Assembly: GCF_900089605.1 (NCBI RefSeq)
Contig: NZ_LT594324.1
Span: forward strand, 3,844,001 to 3,908,000
Direction of reading: 5' to 3'
From: Micromonospora narathiwatensis
GTDB taxonomy: Bacteria > Actinomycetota > Actinomycetes > Mycobacteriales > Micromonosporaceae
DNA length: 64,000 nt
Part shown: in pieces, positions 1 through 64,000 of the stretch
Numbering within the stretch: position 1 is the first letter of the stretch
How the letters are laid out: each line of letters opens with the position of its first letter
The notes under the pieces: generated by a model
Seen by the model: the letters and a program-made list of their open reading frames with translations, nothing else
What the model was told of the DNA's origin: nothing
Databases searched by the model: none
Made by a program: the position numbers and the translations under genes

Positions 1-645
1 GGTGAGGAACGCGTCCACCCCGGCGGCGGTCGCCTCGGCGAGGAAACTGTCCCCCGAGCCGCCGCTGACCGCGAGGGTACGAACCATACGCCCGGGATCG
101 CCCGCGGCGCGAACTCCCCAGGCCGTGGCGGGGAGCACCGCGGCGGCGCGCCGGGTCAGCTCGGCCAGGGTCATCGGGGTGGGCAGCTCGCCGATCCGGC
201 CGATGCCCCGCCCGGGGGCGTCGGCCGGCGACCCGGGCCGGGGCCGGTGCAGCGGGCGCAGCCCGGTCAGCCCGAATCGGGCCGCGAGGGCGTCGGAGAC
301 ACCCGGGTCCGCCACGTCGGCGTTGGTGTGTGCCACGTACAGCGCGACGTCCGACTTGATCAGCCGATGGACGATCCGCCCCTTGTACGTGGTGGCGGCG
401 ACCGAGGAGACCCCGCGCAGCAGCAGCGGGTGGTGCGCCACGATCAGGTCGGCCCCGGCGGCGAGCGCCTCGTCCACCGTCTCGGGCACCACGTCGACCA
501 CGCAGGCGACCCGACGTACCGGGTTCGTGGGCTCGCCGAGCACCAGGCCGACCCGGTCCCACTCCTCGGCCCAGGCGGGCGGGTAGCGGCGGTCCAGCGC
601 GGCCACCACGTCGGCGACCGTGGGTGGGGATCCGGTTGTGCTCAC
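1..645 (-). CDS. NIF3/YbgI-family dinuclear metal-binding protein (3' end cut by window edge)
   Basis: The minus-strand frame opens with GTG at 645 and runs off the left edge, so only the first 215 codons are present. The translation has the family's hallmarks: an early EEWDRVGLVLGEP segment, the metal-ligand motif IVAHHPLLLRG, then TYKGRIVHRLI and the second ligand motif YVAHTNADV. Members of the family (once annotated as GTP cyclohydrolase I type 2) bind two metal ions in a toroidal hexamer; their physiological reaction is not settled. Full members are about 250-370 residues, so the rest lies outside. A TAAGCT box eight bases upstream of GTG suggests a leaderless transcript. Confidence 0.9.
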   Translation of the reverse strand, partial: MSTTGSPPTVADVVAALDRRYPPAWAEEWDRVGLVLGEPTNPVRRVACVVDVVPETVDEALAAGADLIVAHHPLLLRGVSSVAATTYKGRIVHRLIKSDVALYVAHTNADVADPGVSDALAARFGLTGLRPLHRPRPGSPADAPGRGIGRIGELPTPMTLAELTRRAAAVLPATAWGVRAAGDPGRMVRTLAVSGGSGDSFLAEATAAGVDAFLT

Positions 646-653
646 GGCCGGCC

Positions 654-659
654 AGCTTA
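654..659 (-). promoter_or_regulatory. -10 box of a likely leaderless promoter for the NIF3 gene
   Basis: TAAGCT on the minus strand is followed by exactly 8 bases and then the GTG start at 645, with no Shine-Dalgarno sequence between. This fits the actinobacterial TANNNT box of a transcript that starts at the start codon. Inference from spacing only. Confidence 0.5.
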
Positions 660-850
660 CCGGCGTCGGGGCCGGGTCAGGGCGTCGGACGGAAGCGCCG
701 GACGGCGAACCGACCACCATCCCCCGGCCGGGGTGCCGACCGCCGTGCGCCGCCGCGGGGACGGGCCGGGCGCGTCACCCCCGGCGAGCCGGGCCGCCGC
801 ACGCCCGGCCGGCCCGGCGGGGGCCGCCCCACCGGGCCGTACCGGGGCGG

Positions 851-1432
851 TCAGCCGACCGGGGTGGCCGGGCGCGGCGTGCCGCGCAGCGCCGCGAGGC
901 CGGCCGCCCAGGGGAAGGCGTCCAGGTGCCGCTCGCCGGTGCCCGGCGGATGCAGCGGTACGACGTGGTCGCCGAACACGACGCGCACCCCCCACTCGCG
1001 CAGCCGGTCCAGGCTGGCCTGGAACGCCGGATGCGCGGCCATCGCCGCGTTGGTGTACGGGACGGCCGCGATCGGCAACCCGAGCCCCTGCGCCTCCACC
1101 AGCAGCCCGAGCGCGAGGGTGTCGGCGATGCCGACCGCCCATTTGTTGACCGTGTTGACCGTCGCCGGGCAGACCAGCATCGCGTCCGCCGGCGGCAGCA
1201 CGTCCGGGTCGCCCGGGTTCTTGTAGTGGGTGCGTACCGGGTGACCGGTCTGCCGGGCCAGCGCCGTCCGGTCGACGAACTTCGCACCGTCCGGCGTGGT
1301 GACCACGCAGACGTCCCAGCCGTCCTGCTGGGCGAGGTCGACCAACCGGCCGACGTTACGGGCCAGCGGCGAACCGCAGGCGACGACATAGAGCACCCGA
1401 CGGCGCCCGTGACTGATGTGCGGACCCTTCAT
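851..1432 (-). CDS. Flavoprotein of the phosphopantothenoylcysteine decarboxylase (Dfp/CoaC-like) fold
   Basis: A 193-residue protein starting at ATG 1432 (MKGPHISHG). It has a Rossmann-like start VLYVVACGSPLA, a central DAMLVCPATVNTVNKWAVGIAD segment and PYTNAAMAAHPAF, matching the HFCD flavoprotein fold that binds FMN. It is too short and lacks the synthetase domain to be CoaBC, so it is probably a paralogue with an unknown substrate. It lies 58 bases downstream of the XRE/TPR regulator on the same strand and is probably cotranscribed with it. The open frame extends upstream to 1546, but that extension is low-quality sequence. Confidence 0.8.
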   Translation of the reverse strand: MKGPHISHGRRRVLYVVACGSPLARNVGRLVDLAQQDGWDVCVVTTPDGAKFVDRTALARQTGHPVRTHYKNPGDPDVLPPADAMLVCPATVNTVNKWAVGIADTLALGLLVEAQGLGLPIAAVPYTNAAMAAHPAFQASLDRLREWGVRVVFGDHVVPLHPPGTGERHLDAFPWAAGLAALRGTPRPATPVG

Positions 1433-1490
1433 CCGACCGGCACCGCGCTCATGCCGGCACTCCGCTGATGATTCGCTCGCTGGCGCTCGC

Positions 1491-2717
1491 TCATATTCCA
1501 ACTCCCATGTGCTCAGCCAACTCCGCGATCGGCGGAGGCGGCGCACCCCGTGTGCGACGGAGCACGTCCGACATCACCTCGTGGGCGATCGGCCGGCAGC
1601 GGATCTCGGACGGGGCGAGCCGGTCGCCGCGCAGCAGCATCTCCCCCGCGTTCGCGACGTCGCCGAGCTGCGCGTAGCCGCGGGCGATGTCGAGCAGGTG
1701 ATGCGCGCGCCGCTCGGGCAGCAGGGCGTTGAACGCGGCCTCGGAGATGGCGTGGTGGATCTCCACGGCGCGGCCGCCGTCGCCCAGCTCCACGGCCGCG
1801 GCGGCCCGGTGCAGCTCCAGGTTGGTCGGGCCGAACGAGGTCCAGTAGTGGTTGTGGTCACCGCCGACCAGGATGGCCGCCTCCTCGGCGCCGGTGAGCA
1901 GGTCGTCCACGGTGGCGGAGTCGCCGATCCGGGCGGCGGCCATCGCACCCTGGAGCAGCAGCATGCCGTAGACGGAGAGCTGGCCGGGGGTGGCCTCGTT
2001 GCCGCCGCCGGGTGCGAGCCGGTTGGCGATGTTCACGTTGAGTTCGAGCGCGGGGCGGGCCCGACCCATCGCCACCAGCGCGTTGGAGACCCGGGTGGTG
2101 GCGATGCCGGCCAGCAGCTGGTCGTCGGCCCGCTGGGCGACCGCCATCGAGCGGTCGGCGGCCAGCCAGGCCAGGTCGCACTCGCCGAGCTTGCGCAGCA
2201 CCGAGGACGCGATCTGATAGACCTGCCCGAGCAGGTGGGCCGCCTCGATGGCCTGATCCCCGCGGTAGCCGGCGTCGGCGGCCTGGGCGTCGCGCAGCAG
2301 CTTCGGCAGCGCCCGGGTGAGCATCCCGTAGCGGCCGTACTGGTAGGTGAGCCAGGCATGGTTGACCGCCTTGCTCATGTCGCCCAGCGGCGGAGGGTAC
2401 GGCGCCGCGTCAAAGTACGCGCTCATCGAGTCGTACCGCTCCAGCGCGGCCCGGATCTCCTCGACCTCGACCTGGTCGATGCAGTTGAGGGCATCGGTAC
2501 GCCGCTCCGGGTCCTTGCCGAGCAGCAGTTGCACGTCGACCTGGAGGATGTCGGCGATCTCGTACAGGACGGAGAACTTGTCCAGCCGCCGCACCCCGCG
2601 CTCGACCTTGTCGACCCAGCTCTTGGACTTGCCGAGCCGGTCGGCGAAGACCTGCTGGGACATCTTGCGCCGGCTGCGCCAGTACGCCACCCGGCGGCCT
2701 ATGGGCAGTTCGTCCAT
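1491..2717 (-). CDS. XRE-family helix-turn-helix regulator with TPR-like C-terminal region
   Basis: A 408-residue protein. The start at ATG 2717 (MDELPIGRR) is chosen because the HTH begins a few residues later and a GGGAGGGATGGCGAG stretch precedes it. The HTH covers about residues 6-65 (VAYWRSRRKMSQQVFADRLG, then SWVDKVERGVRRLD). The rest is alpha-helical and rich in Ala/Leu with TPR-like helix pairs (for example AAEVRDALERY-like and LLDIARGYAQLGDV regions), typical of the large actinomycete XRE/TPR regulators. It probably controls itself and the flavoprotein downstream; its ligand is unknown. A divergent Prim-Pol-like gene starts 244 bases away. Confidence 0.85.
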   Translation of the reverse strand: MDELPIGRRVAYWRSRRKMSQQVFADRLGKSKSWVDKVERGVRRLDKFSVLYEIADILQVDVQLLLGKDPERRTDALNCIDQVEVEEIRAALERYDSMSAYFDAAPYPPPLGDMSKAVNHAWLTYQYGRYGMLTRALPKLLRDAQAADAGYRGDQAIEAAHLLGQVYQIASSVLRKLGECDLAWLAADRSMAVAQRADDQLLAGIATTRVSNALVAMGRARPALELNVNIANRLAPGGGNEATPGQLSVYGMLLLQGAMAAARIGDSATVDDLLTGAEEAAILVGGDHNHYWTSFGPTNLELHRAAAAVELGDGGRAVEIHHAISEAAFNALLPERRAHHLLDIARGYAQLGDVANAGEMLLRGDRLAPSEIRCRPIAHEVMSDVLRRTRGAPPPPIAELAEHMGVGI

Positions 2718-2851
2718 CTCGCCATCCCTCCCCCTCGCCACGTCCGGCTGATCTCCTCCGGGCGGCCGTCGCGGCGGCCCGTCGGTATCGCGGTCTCCCT
2801 CTGGTCGCACAGTCTGTACGTCAGCCTTACGGCCAGCCCTCGTAGTTTCCG

Positions 2852-2862
2852 TGCAAGTTGCA
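2852..2862. promoter_or_regulatory. 11-bp palindrome between divergent regulator and Prim-Pol genes
   Basis: TGCAA-G-TTGCA is a perfect palindrome in the 244-base divergent promoter region between the XRE regulator (start 2717, minus) and the Prim-Pol-like gene (plus). It is a plausible operator for the XRE protein. No other support. Confidence 0.35.
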
Positions 2863-2961
2863 TCAGCCGTTCGTCAGGTCAACGAACGTGGGTTACGGCA
2901 GTGACGGCGTTCGACGTCCGACGTGGACACCGTCCGGTCCGGGCCAGAGGGGATGGCGCAG

Positions 2962-3633
2962 ATGTGGGGGACCGTCGGACCGCGCGTGGCTCGCCTGTCG
3001 CCACTGGAACGGGTCCGGTTGCGCCGGGTCGCCGTCCGGTACGCCGTCCACGGCTGGGAGGTGACGCCCGGCGCCTGCCTGGCCAACCGCCGCTTCGTCT
3101 GCGGCCGGGCCGGCTGTCCCACCGTGGGCTGCCACCCCGCGCTGGAGAACTGGGAGCACGGGGCCAGCGCCGACCCGGCCCGGGTCGCCACCTGGTGGCG
3201 CAGCCGCCCGCACGGGGTGCTGCTGCCCACCGGGCGCTCCTTCGACGTACTGGAGGTGGCCGCCCACCTCGGCCGCCCGGTGCTGGACGCCGTCGCGTCC
3301 CACCCGGCCGGCTTCGGCGTACGCGGGCCGGTGCTGGTCACCCCCACCGGCCGCTGGATGTTCCTGGTCCGCCCGGGCGACCCGCTCCGGCCGGAGTTGG
3401 GGCACTGCTTCCACGTGATCCGGCACGGTGTCGGCTCATGGATCCCGGCGCCGCCCACCCGGCTGCCGGAGGGGACGGTGCGCTGGGCGGTCGCCCCCGA
3501 GCAGGCCCGCTGGCAGCTGCCCGATTCCTACCTGGTGCAGAACGCGCTGATCGAGGCGCTGCGGGCGGCCGGCGTCACGCTCACCTCGGACCTGCTCCCC
3601 GGCCAGCTCCCGCTGCCCCGCCGCGGCCGCTGA
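2962..3633 (+). CDS. Stand-alone Prim-Pol (bifunctional DNA primase/polymerase N-terminal-like) domain protein
   Basis: A 223-residue protein. Three in-frame ATGs exist (2923, 2953, 2962); 2962 is chosen because AGAGGGG at 2946-2952 is nine bases ahead of it and touches the 2953 ATG. The protein shows the actinobacterial Prim-Pol layout: YAVHGWEVTPGACL, a Cys cluster (FVCGRAGCPTVGCHP), WWRSRPHGVLLPTGRSFDVLEV and GRWMFLVRPG. The canonical catalytic acidic motif appears only as D-x-x-E (FDVLEV), and the usual Ser-Gly-x-His strand is replaced by GRWMFLV. There is no helicase or other replication domain. It may be a degenerate or sensory AEP-like protein rather than an active primase. Confidence 0.75.
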   Translation: MWGTVGPRVARLSPLERVRLRRVAVRYAVHGWEVTPGACLANRRFVCGRAGCPTVGCHPALENWEHGASADPARVATWWRSRPHGVLLPTGRSFDVLEVAAHLGRPVLDAVASHPAGFGVRGPVLVTPTGRWMFLVRPGDPLRPELGHCFHVIRHGVGSWIPAPPTRLPEGTVRWAVAPEQARWQLPDSYLVQNALIEALRAAGVTLTSDLLPGQLPLPRRGR

Positions 3634-3892
3634 CCGACGGTTCCCCGACAGCGTCCTCCCCGCCACCGAACTCGTTAGGCCAGGTGACGGCGCGTTCACG
3701 CCAGAGCGGGGGTTGGCATGTCCAGGGACGACGCGGCCCGCCACACCGGCGGCACCGAACCATCACGGCACCACCGCCGCCCGCACCGCTGGGCCGGCAC
3801 CCGCCCCTGGGGCACCCGCCCCACCGGCTCCCGCCCACCCGGCCCCCGCCCCAACACCACCCACCGCCCCCTCCGCTAACCCCCCTCCCTCC
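3634..3892. other. Gene-free C-rich stretch
   Basis: Downstream of the Prim-Pol-like gene the plus strand becomes extremely C-rich (Pro/Ala-like codons in every frame), with short ACC/CCC runs. No ribosome binding site and no recognisable domain was found on either strand. It leads into the inverted repeat at 3893-4005. Confidence 0.6.
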
Positions 3893-4005
3893 CCCGTCCC
3901 CCTTTGACTCCCGGCGATCTTGCACTTACTGCCCGGATAAGTCCGGCGTTCGACGCATGTCTCCGACAGCACCTGCAAGATCGCCGGGAGCCAAAGGGGG
4001 ACGGG
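3893..4005. repeat. Long inverted repeat (32-bp arms) at the 3' end of apbE
   Basis: The arms at 3893-3924 and 3974-4005 are reverse complements with a single mismatch; 49 bases separate them. The core of each arm reads CCCGGCGATCTTGCA or its complement. The right arm and spacer form the last codons of apbE, whose stop is at 3926-3928 next to the left arm. The right side continues into repeated GACGGGGAGG units. The arrangement looks like a mobile or dispersed palindromic intergenic element, and it could also act as a transcription terminator. Confidence 0.8.
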
Positions 4006-4771
4006 GAGGGACGGGGAGGGACGGGGAGTGGGAGAGGTGGGCGTGGTCGGTGATGGTGGCGTGGTGGTGGTCGGGGAGGTGGGCCAGCCAGGTGGTGCCG
4101 GCGGGGCCCATTGCCACGGCGGCGGTGGCGTAGGCGTCGGCCAGGCCGAGATCCGGGCCGACCACGGTCACCGAACGTAGGCCCCGGGCCGGGGTGCCCT
4201 GACGTGGATCGACCACGTGGTGGCCGCGCTCGTAGACGCCGGAGGTGGCGACCGCCAGGTCGGTGCCGGCCAGCACCAGGCAGGTGGCCATCGGGTCCCA
4301 GGGGTGCCGCACCCCGATCCGCCACGCCTCGCCGGTGGCCGAACGGCCGCGTACCCGGACGTCGCCGCCGGCGTTCAGGCAGTGGTTGGGGGCGCCGGCC
4401 TCGACCAGCCGGTCCGAGGCGACCTGCGCCGACCAGCCCTTGACGTAACCGGACGGGTCCAGCCGTCCAGTGGCGTACACGTCGAAGAAGCCGTCCGTCG
4501 CGCGCCACAGGTCGGCGCAGCGTTCCAGCACCGCCCGCAGGTCGGCCGAGGCCTCGGCGAGCGGCAGTTCACCCCGGTCGAACCGGCACACCTCGCTGTC
4601 GTCGCGGTAGGTGCTGAACCGGGCGTCGACCTCGCGGAGCCAGCCGAAGGTCTGCTCGGCCAGCTCGTGCAGCGTGGCGGGGGGCAGGTCGTCGGCCAGG
4701 TCGAGGCTGATCGCCGTACCCATGATCTGCTCGACCCGGCGCAGGCCGGGCCGACGGTCGCGGGAGGCCAT
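3926..4771 (-). CDS. apbE: FAD:protein FMN transferase (ApbE)
   Basis: A 281-residue protein that attaches FMN from FAD covalently to Thr/Ser in carrier proteins outside the membrane. Visible motifs are the MGT near the start (residues 17-19), PSGYVKGWSAQ (substrate-binding K-G), LNAGGDVRVRG, VATSGVYERG followed by HHVVDPRQG, and a metal-binding LADAYATA segment near residue 215. The natural homology ends around ITDHAHLS; the last 28 or so residues (Pro-rich, then APGDLAGAVGD) are encoded by the inverted repeat at 3893-4005. It starts 5 bases after its likely substrate, the FMN-binding-domain gene, and is last in the DUF1800 operon. No signal peptide is seen, so it may act on the carrier before or during export, or the start may differ. 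Confidence 0.9.
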   Translation of the reverse strand: MASRDRRPGLRRVEQIMGTAISLDLADDLPPATLHELAEQTFGWLREVDARFSTYRDDSEVCRFDRGELPLAEASADLRAVLERCADLWRATDGFFDVYATGRLDPSGYVKGWSAQVASDRLVEAGAPNHCLNAGGDVRVRGRSATGEAWRIGVRHPWDPMATCLVLAGTDLAVATSGVYERGHHVVDPRQGTPARGLRSVTVVGPDLGLADAYATAAVAMGPAGTTWLAHLPDHHHATITDHAHLSHSPSLPVPPRPPLAPGDLAGAVGDMRRTPDLSGQ

Positions 4772-4776
4772 CGCGG

Positions 4777-5364
4777 TCAGGCCCGATCGATCGCGGCCTG
4801 CAACGACTGCCGGTACGCGTCGCTGGTGTAGGTGGCCCCGGAGACGGTGTCGAGGTTGGCGCTCTGCTTCGCGACCACCTGGCCGGAGGTGCCGCTGTAG
4901 CGGGCCTGCACGTCGTCGCTGCGCAGGCCGGACTGCCCGCCCTGGGGCAGGCCGAGCGCGGTGGCGTCGACGATCCGGCTGCCGCTGAGGGTGATCCGCA
5001 CCTGGAGCGACCCGTACTTGTAGCCGACCACCGGCCCGGTGACCGTCCGGGTGGCGGGCCTGGGTGCGCTGGTGGTGGCCTTCGGCGCGGCCGTGGTCGG
5101 CCTGGCGGCGGTGCCCGGGGTACGGCTGGCGCCGGCCCTGGGGCTCGGCCTCGCCGTCGTCGAGGCGCTCGGCGCGACCGACCCGCCCGCCGGGTCGGTC
5201 GCGCCGGGGGTGAGAGTCGGCGCCGACGGGCCGTCGGGGGCGATGGGCGCCTCGGCGACCGGCCGGTCCTGGGCGACCTGGGTGGCGCCCGGCGACCCCT
5301 TTAGCACCACCAGCGCGGTGGTGCCGGCGGCGAGGCCGGTGATCGCGAGCAGCGCGCGACGCAT
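4777..5364 (-). CDS. FMN-binding domain protein, covalently flavinylated electron carrier
   Basis: A 195-residue exported protein: N-terminal hydrophobic segment (ALLAITGLAAGTTALVVL), then a long Pro/Thr/Ala/Ser linker (about residues 35-108), then a small FMN-bind domain from GPVVGYKYGSLQVRITL. The C-terminus carries the ApbE target motif S175-G-A-T178 within DTVSGATYTS; Thr178 is the expected flavinylation site. The domain is known from Rnf/Nqr subunits and flavin-based extracytosolic electron transfer. The gene lies between the membrane reductase and ApbE, which fits an electron path from the reductase's cytoplasmic NAD(P)H to this outer carrier. Confidence 0.9.
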   Translation of the reverse strand: MRRALLAITGLAAGTTALVVLKGSPGATQVAQDRPVAEAPIAPDGPSAPTLTPGATDPAGGSVAPSASTTARPSPRAGASRTPGTAARPTTAAPKATTSAPRPATRTVTGPVVGYKYGSLQVRITLSGSRIVDATALGLPQGGQSGLRSDDVQARYSGTSGQVVAKQSANLDTVSGATYTSDAYRQSLQAAIDRA

Positions 5365-5378
5365 GGGCGGTGGCCTTT

Positions 5379-6791
5379 CTACAGCTCGAAGGTGGCGAGG
5401 TGGATCTGCCGTCGGGGGACCCCGGCCCGGCGCAGCACCCGGACGGCCTCGTCGACCAGGCCGCCCGGCCCGCAGAGATAGACGTCGCGGCGGGTCAGGT
5501 CGGGCACCAGCCGGCGCAGCCCCTCCGGGCTCATCACCTGGCGCGGCCCGGGGTCGTCACGGGAGCCGATCACGTACCACACCGAGGTGTGCCGGGTCTG
5601 GGCCAGCTCGTCCAGTTCCTGGTGCAGCAGCACGTCGGCCGGGGTCCGGGCGCGGTAGATGAGCGCGGCGCCGGGCGGCAACTCCTCCAGCATCGCCCGC
5701 AGCGGAGCGATGCCGCTGCCCCCGGCGATCAGCAGCGCCCGGTGCCGGGTCCGGTGCGCGGCGGTGAACGTGCCGGACGGGCCGACCGCCCAGGCCCGGG
5801 TGCCGGGGACCAGGTCCCGCAGCTCGGCGGTGTGCGCGCCGACCACCTTGACGGTCAGCCGCAGCCAGCGGTCGTTGCCCGCCGCGGAGACCGAGAACGG
5901 ATGCGACTGCCACCAGCAGCCGGGGTTGAGGAAGCGCCAGCGGAAGTACTGCCCGCCGAGCAGGTCGATCTGGTTGAGCCGGTGACCGGTCAGGTAGATC
6001 GAGACGGTGTCCGGGGCCTCCGCCACCACCTCGGCGACCCGCAGCCGGTGCCGCAGGTTGAAGTGCAGCGGGGCGATCACCCGGCCCCAGACCAGGGCGG
6101 CCACCACCAGCAGGTACGCGGCGATCCAGCCGGTGCGGACCGGGCCGGGATCGAAGAGCTGCGCGCCGTTGCTGAACTGGTGCCCGTAGCCGAGCAGCAG
6201 CGCCAGGTAGCTGGTCAGGTGCAGGTGGTGCCACAGCTCGTACGGCAGGCGCCGGCGGACCGCCCGGACGGCGGTGAGGCCGACCGCCACCAGGATCCCG
6301 GCGGCCACGAACGCGGAGACCATGTCCTCGTAGTCGCTGAGCAGGGAGCCGACCTCGCCGAGGACCGACTTGCGCTCCAGGCCGGCGTAGCCGACCACGA
6401 GCAGGGCGAGATGCGCGAGGACCGCCACGAGCAGGGTGGCACCGAGGTCCCGGTGCACCCGGGAGAGGCGCTCGCCGCCGACCCCGCGTTCCAGCGGGCC
6501 GAGCCGGCTCATCATCAGCACCTGGACGAGCAGCAGGTAGCCGGCGACCAGGCCGGTGATCCGGCCGGCGGCGGTGAGCAGGTCGGTGGTCCCGGTCAGC
6601 GAGCCGGCCGGGGTGTCCAGCCACCAGGGCAGCACCGCGGCGACCAGGCCAAGCCAGAACAGCCCGGCCAGGGTCCGCCGGCCGCCGGGTCCGCGGCGCG
6701 GCAGCCCCGGTGACGGGGGCACGGAACGGCCGCCGTACGGGGGGTCTGCCCCGGTACGGCGGCCGATTGGATGAATGTCCTGGTATGTCAC
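5379..6791 (-). CDS. Ferric reductase-like flavocytochrome (ferredoxin reductase-type oxidoreductase)
   Basis: A 470-residue membrane protein. GTG 6791 is chosen as start because it overlaps the DUF1501 stop as GTGA; the frame stays open further upstream but only inside DUF1501. About six membrane helices occupy the first 230 residues, with paired His in RVHRDLG, LAHLALL and ELWHHLHL for haem binding. A cytoplasmic FAD/NAD(P)H module follows: HPFSVSAAG for flavin, LLIAGGSGIAPLRAML for nucleotide, YLCGPGGLVDEAV, and a C-terminal FEL. It should move electrons from NAD(P)H across the membrane, here most likely to the downstream flavinylated carrier. Confidence 0.88.
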   Translation of the reverse strand: MTYQDIHPIGRRTGADPPYGGRSVPPSPGLPRRGPGGRRTLAGLFWLGLVAAVLPWWLDTPAGSLTGTTDLLTAAGRITGLVAGYLLLVQVLMMSRLGPLERGVGGERLSRVHRDLGATLLVAVLAHLALLVVGYAGLERKSVLGEVGSLLSDYEDMVSAFVAAGILVAVGLTAVRAVRRRLPYELWHHLHLTSYLALLLGYGHQFSNGAQLFDPGPVRTGWIAAYLLVVAALVWGRVIAPLHFNLRHRLRVAEVVAEAPDTVSIYLTGHRLNQIDLLGGQYFRWRFLNPGCWWQSHPFSVSAAGNDRWLRLTVKVVGAHTAELRDLVPGTRAWAVGPSGTFTAAHRTRHRALLIAGGSGIAPLRAMLEELPPGAALIYRARTPADVLLHQELDELAQTRHTSVWYVIGSRDDPGPRQVMSPEGLRRLVPDLTRRDVYLCGPGGLVDEAVRVLRRAGVPRRQIHLATFEL

Positions 6792-8161
6792 GCGTACAAC
6801 TTCATGGGGGTGAATTTCTGCCGGGGGAACACCTTGTCCACCTGCGCCGTCGTCAGCCCGAATCGCCCCTGAGCGACGGACCCGTAGACGTTGAACATGT
6901 TGTTGTATTCCGGTACGTCCCCGCTGTCCAGATCGTTCAATCCGCGCCACGCTCCGAGCAGGGATCCGGCGAGTTTACGCCCGCTCAGGATGGTGACAAC
7001 CCCGCCGTGCCCGTGGTCGGTGCCGCCCTGGTTCGAGGCGACCCGCCGGCCGAACTCGCTGGACACCATGATCGTCACGTCGGCGGCCCGGTCGCCGAGG
7101 TCGGTGAAGAACGCCGCCATCGCGCTGGCCAGCTCGTTGAGCCGCCGCCAGAGCTGGCCCCCGTCGCGGGTGCCCTGGTTCTCGTGGGTGTCGTAGCCGC
7201 CCATGCCGACCGTGGCGACCCGGACGTTCGCCCCACCCTTGATCAACTGCGCGAGTTGCTGGAAGGCGTGGCCGACGCCCTCGTACCGCACCCCCGCGGC
7301 GGCCTGGTACGGCTTCGCGGCGAGCCGCTGCGCGGTGGCCAGCGCCCCCATTCCCTCGACGACCGCCTCCTCGACCGGGTGGTTGATCCCGGTGAAGAGC
7401 CCCCGGATCGCCTTCTCGGTCGCGGCGCGGTATTTCTCGTCGCCGTTGAGCCGCAGGTCGCCGACGCTGTTGAGGGAGAGCGCGCCGTTCACCCCGACCA
7501 GCGAGCGGGGCAGCGTGCTGCCGATGCCGACGCTGCGGAACGCGGTGCCCTTGCCCAGGGCGTCGACCAGGCTGTCCAGCCAGCCCCGGCCGCCGGTCTC
7601 GCCGGGCAGCCCGCCCAGGTTGCAGGCGTCGGCGGCCTGGAAGTGGCTGCGGGACAGCCGGGGATCGGAGACCGCCGGGACGAAGCCGAGGCGGCCGTCC
7701 TTGAGCCACTGCTCCAGCGGGGCGAAGGCGCTGGTCAGCTTGAAGCCTCGGCCGAGCGGCAGCGAGTCGTCACCGAGCAGCAGGTCGGGGCGGACCCTGG
7801 TGAGCACCGGATCGTCGGCGGGGGCGACCAGGCTCAGTCCGTCCAGCCCGCCGTAGAGGAAGACGTGGATCAGGGTGCCGGTCCGCGTCGCGGCGAAGGA
7901 CGCCGAGGCGCTGACGAACTGGGCGGTGGCCAGGGCGGTGGCGGTCGCCGCGGCGCCGGCCACGAAGGTACGCCGGGTGACGCCCCGGCCGTCCCGCTGG
8001 GCCTCCTCCAGCTCCTCCAGCCGGCGGTACCGGTCCGCCTCGGCGGCGTTCTCGGCCGCGACGATGTCGGCCTCCGCGCGCAGCAGCGCCTCGGCCGGGT
8101 TGTCGGCCAGCCGCCGCAGGTCGGGGCATTCGGGGTGCAGGGGGTACGGGTTCACGGTCAT
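6788..8161 (-). CDS. DUF1501 family protein with twin-arginine signal
   Basis: A 457-residue protein. A 60-residue leader precedes a Tat-type signal (TRRTFVAGAAATATALA...), then the DUF1501 core: GTLIHVFLYGGLDGLS, DLLLG...LPLG, ATVGMGGYDTHENQG, and IMVSSEFGRRVASNQGGTDHGHGG with the conserved acidic/His residues that resemble sulfatase/phosphatase-fold proteins. It is exported folded. Its stop overlaps the reductase start, and its own start is 4 bases after the DUF1800 stop. GAGGAG directly abuts ATG 8161, so GTG at 8155 (spacing 6) may be the true start. The reaction is unknown. Confidence 0.88.
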   Translation of the reverse strand: MTVNPYPLHPECPDLRRLADNPAEALLRAEADIVAAENAAEADRYRRLEELEEAQRDGRGVTRRTFVAGAAATATALATAQFVSASASFAATRTGTLIHVFLYGGLDGLSLVAPADDPVLTRVRPDLLLGDDSLPLGRGFKLTSAFAPLEQWLKDGRLGFVPAVSDPRLSRSHFQAADACNLGGLPGETGGRGWLDSLVDALGKGTAFRSVGIGSTLPRSLVGVNGALSLNSVGDLRLNGDEKYRAATEKAIRGLFTGINHPVEEAVVEGMGALATAQRLAAKPYQAAAGVRYEGVGHAFQQLAQLIKGGANVRVATVGMGGYDTHENQGTRDGGQLWRRLNELASAMAAFFTDLGDRAADVTIMVSSEFGRRVASNQGGTDHGHGGVVTILSGRKLAGSLLGAWRGLNDLDSGDVPEYNNMFNVYGSVAQGRFGLTTAQVDKVFPRQKFTPMKLYA

Positions 8162-8165
8162 CTCC

Positions 8166-10175
8166 TCACCGGAGGTGGTGCTGGGGGGACGCGAGGATGG
8201 TGCGCGCGACGGCGGCCACGGCCCCGTTGAACGTGGCGTCGACCCGGGTGCTCGCCGACACCCCGGCGACGCCCAGGACCAGCGCCTTCTCCCGGGCGCT
8301 CAGCTTCTGGTGCACCAGCCGCAGCGCCAGCGCGTCCACGTACGCCCCGGCGGTCGCGGGCGGCTTCGCCACCAGCCGCTCCGGCCTCGGGTAGGTGAAC
8401 TGCTTGCGCCCGCCGGTGATCAGGTCGCCGGCCTCGTTCCAGCCGTCGACCATGGTCCCGGCCGAGGTCCACGCCACGTAGACGTCCGCGTACCCGTCCG
8501 GGGTGGGCTTGCCCATCGGGTACTGGCCCAGCTCACGTAGCTTGTCCTGGATCTGCCGCAGGCCCTGGGCGAACGGGGTGCGCTTGGCGTCGCCCTGGAA
8601 GCCCGGGGACGCGTCCGGCCCGACGCCGAGCGTCCGGTACGTGGCGACCAGGTACTCCATCGGACGGCGTACCTTCTGGCCGACGGCGGCCCAGAACTCG
8701 GAGGAGCTGAACAGGGTCGCCAGCACCGGCCTGATCTGGCCCTTGTTGGTCGAGTACGCCTTCGCCAGCCGGTCCACGAGGGACTTCGGCGGGGTGTCCG
8801 AGACGAACCGGGTGGCCAGGTTGCGGGCCACGTACCCGGCGGTCGACGGATGCAGGGCGAGGTAGCGGACGTACTGGTCGATGACCTTGTCGGCGGCCTC
8901 CGCCGAGTTGTTCGGGTGGCTGAACCCGAGGATCTTCACCTTGCCGAGGTAGTGCCGGTCGGGGAAGAACATGTACTTCCCGTCCGCCACGCCCCGGCCG
9001 GTCTGCAGCAGCGCCGCCTGCCGGACGTCCTTCTCCGTGTAGCCGCCGTCCACGCCGACCGAGTACAGCTCCAGGTTCTCCCGGGCCAGGTTCTCGTTGA
9101 CCGCGTCCTTACGGGAGTCGGTCTGGTTCAGATAGATCAGCAGCGCCGGGTGCCGGTTCGCGGCGACCAGCATGTCCGGGTAACTACCCAGGGCGTGCTT
9201 GCGGATGACGTCCCGGTCGAAGGCGTTGCGGTAGATCTCGCCGCCGTCGAACTCGGCCGCGACGTGCAGCAGGTCGTTCCAGAAGTCGACCATCACCTCG
9301 TAGAGCTGGCGGTCGGACCAGATCTGCCGGGCGATGGTGGCGTCGATCGTCTCCCGCTCCGGCTGGGCGCCCCGCTCGTTGAGCTGGTCCCGCTGGTCGC
9401 GGAGCTGCGTCGGGGTCAGCTTCAGGGTGGGCAGCTCGGCCAGCTTCAGCTCGGCCTTCGTCGGGGCGATCTTCTCCGGTTCGAGCTGCTGGCGCAGCCA
9501 GTCGTCGATGCCGAGCCGGCTGATGTCGGCCAGCACGCCGGGCGTCGCGCCGAAGGTGGCCCGGCTGGCCAGGTGCCGGATCGGGTCCTTGGCGAGGACG
9601 GTCCGTACCGTCACCTGGGTGGCCGAGGCGGCGGCCGCCGGGCTGGCGAACACCCGGCCGGTGGCCGGGGAGTTCCGCTTCAGCACCGCGCCGGCCCGGG
9701 AGCCCATGTAGCTCTCGTTCTGCTCGGTGTAGGTACGCACGGTGCTCGGCTGCTGCCCGCTCGGCCGGGCGGCGGTGCCGTCGGTCACCACCGTGCCGGT
9801 GGCGTCGCCGGCCGCCGGCTCGTCGCGGAACAGCCCGCGCACCTGGGGCGTCCTGGCCAGGGCGGCGCCTCCGGCGACCACCGCGGCGACGCCACCGAGC
9901 ACGCCGAGGGCCCCGCGCCGGCCGGTGCGGGGCGGGTTTTCATCGTCCAGGTCCGGCAGTCCCGGCCCGGAGGGTGGGGCGTGTCCGGTACGGGCGAAGC
10001 CGTCGGGCCCGATCCACTGCGGACCCGGGGCGGGCGGCCCGCCGGGGTGGCCGTGGGTGACGGCGTACGGCGAGACGGGATCCGGGTCGCGGTATCCGTC
10101 CGAGAAGGAGCGCGGAGGTCGGTCCCAGCCGTGGTCGTCCCGGGGTCGACGCGGTGGCGGGTTCAGCTCGGCCAT
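8166..10175 (-). CDS. DUF1800 family protein
   Basis: A 669-residue protein that begins the five-gene minus-strand operon. Residues 1-85 are disordered and Pro/Gly/Asp-rich; a hydrophobic stretch with paired Arg (TGRRGALGVLGGVAAVVAGG) follows and probably directs export. The DUF1800 core starts near HLASRATFGATPG and includes DWLRQQLEPE, VDFWNDLLHV, LIYLNQTDSRKDAVNENLARENLELYSVG and the C-terminal YVDALALRLVHQKLS. DUF1800 and DUF1501 genes are very commonly paired in bacteria with no established biochemistry; here the pair is joined to a flavin electron-transfer module. Confidence 0.88.
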   Translation of the reverse strand: MAELNPPPRRPRDDHGWDRPPRSFSDGYRDPDPVSPYAVTHGHPGGPPAPGPQWIGPDGFARTGHAPPSGPGLPDLDDENPPRTGRRGALGVLGGVAAVVAGGAALARTPQVRGLFRDEPAAGDATGTVVTDGTAARPSGQQPSTVRTYTEQNESYMGSRAGAVLKRNSPATGRVFASPAAAASATQVTVRTVLAKDPIRHLASRATFGATPGVLADISRLGIDDWLRQQLEPEKIAPTKAELKLAELPTLKLTPTQLRDQRDQLNERGAQPERETIDATIARQIWSDRQLYEVMVDFWNDLLHVAAEFDGGEIYRNAFDRDVIRKHALGSYPDMLVAANRHPALLIYLNQTDSRKDAVNENLARENLELYSVGVDGGYTEKDVRQAALLQTGRGVADGKYMFFPDRHYLGKVKILGFSHPNNSAEAADKVIDQYVRYLALHPSTAGYVARNLATRFVSDTPPKSLVDRLAKAYSTNKGQIRPVLATLFSSSEFWAAVGQKVRRPMEYLVATYRTLGVGPDASPGFQGDAKRTPFAQGLRQIQDKLRELGQYPMGKPTPDGYADVYVAWTSAGTMVDGWNEAGDLITGGRKQFTYPRPERLVAKPPATAGAYVDALALRLVHQKLSAREKALVLGVAGVSASTRVDATFNGAVAAVARTILASPQHHLR

Positions 10176-10637
10176 CTACCAATCCCGATTTCTGCGAGCG
10201 CCGCCACGCCCCGCGACCAGGTAGGACGGCGAGACGGCGACGGCTGCCGAAGGAGTTGCTACGGGAAGGTAGCCACGGGTTCCAGAGCACTCAAGGTGCG
10301 CGAACGGCACCGCCGAGGGCACTTAAGACGATGCTCAGGCCGGGTGCCGGGCGGCCCGTACCGGCCGGTCCGGGCGGCGGGGCCCCAACCAGGCCGAACA
10401 CGGACAGCGGGCACCGGTGCGTAACGTTTTCGCCCCTCTCGGCGCTGTTCGCGCCCTTCGAGGGCTCAGGCAAATTTAAGGCGCGGATAAGCCCGTGCTG
10501 AGGCGGTCCGTCCGGAAGATCCGCACCGGGCACGCGCTGCCCGACTCAATCGAAAGTAGCGGTAGCAGCGGCGCGTGACCCGCCGCCGTTTCGGGTATGC
10601 CGCCGAACCGCTGAAGCCGTGAGGGGAAGGACCCGCC
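10176..10637. other. Divergent promoter region between DUF1800 and DUF3040 genes
   Basis: A 462-base region with no convincing gene. It holds an A/T-rich island around 10467-10488 (GGCAAATTTAAGG) unusual for this genome, and GAGGGGAAGGA directly ahead of the DUF3040 ATG. No clear -35/-10 pair for either direction could be assigned. Confidence 0.5.
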
Positions 10638-10895
10638 ATGCTCAGCAAAGAGGATCAGCGCAGGTTCGAACAGATCACCCGTCAGTTGCGGGAGAGCGAC
10701 CCGCAGTTCTTCGCCCGGCTGGACGACCGGGCCCGGGCCCGCCGAGGCCGGTACCTGATGCTGTTGACGATCGTACTGTGGGCCTCGCTGCCCGCGATGA
10801 CCGTGCTCGCCGGGCGGCTGGCCGGCGCGATCTGCGCGGTGGTGCTGCTGGCCAACGCCGGATTCATGTGGCGGTTCAGGCGGCGCTGGCTATGA
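10638..10895 (+). CDS. DUF3040 family small membrane protein
   Basis: An 85-residue protein: MLSKEDQRRFEQITRQL, an amphipathic N-terminal helix, then two membrane helices (about 41-56 and 59-76), ending FRRRWL. The short N-terminal helix with a conserved (L)S-x-(E)-(E/D)-(R) start and two-helix hairpin is typical of actinobacterial DUF3040 proteins. A good Shine-Dalgarno precedes ATG. Function unknown; it is read away from the DUF1800 operon. Confidence 0.82.
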   Translation: MLSKEDQRRFEQITRQLRESDPQFFARLDDRARARRGRYLMLLTIVLWASLPAMTVLAGRLAGAICAVVLLANAGFMWRFRRRWL

Positions 10896-10940
10896 CCGCG
10901 CCGACCGTCCCGTCCGCGCCGGGACACCGGGCGACCGGGG

Positions 10941-11950
10941 TCAACGCGCCGAGGGGTCCGGGTCCGCCGTCGGGCGGCGGCCGAATTCCCGGTACGCCCG
11001 GCGGAGCCGCTCGACGAGGCCGGGGCCGCCGATCGCCGCCCCCGGCGGCCCGAGCTGGCGCAGCAGCAGCTCCGGCCCGGTCGCCAGGGTGGGTGGCCGG
11101 TCGGGCAACGACACCGGGGACAGCCAGAACCGATCCACCGCGTCGGCCAGCGGGGCCGGCGGCAGCCCGCCGAGAACCCGCTCGGCGCCGGCGACGGGAG
11201 GTTGGTGGTGGCGCTCGGCGCGCTCGTCGGCTCCGGACCGGTCGACCGCCGGGCCAGCCGGTCCGCCCGCCGCCGTCCGGTCGACCGACCTGCCGGCCCG
11301 GGCGACGACCGACCCGCCGGTTGCGCCGCCGGCTGGGACGGCGGCGCCGCGCAGCGTACGCAGCCGGGCGAGCAGCTCGGCCCGGCTCCGCCCACGCCAG
11401 TGCAGGAGCTGGAACGGGTCGGCGTCGAACGCCTCGGCGAGCAGGTAGAAGCTGGCCGCCAGGTGTTTGCACGGGACCGCGAAGTCGGGGCAGCCGCAGT
11501 GCTGTGCCAGCTCGGCCACGTCGGTCGGAAAGAGCGGCGCGCCCGCCGCGACGAACAGCTCCTCCAGTTCGGCCGGCAGGTCGCCGGCGAGCAGCCGGGC
11601 ACTGAAGAACGCCTGCCCGGCCAGGTCCGCCTCGATCCGCTCCCACACCTCGTCCGGGTACGCCGCCAAGCCGATCCGCACCGGGTACGGCTTCGGCCGT
11701 GAGCCCTGCACGTCGGCGGTGACCAGCCCGGGGGCGACGTCGAGCCGAAGCACCTGTCCTCGGCGCGCGTACGCCCGGCCCCGGGTGAGCCGGGTGCCGA
11801 GCGCGAAGGACTCCAGCACCTCCAGGAACCGCCGAGACCACCAGGAACGCCCGATCGCGCCCCGGGTGCTGCGCGCCCGCAGGCCGCCCTCCACCCGCCG
11901 GGGCGGCCCGAACTCGTCGAACCGGCGGGCCGGTCGTTCGTCCGGAGTGG

Positions 11951-11954
<4 letters not shown>
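10941..11954 (-). CDS. SWIM zinc-finger protein, coupled to the SNF2 helicase
   Basis: A 337-residue protein. The GTG start at 11954 overlaps the SNF2 stop as GTGA. The SWIM finger is at residues 153-164: C153-G-C155, six residues, then C162-K-H164. The N-terminal part (RRFDEFGPPRRVEGG... GRSWWSRRFLEVLESF) is typical of the SWIM proteins that accompany bacterial SNF2 enzymes. The C-terminal half is Pro/Ala/Arg-rich and poorly conserved. SWIM domains bind DNA or protein; the pair probably works as a unit on chromosomal DNA, but the role in bacteria is not known. Confidence 0.87.
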
Positions 11955-15256
<3,302 letters not shown>

Positions 15257-15306
15257 GCACTCCCCCTCGACGACGCCCGGGGCCAGGATAGGCCGCCCCG
15301 GACGGC

Positions 15307-15312
15307 TAGTCT
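15307..15312 (+). promoter_or_regulatory. -10 box of a likely leaderless promoter for the PfkB kinase
   Basis: TAGTCT, seven bases, then GTG at 15320; no Shine-Dalgarno sequence. The divergent SNF2 gene starts 64 bases from the kinase start. Confidence 0.55.
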
Positions 15313-15319
15313 CGGCGGC

Positions 15320-16192
15320 GTGGTCGATCTGCTCGTGATCGGTGGCCTGGGGGTCGACATCCGCGCCCGGGTCGCCGCGCTACCGCTGCCAGCCGCCGAC
15401 TCGCTGACCGTACCCCCGATCGAGCTGCGGATCGGCAACACCGGCGCCGGCGTGGCGCTCGCCGCGCACGCCCTCGGCCTACGGGTGGTGCTGGTCGACG
15501 TGCTCGGCGCCGACCCGGCCGGCGACGTGGTCCGGGCGGCGCTGGCCCGCACCTCGGTACGGACCGTGCTGGCCGACGCCCCGGCCGGCACCCGCCGGTC
15601 GGTGAACCTGGTCGACCCGGCCGGCCGCCGGATGTCCCTCTACGACCCGCGCCCCTGGACCGGCCCGACGCCGTTCGCGGAGACGGAGCTGACCGCGCTG
15701 GTGCGGGACGCGGCGCACGTACACGTATCGATCATGGATTGGGCGCGGGACGCGCTGCCGGCGTTGCGCGCGGGCCTCGGCGCCGGCGCGGCCCTCTCCA
15801 CCGACCTGCACGACTGGGACGGCGAGAACGACTACCACCGCCCCTTCGCCGAGGCGGCCGACCTGGTCTTCGTCAGCGACGTCCGGCTCGGCGACCGGGC
15901 CGGGAAGGTCGCCGCCGGGCTGGCGCCACGGACGGTGCTGGTGACCGGCGGGGCGGCCGGCGCGACCCTGCACGGGCCGGACAGCCCGCCGGCGCGGGTG
16001 CCCGCGGCGGCTCCGCCCGCCCCGGTGGTGGACACCAACGGCGCGGGCGACGCGTTCGCGGCCGGCCTGATCGCCGCCCGCCTGCGCGGCGCGTCCCCGC
16101 TCGACGCGGCCCGGTACGCGGCCCGGGTGGCCGCCGCCGCCTGCACCCACGACGGGATGGAGTATCCGCCCGGCCTGCTGCCCGGCGACTGA
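15320..16192 (+). CDS. PfkB/ribokinase-family carbohydrate kinase
   Basis: A 290-residue cytosolic kinase. The N-terminal LLVIGGLGVDI and RIGNTGAGVALAAHALG (substrate-binding Gly/Asn motif) and the C-terminal anion-hole motif D238TNGAGD244 identify the family; Asp244 is the catalytic base. The sugar or nucleoside substrate cannot be told from sequence. Start GTG 15320 leaves no leader. The 3' end is 6 bases from the convergent DinB-like gene. Confidence 0.9.
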   Translation: MVDLLVIGGLGVDIRARVAALPLPAADSLTVPPIELRIGNTGAGVALAAHALGLRVVLVDVLGADPAGDVVRAALARTSVRTVLADAPAGTRRSVNLVDPAGRRMSLYDPRPWTGPTPFAETELTALVRDAAHVHVSIMDWARDALPALRAGLGAGAALSTDLHDWDGENDYHRPFAEAADLVFVSDVRLGDRAGKVAAGLAPRTVLVTGGAAGATLHGPDSPPARVPAAAPPAPVVDTNGAGDAFAAGLIAARLRGASPLDAARYAARVAAAACTHDGMEYPPGLLPGD

Positions 16193-16198
16193 GCCCGG

Positions 16199-16720
16199 TC
16201 AGAGCACCCCGGTCTCGCCGTCGGTCAGCTCGCGGAGGATGTCGGCGTGCCCGGCGTGCCGGGCGGTCTCCTCCACCAGGTGGATCAGCACCCAGCGCAG
16301 CGACACCTCGCCGAGCTGCGGGTGCGGCACGACGTGCGCCAGGTCGAACCGGGCGGCCACCTCCCGGGACCGGGCGCAGGCCGCCGCGTACGCCGTGGCC
16401 AGCGTCTCGACCGTCTCGCCCGGTTCGAGGGTGAAACTGGCCGCCGCCTCCTCCTCGCTGGTGAGGTAGACGTCGTCCGGTCCGGGCGCGAACAGCGCCG
16501 GGAACCAGTTCCGTTCCACCAGGGCCAGGTGTTTGAGCAGGCCGGCCAGGGTGGTCAGGGACGGCACCAGCCGGCGACTCGCCTGCGCGTGGCTGACGCC
16601 CCGCACCTTGCGCAGCACGATGGCGCGGTGGAAGTCGAGGAACGATTCGAGTACGGCCCGCTCGTCGCCCGTACGGGCGAGGACCGGACCGAGCGTGGGG
16701 TCGATCGTCGGGTCCGCCAT
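16199..16720 (-). CDS. DinB-superfamily (DUF664-like) protein
   Basis: A 173-residue protein with the four-helix DinB fold: ERAVLESFLDFHRAIVLRKV, TTLAGLLKHLALVERNWF (first metal His), and LIHLVEETARHAGHADILRE with the later metal His residues. Many actinobacterial members are mycothiol-dependent transferases or have no assigned activity. The frame opens with ATG 16720 directly after TAGGGT plus six bases, suggesting a leaderless message. Confidence 0.85.
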   Translation of the reverse strand: MADPTIDPTLGPVLARTGDERAVLESFLDFHRAIVLRKVRGVSHAQASRRLVPSLTTLAGLLKHLALVERNWFPALFAPGPDDVYLTSEEEAAASFTLEPGETVETLATAYAAACARSREVAARFDLAHVVPHPQLGEVSLRWVLIHLVEETARHAGHADILRELTDGETGVL

Positions 16721-16726
16721 TCCCGG

Positions 16727-16732
16727 ACCCTA
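16727..16732 (-). promoter_or_regulatory. -10 box of a likely leaderless promoter for the DinB-like gene
   Basis: Minus strand TAGGGT, six bases, then ATG at 16720, with no Shine-Dalgarno. Confidence 0.5.
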
Positions 16733-16802
16733 GTCGGGGGCCGGCGGGCCCGCTGCCCCGCTATCCGCTGCGGCCCGCCCTGCGCCGGGGCAGGATGAGC
16801 CC

Positions 16803-17009
16803 ATGGCTTCCACGGTGCAGATCCCCCTGGTGGGCGGCACGGCCGACGGCGAGACGGTCACCGTCGAGCTGGACAGCAACGGTCGCCCGCCGCTGACCCA
16901 CCACCACCTCGGCGCCGAGGGGCTGGCCGGGGCGCAGATCTACGAGCTGGAGGCGGCCGACCACCGGGGCCGGCCCTGGATCTACACCTGGCGCGGCCCG
17001 GCGGTCTGA
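16803..17009 (+). CDS. Small hypothetical protein (68 aa)
   Basis: MASTVQIPLVGGTADGETV..., ending YTWRGPAV: a soluble, acidic, beta-rich small protein with no domain I recognise. Coding is supported by consistent high GC3 and an ATG preceded by CAGGATGAGCCC, which can be read as a weak Shine-Dalgarno (AGGA, spacing 8) or as a leaderless -10 box. Its stop codon is the first base triplet of a 32-bp tandem repeat. Confidence 0.65.
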   Translation: MASTVQIPLVGGTADGETVTVELDSNGRPPLTHHHLGAEGLAGAQIYELEAADHRGRPWIYTWRGPAV

Positions 17010-17097
17010 GCCGGCACCGACCGGGCTGACGCCCGGATTGAGCCGGAACCGACCGGGCTGACGCCCGGATTGAGCCGGAACCGACCGGGCTGACGCC
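17007..17097. repeat. 32-bp tandem repeat, 2.8 copies, between convergent genes
   Basis: Units begin at 17007, 17039 and 17071 (the last about 27 bases). Unit: TGAGCCGGAACCGACCGGGC then TGACGCCCGGAT; unit 1 differs by one base. The first TGA is the stop codon of the 68-aa gene. Each full unit contains CCGGGC-TGAC-GCCCGG, a 6-bp hairpin, so the array may be a duplicated terminator between this gene and the pyruvyl transferase. Confidence 0.85.
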
Positions 17098-17111
17098 ACC
17101 GCGCCATCGCG

Positions 17112-18275
17112 TCAGTGCGGGACCTGCGCCTCGGCGGCCCGGGACAGGGCCCGCGAACGGATGCTCTCCAGCACGCCCCGGGTGACCTGGGAGGTGGCCC
17201 GGGCCTGGTCGCACGCCTTTGCCACCAGTTGGGCGGTCTGCTCCGCCCGCGAGTCCCGCTCGTCCCACAGCCGGTCCACCTCGGCCAGCAGTGGGCCCTC
17301 CACCTCGCGTTCCACCCCGCGCAGCGCCGGCACGCCGAGCCGCTGGGCCAGGTCGAAGACCTTCCCGGCGTACGGCAGGGGCAGGAACGGCGTGCCGGCC
17401 ATGGCGGCGAAGATCAGGAAGTGCAGCCGCATGCCGACCGCCAGGTCGAAGTGGCGCATCAGGCCGAGAACCTGCCGGGGCGTGTAGTCGCCGTGCAGGA
17501 TGCGCCCCCGCTCGGCGGCGGTCATGTGCGACATCACCCCGTGCGAGTGCCGGATGTCGTCGCGTTCCATCGGCACGAAGAGCACGTACGCGTCGATCCG
17601 GTGCACCAGGAAGTCGCCGATCTGGGCGAGCAACCGGTGATAGCCGTCGATGTCGAGGCGCTCCGCGGCCCGGCCCGGCTCGCGTACGCTCAGCCCGACC
17701 AGCCGTTTTCCCGACGGGACGCCCTCCTCGCGCAGCCAACTCGCCGGGAAGTCCTCCGGTTCGAGCAGGAACGCGGGGTCGGCGGTGACCGTGATCGGGT
17801 TCAGCAGACCGGCCTCCTCCAGCACCATCCGGGACTCCTGGTCCCGTACGGTCACCTCGGTCGCCCCGGCCAGGGTCTCCCGCACCATCCCGGTGTCCAC
17901 GCCGTCGCTGAGCGGCCCGACGCCGACCGCGTACGTGAGCAGCGGCAGGCCACGCTCCTGGGCGACCCGGACCACCCGCAGGTAGCGGCGGGCCTCACGG
18001 TTGTAGAGGATGCCGCCGCCGCCCAGGATGAGCAGGTCGAGGTCGGCCAGGATCAGCGACGAGTCGGCCCGGCTGACCCCCTCCCAGGGCACCGCCTCCA
18101 CGTCCGGATGGGCCAGCGCGGTGTGCGCCGGGTTCCGGGAGAAGACGATGATCCGGGCATTCGGCTCCAGGTGCCGCAGGTCGGACAGGAGACCGGTGAG
18201 GATCGCCTCGTCGCCGAGGTTGCGGCCGCCGTACGAGCCGAGCACGCCGATGGTCAGTCCGGCGTCATCCGTCAT
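17112..18275 (-). CDS. Polysaccharide pyruvyl transferase family protein (CsaB-like)
   Basis: A 387-residue protein starting MTDDAGLTIGVLGSYGG. Family features include the N-terminal GSYGGRNLGDEAIL motif (GT-B-like nucleotide fold), LLILGGGGILYN, YAVGVGPLSD, VRDQESRMVLEEAG, DPAFLLEP and the late GMRLHFLIFAAMAGTPFL motif. CsaB-type enzymes transfer pyruvate from PEP to cell-wall sugars so that S-layer-like proteins can bind; other members act on exopolysaccharides. No glycan gene neighbours are present, so the acceptor is unknown. Confidence 0.9.
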   Translation of the reverse strand: MTDDAGLTIGVLGSYGGRNLGDEAILTGLLSDLRHLEPNARIIVFSRNPAHTALAHPDVEAVPWEGVSRADSSLILADLDLLILGGGGILYNREARRYLRVVRVAQERGLPLLTYAVGVGPLSDGVDTGMVRETLAGATEVTVRDQESRMVLEEAGLLNPITVTADPAFLLEPEDFPASWLREEGVPSGKRLVGLSVREPGRAAERLDIDGYHRLLAQIGDFLVHRIDAYVLFVPMERDDIRHSHGVMSHMTAAERGRILHGDYTPRQVLGLMRHFDLAVGMRLHFLIFAAMAGTPFLPLPYAGKVFDLAQRLGVPALRGVEREVEGPLLAEVDRLWDERDSRAEQTAQLVAKACDQARATSQVTRGVLESIRSRALSRAAEAQVPH

Positions 18276-18345
18276 CCGTCGCCCCTCCCCAGACGCGTTC
18301 CGTGCCGGTTTCCCGCTGCGCCGGTGGACATACCTGGGGTAGCGG

Positions 18346-18807
18346 TCAGCCGCCCGCGCCGACCAGACGGGTGACCAGGGCGGAAACCACCTGGTCGATG
18401 TCGAACCCGGCGTCTATCGAGGTGGTCAGCTGGTCGAGCAGGAGCCCGTCCACCGCGTAGTGCAGCAGGGACACCTCGAACGCCCCGCCGGGCAGCCCGG
18501 CCGCGACGTGGAACGCCACGTCGTCGGCGTACCCCCGGCGGAGCACGTCGCCGAGGGCGCGCCGCAGCTCGGGCCGGCGGGACGCCTCCAGCCGCAGCTC
18601 GAACAGCGCCCGGGTGAGGTCCGGTTCACGGGTGGTGCGCTCGACGACGTACCGCAGATAGTCGGTCATCAGCGCGAGCGACGGTTCGCGCCGCCCGAGG
18701 TCGGCCAGCACCACCGGGTCGGGCGCCATCCGGTCGAAGATCCGCTCGGCGAGGGCGGCGAGCAGCGCGGCCCGCGACGGGAAGTAGTTGGAGGCGGTGC
18801 TGGTGGT
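18346..18807 (-). pseudogene. TetR-family regulator lacking its DNA-binding N-terminus
   Basis: The frame is recognisable as TetR only from TTSTASNYFPSRAALL (the last helix of the HTH) to the stop at 18346; the ligand-binding C-terminal half is intact (LTRALFELRLEASRRPEL...). The upstream codons to 18918 are antisense to a DHFR fragment, not a TetR N-terminus, so about 40 residues containing most of the HTH are missing. It joins directly to the 3' end of a divergent gene at about 18800-18808. It is unlikely to bind DNA. Confidence 0.8.
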
Positions 18808-18946
18808 CAAGCTGAACCCGATCGTGGCTGGCAGCGGCATCCCGCTGGCCGACCGGGGCTTCGCCCCGCACCGGTTCACCCTGGTCGAGGCGCGCCCGTT
18901 CGACAGCGGGCTCGTCATCCTCCGCTACGCCGCCGCGGCGCGTTGA
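18803..18946 (+). pseudogene. 3' remnant of a dihydrofolate reductase-family (RibD C-terminal-like) gene
   Basis: Plus-strand codons read VVKLNPIVAGSGIPLADRG then FAPHRFTLVEARPFDSGLVILRYA and stop at 18944-18946. This is the usual C-terminal end of the DHFR/RibD-C family; about the first 140 residues are absent. It abuts the truncated TetR gene head to head, as expected if one deletion removed both 5' ends of a divergent pair. Confidence 0.75.
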
Positions 18947-19082
18947 TCGGCTTCCTCCTCGACGGATCCCGGCTCCCGCCGCCGCCCGGCAGCCCCGCCG
19001 GCTCCCCTGACCGTCCGCCCGGGAGACTCGCCCCCAACCATTGCGCGTACGGGGTGCGTTTGAACATGGCGAGGGGGTGGGC

Positions 19083-19586
19083 ATGTCGGAGACGTTCCAC
19101 GAGTTCGTGGTGCAGCGGTCGGCCGCGTTGTCGCGGACCGCGTACCTGCTCACCGGGGACCACCAGCTCGCCGAGGACCTGTTGCAGAGCGCGCTGGCCC
19201 GGACGTACCGGCACTGGCGGCGGATCCGCGGCGGCGACCCGGAGGCGTACGTGCGCCGGGCCATGTACCACCAGCAGGTCTCCTGGTGGCGCCGCCGCCG
19301 GGTGGTGGAGCGGCTGGCCCCGGAGCCGGTCGAGCGGGGCGGCGGCGACCACGCGGACACCACCGCGCTGCGACTCAGCCTGGTGGACGCGCTGCGCCGG
19401 CTCACCGCACGGCAGCGGGCGGTGGTGGTGCTCCGGTTCTACGAGGACCTGACCGAGGCGCAGGTGGCCGAGGCGCTCGGCTGCTCGCTGGGCACGGTGA
19501 AGCGGCACGGGCACGAAGCCCTGCGCCGGCTCCGGGACTTCGTCCCCGATCTGGTGGAGCGGTTGCCGGAGAGGAGCGCGCGGTGA
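19083..19586 (+). CDS. SigE-family (SACE-type) RNA polymerase sigma-70 factor
   Basis: A 167-residue ECF-like sigma factor. ATG 19083 is chosen because GAGGGGG lies just upstream; an earlier in-frame start at 19041 has none. Region 2 spans SRTAYLLTGDHQLAEDLLQSALARTY, and region 4 spans RLTARQRAVVVLRFYEDLTEAQVAEALGCS with LGTVKRHGHEALRRLR as the recognition HTH. It overlaps the next gene by 4 bp (GTGA), suggesting that the membrane protein controls it. Confidence 0.92.
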   Translation: MSETFHEFVVQRSAALSRTAYLLTGDHQLAEDLLQSALARTYRHWRRIRGGDPEAYVRRAMYHQQVSWWRRRRVVERLAPEPVERGGGDHADTTALRLSLVDALRRLTARQRAVVVLRFYEDLTEAQVAEALGCSLGTVKRHGHEALRRLRDFVPDLVERLPERSAR

Positions 19587-20947
19587 GCGTACGACTGCGG
19601 GAGGCGTTGCGGGAGACGGCGGCCGACGTGCCCGCGTACCAGGTGCATGAGCGGGCCGTGCGGACGGCGCGGCGCACACGGCGGCGGATGGCGGCGGGGA
19701 TCGCGGCGGTGCTGGTGCTGGTGGCGCTGGTGCCGCTGGGCGCCGGCGCGGGCGGATCGGCGGCGCCGGCCGGCTCGGACGGCCCGGCGCTGCCCGACCG
19801 GATCGGTCTGCCGGCGATCGGCGCGCTGCACGCCACCGATTGGCCCCGACTGGGTCCGGCGTCGGTGATCTTCAGCGGCCAGGCCCGCGGGCTCACCGGG
19901 CTGATCGACGAGAACGGCACCATCGGCATCGTCGGGGCCGACGCGGATCGCTACCGGACCCACCAGGTGGGGTACGAGACGCCGGTCGGCGAGGAGGTGC
20001 TGCTCTCCCCCGACGGCCGGCGGATCGCCGTGCCGCGCTACCGCTGGTCGACCGAGCGTTCCCGGATCGAACTGGTGGACCTGGTCGACGGGGCGGTACG
20101 GCCGCTGCCCAGCGTGGTGCCCGACAGCAGCGGCACGCTGCCAGCTGGCTGGGCCCCGGACGGGAAGTCGCTGGTGGTCCGGGACGTCGTCCGGGCCAAC
20201 CCAGAGGGCAGCGCCTACCGGGACGTGCTCAGCCTGGTGCGGCTCGACACCGGACGCGCGGTGCGGCTGGCCGAGGGCGAGCAGCAGCCGGTCTTCGGCA
20301 CCCCGGTCGCCTTCACCGCCGACGGGACCCGGCTGGCCTACCAGGTCGGCAACGAGGTCGTCGTCGCCGGCGTGGACGGGCACCGGCTCGCCGCTTTCCC
20401 GGTGTCGATCGACGAAGGGCTGGCCGGCAAGGGGGCCTGGCTGCCGGACGGCGGCCTGGCCCTGGTCACCCGGGAACCGGACAGCAACCGCTGGCGGCTG
20501 CGCCGGGTCGACCCGGCCAGCGGCCGGGACCTCGGCCGGCTGGAACTGCCCGCCGTCGAGGACGTCACCACCATCCGGCTGCTCGGCTGGCGGCCGGACG
20601 GCTCCGCGCTGGTGGTCGCGTACCGGCCCGAGCCGAACTCGCCGGCCCGCTTCGACCAGCCGCTGGAGATCGGCCAGCGGACCTCGTACGGCAACGTGCG
20701 GAGCATCCGCGTGCTCGCCCTGGCGCCGGGCGCCGCCGCGCCCACCACCGTGCTCACCGCCCCGGAGCAGGTGCTCGCGATCGACGTGGCGGACAACGTG
20801 GTGCAAGCCGGCCGGGTCCGCGCCGCCGACCCGCCTTGGGGGTTGGGCGGCCGGTCCTGGTGGTGGGGCGGTCTGGCGGCGCTGGCGCTGCTCGGGTACC
20901 TGGGGATACGTCGGTTGGTCAGGCGGGCGCGCGGACCTCGTGGGTGA
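19583..20947 (+). CDS. Membrane-anchored beta-propeller protein, possible sigma-factor partner
   Basis: A 454-residue protein from GTG 19583, translationally coupled to the sigma gene. The N-terminal 30 residues are cytosolic (VRLREALRETAADVPAYQVH), followed by a membrane helix (GIAAVLVLVALVPLG), a large outer TolB/WD40-like domain with repeated SPDGRRIA, APDGKSLV, TADGTRLA, LPDGGLAL and RPDGSALV blades, and a C-terminal membrane helix before an Arg-rich tail. The N-terminus resembles that of other proteins encoded after SigE-family factors. Anti-sigma activity is inference. Its last 29 bases overlap the convergent hydrolase gene. Confidence 0.8.
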   Translation: MSVRLREALRETAADVPAYQVHERAVRTARRTRRRMAAGIAAVLVLVALVPLGAGAGGSAAPAGSDGPALPDRIGLPAIGALHATDWPRLGPASVIFSGQARGLTGLIDENGTIGIVGADADRYRTHQVGYETPVGEEVLLSPDGRRIAVPRYRWSTERSRIELVDLVDGAVRPLPSVVPDSSGTLPAGWAPDGKSLVVRDVVRANPEGSAYRDVLSLVRLDTGRAVRLAEGEQQPVFGTPVAFTADGTRLAYQVGNEVVVAGVDGHRLAAFPVSIDEGLAGKGAWLPDGGLALVTREPDSNRWRLRRVDPASGRDLGRLELPAVEDVTTIRLLGWRPDGSALVVAYRPEPNSPARFDQPLEIGQRTSYGNVRSIRVLALAPGAAAPTTVLTAPEQVLAIDVADNVVQAGRVRAADPPWGLGGRSWWWGGLAALALLGYLGIRRLVRRARGPRG

Positions 20948-21716
20948 GGAACGGCAGGGCGGCGGCGGGCAGCGCCGGTGACCCGACGATGTCGTAGTGG
21001 GTCAGGCCGGGCAGCACGGCCAGCCGGGACGCCGGCCGGTCGCTGCCGTCCCAGCCGGCATCCCGGTGCCCGCCGCCGAGCAGCCCGTAGAACTCCGCCA
21101 TGTGGCTGACCGGGATCGAGTCGGCGTCGGCGAAGACCAGCAGCACCGGCAGGGCGAGGGCGGCCACCTCGGCGGACCAGTCGTAGTCGCGGCGCAGCAG
21201 CTCGCCGGTCTTGGCCCAGAGCCTCGGCCAGTCCTGCGGGCGCGGCGCCACCTTCTCGTACAGCTCGTGGGGCGGGGTGCCGCGCATCTGCTCGCCGACC
21301 CGCTCGTCCTGGGCCGCCATCGCGGCCAGCACCTCCGGATACCAGCCGCCCCGCCGGAACGCGGTGGAGACCAGCACCAGGCGGCGGACCCGGTCGGGAT
21401 GCTGGATCGCGGTACGCAGGGCCACCCCGCCGCCGAGCGAGTAGCCCAGCACGTCGGCCTCGGGCAGGTCGAGGTGGCGCAGCAGCGCGCCGATGTCGTC
21501 GGCCATCGACTCGTAGCGCAGCGGGCGGTCCACGTCGGCGGTGCGGCCGTGGCCCTGGAGGTCGACCGCGATCACCTGCCGGCGCGCGGTCAACGCGGGC
21601 AGGATCGGGGCGAACATCTCCACCGACCCGTAGCCGCCGTGCAGCAGCACCAGCGGCCGGCCGGTCCCGTGGAACTCGTACCAGAGCCGGACCCCGTTGA
21701 CGTCCGCGTAGCTCAT
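20919..21716 (-). CDS. Alpha/beta hydrolase
   Basis: A 265-residue protein starting MSYADVNGVRLWYEF at ATG 21716. It has the oxyanion motif LLHGGYGS, the nucleophile elbow GYSLGG (Ser), a late Asp in VLLVFADADSIP and the catalytic His in GLTHYDIV. The lid carries MRGTPPHELYEKVAP. Related to small-molecule esterases and C-C hydrolases; substrate unknown. The 3' end overlaps the convergent propeller gene by 29 bp. Confidence 0.88.
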   Translation of the reverse strand: MSYADVNGVRLWYEFHGTGRPLVLLHGGYGSVEMFAPILPALTARRQVIAVDLQGHGRTADVDRPLRYESMADDIGALLRHLDLPEADVLGYSLGGGVALRTAIQHPDRVRRLVLVSTAFRRGGWYPEVLAAMAAQDERVGEQMRGTPPHELYEKVAPRPQDWPRLWAKTGELLRRDYDWSAEVAALALPVLLVFADADSIPVSHMAEFYGLLGGGHRDAGWDGSDRPASRLAVLPGLTHYDIVGSPALPAAALPFLTHEVRAPA

Positions 21717-21987
21717 CCGGGTCACCTCCGTCGGTTCGGACCAGCTTCCCGCACCCGCCAACCGTCGGTGGCCGCTTCGGAGGCGGAACGTCGACGCCGC
21801 GTCGTACCCATCGGTCCACCGATGACCACTTCCGAGCGCGGCGATCGGCGGTCCATGACCTCATCTCCCCTGCGCCCACGGCGGTCGCGTGCCCGCGCGA
21901 CGACGGCACTCTAGCGCCCATGATCCAGATACGCCGCGCCCCCGCTGCCTCGGGCCAAGGGGCAGCGGGGGCGCGACGAGGATCCGG

Positions 21988-23466
21988 TCAGCTGACGCCG
22001 GTGACCGCCTTGACCAGGTTGATCCCGAAGTAGACCACGAACGCGGCGGAGACCGCCCACATCAGCGGGTGGATCGTCCGGGCCTTGCCCTGCGCCACCC
22101 GGATCGCCACCCAGCTCACGAAGCCGGCGCCGATGCCGTTGGTGATCGAGTAGGTGAAGGGCATGAGGGTCATGGTCAGGAACGCCGGGACCGCGACGCC
22201 CACGTCGGTGAAGTCGATGTCCTTGACCTGGCGGATCATCAGCGCGCCGACGATCACCAGGGCCGGGCCGGCGGCCTCGCTCGGCACCAGCGACACCAGC
22301 GGGGTGAGCAGCAGCGCGCCGAGGAAGAGGACGCCGGTGACCACGCTGGTCAGGCCGGTACGTCCACCGTCGGCGATGCCCGAGGAGGACTCGACGTACG
22401 TGGTGGCCGAGGAGGCGTTGCCCGCGCCACCGGCGACCGCGGCGACACCGTCGACGAAGAGCACCTTGCCCAGCCGGGGCATGTCGGTGCCGTCCGAGTT
22501 GGTGAGGCCGGCCTGCTTGGCCAGGCCGACGGTGGTGCCCATCACGTCGAAGAAGTCCGCGAGGACCAGGGTGAAGACCAGCAGCAGCGCGGTCATCACG
22601 CCGACGTGGGCGAACGAGCTGAACGACACGTTGCCGAGCAGGTGCAGGTCGGGCGCCTTGATCAGCGGGTCCGGCAGGGTGGGGACGTTGAGCCGCCACC
22701 CGCCCGGGTTGGGCGTGCCGTCGGGGAGGAAGGCCCCGCCCGGCTTGGCGAAGGCGTTGACGATCGCCGCGGCGACGGTGGTGACCACGATGCCGATCAG
22801 GATGCCGGCCTTCACTTTGCGGGCGACCAGGATGCCGGTGAGCAGCAGGCCGACCAGGAAGATGACCGTGGGCCAGCCGCGCAGCGTGCCGTCGGCGCCG
22901 AGCTGCACCGGCACGCCCTCGCCGGCCCGGACCAGACCACCGTCGACGAGGCCGATCATGGCAATGAACAGGCCGATACCGGCGGCGATGGCCGCCTTCA
23001 GCGGGGCCGGGATGGCCCGGAAGACGGCCTTCCGGAAGCCGGTCAGCACCAGCACGGTGATGATCAGCCCCTCGATGACGACCAGGCCCATCGCCTCGGC
23101 CCAGGTCATCTGGGAGGCGACGGCGTACGCGACGAAGGCGTTCAAACCCAGGCCGGTCGCCACGGCGAACGGCACCCGGCCGACGACACCCATCATGATC
23201 GTCATGACCGCCGCGACGAGGCAGGTGACCCCGGCGACCGGCCCCATGCCGAGCAGGTTGTTGTCCTTGTCGGGCGCGGTGCCGATGATCAGCGGGTTGA
23301 GCACGACGATGTACGACATCGCCGCGAAGGTGGTGATCCCGGCGAGCACCTCGCGCTTGACCGTCGAGCCCCGGCGGGTGATCTCGAAGAAGCGGTCGAG
23401 GCGGCCGCGCTCGGCGGGTTCCGCCGACTCGACCGGGGCAGCGGGTTCCTGCGTAGACACGCTCAT
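21988..23466 (-). CDS. NCS2-family purine permease (AzgA-like)
   Basis: A 492-residue integral membrane protein, about 12-14 helices, likely a proton symporter for hypoxanthine/guanine/adenine. Signature stretches: REVLAGITTFAAMSYIVVLNP, ATGLGLNAFVAY, DFFDVMGTTVGLAKQAGL, and AGNASSATTYVESSSGIADGGRTGLTS, the substrate-site loop of the AzgA subgroup. It stands alone, and its start at 23466 is preceded by an approximately 170-base leader. Confidence 0.92.
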   Translation of the reverse strand: MSVSTQEPAAPVESAEPAERGRLDRFFEITRRGSTVKREVLAGITTFAAMSYIVVLNPLIIGTAPDKDNNLLGMGPVAGVTCLVAAVMTIMMGVVGRVPFAVATGLGLNAFVAYAVASQMTWAEAMGLVVIEGLIITVLVLTGFRKAVFRAIPAPLKAAIAAGIGLFIAMIGLVDGGLVRAGEGVPVQLGADGTLRGWPTVIFLVGLLLTGILVARKVKAGILIGIVVTTVAAAIVNAFAKPGGAFLPDGTPNPGGWRLNVPTLPDPLIKAPDLHLLGNVSFSSFAHVGVMTALLLVFTLVLADFFDVMGTTVGLAKQAGLTNSDGTDMPRLGKVLFVDGVAAVAGGAGNASSATTYVESSSGIADGGRTGLTSVVTGVLFLGALLLTPLVSLVPSEAAGPALVIVGALMIRQVKDIDFTDVGVAVPAFLTMTLMPFTYSITNGIGAGFVSWVAIRVAQGKARTIHPLMWAVSAAFVVYFGINLVKAVTGVS

Positions 23467-23643
23467 GGCGTGGCCTTACTCCGTTCCGGGTTGGCCCGCC
23501 GGACGCGCCGGTCGGGCGGTGGGGGTGCAGTCGTCCCGATTCGGTTGGCCCGGAGAACGTCGGAACGGCTGGGCTCCACGGATCCCCGTGAAGCACTACG
23601 AAGCCGCACCCCGGTCGGGGAGCGACTTCGCGCCTCCAGCTTA
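23467..23643 (-). promoter_or_regulatory. Long 5' leader and possible -10 box of the purine permease gene
   Basis: A TAAGCT box occurs on the minus strand at 23638-23643, about 170 bases upstream of the permease ATG. The leader between contains several G/C hairpins but no purine-riboswitch core that I can recognise. The -35 is unclear. Confidence 0.3.
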
Positions 23644-23743
23644 ACCGCCGGGTAACGACAGATGACCGGCCCCTGCCCTTACCAGCGCAGGGCGGGTGGG
23701 CAAGGTCACGCCCGGTGCCGACGCCGGGGCGACCTCGGGCCGG

Positions 23744-24361
23744 TCAGTCGGGGCAGGGGCCGGCGAAGAGCGAGACGACGACCCGCACCGGCGGGGCACC
23801 CTCGGCCGTGACGTCCAGCGGCACGCAGCGGCGCCCCTTGACGAAGAAGCCGCCGACGAACCAGGTGTCGTCGTCCGGGCAGGCGGAGAACCGCACCCCC
23901 GCCACCGGTCGGTACCCCCATGCCTGGCCGTACTTCAGGCCGGCGTAGCCGCGGGCCTCGGGGCCGATCATGACCGTCACGGTCGCACCGGCCTGGATCC
24001 CGACCCCGATCTTGTAGTGGCCGCCGTCGGTGTCCTGGTAACCGAAGGCCGCCGGATCTCCGGTCGCCATCGCCTTCAGGCCCCGCCAGACCACCGGACC
24101 CACGACCACGTCGTCGGGGCCGGACGGGGTCGGCGTCGGTTCGGACATGTGCGCCTCGCCGGGCACGCAGCGGACCGGCCGGGGAACCTCGTCCGCCTCG
24201 GGGCCGGTCGCCAGGGTGGCCGCGTCAACCGTCGTGCTGGCGGACGCCGCCGGGCTGGTCACGGCCACGGCCGGCCGGTCGGCGCGGCCCTCCGGCGTGC
24301 AACCGGTGACCACCAGAAGCGCGGTGACACCCGCGAGGGTCCCGCCCACCTCTCTCCGCAT
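23744..24361 (-). CDS. Hypothetical lipoprotein
   Basis: A 205-residue protein with a lipoprotein signal: MRREVGGTLAGVTALLVVTG-C21. After a Ser/Thr/Pro-rich linker comes a beta-rich domain: GPVVWRGLKAMATGDPAAFGYQD, YKIGVGIQAGATVTVMIG, YRPVAGVRFSACPDDDTWFVGGF, ending SLFAGPCPD. Four or more Cys in the domain may form disulfides. Not recognised beyond being an actinobacterial surface lipoprotein. Confidence 0.75.
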   Translation of the reverse strand: MRREVGGTLAGVTALLVVTGCTPEGRADRPAVAVTSPAASASTTVDAATLATGPEADEVPRPVRCVPGEAHMSEPTPTPSGPDDVVVGPVVWRGLKAMATGDPAAFGYQDTDGGHYKIGVGIQAGATVTVMIGPEARGYAGLKYGQAWGYRPVAGVRFSACPDDDTWFVGGFFVKGRRCVPLDVTAEGAPPVRVVVSLFAGPCPD

Positions 24362-24454
24362 CGCCGACCTCCCGCCTACACCCTAGGGAGCCCGTCAACT
24401 CGGGTGCCGGGACGGATGCGTCGCCGGAGCGTACGGGAAATCGGGCCACGCCGA

Positions 24455-24655
24455 GCGGCGGTTGCGGCAACGCGGGCCCCAGGGAGACGAGCATCGGCAC
24501 CCCCGGGTACGGCCGACGCGGCGCTGACCGTCGGTGCCGTCGACAAGTCCGACAACCTCGCCGCGTTCTCCCGCCGCGGCCCCCCGCATCGGCGACTGCG
24601 CGGTCAAGCAGGAGATCACCGCGCCACGTCCTGGCGCGGCCGACGGAGCGGCATG
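24455..24655 (+). pseudogene. Subtilisin-like (S8) protease remnant with frameshifts
   Basis: Three consecutive pieces in different frames spell the subtilase core: GNAGPRETSIGTPG (24466 on, around the oxyanion Asn), TADAALTVGAVDKSDNLAAF and SRRGP (from about 24509), and RIGDCAVKQEITAP (from about 24585). Intact S8 enzymes read GNAGP...TIGTPG then TVGAV, FSSRGP and KPDITAPG. At least two frameshifts are therefore present and both ends are missing. It lies in a gene-poor stretch next to integrase remnants. Confidence 0.75.
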
Positions 24656-24700
24656 ATCGTGAGGTCATGTGCCTCGATGGCCCTGTCTCGGTTGTGCGGC

Positions 24701-25303
24701 CTACTGGTACGTCAGCGGCAGATACCGCTCCCGGCCGCTCTGCTCAGTCGTCTGCGTGAACCCGGCCGCCTCCAGGATCGCGGCGAACCTAGCCCGTTTG
24801 CGTCGACGAACGGAGACCAAAAATAGGGTGACAGCCATCAGCGCCGCCCAGGCGACGGCGGCGACGGTCGCGGCGACGGTGGGGGACGTCCCTCCTAGCC
24901 CGAGCCGCACACCGAGGATCACGCACAGCACGGTGAGGACGAGATAGAGGAGCATCGTTCGCTGCTTGTCGGTGTGCCAGCCCTCGAGGTCGTAGCTGAT
25001 ACGGGCCTTGAACAGTTCCAGCACGTCGGCAGGCACGGGGGGCAGTGCGCCCCCGGTGGCGGCATCCGGGTACCGCACTCGGTTCCGCTCGGCCCTTTCG
25101 CGGGCCTGCGGATGGGGGTCGGGTACGAAGAACATCTGCGGCCCGTTGCGGTGTCGCTGCCGTGTGTCCGCGTACGCGTAACCGAACTGCTCGGCAACAG
25201 CGGCCATTAGGGCGAGTGAGCGCAACGTGGCCACCTGCTCGACCTCCACCGGCTGCCCGCCGGCCATCTTCCGCAACATCTTCCGCACGTGCCGCTGTCC
25301 CAC
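24701..25303 (-). CDS. Hypothetical protein with two C-terminal membrane helices
   Basis: A 200-residue protein. The N-terminal 110 residues are soluble and charged (MGQRHVRKMLRKMAGGQPVE, DTRQRHRNGPQMFFVPDPHPQ). Two membrane helices follow (MLLYLVLTVLCVILGVRLGL and AATVAAVAWAALMAVTLFLV), then a basic RRRKRARFAAILEAAGF tail. No known domain. It lies between two pseudogene remnants and may be cargo of a decayed integrative element. Confidence 0.6.
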   Translation of the reverse strand: MGQRHVRKMLRKMAGGQPVEVEQVATLRSLALMAAVAEQFGYAYADTRQRHRNGPQMFFVPDPHPQARERAERNRVRYPDAATGGALPPVPADVLELFKARISYDLEGWHTDKQRTMLLYLVLTVLCVILGVRLGLGGTSPTVAATVAAVAWAALMAVTLFLVSVRRRKRARFAAILEAAGFTQTTEQSGRERYLPLTYQ

Positions 25304-25328
25304 CAGCGATCCCCCATCACCTCGTTGA

Positions 25329-25598
25329 TCAGACTCGCACAGCCTCTCGCCCGGGAACCTGACCCGGCACTTCTACAGTGTTCGTGATCGGGCAGGACTG
25401 CCAGGCATCCGGTTCCACGATCTTCGGCACACCTGCCTGACGCTCCTGCTCAGCCTCGGGACACCGCCCCACATCGCTCAGGCCGTCGCCGGCCACTCAC
25501 CCGTAGACGCCACCATGATGGTCTACGCCCATACCGGGATGTCCGAACAGACGGAGGCCCTGCGGAGGCTGGGCGAAGCGTTCGATCCGAGCAACTGA
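25329..25598 (+). pseudogene. 3' remnant of a tyrosine recombinase (phage-type integrase)
   Basis: An open plus-strand stretch ending TGA 25596-25598 encodes LSPGNLTRHFYSVRDRAGL, then GIRFHDLRHTCLTLLLSLG, AQAVAGHSPVDATMMVYAHT. It contains the catalytic R (HDLRHT box), H (GHSP) and the expected Tyr (MMVYAHT) of the C-terminal half. The frame is closed by TGA at 25326-25328 and has no start, so the N-terminal 60-70% is gone. It ends 82 bases from the 3' end of tRNA-Val, the classic position for an integrase of a tRNA-targeting element. Confidence 0.85.
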
Positions 25599-25680
25599 TG
25601 TCAGAGTTGGATGTCAGGCGCTCCGCCCGCCCCAGCAAAGTCGCTCGGGTGCGGGCGGATTTGCCTGTTCAGGTGATACG

Positions 25681-25755
25681 TGGTGGGCGCGGCAGGTTTC
25701 GAACCTGCGACCCCTCGCTTGTAAGGCGAGTGCTCTCCCACTGAGCTACGCGCCC
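25681..25755 (-). tRNA. tRNA-Val (anticodon TAC)
   Basis: The minus strand folds as a full cloverleaf: acceptor GGGCGCG/CGCGCCC, D-arm GCTC..GAGC, anticodon stem CTCGC/GCGAG with loop CTTACAA (anticodon TAC, reads GUA), T-arm GCAGG-TTCGAAA-CCTGC, discriminator A and an encoded CCA at 25681-25683. Adjacent integrase debris suggests its 3' end was used as an attachment site. Confidence 0.96.
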
Positions 25756-25837
25756 GGAACGCCCGTACGGCGGGCCGGAGTTCGGCAAGCTTACCTGCCG
25801 GCCTCCGGCCCGGTCGAACGGCGTGCCTGGGGTGGGA

Positions 25838-26305
25838 TCAGGCGGCGACGGCCTCGGCCAGGGACTTGCGCCAGCCCTGCTGGTCCCGGGCCTCGCCCGG
25901 CATGTTCATCTCGGCGAACCGGACCACGCCGTCCTTGTCGATGACGAAGGTGCCCCGGTTGGCGATGCCCGCGACGTCGTTGAAGACGCCGTACGCCTGG
26001 GCCACCGCGCCGTGCGGCCAGAAGTCGGCCAGCATCGGGAACTCGTAGCCCTCCCGGTCGGCCCAGATCTTGTGCGCGTACACCGAGTCGACGCTGACGG
26101 TCAGCACCTGGACGTCGTCGTTGACGTACTCGTTGAGGTTGTCCCGCACCTCGCAGAGCTCGCCCTGGCAGATGCCGGTGAAGGCGAGCGGGTAGAACAC
26201 CAGGAGCACGGTCCGCTTGCCGCGGAAGTCGGAGAGCCGGACCTCCTGGTTGTTCTGGTCCTTGAGCACGAAGTCCGGCGCCTCGGCGCCAACCTCGATG
26301 GGCAT
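25838..26305 (-). CDS. Peroxiredoxin, AhpE/BCP type
   Basis: A 155-residue cytosolic thiol peroxidase from ATG 26305 (MPIEVGAEAPDF). The active site is PLAFTGIC46QGEL, the AhpE signature, with Cys46 as peroxidatic residue. A second Cys at 51 gives C-x4-C as in PrxQ/BCP enzymes; classical AhpE has Asp there. It reduces H2O2 or organic peroxides, recycled by mycoredoxin/mycothiol or thioredoxin. The upstream ORF extension to 26425 has no start signal. Confidence 0.92.
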   Translation of the reverse strand: MPIEVGAEAPDFVLKDQNNQEVRLSDFRGKRTVLLVFYPLAFTGICQGELCEVRDNLNEYVNDDVQVLTVSVDSVYAHKIWADREGYEFPMLADFWPHGAVAQAYGVFNDVAGIANRGTFVIDKDGVVRFAEMNMPGEARDQQGWRKSLAEAVAA

Positions 26306-26381
26306 GCGAACTCCTTGGGTCGAGTCTGGGTTGATCAGCCTGCCACACCCGGCGACGGGCGCCGCCGGGTGGCATACGGGG

Positions 26382-26819
26382 CTACTTCCGGCTCTTTGAC
26401 CCGCGCCGGAGCACGAGGCGGGCACCGCTCCAGTCCCGACCCGCGTTGATCGTCGAGGTCTGCTGGAGGCCGGCGGTCTGGGCGCTCTCCGCGACCTCGC
26501 TCGGCTCGACGTGACCGTCCCGGCCGGCCTTGGGCGTCAGGAGCCAGACCACCCCGTTGTCGGCCAGCGGCCCGAGTGCGTCAACGAGGAGCTCGAAGAG
26601 GTCACCGTCGCCGTCCCGGTACCAGACGAGAACGGCGTCGACCACCTCGTCGGTGTCCTCGTCGACCAGCTCTCCACAGCGGTCGGTCAGGGCGTCCCGG
26701 AGATCCTGGTCGACGTCTTCGTCGTAGCCCATCTCCATGACGACCATCCCCGGCTCGATACCGAACCGGTCCGCCAGGCTGCGTACCCCGTCGGCGGCCT
26801 GACCAGCGGTCGCGCTCAC
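26382..26819 (-). CDS. DUF3052 family protein
   Basis: A 145-residue acidic protein. GTG 26819 is chosen because AGGAGG lies nine bases upstream; ATG alternatives at 26843 and 26837 would put that Shine-Dalgarno inside the gene. Signature segments are RFGIEPGMVVMEMGYDED, DAVLVWYRDGDGDLFELLVDAL and GVVWLLTPKAGRDGHVEPSEVAESAQTAGLQQT. The family is widely conserved in actinobacteria beside the aceE region, function unknown. Confidence 0.87.
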   Translation of the reverse strand: MSATAGQAADGVRSLADRFGIEPGMVVMEMGYDEDVDQDLRDALTDRCGELVDEDTDEVVDAVLVWYRDGDGDLFELLVDALGPLADNGVVWLLTPKAGRDGHVEPSEVAESAQTAGLQQTSTINAGRDWSGARLVLRRGSKSRK

Positions 26820-26932
26820 TGTCGCGTGCCTCCTCATCTTCATACCTGCTCGCGGCGTCGTCCGACGCCGTCGCGCCAAGTCCACACAGTTTGTGGCCCC
26901 CCGCGCAAGTGGCGCACCGGGTGGAACGGAAT

Positions 26933-29647
26933 TTACCGTGCCAGCAACGTACGGGCACCCTGGGTAATGGCTTCCTCGGAGACCAGAACCTGACGGGCTG
27001 CCGGACCTAATGGTACAAAACAGTCAAGCCCGGCCACTCGTCGCGCCGCACCGACGTATCCGCCGTCCACCAGCGCGGCGATCACCCCCTCGCCCACCCC
27101 GCCCGAGCGACGGGTCTCGTCCACGACCAGCACCCGTCCGGTGGCCGAGGACTCCCGGACGATGTCGGCCACCGGCAGCGGGGCGAGCCAGCGCAGATCC
27201 ACCACCCGGCTGCCGATCCCCTCGTCGGCGAGGGTGGCCGCGGCCCGCAGCGACATTCGCACCCCGTTGCCGAAGGTGATGATCGTAAGGTCCTCGGCGG
27301 AGCCGACCCCGTACACCCGGGCCCGGCCGATCGGCACGTGGCGCGCGGCCCAGGCGCCCGGCTCGGCGTACTCGCCCAGCCATTCGCCGTCGCCGTCGGC
27401 GTAGAGGTCCCGGGTGTGGTAGAGCGCGATCGGCTCCAGGAACACACAGACGGTCCCGTCCACCGCCGCGGCGGCCAGGCACGTCCGGAGCATCGGCGCG
27501 GCGTCGTCCGGCCGGGCCGGCACCGCGATCACCAGGCCCGGCACGTCCCGGAGCACGGCCACCGAGTTGTCGTTGTGGAAGTGCCCGCCGAACCCCTCCT
27601 GGTAGGCCAGCCCGGCCACCCGGACGACCATCGGGTTGCGGTACGCCCCCCGGGAGAAGAACCGCATGGTCGCGGCCTCGCCCCGGAGCTGGTCCTCGGC
27701 GTTGTGCAGGTACGCCAGATACTGGATCTCGGGCACCGGCAGCATCCCGGCGACGCCGGCGCCCAGCCCGAGCCCGAGGATCGAGGTCTCGTCGAGCAGC
27801 GTGTCGAAGACCCGGGCCGCCCCGAACCTGTCCCGCAGCCCCTTGGTCACCCCGTACACCCCGCCCTTGGCGGCGACGTCCTCGCCGAAGACGGCCATCC
27901 CCGGATGGTCCAGCATCCCGTCGGCGAGCGCCGCGTTGATGCTCTGCGCCAGGGTCAGCGGCCCGGCCAGTTCCGGCGGCTTGCCGCCGAACGCCTCGGC
28001 CCGGGCGCCCGCGTTCGGCCCGGCCGCACGGGCCGCCGCGTCGGCCACCGCCCGGGAGACCCGGACCGGCCGGCGCGGGGCCAACTCCGCCACCACCTCG
28101 GCCGGGGACGCCAGTTTCGGCTCGTCGAGCACCTCCTCGGCGATCCGGCGGACCTGCCAGCCGCGCTCGTCGTACCGGGCGAGCAACTCCTCGCCGGTGG
28201 CGTAGCCCGCCGTCACCAGCAACCGCGCCGTGGCCAGCAACGGATCACGCGCCAGGTCCGCGGAGATCTCGGCCGGGCTCCGGTACGCGCTCTCCGCGTC
28301 GGCCCCGGCGTGGCCCATCAGCCGTACGGTGGTCAGGTGCAGCACCGCCGGCCGCCGGTGCCGGCGTACCCAGCCCGCCGCCTGCTCCGCCACCCGGTAC
28401 ACCTCGACCGGATCGGTGCCGTCGGCGGCGAAGTACCGGATGCCCGGCCTGGACCGCAGCGTGGACTCGACCCAACCCTTCGGCGAGCGCACGCTGATGC
28501 CGAGCCCGTTGTCCTCGCAGACGAAGAGGACCGGGATACGCAGTCCGGTGTGGTCGTACCAGCCGGCCGTGTTGAACGCGGCGGCGGCGGTGGCGTGGTT
28601 GACCGAGGCGTCCCCGAACGAGCAGACCACGATCGCGTCCGGCGGCCACGGCGAGGCGGCGGCGTCCCCGCCGGCCTCGGGCACCGCCGCGCCGGGCCGC
28701 CGGCCGCCGCCGACGCGGCGCAGCCGTTCCAGGGCGAGCCCCATGCCGACCGCCCGGGGCAGGTGGGACGCGATGGTGGAGGTCGTCGGGATGACCGCGA
28801 GGTCGGCCCGGCCGAACACCTTGTGCCGCCCGCCGGCGATCGGTTCCCGTGCCGAGGCGACCATGCCGCGCAGCACGTCCCGCGCCGCCTGCGCGTACCC
28901 GTCGCCGGGATCCGGTGCGGGCAGCGCCGGCCCGGCCGGCCCGGCCTCGCCGGTGGCCGCCACGGCCACCCCGGCAGCGGCCGGCGAGGGCACCGGCTCG
29001 GGGTCGTCCGGCGTCTCGCCCGACCTGGCGGGTGTGGCACCCAGGGCCGGCTCACCGGCGTCGGGCGCGACATCCACCTCGCCGTCCGGCCCGGGCGACG
29101 GATCGGCGGCCGGGGTCCCCGTCGGACGGTCGGGGTCGGCGGCCGGGGACGGGCCGGCGGGCGACGACGGCACCTGGTGGTCCGGGTCGGCGGGTTCCGC
29201 CCCGTCCGGGCCCGGCGCCTCGGGTTCGGCATCGTCGGGGTCGTCGTCGGGGTCGGCGTCGCCGGCCGGCCTTCCCTCGGCGGGGGCGGCCGGAAAGCCG
29301 CCCGCCGCCTGGGCGGCACGGACGCAGTAGAAGCCGCCGGACCGGTAGTGCAGCAGGGCGGGGTCGGTCGGCCGCAGGGCGGCGGCGACCGCGGCGTTGC
29401 CCTCGTGGCCCGCCGAGCCGATCGTGTAGTAGCTCTCCCCGAAGGTGCGCAGCCACCGGGCGGCGAGGTCCAGCAGCCGGCTGGTCGCCTGGGCGTCGAA
29501 CAGGGCCAGTGCCTGCGCTCCGGTCAACGGTCCGCCGTCGGGCAGCCACTCGGCCGGGTCACGGCGCTCGGCCGGCCCGCCGAGCGCGCCCAGCGCCTCC
29601 CGGAACCGGTCGTCGAGATCTTGCGGGGTGGTCACGTCGGACAGCAT
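26933..29647 (-). CDS. Fused alpha-beta E1 component of a 2-oxoacid dehydrogenase (thiamine diphosphate-dependent)
   Basis: A 904-residue fusion. The alpha part holds YYTIGSAGHEGNAAV, HYRSGGFYCVRAAQ and the ThDP motif SFGDASVNHA...CEDNGLGIS around residues 340-380; the beta part begins near residue 560 (LTLAQSINAALADGM) with FGEDVAAKGGVYGVT, RGAYRNPMVVRV, GGHFHNDNS and a transketolase-C domain. This decarboxylates pyruvate or branched 2-oxoacids and acylates an E2, which is not encoded here. Residues about 117-250 are an Asp/Pro/Ala/Gly-rich disordered insertion in the alpha domain, unusual for E1. ATG 29647 has no Shine-Dalgarno; GTG 29635 is an alternative start. Confidence 0.88.
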   Translation of the reverse strand: MLSDVTTPQDLDDRFREALGALGGPAERRDPAEWLPDGGPLTGAQALALFDAQATSRLLDLAARWLRTFGESYYTIGSAGHEGNAAVAAALRPTDPALLHYRSGGFYCVRAAQAAGGFPAAPAEGRPAGDADPDDDPDDAEPEAPGPDGAEPADPDHQVPSSPAGPSPAADPDRPTGTPAADPSPGPDGEVDVAPDAGEPALGATPARSGETPDDPEPVPSPAAAGVAVAATGEAGPAGPALPAPDPGDGYAQAARDVLRGMVASAREPIAGGRHKVFGRADLAVIPTTSTIASHLPRAVGMGLALERLRRVGGGRRPGAAVPEAGGDAAASPWPPDAIVVCSFGDASVNHATAAAAFNTAGWYDHTGLRIPVLFVCEDNGLGISVRSPKGWVESTLRSRPGIRYFAADGTDPVEVYRVAEQAAGWVRRHRRPAVLHLTTVRLMGHAGADAESAYRSPAEISADLARDPLLATARLLVTAGYATGEELLARYDERGWQVRRIAEEVLDEPKLASPAEVVAELAPRRPVRVSRAVADAAARAAGPNAGARAEAFGGKPPELAGPLTLAQSINAALADGMLDHPGMAVFGEDVAAKGGVYGVTKGLRDRFGAARVFDTLLDETSILGLGLGAGVAGMLPVPEIQYLAYLHNAEDQLRGEAATMRFFSRGAYRNPMVVRVAGLAYQEGFGGHFHNDNSVAVLRDVPGLVIAVPARPDDAAPMLRTCLAAAAVDGTVCVFLEPIALYHTRDLYADGDGEWLGEYAEPGAWAARHVPIGRARVYGVGSAEDLTIITFGNGVRMSLRAAATLADEGIGSRVVDLRWLAPLPVADIVRESSATGRVLVVDETRRSGGVGEGVIAALVDGGYVGAARRVAGLDCFVPLGPAARQVLVSEEAITQGARTLLAR

Positions 29648-29698
29648 TACCGACGGAGGCTCAGGTCGCCCAGTCGGACACGATCGGACCGATCGGGC

Positions 29699-30181
29699 TC
29701 AACCTTCGCCGCACGGCTCCGGGCAGCCGCCGTCGGAGACCTTCCAGACCAGCTCGCGCAGCGTGGCCAGCTCCCCGGTGGTGAGGCCGCCGAGGAGTCG
29801 GGAGTCCGACATCACCTGACACACCTGGCCCCGTACGCGCCGGCCGGCCCCGGTGACCACCAGCGTCTTCTGCCGCCGGTCGGCCGGGTCGACCCGCCGC
29901 TCGACCAGCCCCGCCTGCTCCAGCCGGTCGACAAGCGCGGTGACGTTGGACCGGTCACAGCCGAGCTGCTCGGCGAGATCACGCGCGGGCAGCGGACGGT
30001 CGGGGTCGAGCGCGTGCAGGGCCCGGGCCGCGGCCGGGGTGAGCCCCAGCCCGGCGATCTCCTCGTCCTGGTGGTGCCGCATCGCGGCGGCGATGTGCAG
30101 GATCCGGCGCACGGTGTCCCCGGCCAGGCCGGTGCGGTCGCCCGTGTCGGGGCCGGCGGTGGGAACGGTGGGATGCGCCAT
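29699..30181 (-). CDS. MarR-family transcriptional regulator
   Basis: A 160-residue dimeric winged-helix protein. The wHTH covers about residues 50-105: LTPAAARALHALDPDRPLPARDLAEQLGCDRSNVTALVDRLEQAGLVERR then VDPADRRQKTLVVTGAG, the wing. The divergent FMN reductase begins 94 bases away; a strong palindrome between them is the probable operator for both. Ligand unknown, plausibly quinones or oxidants given the target. Confidence 0.92.
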   Translation of the reverse strand: MAHPTVPTAGPDTGDRTGLAGDTVRRILHIAAAMRHHQDEEIAGLGLTPAAARALHALDPDRPLPARDLAEQLGCDRSNVTALVDRLEQAGLVERRVDPADRRQKTLVVTGAGRRVRGQVCQVMSDSRLLGGLTTGELATLRELVWKVSDGGCPEPCGEG

Positions 30182-30193
30182 GTCTCACATCGT

Positions 30194-30244
30194 ACTTGCG
30201 AATCAATAGTGGAGGTGCTCCACTATTGAGCAGCTCACGCAAGT
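30194..30244. promoter_or_regulatory. Operator between the MarR regulator and FMN reductase
   Basis: Perfect 10-bp inverted repeat CAATAGTGGA (30204-30213), GGTGC, TCCACTATTG (30219-30228), flanked by a second pair ACTTGCG (30194-30200) and CGCAAGT (30238-30244). The A/T-rich palindrome in a G/C-rich background lies in the only gap between divergent genes, as for classic MarR autoregulation. Confidence 0.8.
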
Positions 30245-30275
30245 CGCGTCGAGCGCCGTCACTGGAGGCGCACCC

Positions 30276-30857
30276 ATGTCCGAATTCTCCGTCCTGGCCC
30301 TCTCCGGCAGCCTGCGCGAGGCGTCGTTCAACACCGCCCTCATCCGCGCGGCGCAACGGCTCGCGCCGGCCGACCTGACCATCGAGCCGTACGCCGGCCT
30401 CGGCGCCATCCCGCCGTTCAACGAGGACGTCGAGCCGGTGCCGCCGGCCGCCGTGGTGGACCTGCGGCAGCGGATCGCCGCCGCGGACGCCCTGCTCATC
30501 GCCACCCCGGAGTACAACTACGGGGTTCCCGGCGTACTCAAGAACGCCCTCGACTGGGCCTCCCGGCCGAGCTTCCCGATCACCTCGTGGGTCTCCCCCC
30601 TCGCCCACAAGCCGATCGCCATCGTCGGCGCGGCCCCGACCGGGATGGGCACGGTCCGGGCCCAGCTCCAGCTCCGCCAGCTCTTCCTCTGGACCGACTC
30701 CGCCGTGGTCACCAAGCCGGAGATCATCGTGACCAACGCCCACGAGAAGCTCGCCCAGGACGGCACGGTCCGGGACGAGACCACGGAGGCCCTGCTCCGC
30801 ACCCTCCTCGACGCCCTGGCCACCAAGATCCGCGTCACCCAACTCGCCGCCGCCTGA
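30276..30857 (+). CDS. NADPH-dependent FMN reductase (quinone/chromate reductase type)
   Basis: A 193-residue flavodoxin-fold protein, MSEFSVLALSGSLREASFN (FMN phosphate loop GSLRxxSxN), PPFNEDVEP, and the family signature TPEYNYGVPGVLKNALDW. Enzymes of this type reduce quinones, azo compounds or chromate by two electrons. Divergent from the MarR regulator and likely repressed by it. Confidence 0.92.
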   Translation: MSEFSVLALSGSLREASFNTALIRAAQRLAPADLTIEPYAGLGAIPPFNEDVEPVPPAAVVDLRQRIAAADALLIATPEYNYGVPGVLKNALDWASRPSFPITSWVSPLAHKPIAIVGAAPTGMGTVRAQLQLRQLFLWTDSAVVTKPEIIVTNAHEKLAQDGTVRDETTEALLRTLLDALATKIRVTQLAAA

Positions 30858-30872
30858 CCTCCGCCCCACCCT

Positions 30873-30933
30873 GTTGATCACGAAGTCATGGCTCCGACAC
30901 GCCGGCCGGGCGGGCGACCACTTCATGATCAAC
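30873..30933. repeat. Inverted repeat (14-bp arms) at the 3' end of a truncated MFS gene
   Basis: Arms GTTGATCACGAAGT (30873-30886) and ACTTCATGATCAAC (30920-30933) are reverse complements with one mismatch, separated by 33 bases. It sits between the FMN reductase stop and the MFS frame and supplies the last MFS codons (stop at 30886-30888). Like the 3893-4005 element, it caps a gene end; it may be a dispersed palindromic repeat and may terminate transcription. Confidence 0.75.
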
Positions 30934-31560
30934 GCGGGCCGGGGAGGAGGAAGGACGAAGGGTGCGGTGGGCGGCGAGCGCGCCGAGGAGCAGCAGGGTG
31001 ACGGTGAGGGCGGCCGGGGCCTGCGGGGCGCCGGGCAGCGCCAGGTGGAGACCGCCGATCGTGGTGACCCCGAGGACCGCGGCGAGCAGGGTGCCGGTGG
31101 AGACCAGGGCGGAGAGCGCCGCCGCGGAGGCGACCGGCACGATTCCGGTGAGCCGGCCGATCAGCGGGCTGAACGAGGCCGCGTGCGCCGCGCCGCCGAC
31201 CAGCAGCAGCCCGCTGGCGGGCACCCACGGCCAGGCCGCCCGCGACGCCCAGGCCAGCGCCGCCACCACCGTTGCCAGGACCAGCGGCCCCGCCACCGGC
31301 AGGACACCCCGGATCCGCTCCGGCAGACGCGGCACCGCCAGGCCGCACAGGGCGAAACCCGAGGCGTACGGGAGGAACGCCAGTCCCGCCGCCGGGGCGG
31401 TGAACCCCAGCCCGTCCTGCAGGCGCAGGGTGAGCACGAAGAGGAACCCGGCGTAGCAGCCCATCACCACGCAGCAGGCCGCCAACCCGACCGCCACCCC
31501 GGGCCGGCGCAGCACCGCCACGTCGAGCAGCGGATCCCGGCCGCGCCGGGCGCGGCGGAC
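30886..31560 (-). pseudogene. C-terminal half of an MFS transporter, 5' half deleted
   Basis: Recognisable from about RRARRGRDPLLDVAVLRRPG to the end: six predicted helices of an MFS drug exporter's second half (VAVGLAACCVVMGCYAGFLF, SAAALSALVSTGTLLAAVLG, ...). Upstream codons of the open frame (to 31959) are antisense to an AraC fragment and not MFS-like. About 200 N-terminal residues are missing, so it is not functional. The C-terminal 20 residues come from the inverted repeat. Confidence 0.8.
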
Positions 31561-31746
31561 CTCCCCGAGGACCGCTACCGCAACCGGCTGCGGGTCGGGC
31601 GGGCGCTGGACCGGCTGGAGGAGGGGGTCGACAGCCTGGCCGGGCTCGCCGCCGAGCTGGGCTTCGCCGACCAGGCACACCTCACCCGCACGGTCCGCGC
31701 GCAACTCGGACACACCCCGGGCCAACTGCGCCGACTGCTCGGCTGA
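31561..31746 (+). pseudogene. C-terminal HTH remnant of an AraC-family regulator
   Basis: The plus-strand frame reads LPEDRYRNRLRVGRALDRLE, GVDSLAGLAAELGFADQAHL, TRTVRAQLGHTPGQLRRLLG and stops at 31744-31746. This is the second AraC HTH and the link before it; the effector domain and first HTH helices are gone. It abuts the truncated MFS head to head at about 31560. Confidence 0.8.
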
Positions 31747-31769
31747 CCCGGCACCGCCTCCTGCGGGCG

Positions 31770-32174
31770 TCAGCCGGGGAGGAAGGAGAAGCGGACCTTG
31801 CGGGTGGGGTTGTCGCCGTTGGTGTCGACCAGGCAGAGGGACTGCCAGGTGCCCAACTGGAGGCGGCCGCCGAGCACCGGCAGGGTCGCGTACGGCGGGA
31901 CGAACGCGGGCAGCACGTGGTCGCGGCCGTGACCGGGTGAGCCGTGCCGGTGCCGCCACCGGTCGTCGGTGGGGAGCAGGTCGTCCAGGGCGCGCAGCAG
32001 GTCCTCGTCGGAGCCGGAGCCGGTCTCGATGATCGCCAGTCCGGCGGTGGCGTGCGGCACGAAGACGTGCAGCAGCCCGTCCCCCTGGTCGGAGACGAAC
32101 CGCTCGGCCTCGGCGGTGATGTCCCGAACGGTCGGCCGGGAACCGGTCTGGACGCTGATCACCTCACTGCGCAC
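31770..32174 (-). CDS. YjbQ/UPF0047 family protein
   Basis: A 134-residue protein from GTG 32174. It carries the family motifs HVFVPHATAGLAIIETGSGSDEDLLRALDDLLP, RHRHGSPGHGRDHVLPAFVPP and GGRLQLGTWQSLCLVDTNGDNPTRKV. The conserved His, Asp and Glu surround a probable metal site; weak thiamin-phosphate synthase activity has been reported for E. coli YjbQ, but the true role is open. CAGAAT six bases ahead of GTG suggests a leaderless message. Confidence 0.9.
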   Translation of the reverse strand: MRSEVISVQTGSRPTVRDITAEAERFVSDQGDGLLHVFVPHATAGLAIIETGSGSDEDLLRALDDLLPTDDRWRHRHGSPGHGRDHVLPAFVPPYATLPVLGGRLQLGTWQSLCLVDTNGDNPTRKVRFSFLPG

Positions 32175-32180
32175 ACCCGC

Positions 32181-32186
32181 ATTCTG
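32181..32186 (-). promoter_or_regulatory. -10-like box of a likely leaderless promoter for yjbQ
   Basis: Minus strand CAGAAT, six bases, GTG at 32174; no Shine-Dalgarno. Confidence 0.4.
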
Positions 32187-32351
32187 GCCCGGCCGGCGCT
32201 CCCGCGGGTAACGGGCGGCCCGATATCGCAATGTTACTGGCCGGTACCTGTGTTGAGCGTCGCGTCTGAGGGAGGGAGGCGTGACGGGACGAGCCACGAG
32301 GGGGCAGGATGGCGCTAGAGACCTATCCCACACAGAACCGAGGGAACGCCT

Positions 32352-35096
32352 GTGGCTACGGAACGCAAGCGCCCGGTGATCACCGCTGGTCTGCCGAGCC
32401 AGCTTCCGGACATCGACCCTGAAGAGACCAGCGAATGGGTCGAGTCGCTCGACGGTGTCATCGACGAACGCGGGACAAAGCGCGCCCGCTACGTCATGCT
32501 GCGCCTGCTGGAGCGGGCCCGAGAGCGCCAGGTCGGGGTGCCTTCCCTGACCACCACCGACTACATCAACTCCATCCCGCCGGAGCGCGAGCCGTGGTTC
32601 CCGGGTGACGAGCACATCGAGCGGCGGATCCGGGCGTACATCCGATGGAACGCCGCCATGCTGGTGCACCGGGCGCAGCGTCCCGAGATCGGCGTGGGCG
32701 GGCACATCTCCACCTTCGCCAGCTCCGCGTCCCTCTACGAGGTGGGCTTCAACCACTTCTTCCGGGGCAAGGACCACCCGGGCGGCGGCGACCACATCTT
32801 CTACCAGGGTCACGCCTCCCCCGGCATGTACGCGCGGGCGTTCATGGAGGGCCGGCTCAGCGCCGACCAGCTCGACGGTTTCCGGCAGGAGTTGTCGCAC
32901 CCGGGCGGCGGGCTTCCTTCTTACCCGCACCCGCGGCTGATGCCGGACTTCTGGGAGTTCCCCACGGTCTCCATGGGCCTCGGGCCGATCAACGCGATCT
33001 ACCAGGCCCGGTTCAACCGCTACCTGCACCACCGGGGCATCAAGGACACCTCCCAGCAGCACGTCTGGGCGTTCCTCGGCGACGGTGAGATGGACGAGGT
33101 CGAGTCGCTCGGCGCGATCGGCGTGGCCGCCCGCGAGGAGCTGGACAACCTCACCTTCGTGATCAACTGCAACCTCCAGCGGCTGGACGGCCCGGTCCGG
33201 GGCAACGGCAAGGTCATGCAGGAGCTGGAGGCGTTCTTCCGGGGCGCCGGCTGGAACGTGATCAAGGTGGTCTGGGGCCGGGAGTGGGACCCGCTGCTCG
33301 CGGCGGACACCGACGGTGCCCTGGTCAACCTGATGAACACCACGCCCGACGGCGACTACCAGACCTACAAGGCGGAGTCCGGGGCGTACGTCCGGGAGCA
33401 CTTCTTCGGCCGCGACCCGCGCACCCGCAAGATGGTCGAGCACCTCAGCGACGACGAGATCTGGAACCTCAAGCGGGGTGGCCACGACTACCGCAAGCTC
33501 TACGCGGCCTACAAGGCGGCGATGGAGCACACCGGCCAGCCGACGGTGATCCTGGCCAAGACCATCAAGGGCTGGACGCTGGGCTCGCACTTCGAGGCCC
33601 GCAACGCCACCCACCAGATGAAGAAGCTGACGCTGGAGGATCTGAAGCTCTTCCGCGACCGGCTCTACCTGGACATCCCGGACAAGCAGCTGGAGGAGAA
33701 CCCGTACCTCCCGCCGTACTTCCACCCGGGGGAGAAGTCCGAGGAGATCGAATACCTCAAGGAGCGGCGCCAGCAGCTCGGTGGCTACCTGCCGTCCCGG
33801 CAGACCACCGGCAAGGCCCTCCAGATCCCGGGCACCGAGCGGTTCTCCGACGTCAAGCGCGGCTCGGGCAAGCAGAAGGTGGCCACCACCATGGCCTTCG
33901 TCCGCCTGCTCAAGGACGTGATGAAGGACAAGGAGTTCGGCAAGCGCTGGGTGCCGATCATCCCGGACGAGGCCCGTACCTTCGGCATGGACTCGCTCTT
34001 CCCGACCGCGAAGATCTACTCGCCGCACGGCCAGCGCTACACCTCTGTGGACCGGGACCTGTTCCTGTCCTACAAGGAGGCCACCGGCGGCCAGATCCTG
34101 CACGAGGGGATCAACGAGGCCGGCTCGGTCGCCTCGTTCACCGCCGCCGGCACCTCGTACGCCACCCACGGCGAGCCGATGATCCCGATGTACATCTTCT
34201 ACTCGATGTTCGGGTTCCAGCGGACCGCCGACGGGCTGTGGGCCGCGGCCGACCAGATGGCGCGGGGCTTCCTGCTCGGCGCGACCGCCGGCCGGACCAC
34301 GCTCAACGGTGAGGGCCTCCAGCACGAGGACGGCCACTCGCTGCTGATCGCCGCGACCAACCCGGCGGTGGTCGCGTACGACCCGGCGTTCGCGTACGAG
34401 ATCGCGCACATCGTGGAGAACGGCCTGCACCGGATGTACGGCGAGGCGCAGGAGAACATCTTCTACTACCTCACCATCTACAACGAGCCGATCTTCCAGC
34501 CGGCCGAGCCGCAGGGCGTGGACGCCGAGGGCATCCTCAAGGGCATCTACCGCTACTCCCCCGCCCCGCAGGTCGGCGGCGACGCGCCGAAGGCGAACCT
34601 GCTGGCCTCCGGCACGGGCATGCAGTGGGCGCTGCGGGCCCAGCAGCTGCTCGCCGAGGACTGGGGCGTAGCCGCCGACGTCTGGTCGGTGACCTCGTGG
34701 ACCGAGCTACGCCGGGACGCGGTGGAGTGCGAGGAGCACAACCTGCTCAACCCGGGCGCCGAGCAGCGGGTGCCGTACATCCAGCGGAAGCTGGCCGACG
34801 CCGAGGGGCCGAAGGTCGCCGTCAGCGACTGGATGCGCGCGGTACCGGACCTGATCGCCCGTTGGGTACCCGGCGACTACACCTCGCTCGGCACCGACGG
34901 CTTCGGCATGTCGGACACCCGGCACGCGCTGCGCCGGCACTTCCATGTGGACGCCGAGTCGGTGACCGTCGCGGCGCTGCGCCAGCTCGCCCTCCGCGGC
35001 GCGGTGCCGGCCCACGTGCCGGCCGAGGCCGCCAAGAAGTACGCGCTGGAGGACGTCAACGCCGCCCCGGTCGGCGAGACCGGCGGCGACAGCTGA
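32352..35096 (+). CDS. aceE: Pyruvate dehydrogenase E1 component, homodimeric (AceE)
   Basis: A 914-residue cytosolic ThDP enzyme that decarboxylates pyruvate and acetylates the E2 lipoyl domain to make acetyl-CoA. It starts with GTG 32352 after GAGGGAAC. Key parts: [38 protein letters not shown] (ThDP pocket His), the ThDP/Mg motif FLGDGEMDE at 243-249 with [11 protein letters not shown] at 272, and the C-terminal transketolase-like half with GITSxx-like [21 protein letters not shown]. Length equals that of typical actinobacterial AceE. It is separate from the fused E1 at 26933-29647. Confidence 0.97.
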
Positions 35097-35108
35097 TCCA
35101 CCCGTGAC

Positions 35109-35141
35109 GAGGGGCCCGGCGCTACCCGCGCCGGGCCCCTC
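35109..35141 (+). terminator. Terminator downstream of aceE
   Basis: Perfect 14-bp stem GAGGGGCCCGGCGC / GCGCCGGGCCCCTC with loop TACCC, 12 bases after the aceE stop. No U tract, as usual in this group. Confidence 0.8.
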
Positions 35142-35245
35142 GCCAGGATGCAGCACGATCTTGGGCGGTCTCCGGGTCACACCGGCGCGGGCGCAGCGGG
35201 CAGCGCGGGCCGGGGCCGGCCCGCCTGATCGGCGCCGCAGTCGAC

Positions 35246-35282
35246 GATGGTCCGGCGTTCCTGGCGGGAACGCCGGACCATC
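35246..35282 (-). terminator. Terminator downstream of the SRPBCC gene
   Basis: Perfect 15-bp stem GATGGTCCGGCGTTC / GAACGCCGGACCATC with 7-base loop, 31 bases past the SRPBCC stop; usable from both sides. Confidence 0.75.
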
Positions 35283-35313
35283 ACCATCGCGGGCGGAGCC
35301 GGGACCGGCTCGG

Positions 35314-35760
35314 TCAACCGACGGCGGCCAGGTCGGTCAGCCGGGCGAGCGAGTCCTCCAGGTCGGCGCCGACCCGCCGCAGGCCGAGCCGGAGCAGGGC
35401 GGCCTTGACCGGCCCGGCGGGCCACCGTACGACGATGAGCCGCACGACCGTCCCGCCCTCCTCCTCGTCCGGGGTCAGCTGTACGTAGATCTCGGTGCGT
35501 GCCTCGGCCCGGGCGCCGGCGCCCTTGGCCCGCTCCCGCCACCCGATCAGGGTCGGCTCCTGATAGGCGATCACCTCGGCCTCGTGCGCCGCGCCGCGCC
35601 CGGCCTGGACCAGTTGTCGCCGGCCGAACCCCTCTCCCGAGAGGACCTCGGCCGCGCGGACCCCCGCCAGCCAGGCCGGCAGCTGCTCGGCCCGCTGTAC
35701 CACGTCCCAGACCGCTTCCACCGGCGCCATCACGTGCGCACTGCGTTCCACGAGGATCAT
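35314..35760 (-). CDS. SRPBCC-family (START-like) protein
   Basis: A 148-residue protein from ATG 35760 with GGGAGAAAG ahead. Helix-grip fold pattern: MILVERSAHVMAPVEAVWDVV (first strand and helix), LPAWLAGVRAAEVLSGEG, EAEVIAYQEPTLIGWRERAKG, long C-terminal helix GPVKAALLRLGLRRVGADLEDSLARL. Such proteins bind hydrophobic ligands or act as polyketide cyclase-like or stress proteins; no ligand can be named. Confidence 0.83.
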   Translation of the reverse strand: MILVERSAHVMAPVEAVWDVVQRAEQLPAWLAGVRAAEVLSGEGFGRRQLVQAGRGAAHEAEVIAYQEPTLIGWRERAKGAGARAEARTEIYVQLTPDEEEGGTVVRLIVVRWPAGPVKAALLRLGLRRVGADLEDSLARLTDLAAVG

Positions 35761-35944
35761 TTGTCTTTCTCCCACTAAGGACATCCGCGATATTCCGCAC
35801 TGTATGCGCAAATTCGGACTTAACTGGACGTGTTCGGAAAAGACACGCCGAAAACCCTTGCGCGACCGTCCACCCTCGACCTATGGCGCATCACCGGGTC
35901 GACCCCTAGAGTCGCGAACACGCTTCGCGTTTCTGGGAGGGCGA

Positions 35945-37276
35945 ATGACGACCGCGCCGATGCCCGACTTCCCCGCCGGCTTCCGATGGGGGGTGTCCAC
36001 CTCCGCGTACCAGATCGAGGGAGCGACCACCGCCGACGGCCGGGGTCCGTCCATCTGGGACACCTTCGCCCACACCCCGGGCCGCATCGTCGACGGCAGC
36101 ACCGGCGACGAGGCGTGCGACCACTACCACCGGTACGCCGAGGACGTCGCGCTGCTGGCCGGGCTCGGGGTGTCCGGGTACCGGTTCTCGATCGCCTGGC
36201 CCCGGATCCAGCCCACCGGCCGGGGCGCGGCCAACCCGGCCGGGCTGGACTTCTACGAACGGCTGGTGGACGCGCTGCTCGACCGGGGCGTGGAGCCGGT
36301 GGCCACCCTCTTCCACTGGGACCTGCCGCAGGCCCTGGAGGACGCCGGCGGCTGGCTCGACCGGGACACCGCGCACCGCTTCGCCGAGTACGCCGACCTG
36401 GTCGCCGGCCGCCTCGGCGACCGGGTGAAACTCTGGATCACCCTCAACGAACCGTTCATCCACATGAGCCTCGGGCACGGCATGGGCGTACACGCCCCCG
36501 GCCGGATGCTGCTCTTCGACGCCTTCCCGGTGGCTCACCACCAGCTTCTCGGACACGGTCTCGCGGCCGCCGCGCTGCGCGCCCGAGGCTGCGGCCCGGT
36601 GGCCATCGCGAACAACTACTCCCCGGTGCGGCTGGCCGGGGACACCGACGCCGACCGGGCCGCCGGGGCGGCGTACGACGCGCTGCACAACCGGCTCTTC
36701 ACCGACCCGCTGCTCGGCCTCGGCTACCCGGAGGGACTGGGCTTCGACCCCGGCGTGGTCCGCGACGGGGACCTGGCGGTGATCGCCGCCCCGCTCGACG
36801 TGCTCGGGGTCAACTACTACAACCCGACCGGCATCCGGGCCGCCGAGGAGGGGTCCCCGCTGCCGTTCGAGATGGTGCCGCTGGCGGGGTACCCGCGCAC
36901 CGCGTTCGACTGGCCGGTGGTCCCGGACGGGCTGCGCGACCTGCTCGTCCAGCTACGCGACCGGTACGGCGACGCGCTGCCGCCGATCCAGGTCACCGAG
37001 AGCGGCTGCGCGTACGACGACGCGCCGGACGCCGACGGCCGGGTGCCCGACCCGGAGCGGATCGCGTACCTGGACGGGCACATCCGGGCGGTCCGCGAGG
37101 CGATGGACGCCGGGGTCGAGGTGACCGGGTACTTCGTCTGGTCGCTGCTGGACAACTGGGAGTGGGCGGAGGGCTTCACCAAGCGGTTCGGCCTGGTGCA
37201 CGTCGACTACGCCACCCAGCGGCGTACCCCGAAGTCGTCGTACGCCTGGTTCCGCGACCGGGTCGTCCGGCCATGA
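35945..37276 (+). CDS. Beta-glucosidase, glycoside hydrolase family 1
   Basis: A 443-residue cytosolic enzyme, no signal peptide, from ATG 35945 with GGGAGG ahead. GH1 landmarks: FRWGVSTSAYQIEGA (sugar-binding), DHYHRYAEDVALLAGLGV, YRFSIAWPRI, acid/base Glu169 in TLNEP, nucleophile Glu352 in VTESG, and the aglycone/sugar site WSLLDNWEWAEGFTKRFGLVHVD. It hydrolyses cello-oligosaccharides or other beta-glucosides inside the cell. It overlaps the next MFS gene (ATGA), implying paired uptake and hydrolysis. Confidence 0.95.
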   Translation: MTTAPMPDFPAGFRWGVSTSAYQIEGATTADGRGPSIWDTFAHTPGRIVDGSTGDEACDHYHRYAEDVALLAGLGVSGYRFSIAWPRIQPTGRGAANPAGLDFYERLVDALLDRGVEPVATLFHWDLPQALEDAGGWLDRDTAHRFAEYADLVAGRLGDRVKLWITLNEPFIHMSLGHGMGVHAPGRMLLFDAFPVAHHQLLGHGLAAAALRARGCGPVAIANNYSPVRLAGDTDADRAAGAAYDALHNRLFTDPLLGLGYPEGLGFDPGVVRDGDLAVIAAPLDVLGVNYYNPTGIRAAEEGSPLPFEMVPLAGYPRTAFDWPVVPDGLRDLLVQLRDRYGDALPPIQVTESGCAYDDAPDADGRVPDPERIAYLDGHIRAVREAMDAGVEVTGYFVWSLLDNWEWAEGFTKRFGLVHVDYATQRRTPKSSYAWFRDRVVRP

Positions 37277-38550
37277 CCACGATGAACCCGACGCCGGCCG
37301 CGCTGCCGGCGGCGCTGGCCGAACCGACCGTGCCGGTGCGGCGGAGCTGGATCGCGCTGATCTTCGCGGCCAACCTCGGCGTCTGGATGGCCTTCTTCAC
37401 CCCGATCCAGGTGCTGCTGCCCGAGCAGGTCGCGCGGATCGCGCCCGGCGACAAGGAGGCGATGCTCGCCGTCGTCACCGGCCTCGGCGCGCTCGCCGCG
37501 GTGCTGGCCAACCCGCTCGCCGGGGCGCTGTCCGACCGGACCGTGCTCCGGCTGGCGGGCCGGCACCTCGGCCGGCGACACGTGTGGACCGCCTCCGGCG
37601 CGGTGCTCGGCGCGCTCGCGCTGGTGCTGTTGGCCCGGCAGGACAGCATCGCCGGGGTGGCGCTCGCCTGGGTCGCCGCCCAGGTGTGCTTCAACGCGAT
37701 GCTGGCCAGCCTCACCGCCGCCCTCCCGGACCGGGTGCCGGTCGCCCAGCGCGGCGGCGTCTCCGGCTGGGTGGGCATCCCGCAGGCGCTCGGCCTGGTG
37801 GTCGGGGCGGTGCTGGTCACCGCCGTGGTCACCGGCAACGCCGCCGGGTACGCCGCCGTCGCGCTCGCGGTGCTGCTGCTGTCGCTGCCGTTCACGCTGC
37901 TCACCGCGGACGACCCGCTGCCCCGGGAGCACCGGCCGGCGCTGCGGCTGCGCGGGCTGCTCGCCTCGCTGTGGATCAGCCCGCGCCGGCACCCCGACTT
38001 CGCCTGGGCCTGGTTCACCCGGTTCCTGGTCCAGACCGGCAACGCGCTCGGCACGCTCTACCTGCTGTACTTCCTCGCCGACGGGGTGCGCGTGCCCGAC
38101 CCGCAGGGCGCGCTGCTGGTGCTGATCCTGCTCTACACGCTGGGCATGATGCTCACCGCCGTGGTGGCCGGACGGCTGTCGGACCGGTCCGGGCGGCGCA
38201 AGGTCTTCGTGATCGTCTCCGGGCTGATCATGGCGGTCGCGGCGCTGCTGCTCGCGGCGGCGCCGGTCTGGCCGATGGCGGTCGCCGCCGCGCTGCTGCT
38301 CGGCGCCGGGTACGGCGTCTACCTGGCGGTGGACGCGGCGCTGATCACCCAGGTGCTGCCGGCCGCCACCAACCGGGCCAAGGACCTCGGGGTGATCAAC
38401 ATCGCGAACTCCGCGCCACAGGTGCTCGGCCCGGCGCTCTCCGCCCCGATCGTGGTCCACCTGGGTGGCTACCCCACCCTGTACGCGGCCACCGCGGTCG
38501 TCACCCTGCTCGGCAGCGCCCTGGTGTTGAAGATCAGATCGGTACCCTGA
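37273..38550 (+). CDS. MFS transporter, translationally coupled to the GH1 enzyme
   Basis: A 425-residue protein with about 12 membrane helices, start ATG overlapping the GH1 stop. The loop 2-3 motif reads GALSDRTVLRLAGRHLGRRHVW, and the symmetric loop 8-9 GRLSDRSGRRKVF. No closer family can be assigned; the context points to import of beta-glucosides. A single-gene sugar MFS is unusual, since many actinomycete GH1 genes go with ABC importers. Confidence 0.9.
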   Translation: MTTMNPTPAALPAALAEPTVPVRRSWIALIFAANLGVWMAFFTPIQVLLPEQVARIAPGDKEAMLAVVTGLGALAAVLANPLAGALSDRTVLRLAGRHLGRRHVWTASGAVLGALALVLLARQDSIAGVALAWVAAQVCFNAMLASLTAALPDRVPVAQRGGVSGWVGIPQALGLVVGAVLVTAVVTGNAAGYAAVALAVLLLSLPFTLLTADDPLPREHRPALRLRGLLASLWISPRRHPDFAWAWFTRFLVQTGNALGTLYLLYFLADGVRVPDPQGALLVLILLYTLGMMLTAVVAGRLSDRSGRRKVFVIVSGLIMAVAALLLAAAPVWPMAVAAALLLGAGYGVYLAVDAALITQVLPAATNRAKDLGVINIANSAPQVLGPALSAPIVVHLGGYPTLYAATAVVTLLGSALVLKIRSVP

Positions 38551-38585
38551 CCGGCCCCCTTTCGGAATCCGCTGGCCGGCGGCCG

Positions 38586-38591
38586 TAGGCT
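38586..38591 (+). promoter_or_regulatory. -10 box of a likely leaderless promoter for gltX
   Basis: TAGGCT, seven bases (GGGGGAC), then GTG 38599. The G run could also be a weak Shine-Dalgarno, so leaderless reading is not certain. Confidence 0.45.
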
Positions 38592-38598
38592 GGGGGAC

Positions 38599-40008
38599 GT
38601 GACGGTACGTGTACGCTTCGCCCCTTCCCCGACCGGAATGTTCCACGTCGGCGGCGCCCGCTCGGCCCTGCAGAACTGGATCTACGCCAAGCAGCAGGGC
38701 GGAGTGTTCGTGCTCCGCATCGAGGACACCGACGCGGCCCGCAACAAGCCGGAGTGGACCGAGGGCATCCTGTCGGCGCTGGACTGGATCGGCATCGCGC
38801 GGGGCAGCTACGAAGGCCCACACTTCCAGTCGTCGTACGCGGCCGAGCACCGCGCCGCCGCCCAGCGGCTCCACGTGGGCGGCCGGGCGTACTACTGCGA
38901 CTGCACCCGGGAGGACGTGCAGGCCCGCACCGGCTCCCAGTACGCCGGCTACGACGGCTTCTGCCGGGACCGGGGGCTGCCCCCGGGTGAGGGCCGGGCG
39001 CTGCGCTTCCGTACGCCGGACGAGGGCGAGACCGTGGTGGTCGACCTGATCCGTGGCGAGCCGACCTTCGAGAACAAGCTGATCGAGGACTTCGTCATCG
39101 CCCGGGGCGACGGCTCGCCGGTGTTCCTGCTCGCCAACGTGGTCGACGACATGACCATGGGGATCACCCACGTGATCCGGGCCGAGGAGCACCTGCCGAA
39201 CACCCCGAAGCAGCAGCTGCTCTGGGACGCGCTCGGGGTCAAGCCGCCGGTCTGGGCGCACGTGCCCGTGGTGGTGAACGAGAAGCGGCAGAAGCTGTCC
39301 AAGCGGCGGGACAAGGTCGCCCTGGAGGCGTACCGCGACGAGGGGTACCTCGCCGAGGCGATGCGCAACTACCTGATGCTGCTCGGCTGGGCGCCCTCCG
39401 GCGACCGGGAGATCGTGCCCTGGTCGGTGATCGAGGAGGAGTTCCGGCTGGAGGAGGTGAACCCCTCCCCGGCGTTCTTCGACGAGAAGAAGCTGCGCGC
39501 GTTCAACGGCGACTACATCCGGGCGCTGCCCGTCGAGGACTTCATCACGGAGTGCCAGCCGTGGCTGACCGGCACCGGCACCATCGCTCCGCCGCCGTGG
39601 CAGCCGCAGGAGTTCGACCCGGCCGCGTTCGCCGCGGTGGCGCCGCTGGCGCAGACCCGGATCGCGGTGCTCAGCGAGATCGTGCCGAACGTCGACTTCC
39701 TCTTCCTGGCCGATCCGCTGATCGACGAGGCGGCCTGGGCGAAGGCGATGAAGGAGGGCGCGGCCGAACTGCTGGACGCGGCAATCGCCGCGTACGAGGG
39801 GCTGGAGTCCTGGGCCGCCGAGTCGCTGAAGTCCACGCTGGAGGCGGTCGGTGCGGAGCGCGGCCTGAAGCTGGGCAAGGCGCAGGCGCCGGTCCGGGTC
39901 GCGATCACCGGTCGCACCGTCGGCCTGCCGCTCTTCGAGTCCCTTGAGGTGCTCGGCCGCGAGCGCACCCTGACCCGGCTGCGCGCCGCCCGGGTACGCC
40001 TGGTCTGA
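38599..40008 (+). CDS. gltX: Glutamate--tRNA ligase
   Basis: A 469-residue class I aminoacyl-tRNA synthetase. [18 protein letters not shown] contains the HIGH-type box (HVGG, 16-19); KLSKR is at 232-236. A zinc-type pattern C100-D-C102 ... C122 lies in the insertion. The alpha-helical anticodon-binding domain occupies the last 150 residues. It charges tRNA-Glu, and in actinobacteria normally also mischarges tRNA-Gln for GatCAB amidation. The surroundings (MFS, CopC) are not typical for gltX in relatives, so it could be a second copy. Confidence 0.95.
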
Positions 40009-40020
40009 CCGTGTACGCGT

Positions 40021-40056
40021 GACGGGGCCCGCCGGTTCGACCGGCGGGCCCCCGTC
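40021..40056. terminator. Shared terminator between gltX and copC-like gene
   Basis: Stem GACGGGGCCCGCCGGT / ACCGGCGGGCCCCCGTC with loop TCG and one bulged C, between convergent gene ends. Confidence 0.8.
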
Positions 40057-40088
40057 ACGTCCCGGCGTGTCGCGGCGGGCCGCGACGG

Positions 40089-40706
40089 TCAGCCGCGGCG
40101 CGCGGAGCGGCGGAAGAGCAGCAGCCCACCGCCCAGCGCGCCGAGCACGACCACCGCCCCGAGCGCCCACCACAGCCCGGCGCCGCCGCCGTCGGCCGAG
40201 CGTGACGCGGCCGGTTCGAGGCTCGCCGTCGAGGTCGCGGGCGGGGTGGTCGCCTCGGCCGCCGGGGAGGTGGGCGGCACGGTCGTCGGCGGCGCCTCGG
40301 CCGAGGGGGTGGCGGTGGTCACGCCGGTGGTCAGGGTGAAGGTGATCTTCCCGCTGACCTGGTGGCCGTCGGTCGAGCTGACCCGGTACGAGACGGTGTA
40401 CTCGCCGGCCGGCCCGGGGGTGAACGGCACGCTCACCCGCTTGCCGGAGATGGTCGGCTCGCCGCCGGAGGCGGGCGCGTCGTCCGGCCCGGTCACTGTG
40501 ATCTTGGTCGCATCGGGGGCCGGGGTGGCGAGGAAACGGAGTTCGATCTGTTTCGGGGCGGTCGCCACCCGCGCCCCGTCCTTCGGGCTGCTGCCGGTCA
40601 GTGAGTTGTGCGCGGCGGCCGGGCTGGCCGGCAGCACCGAACCACCCAACGCCACGCCGAGAACCACCAACCAGGTACGCGCCACGCGAGCGACCCTGCC
40701 CCCCAT
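40089..40706 (-). CDS. CopC-domain copper-binding protein, membrane-anchored
   Basis: A 205-residue exported protein: signal peptide with cleavage after PAAA so that His33 becomes the N-terminal residue (AHNSLTGSSPKDG), the usual Cu(II) ligand. A second ligand set is in STDGHQVSGK (Asp113, His115). A Thr/Pro/Ala linker (about 128-170) leads to a membrane helix (GLWWALGAVVVLGALGGGLLLF) and RRSARRG anchor. Usual partners are CopD or YcnI; none is adjacent. Confidence 0.9.
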   Translation of the reverse strand: MGGRVARVARTWLVVLGVALGGSVLPASPAAAHNSLTGSSPKDGARVATAPKQIELRFLATPAPDATKITVTGPDDAPASGGEPTISGKRVSVPFTPGPAGEYTVSYRVSSTDGHQVSGKITFTLTTGVTTATPSAEAPPTTVPPTSPAAEATTPPATSTASLEPAASRSADGGGAGLWWALGAVVVLGALGGGLLLFRRSARRG

Positions 40707-40928
40707 GAACCCCTCCGTCCGGGTACGATCCGGCCGCTGATCATCGGCCGTTCATTAGTCGGTCTCAGATCGCAAATAGTTCCAAATACTCTTCCAGCAG
40801 CTGCAACCGAGCGACGTTCCACGGAGTCTTTCAGGTGGGCACCGGTTTCGCCGGGCGGCCACCACCGTCGGCCGATCAAGCGTGACCTGCAGCGGAAGCC
40901 AGCCATCGAACGGGGCGAGGAGGCGGCT

Positions 40929-41588
40929 ATGGTCCGGAGGGTGAGGCGGCTGCTGGCGGCCGTGGCCGGGGCGGTGCTCGCGACCGCCTGCGCGTTGACC
41001 CTGGCGGGCACGACCGCGGCCCACGCGACGACGCCCAAGCCCCCGGTGGCCGGAGTGGACATCACCGGCGATGAGCTGGACGAGCCCCTGCGGCTGCGCG
41101 CCGACACCCGCCCCACCGAGGTGAACGCGGTCCTCGACCAGGTCGACTGGTTGGGGCGTACGGGCCAGCAGCGCGGTCCACAGGCGGCGGACCTCGGTCC
41201 GAAGTACACGGTCGTGGTGCTGGCCGGTGACGTCCCGAAGAACACCTACGACCTCTACCCGCTCGCCAAGGGCGGTCCCCGGATCTACCGGCCGGCGAAG
41301 CAGCCCGACCGGAGCAAGACCCTGGCCGGCTGGTTCTTCGGCCGGCTGAACATGTCCGAGACGCTACGCTCCGCCGGTGTGCCGCTGGAGCCGCAGTTCG
41401 ACACGATCAGCGGCGGCGCCGGCGGGGGCGGACGGGTCATTCCGGACGACTCGCTGGTCCCGAAGCAGGACCTCGACGCGACGATGAACGAACTCCAGCG
41501 ACTGCTGCTGCTCAACGCCGGGGTGATGGTGGTCATCACCGTCGGGCTCGCCGGCATCGCGCTGCTGGTCCGCCGGCGTACCCGCTGA
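40929..41588 (+). CDS. Exported, C-terminally membrane-anchored hypothetical protein
   Basis: A 219-residue protein from ATG 40929 with GAGGAGG ahead. Signal peptide RRLLAAVAGAVLATACALTLAGTTAAHA, a domain starting GVDITGDELDEPLRLRADTRPTEVNAVLDQVDWL, a Pro/Gly segment, then C-terminal helix LLLLNAGVMVVITVGLAGIALLVRRRTR. Seen in actinomycetes near CopC-type genes; function unknown. Divergent from the copC gene with 222 bases between. Confidence 0.75.
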   Translation: MVRRVRRLLAAVAGAVLATACALTLAGTTAAHATTPKPPVAGVDITGDELDEPLRLRADTRPTEVNAVLDQVDWLGRTGQQRGPQAADLGPKYTVVVLAGDVPKNTYDLYPLAKGGPRIYRPAKQPDRSKTLAGWFFGRLNMSETLRSAGVPLEPQFDTISGGAGGGGRVIPDDSLVPKQDLDATMNELQRLLLLNAGVMVVITVGLAGIALLVRRRTR

Positions 41589-41651
41589 GGCCGGGCGCCG
41601 GCGGCGGGCCTCAGCCCACCGGCACCACCCTGCCCCGGGCGCGCCCCGGGG

Positions 41652-41987
41652 TCAGCACCAGCGCCGTGGCGGTCGTTCCCGGCGGACCGCGCGGCTACGG
41701 GGGCGGACGGCGCCGTGCTGGTGTGCGCCCGCCCACCCGGGCAGGTCACTGCGGCAGCCCTGGCCGCTGACCGGGTCGGGCACGGCCGGCAGCAGCGGCT
41801 CGGCGGCCCGCTGCCGGGGCGCGGGCGGGTCGTCGTCGCCGCGTTCGGCCGCTCGCCCGGCCGGCGGCTCGGCCGGATGGGCCACCCCCGTCCGGCGGGG
41901 GTGCTTGGCGGACGCCGGCTGCTCGTGGTGGCCCGGGCGGCAGGGCTCGTCCTGGGCGCAGCCGTGCTCGGCCTCCCCGTGCGCCAT
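41652..41987 (-). CDS. Small His/Cys-rich hypothetical protein downstream of pyrE
   Basis: A 111-residue protein, ATG 41987 with GAGGAGA spaced six bases ahead. MAHGEAEHGCAQDEPCRPGHHEQ has a Cys/His cluster that could bind metal, followed by Pro/Arg/Glu-rich sequence without globular pattern. Third codon positions are almost all G/C over the first 60 codons but less so near the end, so the real 3' end may be shifted. It is on the same strand as pyrE, 134 bases downstream. Confidence 0.5.
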   Translation of the reverse strand: MAHGEAEHGCAQDEPCRPGHHEQPASAKHPRRTGVAHPAEPPAGRAAERGDDDPPAPRQRAAEPLLPAVPDPVSGQGCRSDLPGWAGAHQHGAVRPRSRAVRRERPPRRWC

Positions 41988-42121
41988 CCCGGTCTCCTCA
42001 CGTTCGCTGTCGCCCGTCGGGCGGTCGCCCCGGCGTGCCACCTGACACCGTACTGGCCGGGCCCGACAGGGTGTCCAGCGCGTACCGGGTCGGCCGGCCC
42101 TGGAACGAACCCGCTGTCCGG

Positions 42122-42661
42122 CTAGCGGGCGCCGTCCAGGTCGGCGCGGGTGACCAGGGCACGCAATGCGATCCCGTGCGCCGCCAGCGCCGCCGCGCCG
42201 CCCTCCGCGCGGTCGATCACGCAGAGCGCGTGGTCGACCTGCGCGCCCAGCTCGCGGAGCTGACCGGTGGAGATCACCACCTGACCGCCCGAGGTGACCA
42301 CGTCCTCGACCACCAGCACCCGCCGGCCGGCGACCTCCGCGCCCTCCGCGAGCCGGGCCGTCCCGTACGCCTTGGCGGTCTTGCGGACGAAGGCGCAGGG
42401 CAGCCCGACGTGCCGGGCCAACGCGGTGACCACCGGGATGCCGCCCAGTTCCAGGCCGGCCAGCACCTGCGTGCCGGGCGGGACCAGCTCGGCCAGCCCC
42501 GCCGCGACCCGGTCCAGCAGCACCGGGTCGGCCTCGAAGCGGTACTTGTCGAAGTACTCGTCGGCGATCCGGCCGGACCGGAGCACGAACCGGCCGGTGA
42601 GCCGGCAGGTGGCGGAGAGGTCGCGAGCGAGGTCGGCCTGGGCGTTCCGGGTGTCGGTCAC
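42122..42661 (-). CDS. pyrE: Orotate phosphoribosyltransferase
   Basis: A 179-residue enzyme from GTG 42661 that converts orotate and PRPP to OMP in pyrimidine synthesis. DKYRFEADPVLLDRV, GLELGGIPVVTALAR, FVRKTAKAYGTARLAEG (Lys loop) and the PRPP motif VLVVEDVVTSGGQV are clear. Other pyr genes are not adjacent. Divergent from the fasR-led operon. Confidence 0.95.
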   Translation of the reverse strand: MTDTRNAQADLARDLSATCRLTGRFVLRSGRIADEYFDKYRFEADPVLLDRVAAGLAELVPPGTQVLAGLELGGIPVVTALARHVGLPCAFVRKTAKAYGTARLAEGAEVAGRRVLVVEDVVTSGGQVVISTGQLRELGAQVDHALCVIDRAEGGAAALAAHGIALRALVTRADLDGAR

Positions 42662-42763
42662 GAGAGGTCATTCTCACCGATCGTTCCCGGCCCGACGCAA
42701 CCCGCTGCGCCGTCCCGGGCCGCACCTGACCACCTCGGTGTGGAGACCCTGGTCAGGGCGTGT

Positions 42764-42769
42764 CAGGCT
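42764..42769 (+). promoter_or_regulatory. -10-like box of a likely leaderless promoter for fasR
   Basis: CAGGCT, six bases (GAGGCG), then GTG 42776. The GAGG is too close to serve as Shine-Dalgarno. Confidence 0.4.
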
Positions 42770-42775
42770 GAGGCG

Positions 42776-44041
42776 GTGAGTGAACCGGGCGGGACCGACC
42801 TGTCGGCCACGCTGCGCCGGATCGAACGGGCGGCGGGCGCGCTGGCCACCGCCAGCGTGGCCCGGATGGACGAGGCCCTCCCCTGGTTCCGGGAGCTGCC
42901 GGCGGACCAACGGGCCTGGGTCATGCTGGTCGCCCAGGCCGGCGTCCGGTCGCTGGTGCAGTGGCTGGGTCAGGGCGGCGGCGCGGCCGACAGCACCCAG
43001 GAGGTCTCCGACGAGGTGTTCGCCGCCGCGCCGCAGGCCCTGGCCCGCTCGATCAGCCTCCAGCAGACCGTGGCGCTGATCAAGGTGACCATCGAGGTGG
43101 TCGAGGAGCAGGTGGCGCACCTGGCCGCCGAGGGCGAGGAGCAGCCGTTGCGGGAGGCCGTGCTGCGGTTCTCCCGGGAGATCGCGTTCGCCGCCGCCCG
43201 GGTGTACGCCCGCGCCGCCGAGTCGCGCGGCTCGTGGGACGCCCGGCTCCAGGCGTTGCTGGTGGACGCGTTGCTGCGCGGCGACTCGCCGGACGTGCTG
43301 GCCAGCCGGGCGGCGGCGCTGGGCTGGACGGACGCGCCGCCCGTGGCGGTGGCGGTGGGCCGGTCCCCCGGCGGTGAGGTGGCCGCTGTGCTGCACACCG
43401 TCTACCGGCAGGCCCGCCGGATCGGGGTCGAGGTGATCGGCGGCGTGCACGGCGACCGGCTGGTGATCGTGCTCGGCGGGGCGGCCGACCTGTTGGCGGC
43501 CACCGACAAGCTGCTGCCCGCGTTCGGGGACGGGCCGGTGGTGGTCGGTCCGGCCGTACCCAGTCTGGACGAGGCGACGGAGTCGGCGCGGGCCGCGCTG
43601 GCCGGGTTCCGCGCGGCGCCGGCCTGGCCGACCGCGCCCCGCCCGGTGCCCGCCGCCGACCTGCTGCCGGAGCGGGCCCTGGCCGGCGACGCCGATGCCC
43701 GTCGCCGGCTGCGGCACGACGTGTACGCGGTGCTGGCCCGCGCCGGTGGCGAGCTGCTGGAGACGTTGGACGCCTTCTTCGCCGCCGGCGGGACGCTGGA
43801 GAGCGCCGCCCGGGCGCTCTACGTGCACCCGAACACCGTGCGTTACCGGCTCAAGCGGGTCGCCGAGGTGACCGGCTTCTCGCCACTGGTCCCCCGGGAC
43901 TCGTTCGCGCTGCAGGTGGCGTTGACCGTGGGGCGGCTCGACCCGGTGGTCCCGGGGGGCACACCCGTCCCGAGTCAGACATTGAGCCCAGGGGGTCGGA
44001 AAACCTCGCAGACGGGTGATGATCGTCGCCGATCTTTGTAG
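42776..44041 (+). CDS. fasR: PucR-type transcriptional regulator, FasR-like
   Basis: A 421-residue regulator from GTG 42776. It has an N-terminal helical effector region (ATLRRIERAAGALATASV...), a middle GGDEF-like degenerate domain (VAVAVGRSPGGEV... GDRLVIVLGG), and the PucR C-terminal HTH: ELLETLDAFFAAGGTLESAARALYVHPNTVRYRLKRVAEVTGF. In Streptomyces and Mycobacterium the orthologue sits directly before fabD and activates the fatty-acid synthase operon. The order fasR-fabD-fabH-acpP-fabF is conserved here. The C-terminal tail after LALTVGRL is Pro/Ser-rich. Confidence 0.88.
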   Translation: MSEPGGTDLSATLRRIERAAGALATASVARMDEALPWFRELPADQRAWVMLVAQAGVRSLVQWLGQGGGAADSTQEVSDEVFAAAPQALARSISLQQTVALIKVTIEVVEEQVAHLAAEGEEQPLREAVLRFSREIAFAAARVYARAAESRGSWDARLQALLVDALLRGDSPDVLASRAAALGWTDAPPVAVAVGRSPGGEVAAVLHTVYRQARRIGVEVIGGVHGDRLVIVLGGAADLLAATDKLLPAFGDGPVVVGPAVPSLDEATESARAALAGFRAAPAWPTAPRPVPAADLLPERALAGDADARRRLRHDVYAVLARAGGELLETLDAFFAAGGTLESAARALYVHPNTVRYRLKRVAEVTGFSPLVPRDSFALQVALTVGRLDPVVPGGTPVPSQTLSPGGRKTSQTGDDRRRSL

Positions 44042-44064
44042 GGTTCCTCCAAAGCTCCTAGTAC
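44036..44064 (+). promoter_or_regulatory. Candidate promoter of the fabD operon
   Basis: TTGTAG (44036-44041), 17 bases, TAGTAC (44059-44064), about 55 bases ahead of the fabD start and overlapping the fasR stop. Good -35/-10 match and spacing; FasR would be expected to bind next to it. Confidence 0.5.
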
Positions 44065-44119
44065 GGCTTGGTGCCATGCGTTACAGCGCGACCCGCGAGT
44101 ATCCGTCAGAGTCGTAGAC

Positions 44120-45289
44120 GTGCTCGCCGTACTCTCACCCGGACAGGGTTCCCAGAAACCCGGCTTCCTGACTCCATGGCTCGCCCTGCCCGGTGCCGAG
44201 GCGCGGCTGCGCTGGTGGTCCGCGCTGGCCGGGGTCGACCTGCTCCACCTCGGCACCGAGGCGGACGCCGACGAGATCAAGGACACCGCCCGCACGCAGC
44301 CGCTGCTCGTCGCGGCCGCGCTGCTCGCCGCCGAGCACCTGCCGATGCACGACGTCGCGCTGGTCGCCGGGCACAGCGTGGGCGAGCTGGGCGCCGCCGC
44401 CCTGGCCGGGGTGCTCCCCGCCGAGGCGGCCGTCACCCTCGCCGGCGTACGCGGCCGGGAGATGGCCGCCGCCTGCGCGCTCGAACCGACCGGGATGGCC
44501 GCCGTGCTCGGCGGCGACCCGGACGAGGTGGTCGCCGTCATCGAGGCCCACGGGCTGCACCCCGCCAACCGCAACGGCACCGGCCAGGTCGTCGCCGCCG
44601 GTCCGGTTGCCGGCCTGGAGAAGCTCGCGGCCGAGCCGCCGGCAAGGGCCCGGGTCACCCGGCTCCAGGTGGCCGGCGCCTTCCACACCCCGTACATGGC
44701 CCCGGCCGAGGCCGCCCTGGCCGCCGTCGCCGCCGGCATCACCCCGGCCGACCCGGCCCGGATCCTCCTGTCGAACCTGGACGGCTCGGCGGTCAACCAC
44801 GGGCGGGAGATGGTCCAGCGGCTGGTCCGCCAGGTGACCGCCCCGGTCCGCTGGGACCTGTGCATGCGTACCCTGGCCGACCTCGGCGTCACCGGCGTGA
44901 TCGAGCTGCCGCCGGCCGGCACCCTGGCCGGGCTGGTGAAGCGGGAGCTCAAGGGCGAGGGCGCGCCGGAGATCGTCACCCTGAAGACCCCCGACGACCT
45001 GCCCGCCGCGCGGGACCTGATCGCCCGGCACAGCGGCCTGAGCGGCCACGAGCCGGTGATCCAGTTCCGGGTGGTGGTCGCCCCCGCCGCCGGCACCTTC
45101 GAGCCGCTGGCCGAGCTGGCCGAGGGCGTCGACCTGCACGCCGGCCAGGTCATCGGCCACGTCGCCACCCGGCAGGGGCCGGTCGAGGTGACCGCGCACG
45201 GCAGCGGGCTGCTCACCGAGTGGCTCGCCCACCACGACGACCCGGTCGCCCCGGGCCAGCCCCTCGCCCGGATCGGAGGACACGCGTGA
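44120..45289 (+). CDS. fabD: Malonyl-CoA:ACP transacylase with C-terminal lipoyl/biotinyl-like extension
   Basis: A 389-residue enzyme from GTG 44120. Transacylase part: SPGQGSQKPGFLTPW, active Ser in GHSVGELG (Ser86), Arg in AGVRGREMA, catalytic His in GAFHTPYM (about 189), then LPPAGTLAGLVKR. Family members are about 310 residues; here about 75 extra residues follow (FRVVVAPAAGTFEPL ... HAGQVIGHVATRQGPVEVTAHGSGLLTEWLAH ... VAPGQPLARIGG), matching the hammerhead fold of biotinyl/lipoyl domains but with the EAMKM lysine segment replaced by ATRQGP. It loads malonate on AcpP. First gene of the FAS II operon. Confidence 0.93.
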   Translation: MLAVLSPGQGSQKPGFLTPWLALPGAEARLRWWSALAGVDLLHLGTEADADEIKDTARTQPLLVAAALLAAEHLPMHDVALVAGHSVGELGAAALAGVLPAEAAVTLAGVRGREMAAACALEPTGMAAVLGGDPDEVVAVIEAHGLHPANRNGTGQVVAAGPVAGLEKLAAEPPARARVTRLQVAGAFHTPYMAPAEAALAAVAAGITPADPARILLSNLDGSAVNHGREMVQRLVRQVTAPVRWDLCMRTLADLGVTGVIELPPAGTLAGLVKRELKGEGAPEIVTLKTPDDLPAARDLIARHSGLSGHEPVIQFRVVVAPAAGTFEPLAELAEGVDLHAGQVIGHVATRQGPVEVTAHGSGLLTEWLAHHDDPVAPGQPLARIGGHA

Positions 45290-45347
45290 GCGCGAGGAAC
45301 GAGCCGGGCCTGCGAGTCCCGCAGCCGCGAACGGAAGGTAAGTACTG

Positions 45348-46292
45348 ATGGCGGGCAGCCGGATTGTCGCGATGGGGCACTACCAGCCCTCCCGCGTGGT
45401 GACCAACGACGACCTCGCGCAACTGGTCGACACCAACGACGAGTGGATCCGGGACCGGGTCGGCATCGCCACCCGGCGGATCGCCGGCGACGAGACGGTG
45501 GCCGACATGGCCGCGGCCGCCGCCGGCAAGGCGCTGGCCAACTCCGGCCTCACCGCCGCCGACATCGACCTCGTGGTGGTCGCCACCTGCACGTCGGTCG
45601 ACCGCAGCCCGAACGTGGCCTGCCGGGTCGCCGCCAAGCTGGGCATCAACGCCCCGGGCGCGTTCGACGTCAACACCGCCTGCTCGGGCTTCGCGTACGC
45701 CCTCGGCACGGTCGACCACGCCGTCCGGGCCGGGGCGTCCCGCAACGCGATCGTGATCGGCGCGGAGAAGCTCTCCGACTTCACCGACTGGACCGACCGC
45801 TCGACCTGCATCATCTTCGGCGACGGCGCCGGGGCGGCGGTGGTCACCGCGACCGCCGAGGACGAGCCGGCCGGGATCGGGCCGGTGGTCTGGGGCTCGG
45901 TGCCGGAGAAGAGCGACGCGGTCCGCATCGAGGGCTGGCGCCCGTACGTCGCGCAGGAGGGGCAAACCGTCTTCCGCTGGGCCACCACCGCGCTGGCGCC
46001 GCTCGCGCTCCAGGCCTGCGAGAAGGCCGGGGTGACCCCGGCCGAGCTGGCCGCGTTCGTGCCGCACCAGGCCAACGCGCGGATCATCGACGGCATCGCC
46101 AAGCGGCTGAACATCCCCGACGCGATCATCGCGAAGGACATCGTCGAGTCCGGCAACACCTCGGCGGCGAGCATCCCGCTCGCCCTGTCCAAGCTGGTCG
46201 AGCGGCGTGAGGTGCCGGCCGGGGCCCCGGTGCTGCTGTTCGGCTTCGGCGGCGGCCTGACCTACGCCGGTCAGGTCGTCCGCTGCCCCTGA
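45348..46292 (+). CDS. fabH: Beta-ketoacyl-ACP synthase III
   Basis: A 314-residue condensing enzyme that starts fatty-acid synthesis from acyl-CoA and malonyl-ACP, setting straight or branched primers. Catalytic triad: Cys112 (NTACSGF), His240 (VPHQAN), Asn270 (ESGNTSA). GGSRI-like start MAGSRIVAMGHYQPSRVV is intact, and the glycine-rich end FGFGGGLTYAGQVV is typical. Follows fabD with GAAGG Shine-Dalgarno at about 45333-45337. Confidence 0.96.
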   Translation: MAGSRIVAMGHYQPSRVVTNDDLAQLVDTNDEWIRDRVGIATRRIAGDETVADMAAAAAGKALANSGLTAADIDLVVVATCTSVDRSPNVACRVAAKLGINAPGAFDVNTACSGFAYALGTVDHAVRAGASRNAIVIGAEKLSDFTDWTDRSTCIIFGDGAGAAVVTATAEDEPAGIGPVVWGSVPEKSDAVRIEGWRPYVAQEGQTVFRWATTALAPLALQACEKAGVTPAELAAFVPHQANARIIDGIAKRLNIPDAIIAKDIVESGNTSAASIPLALSKLVERREVPAGAPVLLFGFGGGLTYAGQVVRCP

Positions 46293-46382
46293 AGAGAAGA
46301 CCCCCTCGGGCGCGAGTGCGCCGAGGAGTGACGGCCGGCGACGCCGACCGTCGTGAACCCCCGATGAGAGGAACCAACCGCA

Positions 46383-46622
46383 ATGACCCGTGACGAGATC
46401 ACCGCCGGCCTCGCCGAGATCCTCGAAGAGGTTGCCGGGGTGAACCCGGACGACGTGGCCGAGGGGAAGTCCTTCACCGACGACCTCGACGTGGACTCGC
46501 TCTCCATGGTGGAGGTCGTGGTGGCGGCCGAGGAGAAGTTCGGCGTCAAGATCCCGGACAACGAGGTGCAGAACCTGAAGACCGTCGGGGACGCCGTCAG
46601 CTACATCGAGGCGCAGTCCTGA
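46383..46622 (+). CDS. acpP: Acyl carrier protein
   Basis: A 79-residue acidic ACP. The phosphopantetheine site is Ser39 in DDLDVDSLSMVEV. ATG 46383 follows GAGAGGA. It carries growing acyl chains for FabD/FabH/FabF; fabF follows after 2 bases. Confidence 0.97.
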   Translation: MTRDEITAGLAEILEEVAGVNPDDVAEGKSFTDDLDVDSLSMVEVVVAAEEKFGVKIPDNEVQNLKTVGDAVSYIEAQS

Positions 46623-46624
46623 TC

Positions 46625-47851
46625 ATGAGTCGCCCCGACGTCGTCGTCACCGGGCTCGGCGCGACGACCCCGCTCGGCGGGGACGTCGCGTCGACCTGGG
46701 ACGCCATGCTCGCCGGCCGCTCCGGGGTGAGTGCCCTCACCCAGGAGTGGGCGGAGCAACTGCCGGTCCGGATCGCGGCCCAGCTCGCCGTGGAGCCCGC
46801 CGAGGTGCTGGACCGGGTCAAGCTGCGCCGGCTGGACCGGTCCGAAGCGATCGCCATCGTCGCGGCCCAGCAGGCGTGGGCCGACGCCGGGCTGGCCGGC
46901 TCCGGGCCGGACCCGGAGCGGGTGGCGGTCAGCATCGGCTCCGGCATCGGCGGGGCCACCACCCTGCTCGCCCAGGACGACATCCTGGAGGCGTCCGGCC
47001 CGCGGCGGGTCTCCCCGCACACCGTGCCGATGCTGATGCCGAACGGCCCGGCCGCGTGGGTCGGGCTGGAGCTGGGCGCCAAGGCCGGGGTGCACTCGGT
47101 GGCCAGCGCGTGCGCGACCGGCGCGGAGGCGATCGCGCTCGGCCTGGACATCATCCGCTCCGGCCGGGCCGACGTGGTGGTGGCGGGCGGCACCGAGGCG
47201 GTCATCCACCCGCTGCCGATCGCCGGTTTCGCCTCGATGCGGGCCATGTCGACCCGCAACGACGAGCCGGAGAAGGCCTCCCGGCCGTGGGACAAGGGCC
47301 GCGACGGCTTCGTGCTCGGTGAGGGCGCGGGCGTGGTGATCCTGGAACGGGCCGAGCACGCCGCCGCCCGCGGCGCCCGGGTGTACGCGCGCCTGGCCGG
47401 CGCGGGGATCACCTCCGACGCGTACGACATCGTGCAGCCGCACGCCGAGGGCGAGGGCGCGATCCGGGCGATCGGGAAGGCGATCGCGGACGCGGACATC
47501 GCCAAGAGAGACATCGTGCACGTCAACGCGCATGCCACCTCCACGCCGGTCGGTGACATGCTGGAGATCGGCGCGCTGCACAAGGCGCTGGGTGACCACC
47601 CGGTGCTGTCGGCGACCAAGTCGATGACCGGGCACCTGCTCGGCGCGGCCGGGGCGCTGGAGTCGATCGCCGCCATCCTGGCCATCCGCGACGGTGTCGT
47701 ACCTCCGACGATCAACCTCGACGACCCGGATGACGGTCTCACCCTGGAGGTGGCCGCACACAAGGCGCGCCACATGGAGATCCCCGCCGCGTTGAACAAC
47801 GCGTTCGGCTTCGGCGGCCACAACGTGGCCCTCGTCTTCACGCGGGCCTGA
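46625..47851 (+). CDS. fabF: Beta-ketoacyl-ACP synthase II
   Basis: A 408-residue elongating condensing enzyme. Catalytic Cys163 (SACATGAEA), His303 (NAHATSTPVGD) and His337 (SMTGHLLGA) are present; GFGGHNVALVF closes the fold. Begins ATG 46625, two bases after the acpP stop, so translation is probably coupled. No chain-length-factor gene is present, so this is primary metabolism rather than a type II polyketide cluster. Confidence 0.96.
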   Translation: MSRPDVVVTGLGATTPLGGDVASTWDAMLAGRSGVSALTQEWAEQLPVRIAAQLAVEPAEVLDRVKLRRLDRSEAIAIVAAQQAWADAGLAGSGPDPERVAVSIGSGIGGATTLLAQDDILEASGPRRVSPHTVPMLMPNGPAAWVGLELGAKAGVHSVASACATGAEAIALGLDIIRSGRADVVVAGGTEAVIHPLPIAGFASMRAMSTRNDEPEKASRPWDKGRDGFVLGEGAGVVILERAEHAAARGARVYARLAGAGITSDAYDIVQPHAEGEGAIRAIGKAIADADIAKRDIVHVNAHATSTPVGDMLEIGALHKALGDHPVLSATKSMTGHLLGAAGALESIAAILAIRDGVVPPTINLDDPDDGLTLEVAAHKARHMEIPAALNNAFGFGGHNVALVFTRA

Positions 47852-47873
47852 GACCACTGCCAGGGAGGCACCA

Positions 47874-49298
47874 GTGACCTCAACCGCCGTCAACGCGGAC
47901 AGCGCGACTGTGGACCACCGGGATCCGGAGGTCCGGCTCCGGGCGCTGTTCGACGCCGGCTCGCTGCGCCTGCTGGCGCCGCGGGACACCTCGGGCGTGC
48001 TCTGCGCGCGGGGTGAGATCGACGGTACGCCGGCGATCGCGTACGCCACCGACGCCACGCGGATGGGCGGCGCGATGGGCACCGAGGGGTGCCGGCACAT
48101 CGTGGACGCGATCGACGCCGCGGTCCGGGAACGGGTGCCGGTGCTCGGTCTCTGGCACTCCGGCGGCGCCCGGCTGGCCGAGGGCGTGGTCGCGCTCGAC
48201 GCCGTCGGTCAGGTCTTCGCCGCCATGGTCCGGGCCTCCGGCCGGGTGCCGCAGATCTCGGTGGTGCTCGGTCCGGCCGCCGGTGGCGCGGCGTACGGGC
48301 CGGCGCTGACCGACATCGTGGTGATGAGCGGGACCGGCCGGATCTTCGTCACCGGTCCCGAGGTGGTCCGCAGCGTCACCGGCGAGCAGGTCGACATGGA
48401 GCGCCTCGGCGGCCCGGAGCCGCACGGCCGGCGCTCCGGCGTGGTGCACGTGACGTGCAAGGACGACGAGACGGCCCTGGCCGAGTCGCGCAGGCTCGCC
48501 GCGCTGCTCGGCCGCCAGGGCCGGCTCTGCCCGGACGACGTGGCCGGCGACGCCGGGGACGGGCACGACCTGGCCGCGAAGATGCCGGCCGAGGCCAGCC
48601 GGGCGTACGACGTGAAACCGGTGGTCAAGGCGCTGCTCGACGAGCCGGGCGTGGAGCTGCACGCCAAGTGGGCGCCGAACGTCGTCACCACGCTCGGCCG
48701 GTTCGCCGGCCGGACGGTCGGCGTGATCGCCAACAACCCGCTCCGGCTGGGCGGCTGCCTCGACGCGTCCAGCGCCGAGAAGGCGGCCCGTTTCGTGCGG
48801 ATGTGCGACTCGCTCGGGGTGCCGCTGGTCGTGCTGGTCGACGTTCCCGGCTACCTGCCCGGCCTGGGCCAGGAGTGGGACGGCGTGGTCCGGCGCGGGG
48901 CCAAGCTGCTGCACGCCTTCGCCGAGGCGGTGGTGCCTCGGGTGACGCTGGTGACCCGCAAGGCGTACGGCGGCGCGTACATCGCGATGAACTCCCGCTC
49001 GCTGGGCGCGACCGCGGTCTTCGCCTGGCCGAACGCGGAGGTCGCGGTGATGGGGGCCAGCGCGGCGGTCAACATCCTGCACCGCAAGCGGCTGGCCGCT
49101 GCCCCCGCCGAGGAGCGGGAGGCGCTGCGCGCCCAGCTGATCGAGGAGCAGATCAAGGTCGCCGGTGGCGTCAACCGGGCGCTGGAGATCGGCGTGGTGG
49201 ACGACGTGATCAAGCCGGAGGAGACCCGGCGGCGGATCGCCGAGGCGCTCGCGGCGGCACCCGCCGCCCGTGGCGCGCACGGCAACATCCCGCTGTAG
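47874..49298 (+). CDS. Acyl-CoA carboxylase carboxyltransferase (beta) subunit, AccD6-like
   Basis: A 474-residue carboxyltransferase from GTG 47874, CCAGGGAGG ahead. N-terminal half: HSGGARLAEGVVALDAVGQVFAAMV, VLGPAAGGAAYGPALTDIVVM (acyl-CoA oxyanion loop); C-terminal half: FAGRTVGVIANNPLRLGGCLD, LVVLVDVPGYLPGLGQEW, TRKAYGGAYIAMNS. It supplies malonyl-CoA with a biotinylated alpha subunit encoded elsewhere. Mycobacteria likewise place accD6 at the end of the FAS II operon. Last gene of this operon. Confidence 0.93.
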   Translation: MTSTAVNADSATVDHRDPEVRLRALFDAGSLRLLAPRDTSGVLCARGEIDGTPAIAYATDATRMGGAMGTEGCRHIVDAIDAAVRERVPVLGLWHSGGARLAEGVVALDAVGQVFAAMVRASGRVPQISVVLGPAAGGAAYGPALTDIVVMSGTGRIFVTGPEVVRSVTGEQVDMERLGGPEPHGRRSGVVHVTCKDDETALAESRRLAALLGRQGRLCPDDVAGDAGDGHDLAAKMPAEASRAYDVKPVVKALLDEPGVELHAKWAPNVVTTLGRFAGRTVGVIANNPLRLGGCLDASSAEKAARFVRMCDSLGVPLVVLVDVPGYLPGLGQEWDGVVRRGAKLLHAFAEAVVPRVTLVTRKAYGGAYIAMNSRSLGATAVFAWPNAEVAVMGASAAVNILHRKRLAAAPAEEREALRAQLIEEQIKVAGGVNRALEIGVVDDVIKPEETRRRIAEALAAAPAARGAHGNIPL

Positions 49299-49313
49299 GC
49301 ATCAACGCATCGC

Positions 49314-49345
49314 AGGGTCCGCGCCCACCCGGGGCCGCGGGCCCT
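49314..49345 (+). terminator. Terminator of the fab operon
   Basis: Imperfect G/C hairpin AGGGTCCGCGCCC-ACCCG-GGGCCGCGGGCCCT (one G-U pair, one bulge) 15 bases after the carboxyltransferase stop and before a convergent gene. Confidence 0.55.
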
Positions 49346-49353
49346 GACGCGTC

Positions 49354-49575
49354 TCAGGCCCGGTTGCGGGGGTGCTGCCGGGCGGTCCGCTCGTTGCCCC
49401 GGCGGTAGTTGCCGGTCCACCGGGCCATCACCGGCTGCGGGTCGTCGTCGACCTCGGCGAGGAACTCCGCGGCCCGGCCGCCGCGCAGCGTGGCCGCCGT
49501 CCGCCCGTGGTGGCGGATCACGACGGAGCCGTCGGCCCGTTCTACGTAGTCGAAACCCTGCGCGTGCTGTCCCAT
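49354..49575 (-). CDS. Small conserved hypothetical protein (73 aa)
   Basis: MGQHAQGFDYVERADGSVVIRHHGRTAATLRGGRAAEFLAEVDDDPQPVMARWTGNYRRGNERTARQHPRNRA, given here in segments: beta-rich N-terminus (residues 8-30), a helix (RGGRAAEFLAEV) and a basic tail. Coding is supported by ATG 49575 and high GC3. It resembles the small actinomycete proteins with DGSV-x-I-x-HHGR that are common near primary genes; function unknown. Confidence 0.7.
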   Translation of the reverse strand: MGQHAQGFDYVERADGSVVIRHHGRTAATLRGGRAAEFLAEVDDDPQPVMARWTGNYRRGNERTARQHPRNRA

Positions 49576-49652
49576 GGACGCCCACCCTGCCAGCGGTCGC
49601 CCGGTCCCGCAGCCCATTTCGCTCGACCCAGGGGCGACCTCCGGGCTTGAAT

Positions 49653-49667
49653 CTCCAGCGGCTGGAG
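49653..49667. promoter_or_regulatory. Palindrome ahead of the MerR gene
   Basis: CTCCAG-CGG-CTGGAG preceded by CTTGAAT, 11 bases upstream of the MerR start. MerR regulators commonly bind such dyads in their own promoter; the right arm overlaps the Shine-Dalgarno. Confidence 0.5.
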
Positions 49668-49677
49668 GAGGCAGGCT

Positions 49678-50598
49678 GTGGCCGTGGACGACCGCATGTT
49701 CACCATCGGGCAGCTCGCCCACCGCGCCGGACTGCCCGTACGCACCATCCGGTTCTGGTCCGACGAGGGTCTGCTGCCGCCCACCGTCCGCTCGGCCGGT
49801 GGGCACCGGCTCTACGACGCCGCCGCCGTCGCCCGGCTGGAGCTGCTGCGCACCCTGCGCGAGCTGGGCATCGGGCTGGAACCGGCCCGGGCCATCCTGG
49901 ACCGGCAGGCCACGGTGACGGAGGTGGCGGCGGCGCACGTACGGGCCTTGGACGCCGAGATCCGGGCCCTGCGGCTGCACCGGGCGGTGCTGCGGTCGAT
50001 CACGAGACGTGGTGGTACGACCGAGGAGTTGAGACTCGTGAACGATCTGGCCCGGCTCTCCGCCCGGGAGCGGCAACGCATCATCGACGACTTCGTGGCG
50101 GAGGTCTTCGCCGGCCTGCCGGGCGACGCACCGGGGGCCGGGCTCGCCGACGCCATGCGGGCGCTCCCCGCCGAGCTGCCCGACGAACCCACCGACGCCG
50201 AGGTGGACGCCTGGGTGGAGCTGGCCACCCTGGTGCAGGATCCGGCCTTCCGCCGCCGGGTACGCGAGATGGCGGTCGCCGGGGCGTCCGGTGACCAGCC
50301 CCCGCCCGAGCCGCTGCCCAGCGTCGAGCCGGCCCGGGAGGCGGTGGCCGCCGGGATCGCCCCGGACTCCCCCGCCGGTCGGGAGGTCCTCGACCGGATC
50401 GTCGACCCGGCCTGCTCCGACGCGGACCGCAGGGCGCTGGCCGCCCGGCTGGCCACCTTCACCGACCAGCGGGTCGAGCGGTACTGGCAGCTCGTCGGGG
50501 TGCTCCGCCGCCAACCGCCGTTCCCGGCGGCCGTGCCGGCCATGGAGTGGCTGATCGCCGCGCTGCGCGCCCGGCCCGAGGCGCCGGCGGCCGGCTGA
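49678..50598 (+). CDS. MerR-family transcriptional regulator
   Basis: A 306-residue protein from GTG 49678 with GGAGGAGG ahead. N-terminal MerR wHTH: MFTIGQLAHRAGLPVRTIRFWSDEGLLPPTVRSAGGHRLYD, then the dimerisation helix (about 75-105). The C-terminal 190 residues are helical and acidic, lacking the Cys ligands of metal-sensing MerR and lacking a GyrI domain, similar to large actinomycete MerR proteins with unknown effectors. Confidence 0.9.
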   Translation: MAVDDRMFTIGQLAHRAGLPVRTIRFWSDEGLLPPTVRSAGGHRLYDAAAVARLELLRTLRELGIGLEPARAILDRQATVTEVAAAHVRALDAEIRALRLHRAVLRSITRRGGTTEELRLVNDLARLSARERQRIIDDFVAEVFAGLPGDAPGAGLADAMRALPAELPDEPTDAEVDAWVELATLVQDPAFRRRVREMAVAGASGDQPPPEPLPSVEPAREAVAAGIAPDSPAGREVLDRIVDPACSDADRRALAARLATFTDQRVERYWQLVGVLRRQPPFPAAVPAMEWLIAALRARPEAPAAG

Positions 50599-50613
50599 AC
50601 TCGTGCCGCGGAT

Positions 50614-50650
50614 CCGCCGGGGCCGTCCGCCCTCCGGGCGGCCCCGGCGG
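50614..50650. terminator. Bidirectional terminator between MerR and GH3 genes
   Basis: CCGCCGGGGCC / GGCCCCGGCGG arms (11 bp) with an inner CGCCC/GGGCG stem, between convergent gene ends. Confidence 0.75.
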
Positions 50651-50656
50651 CACGGG

Positions 50657-52345
50657 TCAGGTGCCGCAGACGGTGGCCGGCAGGCCGGTCACCGGGACCG
50701 GGGAGCGGCCGGTCGGGCGGGCCTTGCCGGCGAGTACGCCGGCCAGCGCGGTCATCGACGCCGGGCTGGACGAGTAGGTGGCCAGCAGGGTCGGCGACTT
50801 CGCGTCGGCGAGCACGTACGGGGTGTCCATCGCCACCGTCACGGCCGCGTCGTCCCGCAGGTCGGCGGCGCCGTCGTGGTACCCGACGAGGTGCACGATC
50901 CGGCCACCACTCGGCGCGACGTCGACCCCGGCGGCGGTGAGGGCCTCGCTCAGCGCGGCGCGGGCGCGGTCCCGCCCGGCGGCGGCGGTCACCGTGACCG
51001 GCCCGGCCACCGGGGCGTCGCACCGGCCGCGCAGCATGGTGACCGCGGCGGCGGCCAGGTCGGCGGCGGCCCGGCCGTGTTCGGCGTCGCCCAGCGTCGA
51101 CATGTCGGGGGTGGGCCGGTCCGCCAGCTTGAACTTCATGGTCAGCACCCGGGTGACCGCATCGACCAGCCGGGCCCGGGGCAGCGACCCGTCCCGGAGC
51201 GCGGCGAGCAGCCCGTCGTACGCCTGGCTCACGTTCGGGGTCATCAGGATGAGGTCGTTGCCGGCGTTCAGCGCCCGGACCGCGGCCTCCCCCGGCGACC
51301 AGCGCATGGCCGGGGCCATGTTCATCCCGTCGGTGATCACCACGCCCTGGAAGCCGAGCTGGCCCCGGAGCACGTCGGTGAGGAGCTTGTGCGAGAAGGT
51401 GGCCGGGGTGCCCGGGTCGATCGCCCGGACGTCGAGGTGCGCGGACATGACCGCCATGGCGCCCGCGTCGATCCCGGCGCGGAACGGCGGGAACGCGGTC
51501 CGGTCCAGCACGTCGCGGGACTGGCCGACGACCGGCAGTTCCTTGTGCGAGTCGTCGGCGCTCAGGCCGTGCCCGGGGAAGTGCTTGACGCTGGCCGCCA
51601 CCCCCTCGGCCTGCAACCCCCGGACCGCGCCGGCCACCTGGGGCGAGGCCTGTTCCGGGTCGGCGCCAAAGGAGCGGGAACCGATCACCGCGCTGCGGGT
51701 GGCCAGCACGTCGGCGACCGGGGCGAAGTCCATGTTGATCCCCATGGCGGCCAGCTCGGCGCCGGCCGCCCGCCAGGCGGCCTCGGTCAGCGCCGGGTCG
51801 CCGGCCGCGCCGGCGGCCAGCGGACTGGGCAGCAGGGTCACGCCGTCGGCGATCCGGGTGACCACGCCGTGCTCCTGGTCGGTGCCGATCAGGAAGGGCG
51901 CCGGGCCGGCGGCGAGCTTGCCGGCCGCCTCGCGCAGCCCGGTGGTCAGCTCACGGACCTGTGCCGGGTTGTCGACGTTGGTGGTGACCTGGTTGCCGGC
52001 GGTGGGGTCGTCGGCGCTGAACCCGACCAGGATCACCCCGCCGAGGCGGTACCTCGCCACCATCTCGGCGGGCGTGTCGACCCCGGCCAGTTCCTGGTTG
52101 CCGGCGGCCGACGCGGGCGAGACCTGGGTGGCCGAACTGCCGTACGCGTACGGCATCAGCACCTGGCCGACCAGGTCCTCGTCGGCGAGGGTCCGTACCA
52201 GCGCCGCGGCCCGGGCCGCGGGGTCGGTGGGGATCGGTTCGGGGCGGGACCCGTCGGGCTCGCCCGCGCACCCGGAGACGAGCAGCGCGGTCAGTACGAC
52301 GAGCGCGACGAAGGTACGCCGAGGGGTGGTCGACACACGGAACAT
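50657..52345 (-). CDS. Glycoside hydrolase family 3 lipoprotein, beta-N-acetylhexosaminidase (NagZ) type
   Basis: A 562-residue surface lipoprotein: signal FVALVVLTALLVSG-C26. GH3 TIM barrel with FLIGTDQEHG, MDFAPVADV, the hexosaminidase signature KHFPGHG (254-260) with the nearby D-S-H dyad (residues 265-267) that replaces the GH3 acid/base in NagZ enzymes, and nucleophile Asp339 in VITDGMNM. A C-terminal alpha/beta domain follows from about residue 430. It probably removes GlcNAc from muropeptides or chitooligosaccharides outside the membrane. Confidence 0.93.
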   Translation of the reverse strand: MFRVSTTPRRTFVALVVLTALLVSGCAGEPDGSRPEPIPTDPAARAAALVRTLADEDLVGQVLMPYAYGSSATQVSPASAAGNQELAGVDTPAEMVARYRLGGVILVGFSADDPTAGNQVTTNVDNPAQVRELTTGLREAAGKLAAGPAPFLIGTDQEHGVVTRIADGVTLLPSPLAAGAAGDPALTEAAWRAAGAELAAMGINMDFAPVADVLATRSAVIGSRSFGADPEQASPQVAGAVRGLQAEGVAASVKHFPGHGLSADDSHKELPVVGQSRDVLDRTAFPPFRAGIDAGAMAVMSAHLDVRAIDPGTPATFSHKLLTDVLRGQLGFQGVVITDGMNMAPAMRWSPGEAAVRALNAGNDLILMTPNVSQAYDGLLAALRDGSLPRARLVDAVTRVLTMKFKLADRPTPDMSTLGDAEHGRAAADLAAAAVTMLRGRCDAPVAGPVTVTAAAGRDRARAALSEALTAAGVDVAPSGGRIVHLVGYHDGAADLRDDAAVTVAMDTPYVLADAKSPTLLATYSSSPASMTALAGVLAGKARPTGRSPVPVTGLPATVCGT

Positions 52346-52385
52346 CCCACCAGTTATCCGCGTATCGGGGCAAGTTGACCTCTGG

Positions 52386-52877
52386 TCAGCCCACCCGAGT
52401 GAGCAGCGTCACCGGCGCGCCGTCGCCGGCGTACCGGTAGGGCTCCAGCTCGGCGTCCCAGGCGGTGCCGAGCGCCTTGTCGAGGGCGTGCGCGAGCGCC
52501 TCCGGGGCACGGGCGGACGCCAGGATGCCGCGCAGCCGGTCCTCGCCGAGCTGAATGTCGCCGGCCGCGCCGACGGTGGCCCGGAACAGGCCCCGCCCCG
52601 GGACGTACATGAACCGCTCGCCGTCGACGCCCGGACTCGGCTCCTCGGTCACCTCGAAACGGATCATGGGCCACTGCCGGAGGGCAGCAGCCAGCTCGGC
52701 GCCCGTCCCCGGGCGACCGGTCCACCCGCACTCGGCCCGGCGCGCGCCGGGCTCGACGGGCTGTGCCGTCCAGTGCAGGTTGACCGGCGCGGCGAGGACG
52801 CGCGCGATCGCCCACTCGACGTGTGAGCACACGGCGAGCGGGGTTGAGTGGACGTATACGACGCCACGCGTTTGCAC
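52386..52877 (-). CDS. DUF3145 family protein
   Basis: A 163-residue protein from GTG 52877 with GGGAGG six bases ahead. It begins TRGVVYVHSTPLAVCSHVEWAIARVL, and has WPMIRFEVTEEPSPGVDGERFMYVPGRGLFRA and the C-terminal LGTAWDAELEPYRYAGDG. This family is nearly universal in actinobacteria, with unknown role. Confidence 0.9.
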   Translation of the reverse strand: MQTRGVVYVHSTPLAVCSHVEWAIARVLAAPVNLHWTAQPVEPGARRAECGWTGRPGTGAELAAALRQWPMIRFEVTEEPSPGVDGERFMYVPGRGLFRATVGAAGDIQLGEDRLRGILASARAPEALAHALDKALGTAWDAELEPYRYAGDGAPVTLLTRVG

Positions 52878-53203
52878 GGTGACCTCCCGGAGAGCGAGGT
52901 GCGTCTTCCCCTACGACCTCGTCCACCAGAGTGGCACCCGCAACACATGATGACCGGTGTGACGGATGGTACGCCAGCGAATCGGAAAATTCGCCGCTAC
53001 CGGTCGGCGGGAAATACCCGGGTGGCTGACCCCGTTGACCACCGTGACGGCGCGACGACCAGCCAGGCGTCGAGGTCGTGTACAGTTCTCTGGGCGGTTC
53101 TGTGCCGCCGCACAATCTTCGCGGGCCGACGCCCACCCGGACGTCACCCGCACCAAGCCCCCGGACGTTTCAGTCCTCCCGTACGTCTGCAAGGAGTACC
53201 TCC
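52878..53203. other. Divergent promoter region ahead of DUF3145 and the 109-aa gene
   Basis: 326 bases without a gene. It contains a small dyad GCGAAT-CGGAAA-ATTCGC (52977-52994) and, further right, an AAGGAG Shine-Dalgarno for the plus-strand gene. No unambiguous -10/-35 pair was assigned. Confidence 0.45.
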
Positions 53204-53533
53204 GTGGCGAGCAACACCTCTAAGACCGCGCGCGCGTCAGTCCGGGCCGGCCAGGCTGGCCAGGGTGGCGCCCTCAGCGTGCTGGGCGAGTTCAAGTACC
53301 TCATCCCGCTCAACGGCGGCAAGCACGCCTACGTGCGCAACCTGACCAACGGCAAGACCGCGCACCTGCGCACCGACTCCGAGGCCTTCGTCGAGGAGAT
53401 CCGGACGCTGGCCGCGGCCGGCCACGCCGCCAAGGTCCGCGCCGAGCTCAACAGCCTCGCCGCCGCCTACCCGGAGCACGGCTGGGACGCCGCCGAGAAG
53501 CGTCTCGTCGAGGCCGGCGTCTTCGAGGGCTGA
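53204..53533 (+). CDS. Small basic conserved hypothetical protein (109 aa)
   Basis: From GTG 53204, with AAGGAG seven bases ahead. The N-terminus is Ser/Thr/Arg-rich (VASNTSKTARASVRAGQAGQGG), then GALSVLGEFKYLIPLNGGKHAYVRNLTNGKTAHLRTDSEAFVEEIRTL and a C-terminal helical part. The central part looks like a small nucleic-acid or ligand-binding domain but I recognise no family. A perfect terminator follows, so it is an independent and possibly highly expressed transcript. Confidence 0.75.
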   Translation: MASNTSKTARASVRAGQAGQGGALSVLGEFKYLIPLNGGKHAYVRNLTNGKTAHLRTDSEAFVEEIRTLAAAGHAAKVRAELNSLAAAYPEHGWDAAEKRLVEAGVFEG

Positions 53534-53551
53534 GCCCCGCACCGCGTCACC

Positions 53552-53586
53552 CGAACCGCCCGCCAGGTCGCCTGGCGGGCGGTTCG
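53552..53586 (+). terminator. Strong terminator after the 109-aa gene
   Basis: Perfect 16-bp stem CGAACCGCCCGCCAGG / CCTGGCGGGCGGTTCG with TCG loop, 18 bases after the stop codon. Confidence 0.9.
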
Positions 53587-53728
53587 TCGTCTCCGCCGCC
53601 GGTTCGGCCGGCACGGCACGCGGGAATCTTTCACCTGAGCGGTTGCCGTGCTGTGATTGGCGGGTAGCCGGATCGTCACCGCCGGGTTACCCGGTGTGCG
53701 ACACCGGTGGGCCTGGGAAGGTGGACCG

Positions 53729-54733
53729 ATGCCGGAGGAACTTGAGGTACGGCTACCCGACGGCGTACGCCTGCACGTGGCGGCGTCCGGGCCGGTCGAC
53801 GCCGAGATCACGGCGGTCCTGCTGCACGGTTGGACGCTGGACGGGCGTAGCTGGCACCGCCAGCTCGCCGGGCTGCGGGCACGGTTCGGTGACCGGGTGC
53901 GGGTGGTGGCGTACGACGCCCGTGGGCACGGCCGGTCGAGCTGCATGGCGCTGCGTACGGCCACCCTGGCCCAGCTCGGCGACGACCTCGCCGCGGTGCT
54001 GGACGAGATCGCCCCGCGTGGGAGGGTCGTGCTGGTGGGGCACTCGATGGGCGGGATGACCGTGATGGAGTACGCCCACCGCCACCCCGGGCACTTCGCC
54101 GACCGGGTCGCCGGGCTGCTGTTCGTGTCGACCACCGCCGAGGGGCACACCCACACGGTCTACGGAATCTCGCCCCGGATCGCCCGGTTGATCCGGCTCG
54201 CCGAGACCACCGGCGCCGGGGTGCTGGCCCGCTGCGGCTCCTGGCGTCCCCCGCACGCGCTGCTGCGCGCCCTGCGTCCGAGCATCCGCTGGCTGCTCTT
54301 CGGCGACCGGTGCGACCCGGCCGACATCCGGCTGGTCACCTCGGCGGTGGCACACGCCTCGCTCCGGTCGATCGGTGGGTTCCGCGCCTCGATCGGTGCC
54401 CAGCGCCGGCTGGACACCCTGACCGCGCTCGGCCACCTGCCGGCCGCCGCGCTGGTCGGCGACCGGGACCGGCTCACCCCGCCGCCGTGCGCCCGGTCGA
54501 TCGCGGCGGCGCTGCCCACCGCCGAGCTGACCGTCTGTCCGGGCGCCGGCCACATGCTGATGATGGAGCGCCCGGACGAGGTGAACCAGGCCCTCGCCGC
54601 GGTGCTCCACCGGGCTCTCACCGAGCCGGCCGGGCCAGTCCGGCTGACCGCGCCGGCCGGGCCGGACAGGCTGACCGCGCGGTCGGTGGCGGCGAGGGGA
54701 ACGGCCGACCACGGGGTGGGAACGCCCGGATAA
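53729..54733 (+). CDS. Alpha/beta hydrolase
   Basis: A 334-residue protein from ATG 53729 (MPEELEVRLPDGVRLHV). LLHGWTLDGRSWHRQL (oxyanion), VAYDARGHGRSS, nucleophile elbow GHSMGGMTV, LVGDRDRLTPP (Asp) and PGAGHMLMMERPDEV (His) give a full catalytic triad. A long lid lies between. The last 40 residues are low-complexity Pro/Arg. Substrate unknown. Confidence 0.88.
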   Translation: MPEELEVRLPDGVRLHVAASGPVDAEITAVLLHGWTLDGRSWHRQLAGLRARFGDRVRVVAYDARGHGRSSCMALRTATLAQLGDDLAAVLDEIAPRGRVVLVGHSMGGMTVMEYAHRHPGHFADRVAGLLFVSTTAEGHTHTVYGISPRIARLIRLAETTGAGVLARCGSWRPPHALLRALRPSIRWLLFGDRCDPADIRLVTSAVAHASLRSIGGFRASIGAQRRLDTLTALGHLPAAALVGDRDRLTPPPCARSIAAALPTAELTVCPGAGHMLMMERPDEVNQALAAVLHRALTEPAGPVRLTAPAGPDRLTARSVAARGTADHGVGTPG

Positions 54734-54851
54734 CGGGCATCCGGCACCGGCGGAGCCCGGGCACCGGCATGGCCGCGACAACGGCCGCGACGACGGCCCG
54801 TACCCTCATTCAGCCCGTCGTACCCGCCGCGTGACCACAGGAGCCCCCGCC

Positions 54852-56969
54852 TTGAGCGACCAAACCACCCTGGACCGGGAGATCGCCGTCGAACAGCGAC
54901 ATCTCGACCGGGTGTACGCCCGCCTGGCGGAACTGCGCCGGTCGGCCGCCGAGGCCGAGCGGGAGGGCTACCGGCTGGCCCGGGTCGGCAACTTCGGCGC
55001 GCTGGTGGAGCGGGACGCGATGGTGTTCCACGCCGCACAGCGCCGGCACGTGCTGGACGCCGAGCACGAGGGGCTGGTCTTCGGCCGGCTCGACCTGCGT
55101 ACCGGGCAGGTGCTGCACGTGGGCCGGCTCGGCGTACGCGGGGAGAACGCCGAGACGCTGGTGGTCGACTGGCGGGCGCCGGCCGCCGCCGCCTTCTACC
55201 AGGCGACCCCGGCCGACCCGATGGGCGTGGTACGCCGGCGCACCATCCAGTCGTCGGCGGAGCGGGTCACCCGGATCGAGGACGACCTGCTGGACCCGGA
55301 GGCGGCGCCGCCGGACCTGGCGGTGGTCGGCGACGGCGCGCTGCTCGCCACGCTGTCCCGGGCCACCGGGCGGGGCATGCGGGACATCGTCGCCACCATC
55401 CAACGGGAGCAGGACGAGGCGATCCGCTCGCCCGGTTCGGGGGTCACGATCGTCTCCGGCGGCCCGGGCACCGGCAAGACCGCGGTGGCGCTGCACCGGG
55501 CCGCGTACCTGCTCTACTCCGACCGGGCCCGGTACGCCGGCGGCGGCATCCTGGTGGTCGGCCCGTCCGGCGTGTTCGTCGAGTACATCGCCTCGGTGCT
55601 GCCCTCGCTCGGCGAGGAGACCGCCACCCTGCACTCGCTCGGCTCGCTCTTCTGGGGCATGTCGGCGACCCGCACCGACCCGCCGGAGGTGGCGGCGGTG
55701 AAGGGGTCGCTGCGGATGCGCCGGGTGCTGGAACGCGCGGTCCGGGACGCGGTCCCGGACTCCCCCACCGAGCTGCGCCTGCTCTACCGGGGCGAACTGC
55801 TCCGGCTGGGCCGGGCCGAGCTGGACGCGATCCGGGACCGGACGCTGTCCCGTGGCGCGCGCCGCAACGAGGTGCGCCGGGCCGGCTTCGACGCCGTCCT
55901 CGCCGCCCTGTACAAGCAGGCCCGTGGGCTGCGGATCGGCCGGTTGCCGGAGCAGCCCGCGTTCGAGGACGAGATCATCGACCGGCCGGAGTTCCGGGAG
56001 TTCCTCAAGGCATGGTGGCCACGGCTGCACCCGCGGCACGTGCTCGGCTGGCTGGCCCGCCCCGAGCGGCTGCGCCGGTACGCGGGCGGCGTGCTCGCCG
56101 CCGGCGAGATCCGGCTGCTGACCGAGGCGTACCGGACCCTGGACACCGAGGGGCTGACCATCGCGGACATCGCCCTGCTGGACGAGCTGGACGCGCTGCT
56201 CGGCAAGCCGGTGCAGCGGACGAAGCCGAAGCGCGACCCGTTCCAGCTCGCCGGGGGCGTCCGCGAGCTGAGCACGTTCGCCGACCGGCAGCGGGCGGCC
56301 CGGGCCGCCGCCCGGGAACGCCCGGAGGACTACCGCGACTACGCCCACGTGGTGGTCGACGAGGCGCAGGACGTCTCGCCCATGCAGTGGCGCATGATCG
56401 GCCGGCGCGGCCGGCTGGCCTCCTGGACGGTGGTGGGCGACCCGGCGCAGACCGCCTGGACGGGCGACCCGGAGGAGCTGACCCGGGCCCGGGACCAGGC
56501 GCTCGGGCGGCGGCGCCGGTCCCGCTACGAGCTGACCACCAACTACCGCAACTCGGCCGAGATCTTCGCGGTGGCGGCGGCGGAGATCCGCCGGCGCTAC
56601 CCGGACCTGGCGCTGCCGACCGCGGTGCGCTCCACCGGGGTGCCGCCGGTGGAGCGGACCGTGCCCGTCGCCGAGCTGCCCGCCGCGACCGTCGCGGCGG
56701 CCGACGCGCTGCTGGCCGAGGTCGAGGGGACGGTCGGCGTGATCACGCCGGTGCCGCGCCGGGACGAGGTCGCCGGCTGGCTGGGCGACCTGGGCGGCGG
56801 CCGGCTCCAGGTGGTGACCAGCCTCCAGGCCAAGGGCATGGAGTACGACGGGGTGGTGCTGGTGGCGCCGAGTGAGATCCGGGCCGATCCCGGTTCGGGG
56901 GTACGGACGCTCTACGTGGCGCTGTCCCGGGCCACCCAGCGCCTCACCACGCTCGACCCGGTGCGCTGA
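54852..56969 (+). CDS. HelD/HelR-like UvrD-family ATPase acting on RNA polymerase
   Basis: A 705-residue protein. TTG 54852 is chosen because AGGAG lies eight bases ahead; GTG 54831 is possible but has no Shine-Dalgarno. N-terminal coiled-coil (IAVEQRHLDRVYARLAELRRSAAEAEREGYR) as in HelD, then Walker A GGPGTGKT at about 203-210, Walker B VVVDEAQDVSP near 500, GDPAQTAW, LTTNYRNSAEI, SLQAKGMEYDGVVLV and YVALSRATQ. HelD proteins pry RNA polymerase off DNA and recycle it; HelR versions protect against rifamycins. Confidence 0.87.
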   Translation: MSDQTTLDREIAVEQRHLDRVYARLAELRRSAAEAEREGYRLARVGNFGALVERDAMVFHAAQRRHVLDAEHEGLVFGRLDLRTGQVLHVGRLGVRGENAETLVVDWRAPAAAAFYQATPADPMGVVRRRTIQSSAERVTRIEDDLLDPEAAPPDLAVVGDGALLATLSRATGRGMRDIVATIQREQDEAIRSPGSGVTIVSGGPGTGKTAVALHRAAYLLYSDRARYAGGGILVVGPSGVFVEYIASVLPSLGEETATLHSLGSLFWGMSATRTDPPEVAAVKGSLRMRRVLERAVRDAVPDSPTELRLLYRGELLRLGRAELDAIRDRTLSRGARRNEVRRAGFDAVLAALYKQARGLRIGRLPEQPAFEDEIIDRPEFREFLKAWWPRLHPRHVLGWLARPERLRRYAGGVLAAGEIRLLTEAYRTLDTEGLTIADIALLDELDALLGKPVQRTKPKRDPFQLAGGVRELSTFADRQRAARAAARERPEDYRDYAHVVVDEAQDVSPMQWRMIGRRGRLASWTVVGDPAQTAWTGDPEELTRARDQALGRRRRSRYELTTNYRNSAEIFAVAAAEIRRRYPDLALPTAVRSTGVPPVERTVPVAELPAATVAAADALLAEVEGTVGVITPVPRRDEVAGWLGDLGGGRLQVVTSLQAKGMEYDGVVLVAPSEIRADPGSGVRTLYVALSRATQRLTTLDPVR

Positions 56970-57038
56970 CGACGGCTTGCGGTCGCGGCGTGGCCGCGGG
57001 CGCCCGAGCCGGCGCTTCCCGTCGCCCGGACGATCACT

Positions 57039-57060
57039 TGCATACATAGCGATGTGAGCA
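57039..57060. promoter_or_regulatory. Candidate metal-sensor operator upstream of the CDF exporter
   Basis: TGCATACAT-AGCG-ATGTGAGCA, an imperfect 9-bp dyad (7 of 9 pairs) in an A/T-rich patch 43 bases ahead of the CDF start. It resembles ArsR/SmtB-type sites. The sensor gene is not adjacent. Confidence 0.45.
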
Positions 57061-57102
57061 TAGATTGTGCCCGGGCGGGTCGCGGGACGAAAGGGTGTGG
57101 GC

Positions 57103-58017
57103 GTGGGCGCAGGTCATGACCACAGCGGCACGGTCACCAACGCCGCACACCGCCACCAAGGTCGGCTCTGGGCCGCGTTCGGGCTGCTCACTGCCCTGAT
57201 GCTGGTCGAGGCGGTGACCGCGTTCGCCACCGGCTCACTGGCCCTGCTCTCGGATGCCGGGCACATGTTCACCGACGTGCTCGGCATCGGCATGGCGCTC
57301 GCCGCGATCACCGCCACCCGGCGCGCCAACACCGATCCGCAGCGCACCTTCGGGCTCTACCGGCTGGAGGTGCTGGCCGCGCTCGCCAACGCGATCCTGC
57401 TCGGCGCGGTCGCCGCGTACGTGCTCGTCGAGGCGGTACGCCGGTTCGGCGAGCCGCCGGAGGTGCTCGCCGGGCCGATGCTGGCCGTGGCGGTGCTCGG
57501 CCTGCTCGCCAACATCGTCGCGTTCGCGCTGCTGCGGGCCGGCGCGCAGGAGAGCATCAACCTGCGCGGGGCGTACCTGGAGGTGCTCGGCGACCTGCTG
57601 GGCTCGCTCGGCGTGATCGCCGCCGCGCTGGTCATCGTGTTCACCGACTGGTGGTGGGCCGATCCGCTGGTCGCCGTCGCGATCGGGTTGTTCATCCTGC
57701 CCCGGACCTGGCGGCTCGGGCGGGCCGCGGTCCGCATCCTGGTGCAGGCCGCCCCGGAACACCTCCAGGTCACCGCGGTACGCGACCGGCTGGCCGCGGT
57801 GCCCGGCGTCGCCGAGGTGCACGACCTGCACGTCTGGACGCTCACCTCCGGGATGGACGTGGCGTCGGCGCACCTGACCGTGGCTCCCGACGCGGAGGTG
57901 GGCGAGGTGCTGGCCGCGGCACGGGCCGCCCTGCACGAGGACTTCCGGATCGATCACGCCACGTTGCAGATCGAACCCGGAGCGTCGGCCGGAGCGTGCG
58001 GCCCGGTCGAGTGGTAA
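57103..58017 (+). CDS. Cation diffusion facilitator (zinc/cadmium/cobalt exporter)
   Basis: A 304-residue membrane protein; GTG 57103 is chosen because GAAAGGG ends seven bases ahead. Its N-terminus is His-rich (GAGHDHSGTVTNAAHRHQ). Six membrane helices; transport-site residues in SDAGHMFTDVLG (helix 2) and LEVLGDLLGSLGV (helix 5), and a cytosolic C-terminal domain with VHDLHVWTLTSGMDVASAHLTV. It exports divalent metal by proton antiport. Confidence 0.92.
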   Translation: MGAGHDHSGTVTNAAHRHQGRLWAAFGLLTALMLVEAVTAFATGSLALLSDAGHMFTDVLGIGMALAAITATRRANTDPQRTFGLYRLEVLAALANAILLGAVAAYVLVEAVRRFGEPPEVLAGPMLAVAVLGLLANIVAFALLRAGAQESINLRGAYLEVLGDLLGSLGVIAAALVIVFTDWWWADPLVAVAIGLFILPRTWRLGRAAVRILVQAAPEHLQVTAVRDRLAAVPGVAEVHDLHVWTLTSGMDVASAHLTVAPDAEVGEVLAAARAALHEDFRIDHATLQIEPGASAGACGPVEW

Positions 58018-58164
58018 TTAGGGCAAACTTAAATCCAAGTGGCTATTGTTCATCTGTGCCGGCTTCGTTCCGATTTTCGGTCCCCGCCTTGGCGGCCCGA
58101 TCGGCGCCCGGCCGGTAGGCTCAGTCGCGGTCTCCGCAGGTGGCGCAGCGCGTCGCCGGTGGCG

Positions 58165-58285
58165 GCCGTCGCCTAATCGCCACAGCTCGGCGAGCCGGGG
58201 AACCACGTTCCTGGGGTGCATCCGCGTCAGCGGTAGGGATCTTCCGTCCCGAACCCGTCAGCTAACCCGGTCGGCGGTTGACGGA
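58165..58285 (+). ncRNA. ydaO/yuaA c-di-AMP riboswitch
   Basis: Directly upstream of the secreted coiled-coil gene the RNA contains the class landmarks in order: TCGCCACAGCTCGGCGAGCC, GGGGAACCAC, TGGGGTGCATCCGC, GGTAGGGATCTTCCGTCCCG, AACCCGTCAGCTAACCCGG and TCGGCGG closing P1. These match the known actinobacterial consensus seen upstream of resuscitation factor and cell-wall hydrolase genes. Binding of c-di-AMP normally switches expression off. Boundaries approximate. Confidence 0.93.
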
Positions 58286-58297
58286 AGGACACCTGGA

Positions 58298-59365
58298 ATG
58301 CCACCTGCACGACGGACGGCCGCCCGGTTGGCGGCCCTGCTCGTCGCGGCGCTCGCCCTCGGCATCGCGACCGCGCCGGTCTCCCCCGCCTCGGCGACCG
58401 CCCCGACCGGCCTGCTCGCCGCCGCGCCCGGCGACGACGAGGGCGGCACCCCGGCGCTGCGCGCCCAGCTCGACGCGGCCAGCAAGGGCTGGCTGGAGGC
58501 GCGGGCGGCGTTGAACCAGTCGGTGAAGCGGCAGCAGCAGCTCGCCGCCCAGCTCAAGACGATCAACGAGGAGCTGGGCGTACGCGACGCCAAGGTCGGC
58601 GAGATCGCCGGGGTCGCGTACCGGAGCGGACGGCTCGGCACCGCCGCGGCGCTGCTCGACAGCAGCAGCCCGCAGGGCTTCATGGACCGGGCCGCCACCC
58701 TGCAACAGGTCGCCGCGCACGAGGACCGCGCACTGCGCGACCTGATCGACACCCGGGACCAGGCAACCCGTACCCAGGCGGCGCTGAACGGCGAGATCCA
58801 GGAGCAGCGCCGGCAGGTCGCGGTGATGGCCAAGCGCAAGGAACAGGCCGAACGCGCGCTGGAGGTGGCCAACAGGCGGGCCGCCGCCAGCACCACCGCC
58901 AACGGCGGCAGCGTGCAGGGCACGTCCCGCGCCAACGCCACCCCGGCCCCGCGCAACGCCGACGGCTCCTGGCCCGCGGAGTCGTGCAGCGTCAACGACC
59001 CGACCCCGGCCAACGGCTGCATCACCCCGCGCATGCTGCACGCGCTCCAGCAGGCCAAGGCGGCCGGGTTCACCCGGTACGTCTCCTGCTACCGGCCCAG
59101 TGGCTCCGGCGAACACCCGAAGGGCCGGGCCTGCGACTTCGCCGCGCAGAAGGACGGCTTCGGCGGGGTGGCCACCGGCGGCGACAAGACGTACGGCAAC
59201 AACCTGGCCGCGTACTTCATCCGCAACGCCGACCCGCTCGCCGTGCTCTACGTGATCTGGTACAAGCAGATCTGGCTGCCCAGCAGCGGGTGGAAGGCGT
59301 ACAGCGGCGGCAACGGCGACCCGTCCAGCGACCACACCAACCACGTGCACCTGTCGGTGTACTGA
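58298..59365 (+). CDS. Secreted coiled-coil protein with C-terminal ARB_07466/extensin-like domain
   Basis: A 355-residue exported protein from ATG 58298 (GGAAGGA ahead). Signal peptide RRTAARLAALLVAALALGIATA, a long coiled coil at about 50-200 (SVKRQQQLAAQLKTINEELGV, LRDLIDTRDQATRTQ, RRQVAVMAKRKEQAERALEVA), then a C-terminal domain with CITPRMLHALQQAKAAGF, CYRPSGSGEHPKGRACDF, WKAY and SSDHTNHVHLSVY whose Cys and His pattern resembles M15/extensin-like wall hydrolases. The layout parallels FtsX-activated or RipA-like peptidoglycan hydrolases. Under c-di-AMP riboswitch control. Confidence 0.87.
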   Translation: MPPARRTAARLAALLVAALALGIATAPVSPASATAPTGLLAAAPGDDEGGTPALRAQLDAASKGWLEARAALNQSVKRQQQLAAQLKTINEELGVRDAKVGEIAGVAYRSGRLGTAAALLDSSSPQGFMDRAATLQQVAAHEDRALRDLIDTRDQATRTQAALNGEIQEQRRQVAVMAKRKEQAERALEVANRRAAASTTANGGSVQGTSRANATPAPRNADGSWPAESCSVNDPTPANGCITPRMLHALQQAKAAGFTRYVSCYRPSGSGEHPKGRACDFAAQKDGFGGVATGGDKTYGNNLAAYFIRNADPLAVLYVIWYKQIWLPSSGWKAYSGGNGDPSSDHTNHVHLSVY

Positions 59366-59460
59366 GCCCGCCGCCGGCGGACCGGCTACGCCCACCGACG
59401 TACGCCGGATGTCGCCGCGCGCCCCACGACGCCGGGCCGGCGACGACCGAGCATCGGGGT

Positions 59461-59970
59461 ATGAGCCGACTCTCTCCCGCCGGGCGCAAGGCCCTGCTCA
59501 CCCTGCACCTGGTCACCTCGCTCGGCTGGCTCGGCGCCGATCTGGTGCTGCTCGCCCTCGGCGTGGCCGGACTGCGCGGGGCCGACCCCGAGGTGGTCTA
59601 CCCGGCCGCGGGCCTGCTGGCCACCTGGCTCTTCGCCCCGCTGAGCGTGCTGGTCTGGCTGGTCGGGCTGACCAGCGCGCTGCTCACCCCGTGGGGCCTG
59701 CTGCGCTGGCGCTGGGTGTTGGTGAAGTTCGCGATCACCACGGCGATGCTGGGGTTGGTGCTGCTGTTGCTCACCCCGACGGTGCGCCGGCTCGGCGAAC
59801 TGGGGCCGGACCTCGCCACCCGGGACCGGCTGGACCTGATCATCCCGCCGACGGTCTCCAGCACCCTGTTGATCGTCATGACCGTGCTGTCCACCTACAA
59901 GCCGTGGGGACAGCTGCGCCCGGCCAACCCGGCGGCCCGCCGTCCGGTGGCGGCGGGGCGACGGCGCTGA
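59461..59970 (+). CDS. Four-helix integral membrane protein (DUF2269-like)
   Basis: A 169-residue protein, MSRLSPAGRKALLTLHLVTSLGWLGADLVLLALGVAGL, with membrane helices near 14-37, 48-74, 82-104 and 129-147 and an Arg-rich C-terminal tail. H16 and W23 in LHLVTSLGWLGA match similar small actinobacterial membrane proteins. No function known. No clear Shine-Dalgarno; ends one base from the convergent gene. Confidence 0.78.
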   Translation: MSRLSPAGRKALLTLHLVTSLGWLGADLVLLALGVAGLRGADPEVVYPAAGLLATWLFAPLSVLVWLVGLTSALLTPWGLLRWRWVLVKFAITTAMLGLVLLLLTPTVRRLGELGPDLATRDRLDLIIPPTVSSTLLIVMTVLSTYKPWGQLRPANPAARRPVAAGRRR

Positions 59971-59971
59971 C

Positions 59972-60424
59972 TCAGCCCGCCTGTTCCTCCAGGGTGGCGC
60001 CGAGCCGGCTGGCGAGGCCGAGGTGGGCCGCCCGGGCCTGCCGGAAGGCGTACCCGAACAGCGGCGCCGGGGCGGAGAGGGTGATCTCGACGTCGATGCG
60101 CACCACGCCGCCCGGCTCGTCCCGCAGCCGGGTGTGGTTACGCACCGTGGTGGCGGGCTGCTGGCGGGCCACCGTCACCACCTCGTCCTCGGTGGCGACC
60201 AGCACGTCCGCCTGGTAGGTGACCGGAAAGTGCAGCGGCCCCAGCTCCAGCCGGTCGGTGATCGCGTAGCTGGCCAGCGCGCCGGGTCGGGGCGGCAACT
60301 GGCGGACCCGGACGATCAGCGGGTGCAGCTCGCCCTGGCGGGTCAGGTCACTGAGCAGGGCCACCGCGTCCGCCCGGGTGCAGCGGGCCTGCACGGTGTA
60401 GCTAAAACTGTCGCTGCTGAGCAC
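59972..60424 (-). CDS. SRPBCC-family protein (DUF2505/polyketide cyclase-like)
   Basis: A 150-residue START-like protein from GTG 60424: SFSYTVQARCTRADAVALLSDL, HPLIVRVRQLPPRPGAL, VTYQADVLVATEDEVVTVARQQP, and a long final helix FRQARAAHLGLASRLGATLEEQ. Ligand unknown. Confidence 0.8.
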   Translation of the reverse strand: MLSSDSFSYTVQARCTRADAVALLSDLTRQGELHPLIVRVRQLPPRPGALASYAITDRLELGPLHFPVTYQADVLVATEDEVVTVARQQPATTVRNHTRLRDEPGGVVRIDVEITLSAPAPLFGYAFRQARAAHLGLASRLGATLEEQAG

Positions 60425-60517
60425 GCCGTACTCCCTTGCCGTCGGCGGTCCGCATGATCGTCCCGTAACCGGGGCCGGCTGGCAACGGTCGACGGGCGGT
60501 CCCGGAACCGGGCCGGC

Positions 60518-60877
60518 TCAGGCGCCGGGCAGCACCTGAGGGGTGCTGTCGGCGAAGTACGGCTCGGGTGCGCCGAAGAGGCCCAGCAGTCCGGTGACCC
60601 AGAGCTGACGGTGCACGAACCGGCTCGGCTCGGTGACCACCAGCTTCACACCGCTGACCTCGGCGGTCTGGAAACCGGCAACCATCGCGCTGATGCCGAC
60701 GGAGTCGATGAAGGTGACCAGCCGCATGTTCAGCTCGATCCGGGACGGACGGCCCTTCGCGAGCACCTCGGCGATCGCTTCCCGCACCTCGTACGCGGTG
60801 TCGACATCGATCTCGCCTCGCGGCGCGATCTGGATGACACCACCCGGCAACACCGACTGCACGATCGACAGGCTCAC
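60518..60877 (-). CDS. STAS-domain anti-sigma factor antagonist
   Basis: A 119-residue SpoIIAA-like protein from GTG 60877 with GGAGG eight bases ahead. GVIQIAPRGEIDVDTAYEVREAI, RIELNMRLVTFIDSVGISAMVAG with the phosphorylatable Ser59, KLVVTEPSRFVHRQLWVTGLLGLFG. Its kinase/anti-sigma partner is not in the window. Confidence 0.9.
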   Translation of the reverse strand: MSLSIVQSVLPGGVIQIAPRGEIDVDTAYEVREAIAEVLAKGRPSRIELNMRLVTFIDSVGISAMVAGFQTAEVSGVKLVVTEPSRFVHRQLWVTGLLGLFGAPEPYFADSTPQVLPGA

Positions 60878-61303
60878 GCGAGCACCTCCACTCGCCCGTA
60901 CGGGCGCCTCATCAGTACGCGGGCCGCGACCGAGAGTATTCCTCTGATGGCCTCGGTCGCCACCCCTCGGGATGGGCAATTCGCGGACTGGGCACACCTG
61001 GGCATCCCAATCCGGATCCTCCAGTTCCTGTTTCTTCCGGACGACGGGTTCACACCGTCCAACGACCGACCACGGCCGGCCGATCCGCCGACTCAGGGTA
61101 GCGGCCCGCCGCCCGTCCGGCTCGCACCCGGTCCCGGCGCGTTCGGGCGGTTGGTCCCGTACCGCCCCATCGATCGCGCCTGACCTGGGAGGGTTTGCGG
61201 CGACCGCGGGCGGGGCACTGCCCGAGTGAGCGAAACGTCACCCGCAGGATGACCGTCGAAGTCCGAAGTGGCCGCCGGGCTTCACCCCCCGAGGAGGTAA
61301 CAC
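60878..61303. other. Divergent intergenic region between STAS gene and the 134-aa gene
   Basis: 426 bases with no convincing gene on either strand. Short ORFs lack Shine-Dalgarno and homology. GAGGAGG immediately precedes the plus-strand start at 61304. Confidence 0.5.
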
Positions 61304-61708
61304 ATGTTCGGAACGACCCTGCTTGACCGCCGCGGCAAGCCCGAGCGGATCACGGACCACGCGTGGCGGCAGCTGCTCGACGCCGCCGGCTCCGCCGGGG
61401 ACGGTGCCCGCGATGCCGCCCGCACCGCCCGGCGCAACGGGTCGGGCCTGGCCGAGGATGCCACCGAACTGGTCGGCTCCGCCGCCGGCGAGGCCCGCCG
61501 CCGGGCCACCCTCGCCTTCGACGCGCTGGCCGGCCGGCGGCCGGCGCTGCCCTGGGCGCTGCTGGTCGGTGCCGCGCTGGTCGGCGCCGCGATCGGCTGG
61601 GCCGCCGGCACCGCTGCCCGGGCCGCCGGGAGCCGGTTGTCCGACGTCGAGGAGATCGAGTTCGTGGACGTGGACCGGCCGAACTCCCCGGCCGACCGGG
61701 ACGGCTGA
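61304..61708 (+). CDS. Small hypothetical membrane protein (134 aa)
   Basis: MFGTTLLDRRGKPERITDHAWRQLLDAAGSAGDGARD..., a helical Ala/Arg-rich N-terminal half (about 1-75, apolipoprotein-like amphipathic helices), one membrane helix ALPWALLVGAALVGAAIGWAAGTA, and an acidic tail VEEIEFVDVDRPNSP. GAGGAGG ahead of ATG. The layout recalls YtxH/ElaB-like stress proteins; no assigned role. Confidence 0.78.
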   Translation: MFGTTLLDRRGKPERITDHAWRQLLDAAGSAGDGARDAARTARRNGSGLAEDATELVGSAAGEARRRATLAFDALAGRRPALPWALLVGAALVGAAIGWAAGTAARAAGSRLSDVEEIEFVDVDRPNSPADRDG

Positions 61709-61716
61709 TCCGCACC

Positions 61717-61759
61717 CGCCGACGGCGGGTCCGGCGAGCCGGGGGAACCGCCGTCGGCG
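61717..61759. terminator. Terminator between convergent genes
   Basis: Perfect 12-bp arms CGCCGACGGCGG and CCGCCGTCGGCG with a 19-base loop, 9 bases after the 134-aa gene. Confidence 0.65.
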
Positions 61760-61813
61760 CGGACGCGGCGGTGGCCGCCCCGGGTACGGGACGGCCACCG
61801 CGTACGGGCCCGG

Positions 61814-64000
61814 TCAGCGGGCGACGGTCGCGGTGCAGCTCAACGACGGCACCGAGTTGGTACCCGTCCAGCTGGCGAGGAAGCCGAAGCTGGTGGTGGC
61901 CCCCGTACCGAGGGCCCCGTTGTAGCCGGCGTCCTTGACCACCACGAGACTGCCGTTCTGGGTGTACGTCCCACCCCAGAGCTGGGTGATCTGCTGCCCG
62001 TTGGCGAAGTTCCAGGCCACCGACCAGGCGCTGGTCGGCGACCCGTTGTTGCGGACCGTCACCTCGCCCTGGAAGCCGCCCGCCCACGAGTTGGTCACCT
62101 GGTAGGTCGCCGTGCAGCCGCCGGCCGGCGGCGGCGTGCTCGTCGGCGGCGCGGTGGTGGGTGGCGCAGTCGTGGGTGGCGCAGTCGTGGGCGGCGCGGT
62201 CGTGGGCGGCGCGGTCGTGGGCGGCGGGGTGGTCGGCGGCGCGGTGGTCGGCGGCGCGGTCGTCGGCGGCGGCGTGCCGCCGAGCCGGTCCGCCACCAGG
62301 ATGCCCCGACCGTTGGTGCCGAGGTAGACCCGGCCGTAGACGCGCGGGTCCCCGGTCAGCGCCTCGCCGGCGTTGCCGTACTGGTGCTGGTCGTCGTTGA
62401 TCCGCACCCAGCTGCCGCCGGAGTTGTCGGAACGGTAGACGCCGTGCTGGCCGTCGACCGTGCCGATGACGAAGAGCGCCGGGTACGTCTGCCCGGGCGC
62501 CGCCTTGCCGAAGCCGACGTTGATCGAGGTGCTAACGCCGGTGACCTTGGTGAAGCTGGTCCCCGAGTTGGTGGAGTGCCAGAGGCCGCCCTCGCCGGCC
62601 AGCCAGACGTCGCCCTCCACGCCGAACAGCGCCTTGAACTTCACGCCGGTGGTCGGCAGGCCGGTGGCGGCGCTGGCGGTGAAGCTGGCCCCGCCGTTGG
62701 TGCTGACGTAGAACTTCCCGCCGCTGAACCCGTAGAACTTGTTCGAGTTGACCCGGTCGGACTCGATGATCGCGTTGGCCGGGATGCCGGTCGCCGCGGT
62801 CCACGAGTTGCCGAAGCCGACCGAGCGGACCACCTGCTTGCCGGCGTCGCCCGGCGCCCACACGAACTGGCTGCCGTCGGCGGACGCCGCCACCGTGCCG
62901 CCGTTGTTGATCCCGCCCGGCTCGCTGCCCTGGAACCAGTTCGCGCCGCCGTCGGTGGAGAACGCGACGTGCCGGTCGTTCGGCCGGTCCGAGGCGGTGA
63001 AGTTGCCCGCCCGGACCATCACCGCCGGCTTGGTCTCGGCGTAGTCCAGGCTGGTGGTGCTGGTGAAGACCGGCTGGGTGAACATCATGGCCGGCACCGT
63101 GTTCAGGTCGGTGTGCCGGAAGCCGCCGATGTCGCCCAGCCCGCTGACCAGCGGGGCGCCCGAGGGCGGGCTGATCAGGTCGAGTACGGCGGTCTCCTCC
63201 AGGCCCTTGACCATCGGCTTGACCGTGAACTGCCCACCGGTGTCCCACTTGGTCAGGTCGGTGCTGCCGTAGATGGTCGCGCCGGTGCCGTACATCATCC
63301 GGTTGCTGTCGAACGGGTCGATCTCCAGCGACTCGTTCATCCAGCCCAGCTTCGGGGTCTCCTCCGGCGGTTGCGGGTTGGCGCCGAAGGTCAGCCACGG
63401 CACCGAGCTGATGTCCATGGTGTACTTCTTGGTGCGGTTCGGGTAGCTGGACCAGTCCCAGATCCGGGTCCAGGTCGCGCCGCCGTCGGTGCTACGCCAG
63501 AAGATCGCGTCCGGCCACCAGGAGACCTGGGTGGCCACCATGAGGGTGTTCGGCTTCTGCCGGTCGATGGTCAGGCCGGAGTAGCCGAAGTACGCGTCGC
63601 TGCTGGACGACGGGATCGGGCTGATCTGCGTCCAGGCGCCGGTGGCCCGGTTGAACTTCCACACGTCACCCTTGCCGCCGTCGTACGGGCCGCCGGTGTC
63701 GCTGGTGGCGATGTAGAGGTAGCCGCCGGCCGGGTCGACCACACCCTTGTGGGCCAGGTAGCCGGTGGGCTGGCCGGCGATCCGCTCCCAGGTGGTGCCG
63801 CCGTTGGTGGTGCGGTAGACCGGGTTCTGCTTGTCCGCCACGCCGACGTAGATGGTCTGCGTGGCGTTGCCGGACGTACCGGTGCTCTTGTCGAAGCTGA
63901 CCCAGGTCAGGCCCTGGTTCTGGCTCTGGTAGCCGGTGCTGTCGTTGGGGTCGGCCCGGTAGTTGCCGACGTTCGGGAAGTTGGCCACCTTGGCCCAGGT
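61814..64000 (-). CDS. Secreted GH74 xyloglucanase with C-terminal CBM2 (5' end cut by window edge)
   Basis: The frame enters at the right edge and gives 728 residues without its start and signal peptide. The two seven-bladed propellers of GH74 show repeated STDGGATW/STNGGASF-type Asp-box blades, TSDTGGPYDGGKGDVWKF, GWMNESLEIDPFDSNRMMYGTG, and NGRGILVADRLGG at the end. A (PPTTA)n linker joins a family 2 carbohydrate-binding module (CTATYQVTNSWAGGFQGEVTVRN ... SLSCTATVAR, terminal Cys pair, Trp residues for cellulose). It cleaves xyloglucan outside the cell; it fits with the intracellular GH1 enzyme at 35945 but is not linked to it. Confidence 0.95.
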   Translation of the reverse strand, partial: TWAKVANFPNVGNYRADPNDSTGYQSQNQGLTWVSFDKSTGTSGNATQTIYVGVADKQNPVYRTTNGGTTWERIAGQPTGYLAHKGVVDPAGGYLYIATSDTGGPYDGGKGDVWKFNRATGAWTQISPIPSSSSDAYFGYSGLTIDRQKPNTLMVATQVSWWPDAIFWRSTDGGATWTRIWDWSSYPNRTKKYTMDISSVPWLTFGANPQPPEETPKLGWMNESLEIDPFDSNRMMYGTGATIYGSTDLTKWDTGGQFTVKPMVKGLEETAVLDLISPPSGAPLVSGLGDIGGFRHTDLNTVPAMMFTQPVFTSTTSLDYAETKPAVMVRAGNFTASDRPNDRHVAFSTDGGANWFQGSEPGGINNGGTVAASADGSQFVWAPGDAGKQVVRSVGFGNSWTAATGIPANAIIESDRVNSNKFYGFSGGKFYVSTNGGASFTASAATGLPTTGVKFKALFGVEGDVWLAGEGGLWHSTNSGTSFTKVTGVSTSINVGFGKAAPGQTYPALFVIGTVDGQHGVYRSDNSGGSWVRINDDQHQYGNAGEALTGDPRVYGRVYLGTNGRGILVADRLGGTPPPTTAPPTTAPPTTPPPTTAPPTTAPPTTAPPTTAPPTTAPPTSTPPPAGGCTATYQVTNSWAGGFQGEVTVRNNGSPTSAWSVAWNFANGQQITQLWGGTYTQNGSLVVVKDAGYNGALGTGATTSFGFLASWTGTNSVPSLSCTATVAR
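62120..62285 (-). repeat. Tandem 15-bp repeats encoding the (PPTTA)n linker of the GH74 enzyme
   Basis: About ten imperfect 15-base units (plus strand GGCGGCGCGGTCGTG-like) encode Pro-Pro-Thr-Thr-Ala repeats between the catalytic domain and CBM2. Such tracts vary in copy number between strains by slippage. Confidence 0.85.

Follow-up and report, generated by a model that had tools for sequence, protein, structure and literature searches.

The DUF1800 and DUF1501 families consist of widespread proteins that are probably exported and have no assigned function. In the accessible text of PMC5122149 the two are described as one operon beside bacterial chitin synthase genes, with a twin-arginine motif in DUF1501; there the pair accompanies genes for a chitin synthase and for a sugar epimerase, whereas the same two families are here joined by a flavin electron module. 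Modules of the latter kind belong to the MsrQ-like flavinylation clusters (main text of Meheust et al. 2021, eLife, PMC8238504), which combine a PF01794 membrane cytochrome, often carrying a C-terminal NAD-binding domain, with an FMN-binding carrier and apbE; 1797 such clusters are reported, they are broadly conserved in Actinobacteria, and the names DUF1800 and DUF1501 are absent from that main text. A third related setting is the PSCyt/PSD-DUF1552 locus (accessible text of PMC5615132; loci L280-L283 and L286), in which a partner gene is followed, as here, by a gene for an alkaline-phosphatase-like protein with an RR-type N-terminus; the PSD partner carries a CxxCH motif, whereas DUF1800 does not (0/27). 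The union of the DUF1800-DUF1501 pair with a flavinylation module is not described in the open PMC literature covered, a search that left supplements and subscription journals outside its scope, and the accessible texts of PMC5122149, PMC6653060, PMC8238504, PMC11334425, PMC4452313, PMC5615132 and PMC4982196 contain no link between DUF1501 or DUF1800 and flavinylation.

The five-gene block and its conservation

The window (the whole 64,000-nucleotide stretch of Micromonospora narathiwatensis DNA that was analysed) contains the genes for DUF1800, DUF1501, a membrane reductase, an FMN carrier and ApbE, in that order, with spacings of 4, -4, 14 and 5 bases. The block and its flanks comprise the following features:

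8166..10175, minus strand: DUF1800 protein, 669 aa, Pfam DUF1800 (PF08811)
6788..8161, minus strand: DUF1501 protein, 457 aa, Pfam DUF1501 (PF07394)
6788..6791, minus strand: GTGA overlap of 4 bases between the DUF1501 stop and the reductase start, from the sequence
5379..6791, minus strand: membrane reductase, 470 aa, GTG start, Ferric_reduct (MsrQ-like) + FAD_binding_8 + NAD_binding_1
4777..5364, minus strand: FMN carrier, 195 aa, with N-terminal MRR and hydrophobic segment, low-complexity linker and FMN_bind domain
4831..4842, minus strand: SGAT flavinylation motif, FMN carrier residues 175-178, from the sequence
3926..4771, minus strand: ApbE flavin transferase, 281 aa, Pfam ApbE
3908..3990, no strand assigned: inverted repeat with 17-base arms at 3908-3924 and 3974-3990, the ApbE stop lying inside
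2923..3633, plus strand: Prim-Pol gene, downstream flank, synteny marker
1491..2810, minus strand: HTH regulator, downstream flank, synteny marker
10941..12194, minus strand: upstream-flank ORF with a sub-cut-off SWIM match (E 0.0033), synteny marker
11951..15256, minus strand: upstream-flank ORF, SNF2-type helicase as judged from its own sequence alone, synteny marker

An earlier note on this DNA had described these genes, their spacings, the GTGA common to DUF1501 and the reductase, and the SGAT site of the carrier. The five minus-strand genes, all four spacings and both short motifs were recovered from the sequence, and the families were confirmed by Pfam. The DUF1800 match is strong (E 1.7e-115; 387 bits against a gathering score of 26.1). 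The DUF1501 protein is a divergent family member; its match covers only residues 301-408 (E 3.2e-18; 66.5 bits against a gathering score of 27) but clears the curated threshold comfortably. The reductase matched Ferric_reduct (E 8.2e-17), NAD_binding_1 (PF00175; E 4.8e-10) and FAD_binding_8, the carrier matched FMN_bind (E 1.6e-07), and ApbE gave an E of 1.2e-43. Four candidate haem ligands of the reductase (H113, H127, H191 and H204) are invariant in 75/75 aligned rows, nearly all of which are linked orthologues. Hydropathy analysis placed a hydrophobic N-terminus behind the MRR of the carrier. By domains and motifs the last three genes thus bear out the proposal of a flavinylated ApbE system of known type, and that type is the MsrQ-like one: a PF01794 cytochrome with four histidines (two haem sites), PF00175, a carrier motif of the form [S/T]GA[S/T] and apbE are all present by sequence. 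Two features differ from the described clusters: DUF1800 and DUF1501 precede the module, and hydropathy analysis found no N-terminal hydrophobic signal in the window ApbE.

Searching named genomes with the window DUF1501 protein returned 62 loci (57 in Micromonospora, 1 in Verrucosispora and 4 in Asanoa). DUF1800 preceded DUF1501 in 62/62, and the counts for the genes behind DUF1501 were 61 (reductase), 59 (carrier) and 56 (ApbE); every gene missing from this set fell at a contig end. The 4-base overlap between the DUF1501 stop and the reductase start was found in frame at 62/75 linked loci (62/71 distinct, four Asanoa contigs being counted twice in the 75; a 76th locus stops before the reductase), and the 13 linked loci without it are the Asanoa loci, L040, L066 and L166. 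Because all 62 loci have the block as far as their contigs reach and the overlap is mostly kept, the block is best regarded as an operon-like unit that is probably translationally coupled, and its genes would be co-transcribed.

Reach and separability of the coupling

To gauge how far the coupling extends, 121 Micromonosporaceae genomes were drawn evenly; an orthologous DUF1501 (at least 62 percent identity) is encoded in 33 of them. The reductase adjoins that DUF1501 in 21 of the 33, established by coordinates for 8 genomes of the window's genus and by annotation of stretches for the 13 others. Two of these blocks contain no ApbE (G001 and G038), and in G072 the contig ends within the carrier. 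No reductase lies beside DUF1501 in the remaining 12. Six of them belong to group g44 (putatively Dactylosporangium), with their best reductases located elsewhere; the other six belong to g31 (putatively Phytohabitans), and their genomes returned no FMN_bind match anywhere. In one g31 genome (G077) DUF1800 lies beyond the contig end.

Outside the orthologue group, 81 further loci were inspected (75 chosen actinomycete loci together with 6 on plasmids of Proteobacteria and Thermus), each over about 8 kb on either side or less at contig ends. DUF1800 sits beside DUF1501 on the same strand in 81/81, with a transposase interrupting the Thermus DUF1800. The other genes around the pair vary widely from locus to locus. 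A reductase, carrier or ApbE was found near the pair within that distance in 0/81. Among another 67 actinomycete genomes that encode DUF1501, 39 gave no FMN_bind match, and in the remaining 28 the 50 kb to either side of each listed DUF1501 place on its contig contained no FMN_bind place. Since none of the 81 loci is linked and 39 of the 67 genomes are without an FMN_bind match, the pair has no general need for a flavinylated carrier. The coupling of pair and module is local to one Micromonosporaceae clade. The earlier note had named absence of co-occurrence of DUF1501 with ApbE and FMN-bind genes in other genera as grounds against its proposal; beyond this clade, that absence is largely what was found (0/81).

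The module likewise occurs apart from the pair. Reductases of at least 47 percent identity are present in many Micromonosporaceae genera without an orthologous DUF1501, and in 20 stretches around reductases away from the pair, analysed with a crude gene caller, reductase, carrier and ApbE stood together in 12/20 and DUF1501 or DUF1800 in 0/20. The window's own genome contains a second MsrQ-like module (G000:C1:3665490).

Neighbouring genes made it possible to compare the same chromosomal site across genomes, with Prim-Pol, the HTH regulator, a 231-aa ORF and NIF3 as downstream markers and the two ORFs at 10941-15256 as upstream markers. Three states were found at the common flank: the complete five-gene block, a pair lacking the module, and a module lacking the pair. 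The five-gene state is present with both flanks in the window, g10 and g37, and with the downstream flank in g18. The six g31 genomes represent the pair-only state: Prim-Pol comes directly after DUF1501 (in L174 the HTH gene does), and their loci gave no reductase, carrier or ApbE match at E 1e-3; these loci have the downstream flank alone in common, plus a small upstream ORF in several. G008 and G020 show the module-only state: their reductase, carrier and ApbE genes are bounded by both flanks, and neither DUF1800 nor DUF1501 was matched at the locus at E 1e-3. The whole G008 genome gave no match to DUF1501, and G020 has a distant DUF1800-DUF1501 pair elsewhere (L256). Two further genomes depart from these arrangements: G015 holds an intact block without the usual flanks, and in G038 DUF1800, DUF1501, reductase and carrier lie on a short contig. 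The locus is two known modules, facultatively coupled. Since relatives retain the pair alone or the module alone, these states suggest that neither half strictly needs the other.

In the reductase tree, 19 linked reductases form one clade (95/83), which is joined by the G008 and G020 reductases, and the two Dactylosporangium reductases included fall outside it. The DUF1501 orthologues also form one clade (100/100), with the linked G015 and unlinked g31 proteins at an unresolved base. The trees fit a single joining of the two modules, and the simplest account would be one joining followed by loss in both directions; lateral transfer is an alternative to that history.

Separability bears directly on a reading in which the two halves are co-regulated neighbours: two extracytoplasmic systems used under the same conditions from one promoter, with no electron or substrate passed between them. 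The persistence of each half without the other at the same flanking genes argues for this reading, as do the lack of linkage at the 81 other pairs, the many genera with the module alone and the hydrolase-type fold of DUF1501, which needs no electrons. The 4-base overlap at 62 of the 75 linked loci and the intact G015 block away from its usual flanks speak against it, both being more cohesion than a shared promoter requires. On balance, co-regulation is a serious contender whose chance we place somewhat under one half. The natural dissection also makes the pair's need for electrons testable, either by comparison of close relatives or by single-gene deletions.

Predicted properties of the pair and its relatives

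The window DUF1800 has a long, low-confidence N-terminus with a Tat-like arginine pair (R86-R87), followed from about residue 160 onward by a confident, mostly helical domain. The window DUF1501 has a Tat-like signal with R63-R64 and, from about residue 90, a predicted fold of the alkaline phosphatase superfamily. From the conserved N-terminal arginine pair in both, the two proteins are probably exported folded via Tat. DUF1501 has the fold in common with that superfamily (NPP, sulfatases and LtaS/EptA-type transferases), at only about 10 percent identity, and Foldseek alignments gave low TM-scores of about 0.33. D107, S172, H173, D324, H326, E369, D382 and H383 are invariant in DUF1501. With H173 set aside, the order of these residues along the protein, order rather than geometry having been compared, resembles that of the metal ligands and Ser/Thr/Cys nucleophile of the superfamily. 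In alkaline phosphatase superfamily members a DH pair usually follows a core strand; judged from residue order and secondary structure, it is apparently replaced in DUF1501 by an invariant E369-F370. As a member of this superfamily by predicted structure, DUF1501 probably acts on phospho- or sulfo-esters, either as a hydrolase or as a transferase.

These properties have consequences for the central proposal of the earlier note, namely that the flavin chain has DUF1501 and DUF1800 as its terminal electron acceptors or substrates. Because DUF1501 has an alkaline-phosphatase-type fold and neither family has a c-type haem motif (CxxCH in 0/27 DUF1800 and 0/22 DUF1501 proteins), an acceptor role is unsupported; the window DUF1800 also contains no cysteine, and the pair occurs in genomes without an FMN_bind match. 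The operon-like unit formed with the flavin module, and the c-type haem motifs in the PSD partners of the probably related DUF1552, do point towards such a role, which we nevertheless consider very improbable. What stands of the earlier note's reading is the conserved block, the probable translational coupling and the known MsrQ-like module, without the acceptor role. In a weaker form of the proposal, an electron line may assist the reaction that the pair carries out, as the probably related DUF1552 proteins adjoin proteins with haem motifs.

The relationship to DUF1552 was examined by profile comparison. With hhalign, DUF1501 matched DUF1552 at E 1.8e-05 (probability 78 percent) over 142 columns including the Tat region, and a second comparison gave E 1.3e-04 (probability 53 percent) over 304 columns; crossed comparisons gave 0.38-0.58. 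On these profile matches the two families are probably related. DUF1552 genes sit behind PSD-domain proteins with c-type haem motifs, CxxCH being present in 6/6 PSD proteins and kept in 8/8 rows of an enlarged alignment. In 2 of 5 sphingomonad DUF1552 loci opened, both from Sphingobium, the genes after DUF1552 encode a CxxCH protein, assigned by Pfam to cytochrome c' in L282, and a cytochrome b561; no cytochrome was found behind the pair in the other three (L283-L285). The match of DUF1800 to PSD5 was weak (E 0.0019, probability 14 percent, 63 columns), its E having improved from 0.058 as rows were added. In a Pfam scan, PSD5 matched 2/27 DUF1800 members (best E 0.017), and unrelated families matched single members equally well or better. 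Homology of DUF1800 to PSD5 is thus only suggested by sequence comparison.

It is conceivable, if rather unlikely, that DUF1800-DUF1501 and PSD-DUF1552 form one superfamily of exported two-part enzymes, each a partner with an alkaline-phosphatase-fold subunit, that has repeatedly recruited electron lines. These lines would be the c-type cytochrome domains of the partner (Planctomycetes-type), a CxxCH protein with b561 (some Sphingobium), and the flavinylated carrier chain (Micromonosporaceae). The chance of such a superfamily is lowered because three sphingomonad loci are without cytochromes behind the pair. If it exists, the pair would be a redox-assisted enzyme, which is not proposed for DUF1501 or DUF1800 in the accessible texts of the literature covered, and the flavin line of Micromonosporaceae would count among several electron lines recruited by such pairs. 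The predicted fold and the similarity to DUF1552 are in any case a guide to first assays.

A possible role for the flavin line

We tentatively propose, at a little less than an even chance, a facultative helper role for the flavin line, which would send electrons to the outward-facing side of the membrane, where the pair works; this reading is narrowly favoured over co-regulation. The first module would be the Tat-exported, folded DUF1800-DUF1501 pair, with DUF1800 as the dedicated helical partner of DUF1501, and the second the three-gene MsrQ-like flavinylation kit. A single joining, in an ancestor of one clade of Micromonosporaceae, would be the simplest origin of the block, after which the two modules would have stayed together as an operon-like unit. 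Electrons would pass from NAD(P)H to FAD, across the membrane through two haems, and on to an FMN held covalently by the SGAT carrier, onto which ApbE would load it; from there they may be delivered to a metal site of the pair, to its substrate or to its surroundings. Haem proteins may serve the probably related PSD-DUF1552 pairs likewise.

Several observations weigh against the helper reading. The pair stands without a linked module in 12 of the 33 orthologue-bearing genomes (six of these having no FMN_bind match) and at 81/81 other loci, and 39 of the 67 other DUF1501 actinomycete genomes have no FMN_bind match. Conversely, G008 and G020 hold the module without the pair, the module is alone in many genera, and ApbE is absent from the G001 and G038 blocks. 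Further points are the missing haem-c motif in 27 DUF1800 and 22 DUF1501 proteins, the three of five sphingomonad DUF1552-type loci without a cytochrome behind the pair, and the weak DUF1800-PSD5 similarity, unrelated families matching single DUF1800 proteins equally well or better. The low Foldseek scores of DUF1501 count against the helper reading as well.

A different use of the electrons would be expected of a ferric-reductase operon, in which the module reduces extracellular metal and DUF1501 frees metal or phosphate from organic complexes, both halves serving one nutrient. The Ferric_reduct domain of the reductase, the phosphatase-type fold of DUF1501 and the occurrence of the VIT1 iron transporter with 153 MsrQ-like clusters (main text of PMC8238504) are consistent with this arrangement. 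DUF1501 has no known substrate, and 0/3 scanned flanking genes (Prim-Pol, HTH and SWIM) are for metal or phosphate uptake; we regard this arrangement, too, as very improbable.

The downstream end of the block lies in a dispersed inverted repeat (3908..3990), the core of which recurs elsewhere in the genome. The ApbE frame ends within the repeat, from which approximately 20 of its last residues are read, and the match to the ApbE family profile ends at base 4010.

Possible route for loading and export of the FMN carrier

In the window region 3926-5364 (ApbE and FMN carrier) and its relatives, hydropathy of the ApbE encoded in the operon revealed no hydrophobic signal at the N terminus. The FMN carrier begins with MRR followed by a hydrophobic segment, and the RR is present in 69 of 70 carriers. 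FMN might be loaded onto the carrier in the cytosol, with the folded carrier then exported.

A repeat at the end of ApbE and further copies of the module

An inverted repeat lies at the end of the ApbE frame, and the genome contains a second module:

3908-3990 (window), inverted repeat with 17-base arms and a 49-base spacer
G000:C1:3665490-3667270, second reductase/FMN_bind/ApbE module, divergent

The 15-base core of the repeat occurs in exactly nine copies in this genome. At three sites, the one in the window among them, two copies lie in inverted orientation and their starts are separated by 64-66 bases, a pattern that suggests a small dispersed element. The reductase of the second module is 42 percent identical to that of the window operon.

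In genome G001, several frames were needed to cover DUF1800 at locus L153, and likewise the reductase, and ApbE was not found in this block; the locus is a copy in decay or poorly sequenced. G001 additionally carries an unlinked module, located away from the DUF1800/DUF1501 pair (L218).

DUF1552 loci and a plasmid-borne pair

Two Sphingobium plasmids and one from Thermus thermophilus carry the following:

L282, 6008-10154 (Sphingobium), consecutive genes for a PSD protein, a DUF1552-type protein, a CxxCH protein (cytochrome c') and cytochrome b561
L286, 5966-10153 (Sphingobium), consecutive genes for a PSD protein, a DUF1552-type protein, a CxxCH protein and cytochrome b561
L232, 1000-3005 (T. 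thermophilus), DUF1800 gene broken by an IS982-family transposase, upstream of a DUF1501 gene

At both Sphingobium loci, the CxxCH protein and cytochrome b561 constitute an electron-transfer module following the DUF1552 pair. Separately, contig 18 of G457, a genome classed in the window's phylum, contains Planctomycetes-type PSCyt/PSD, DUF1552 and sulfatase genes (L280) and is perhaps a stray contig.
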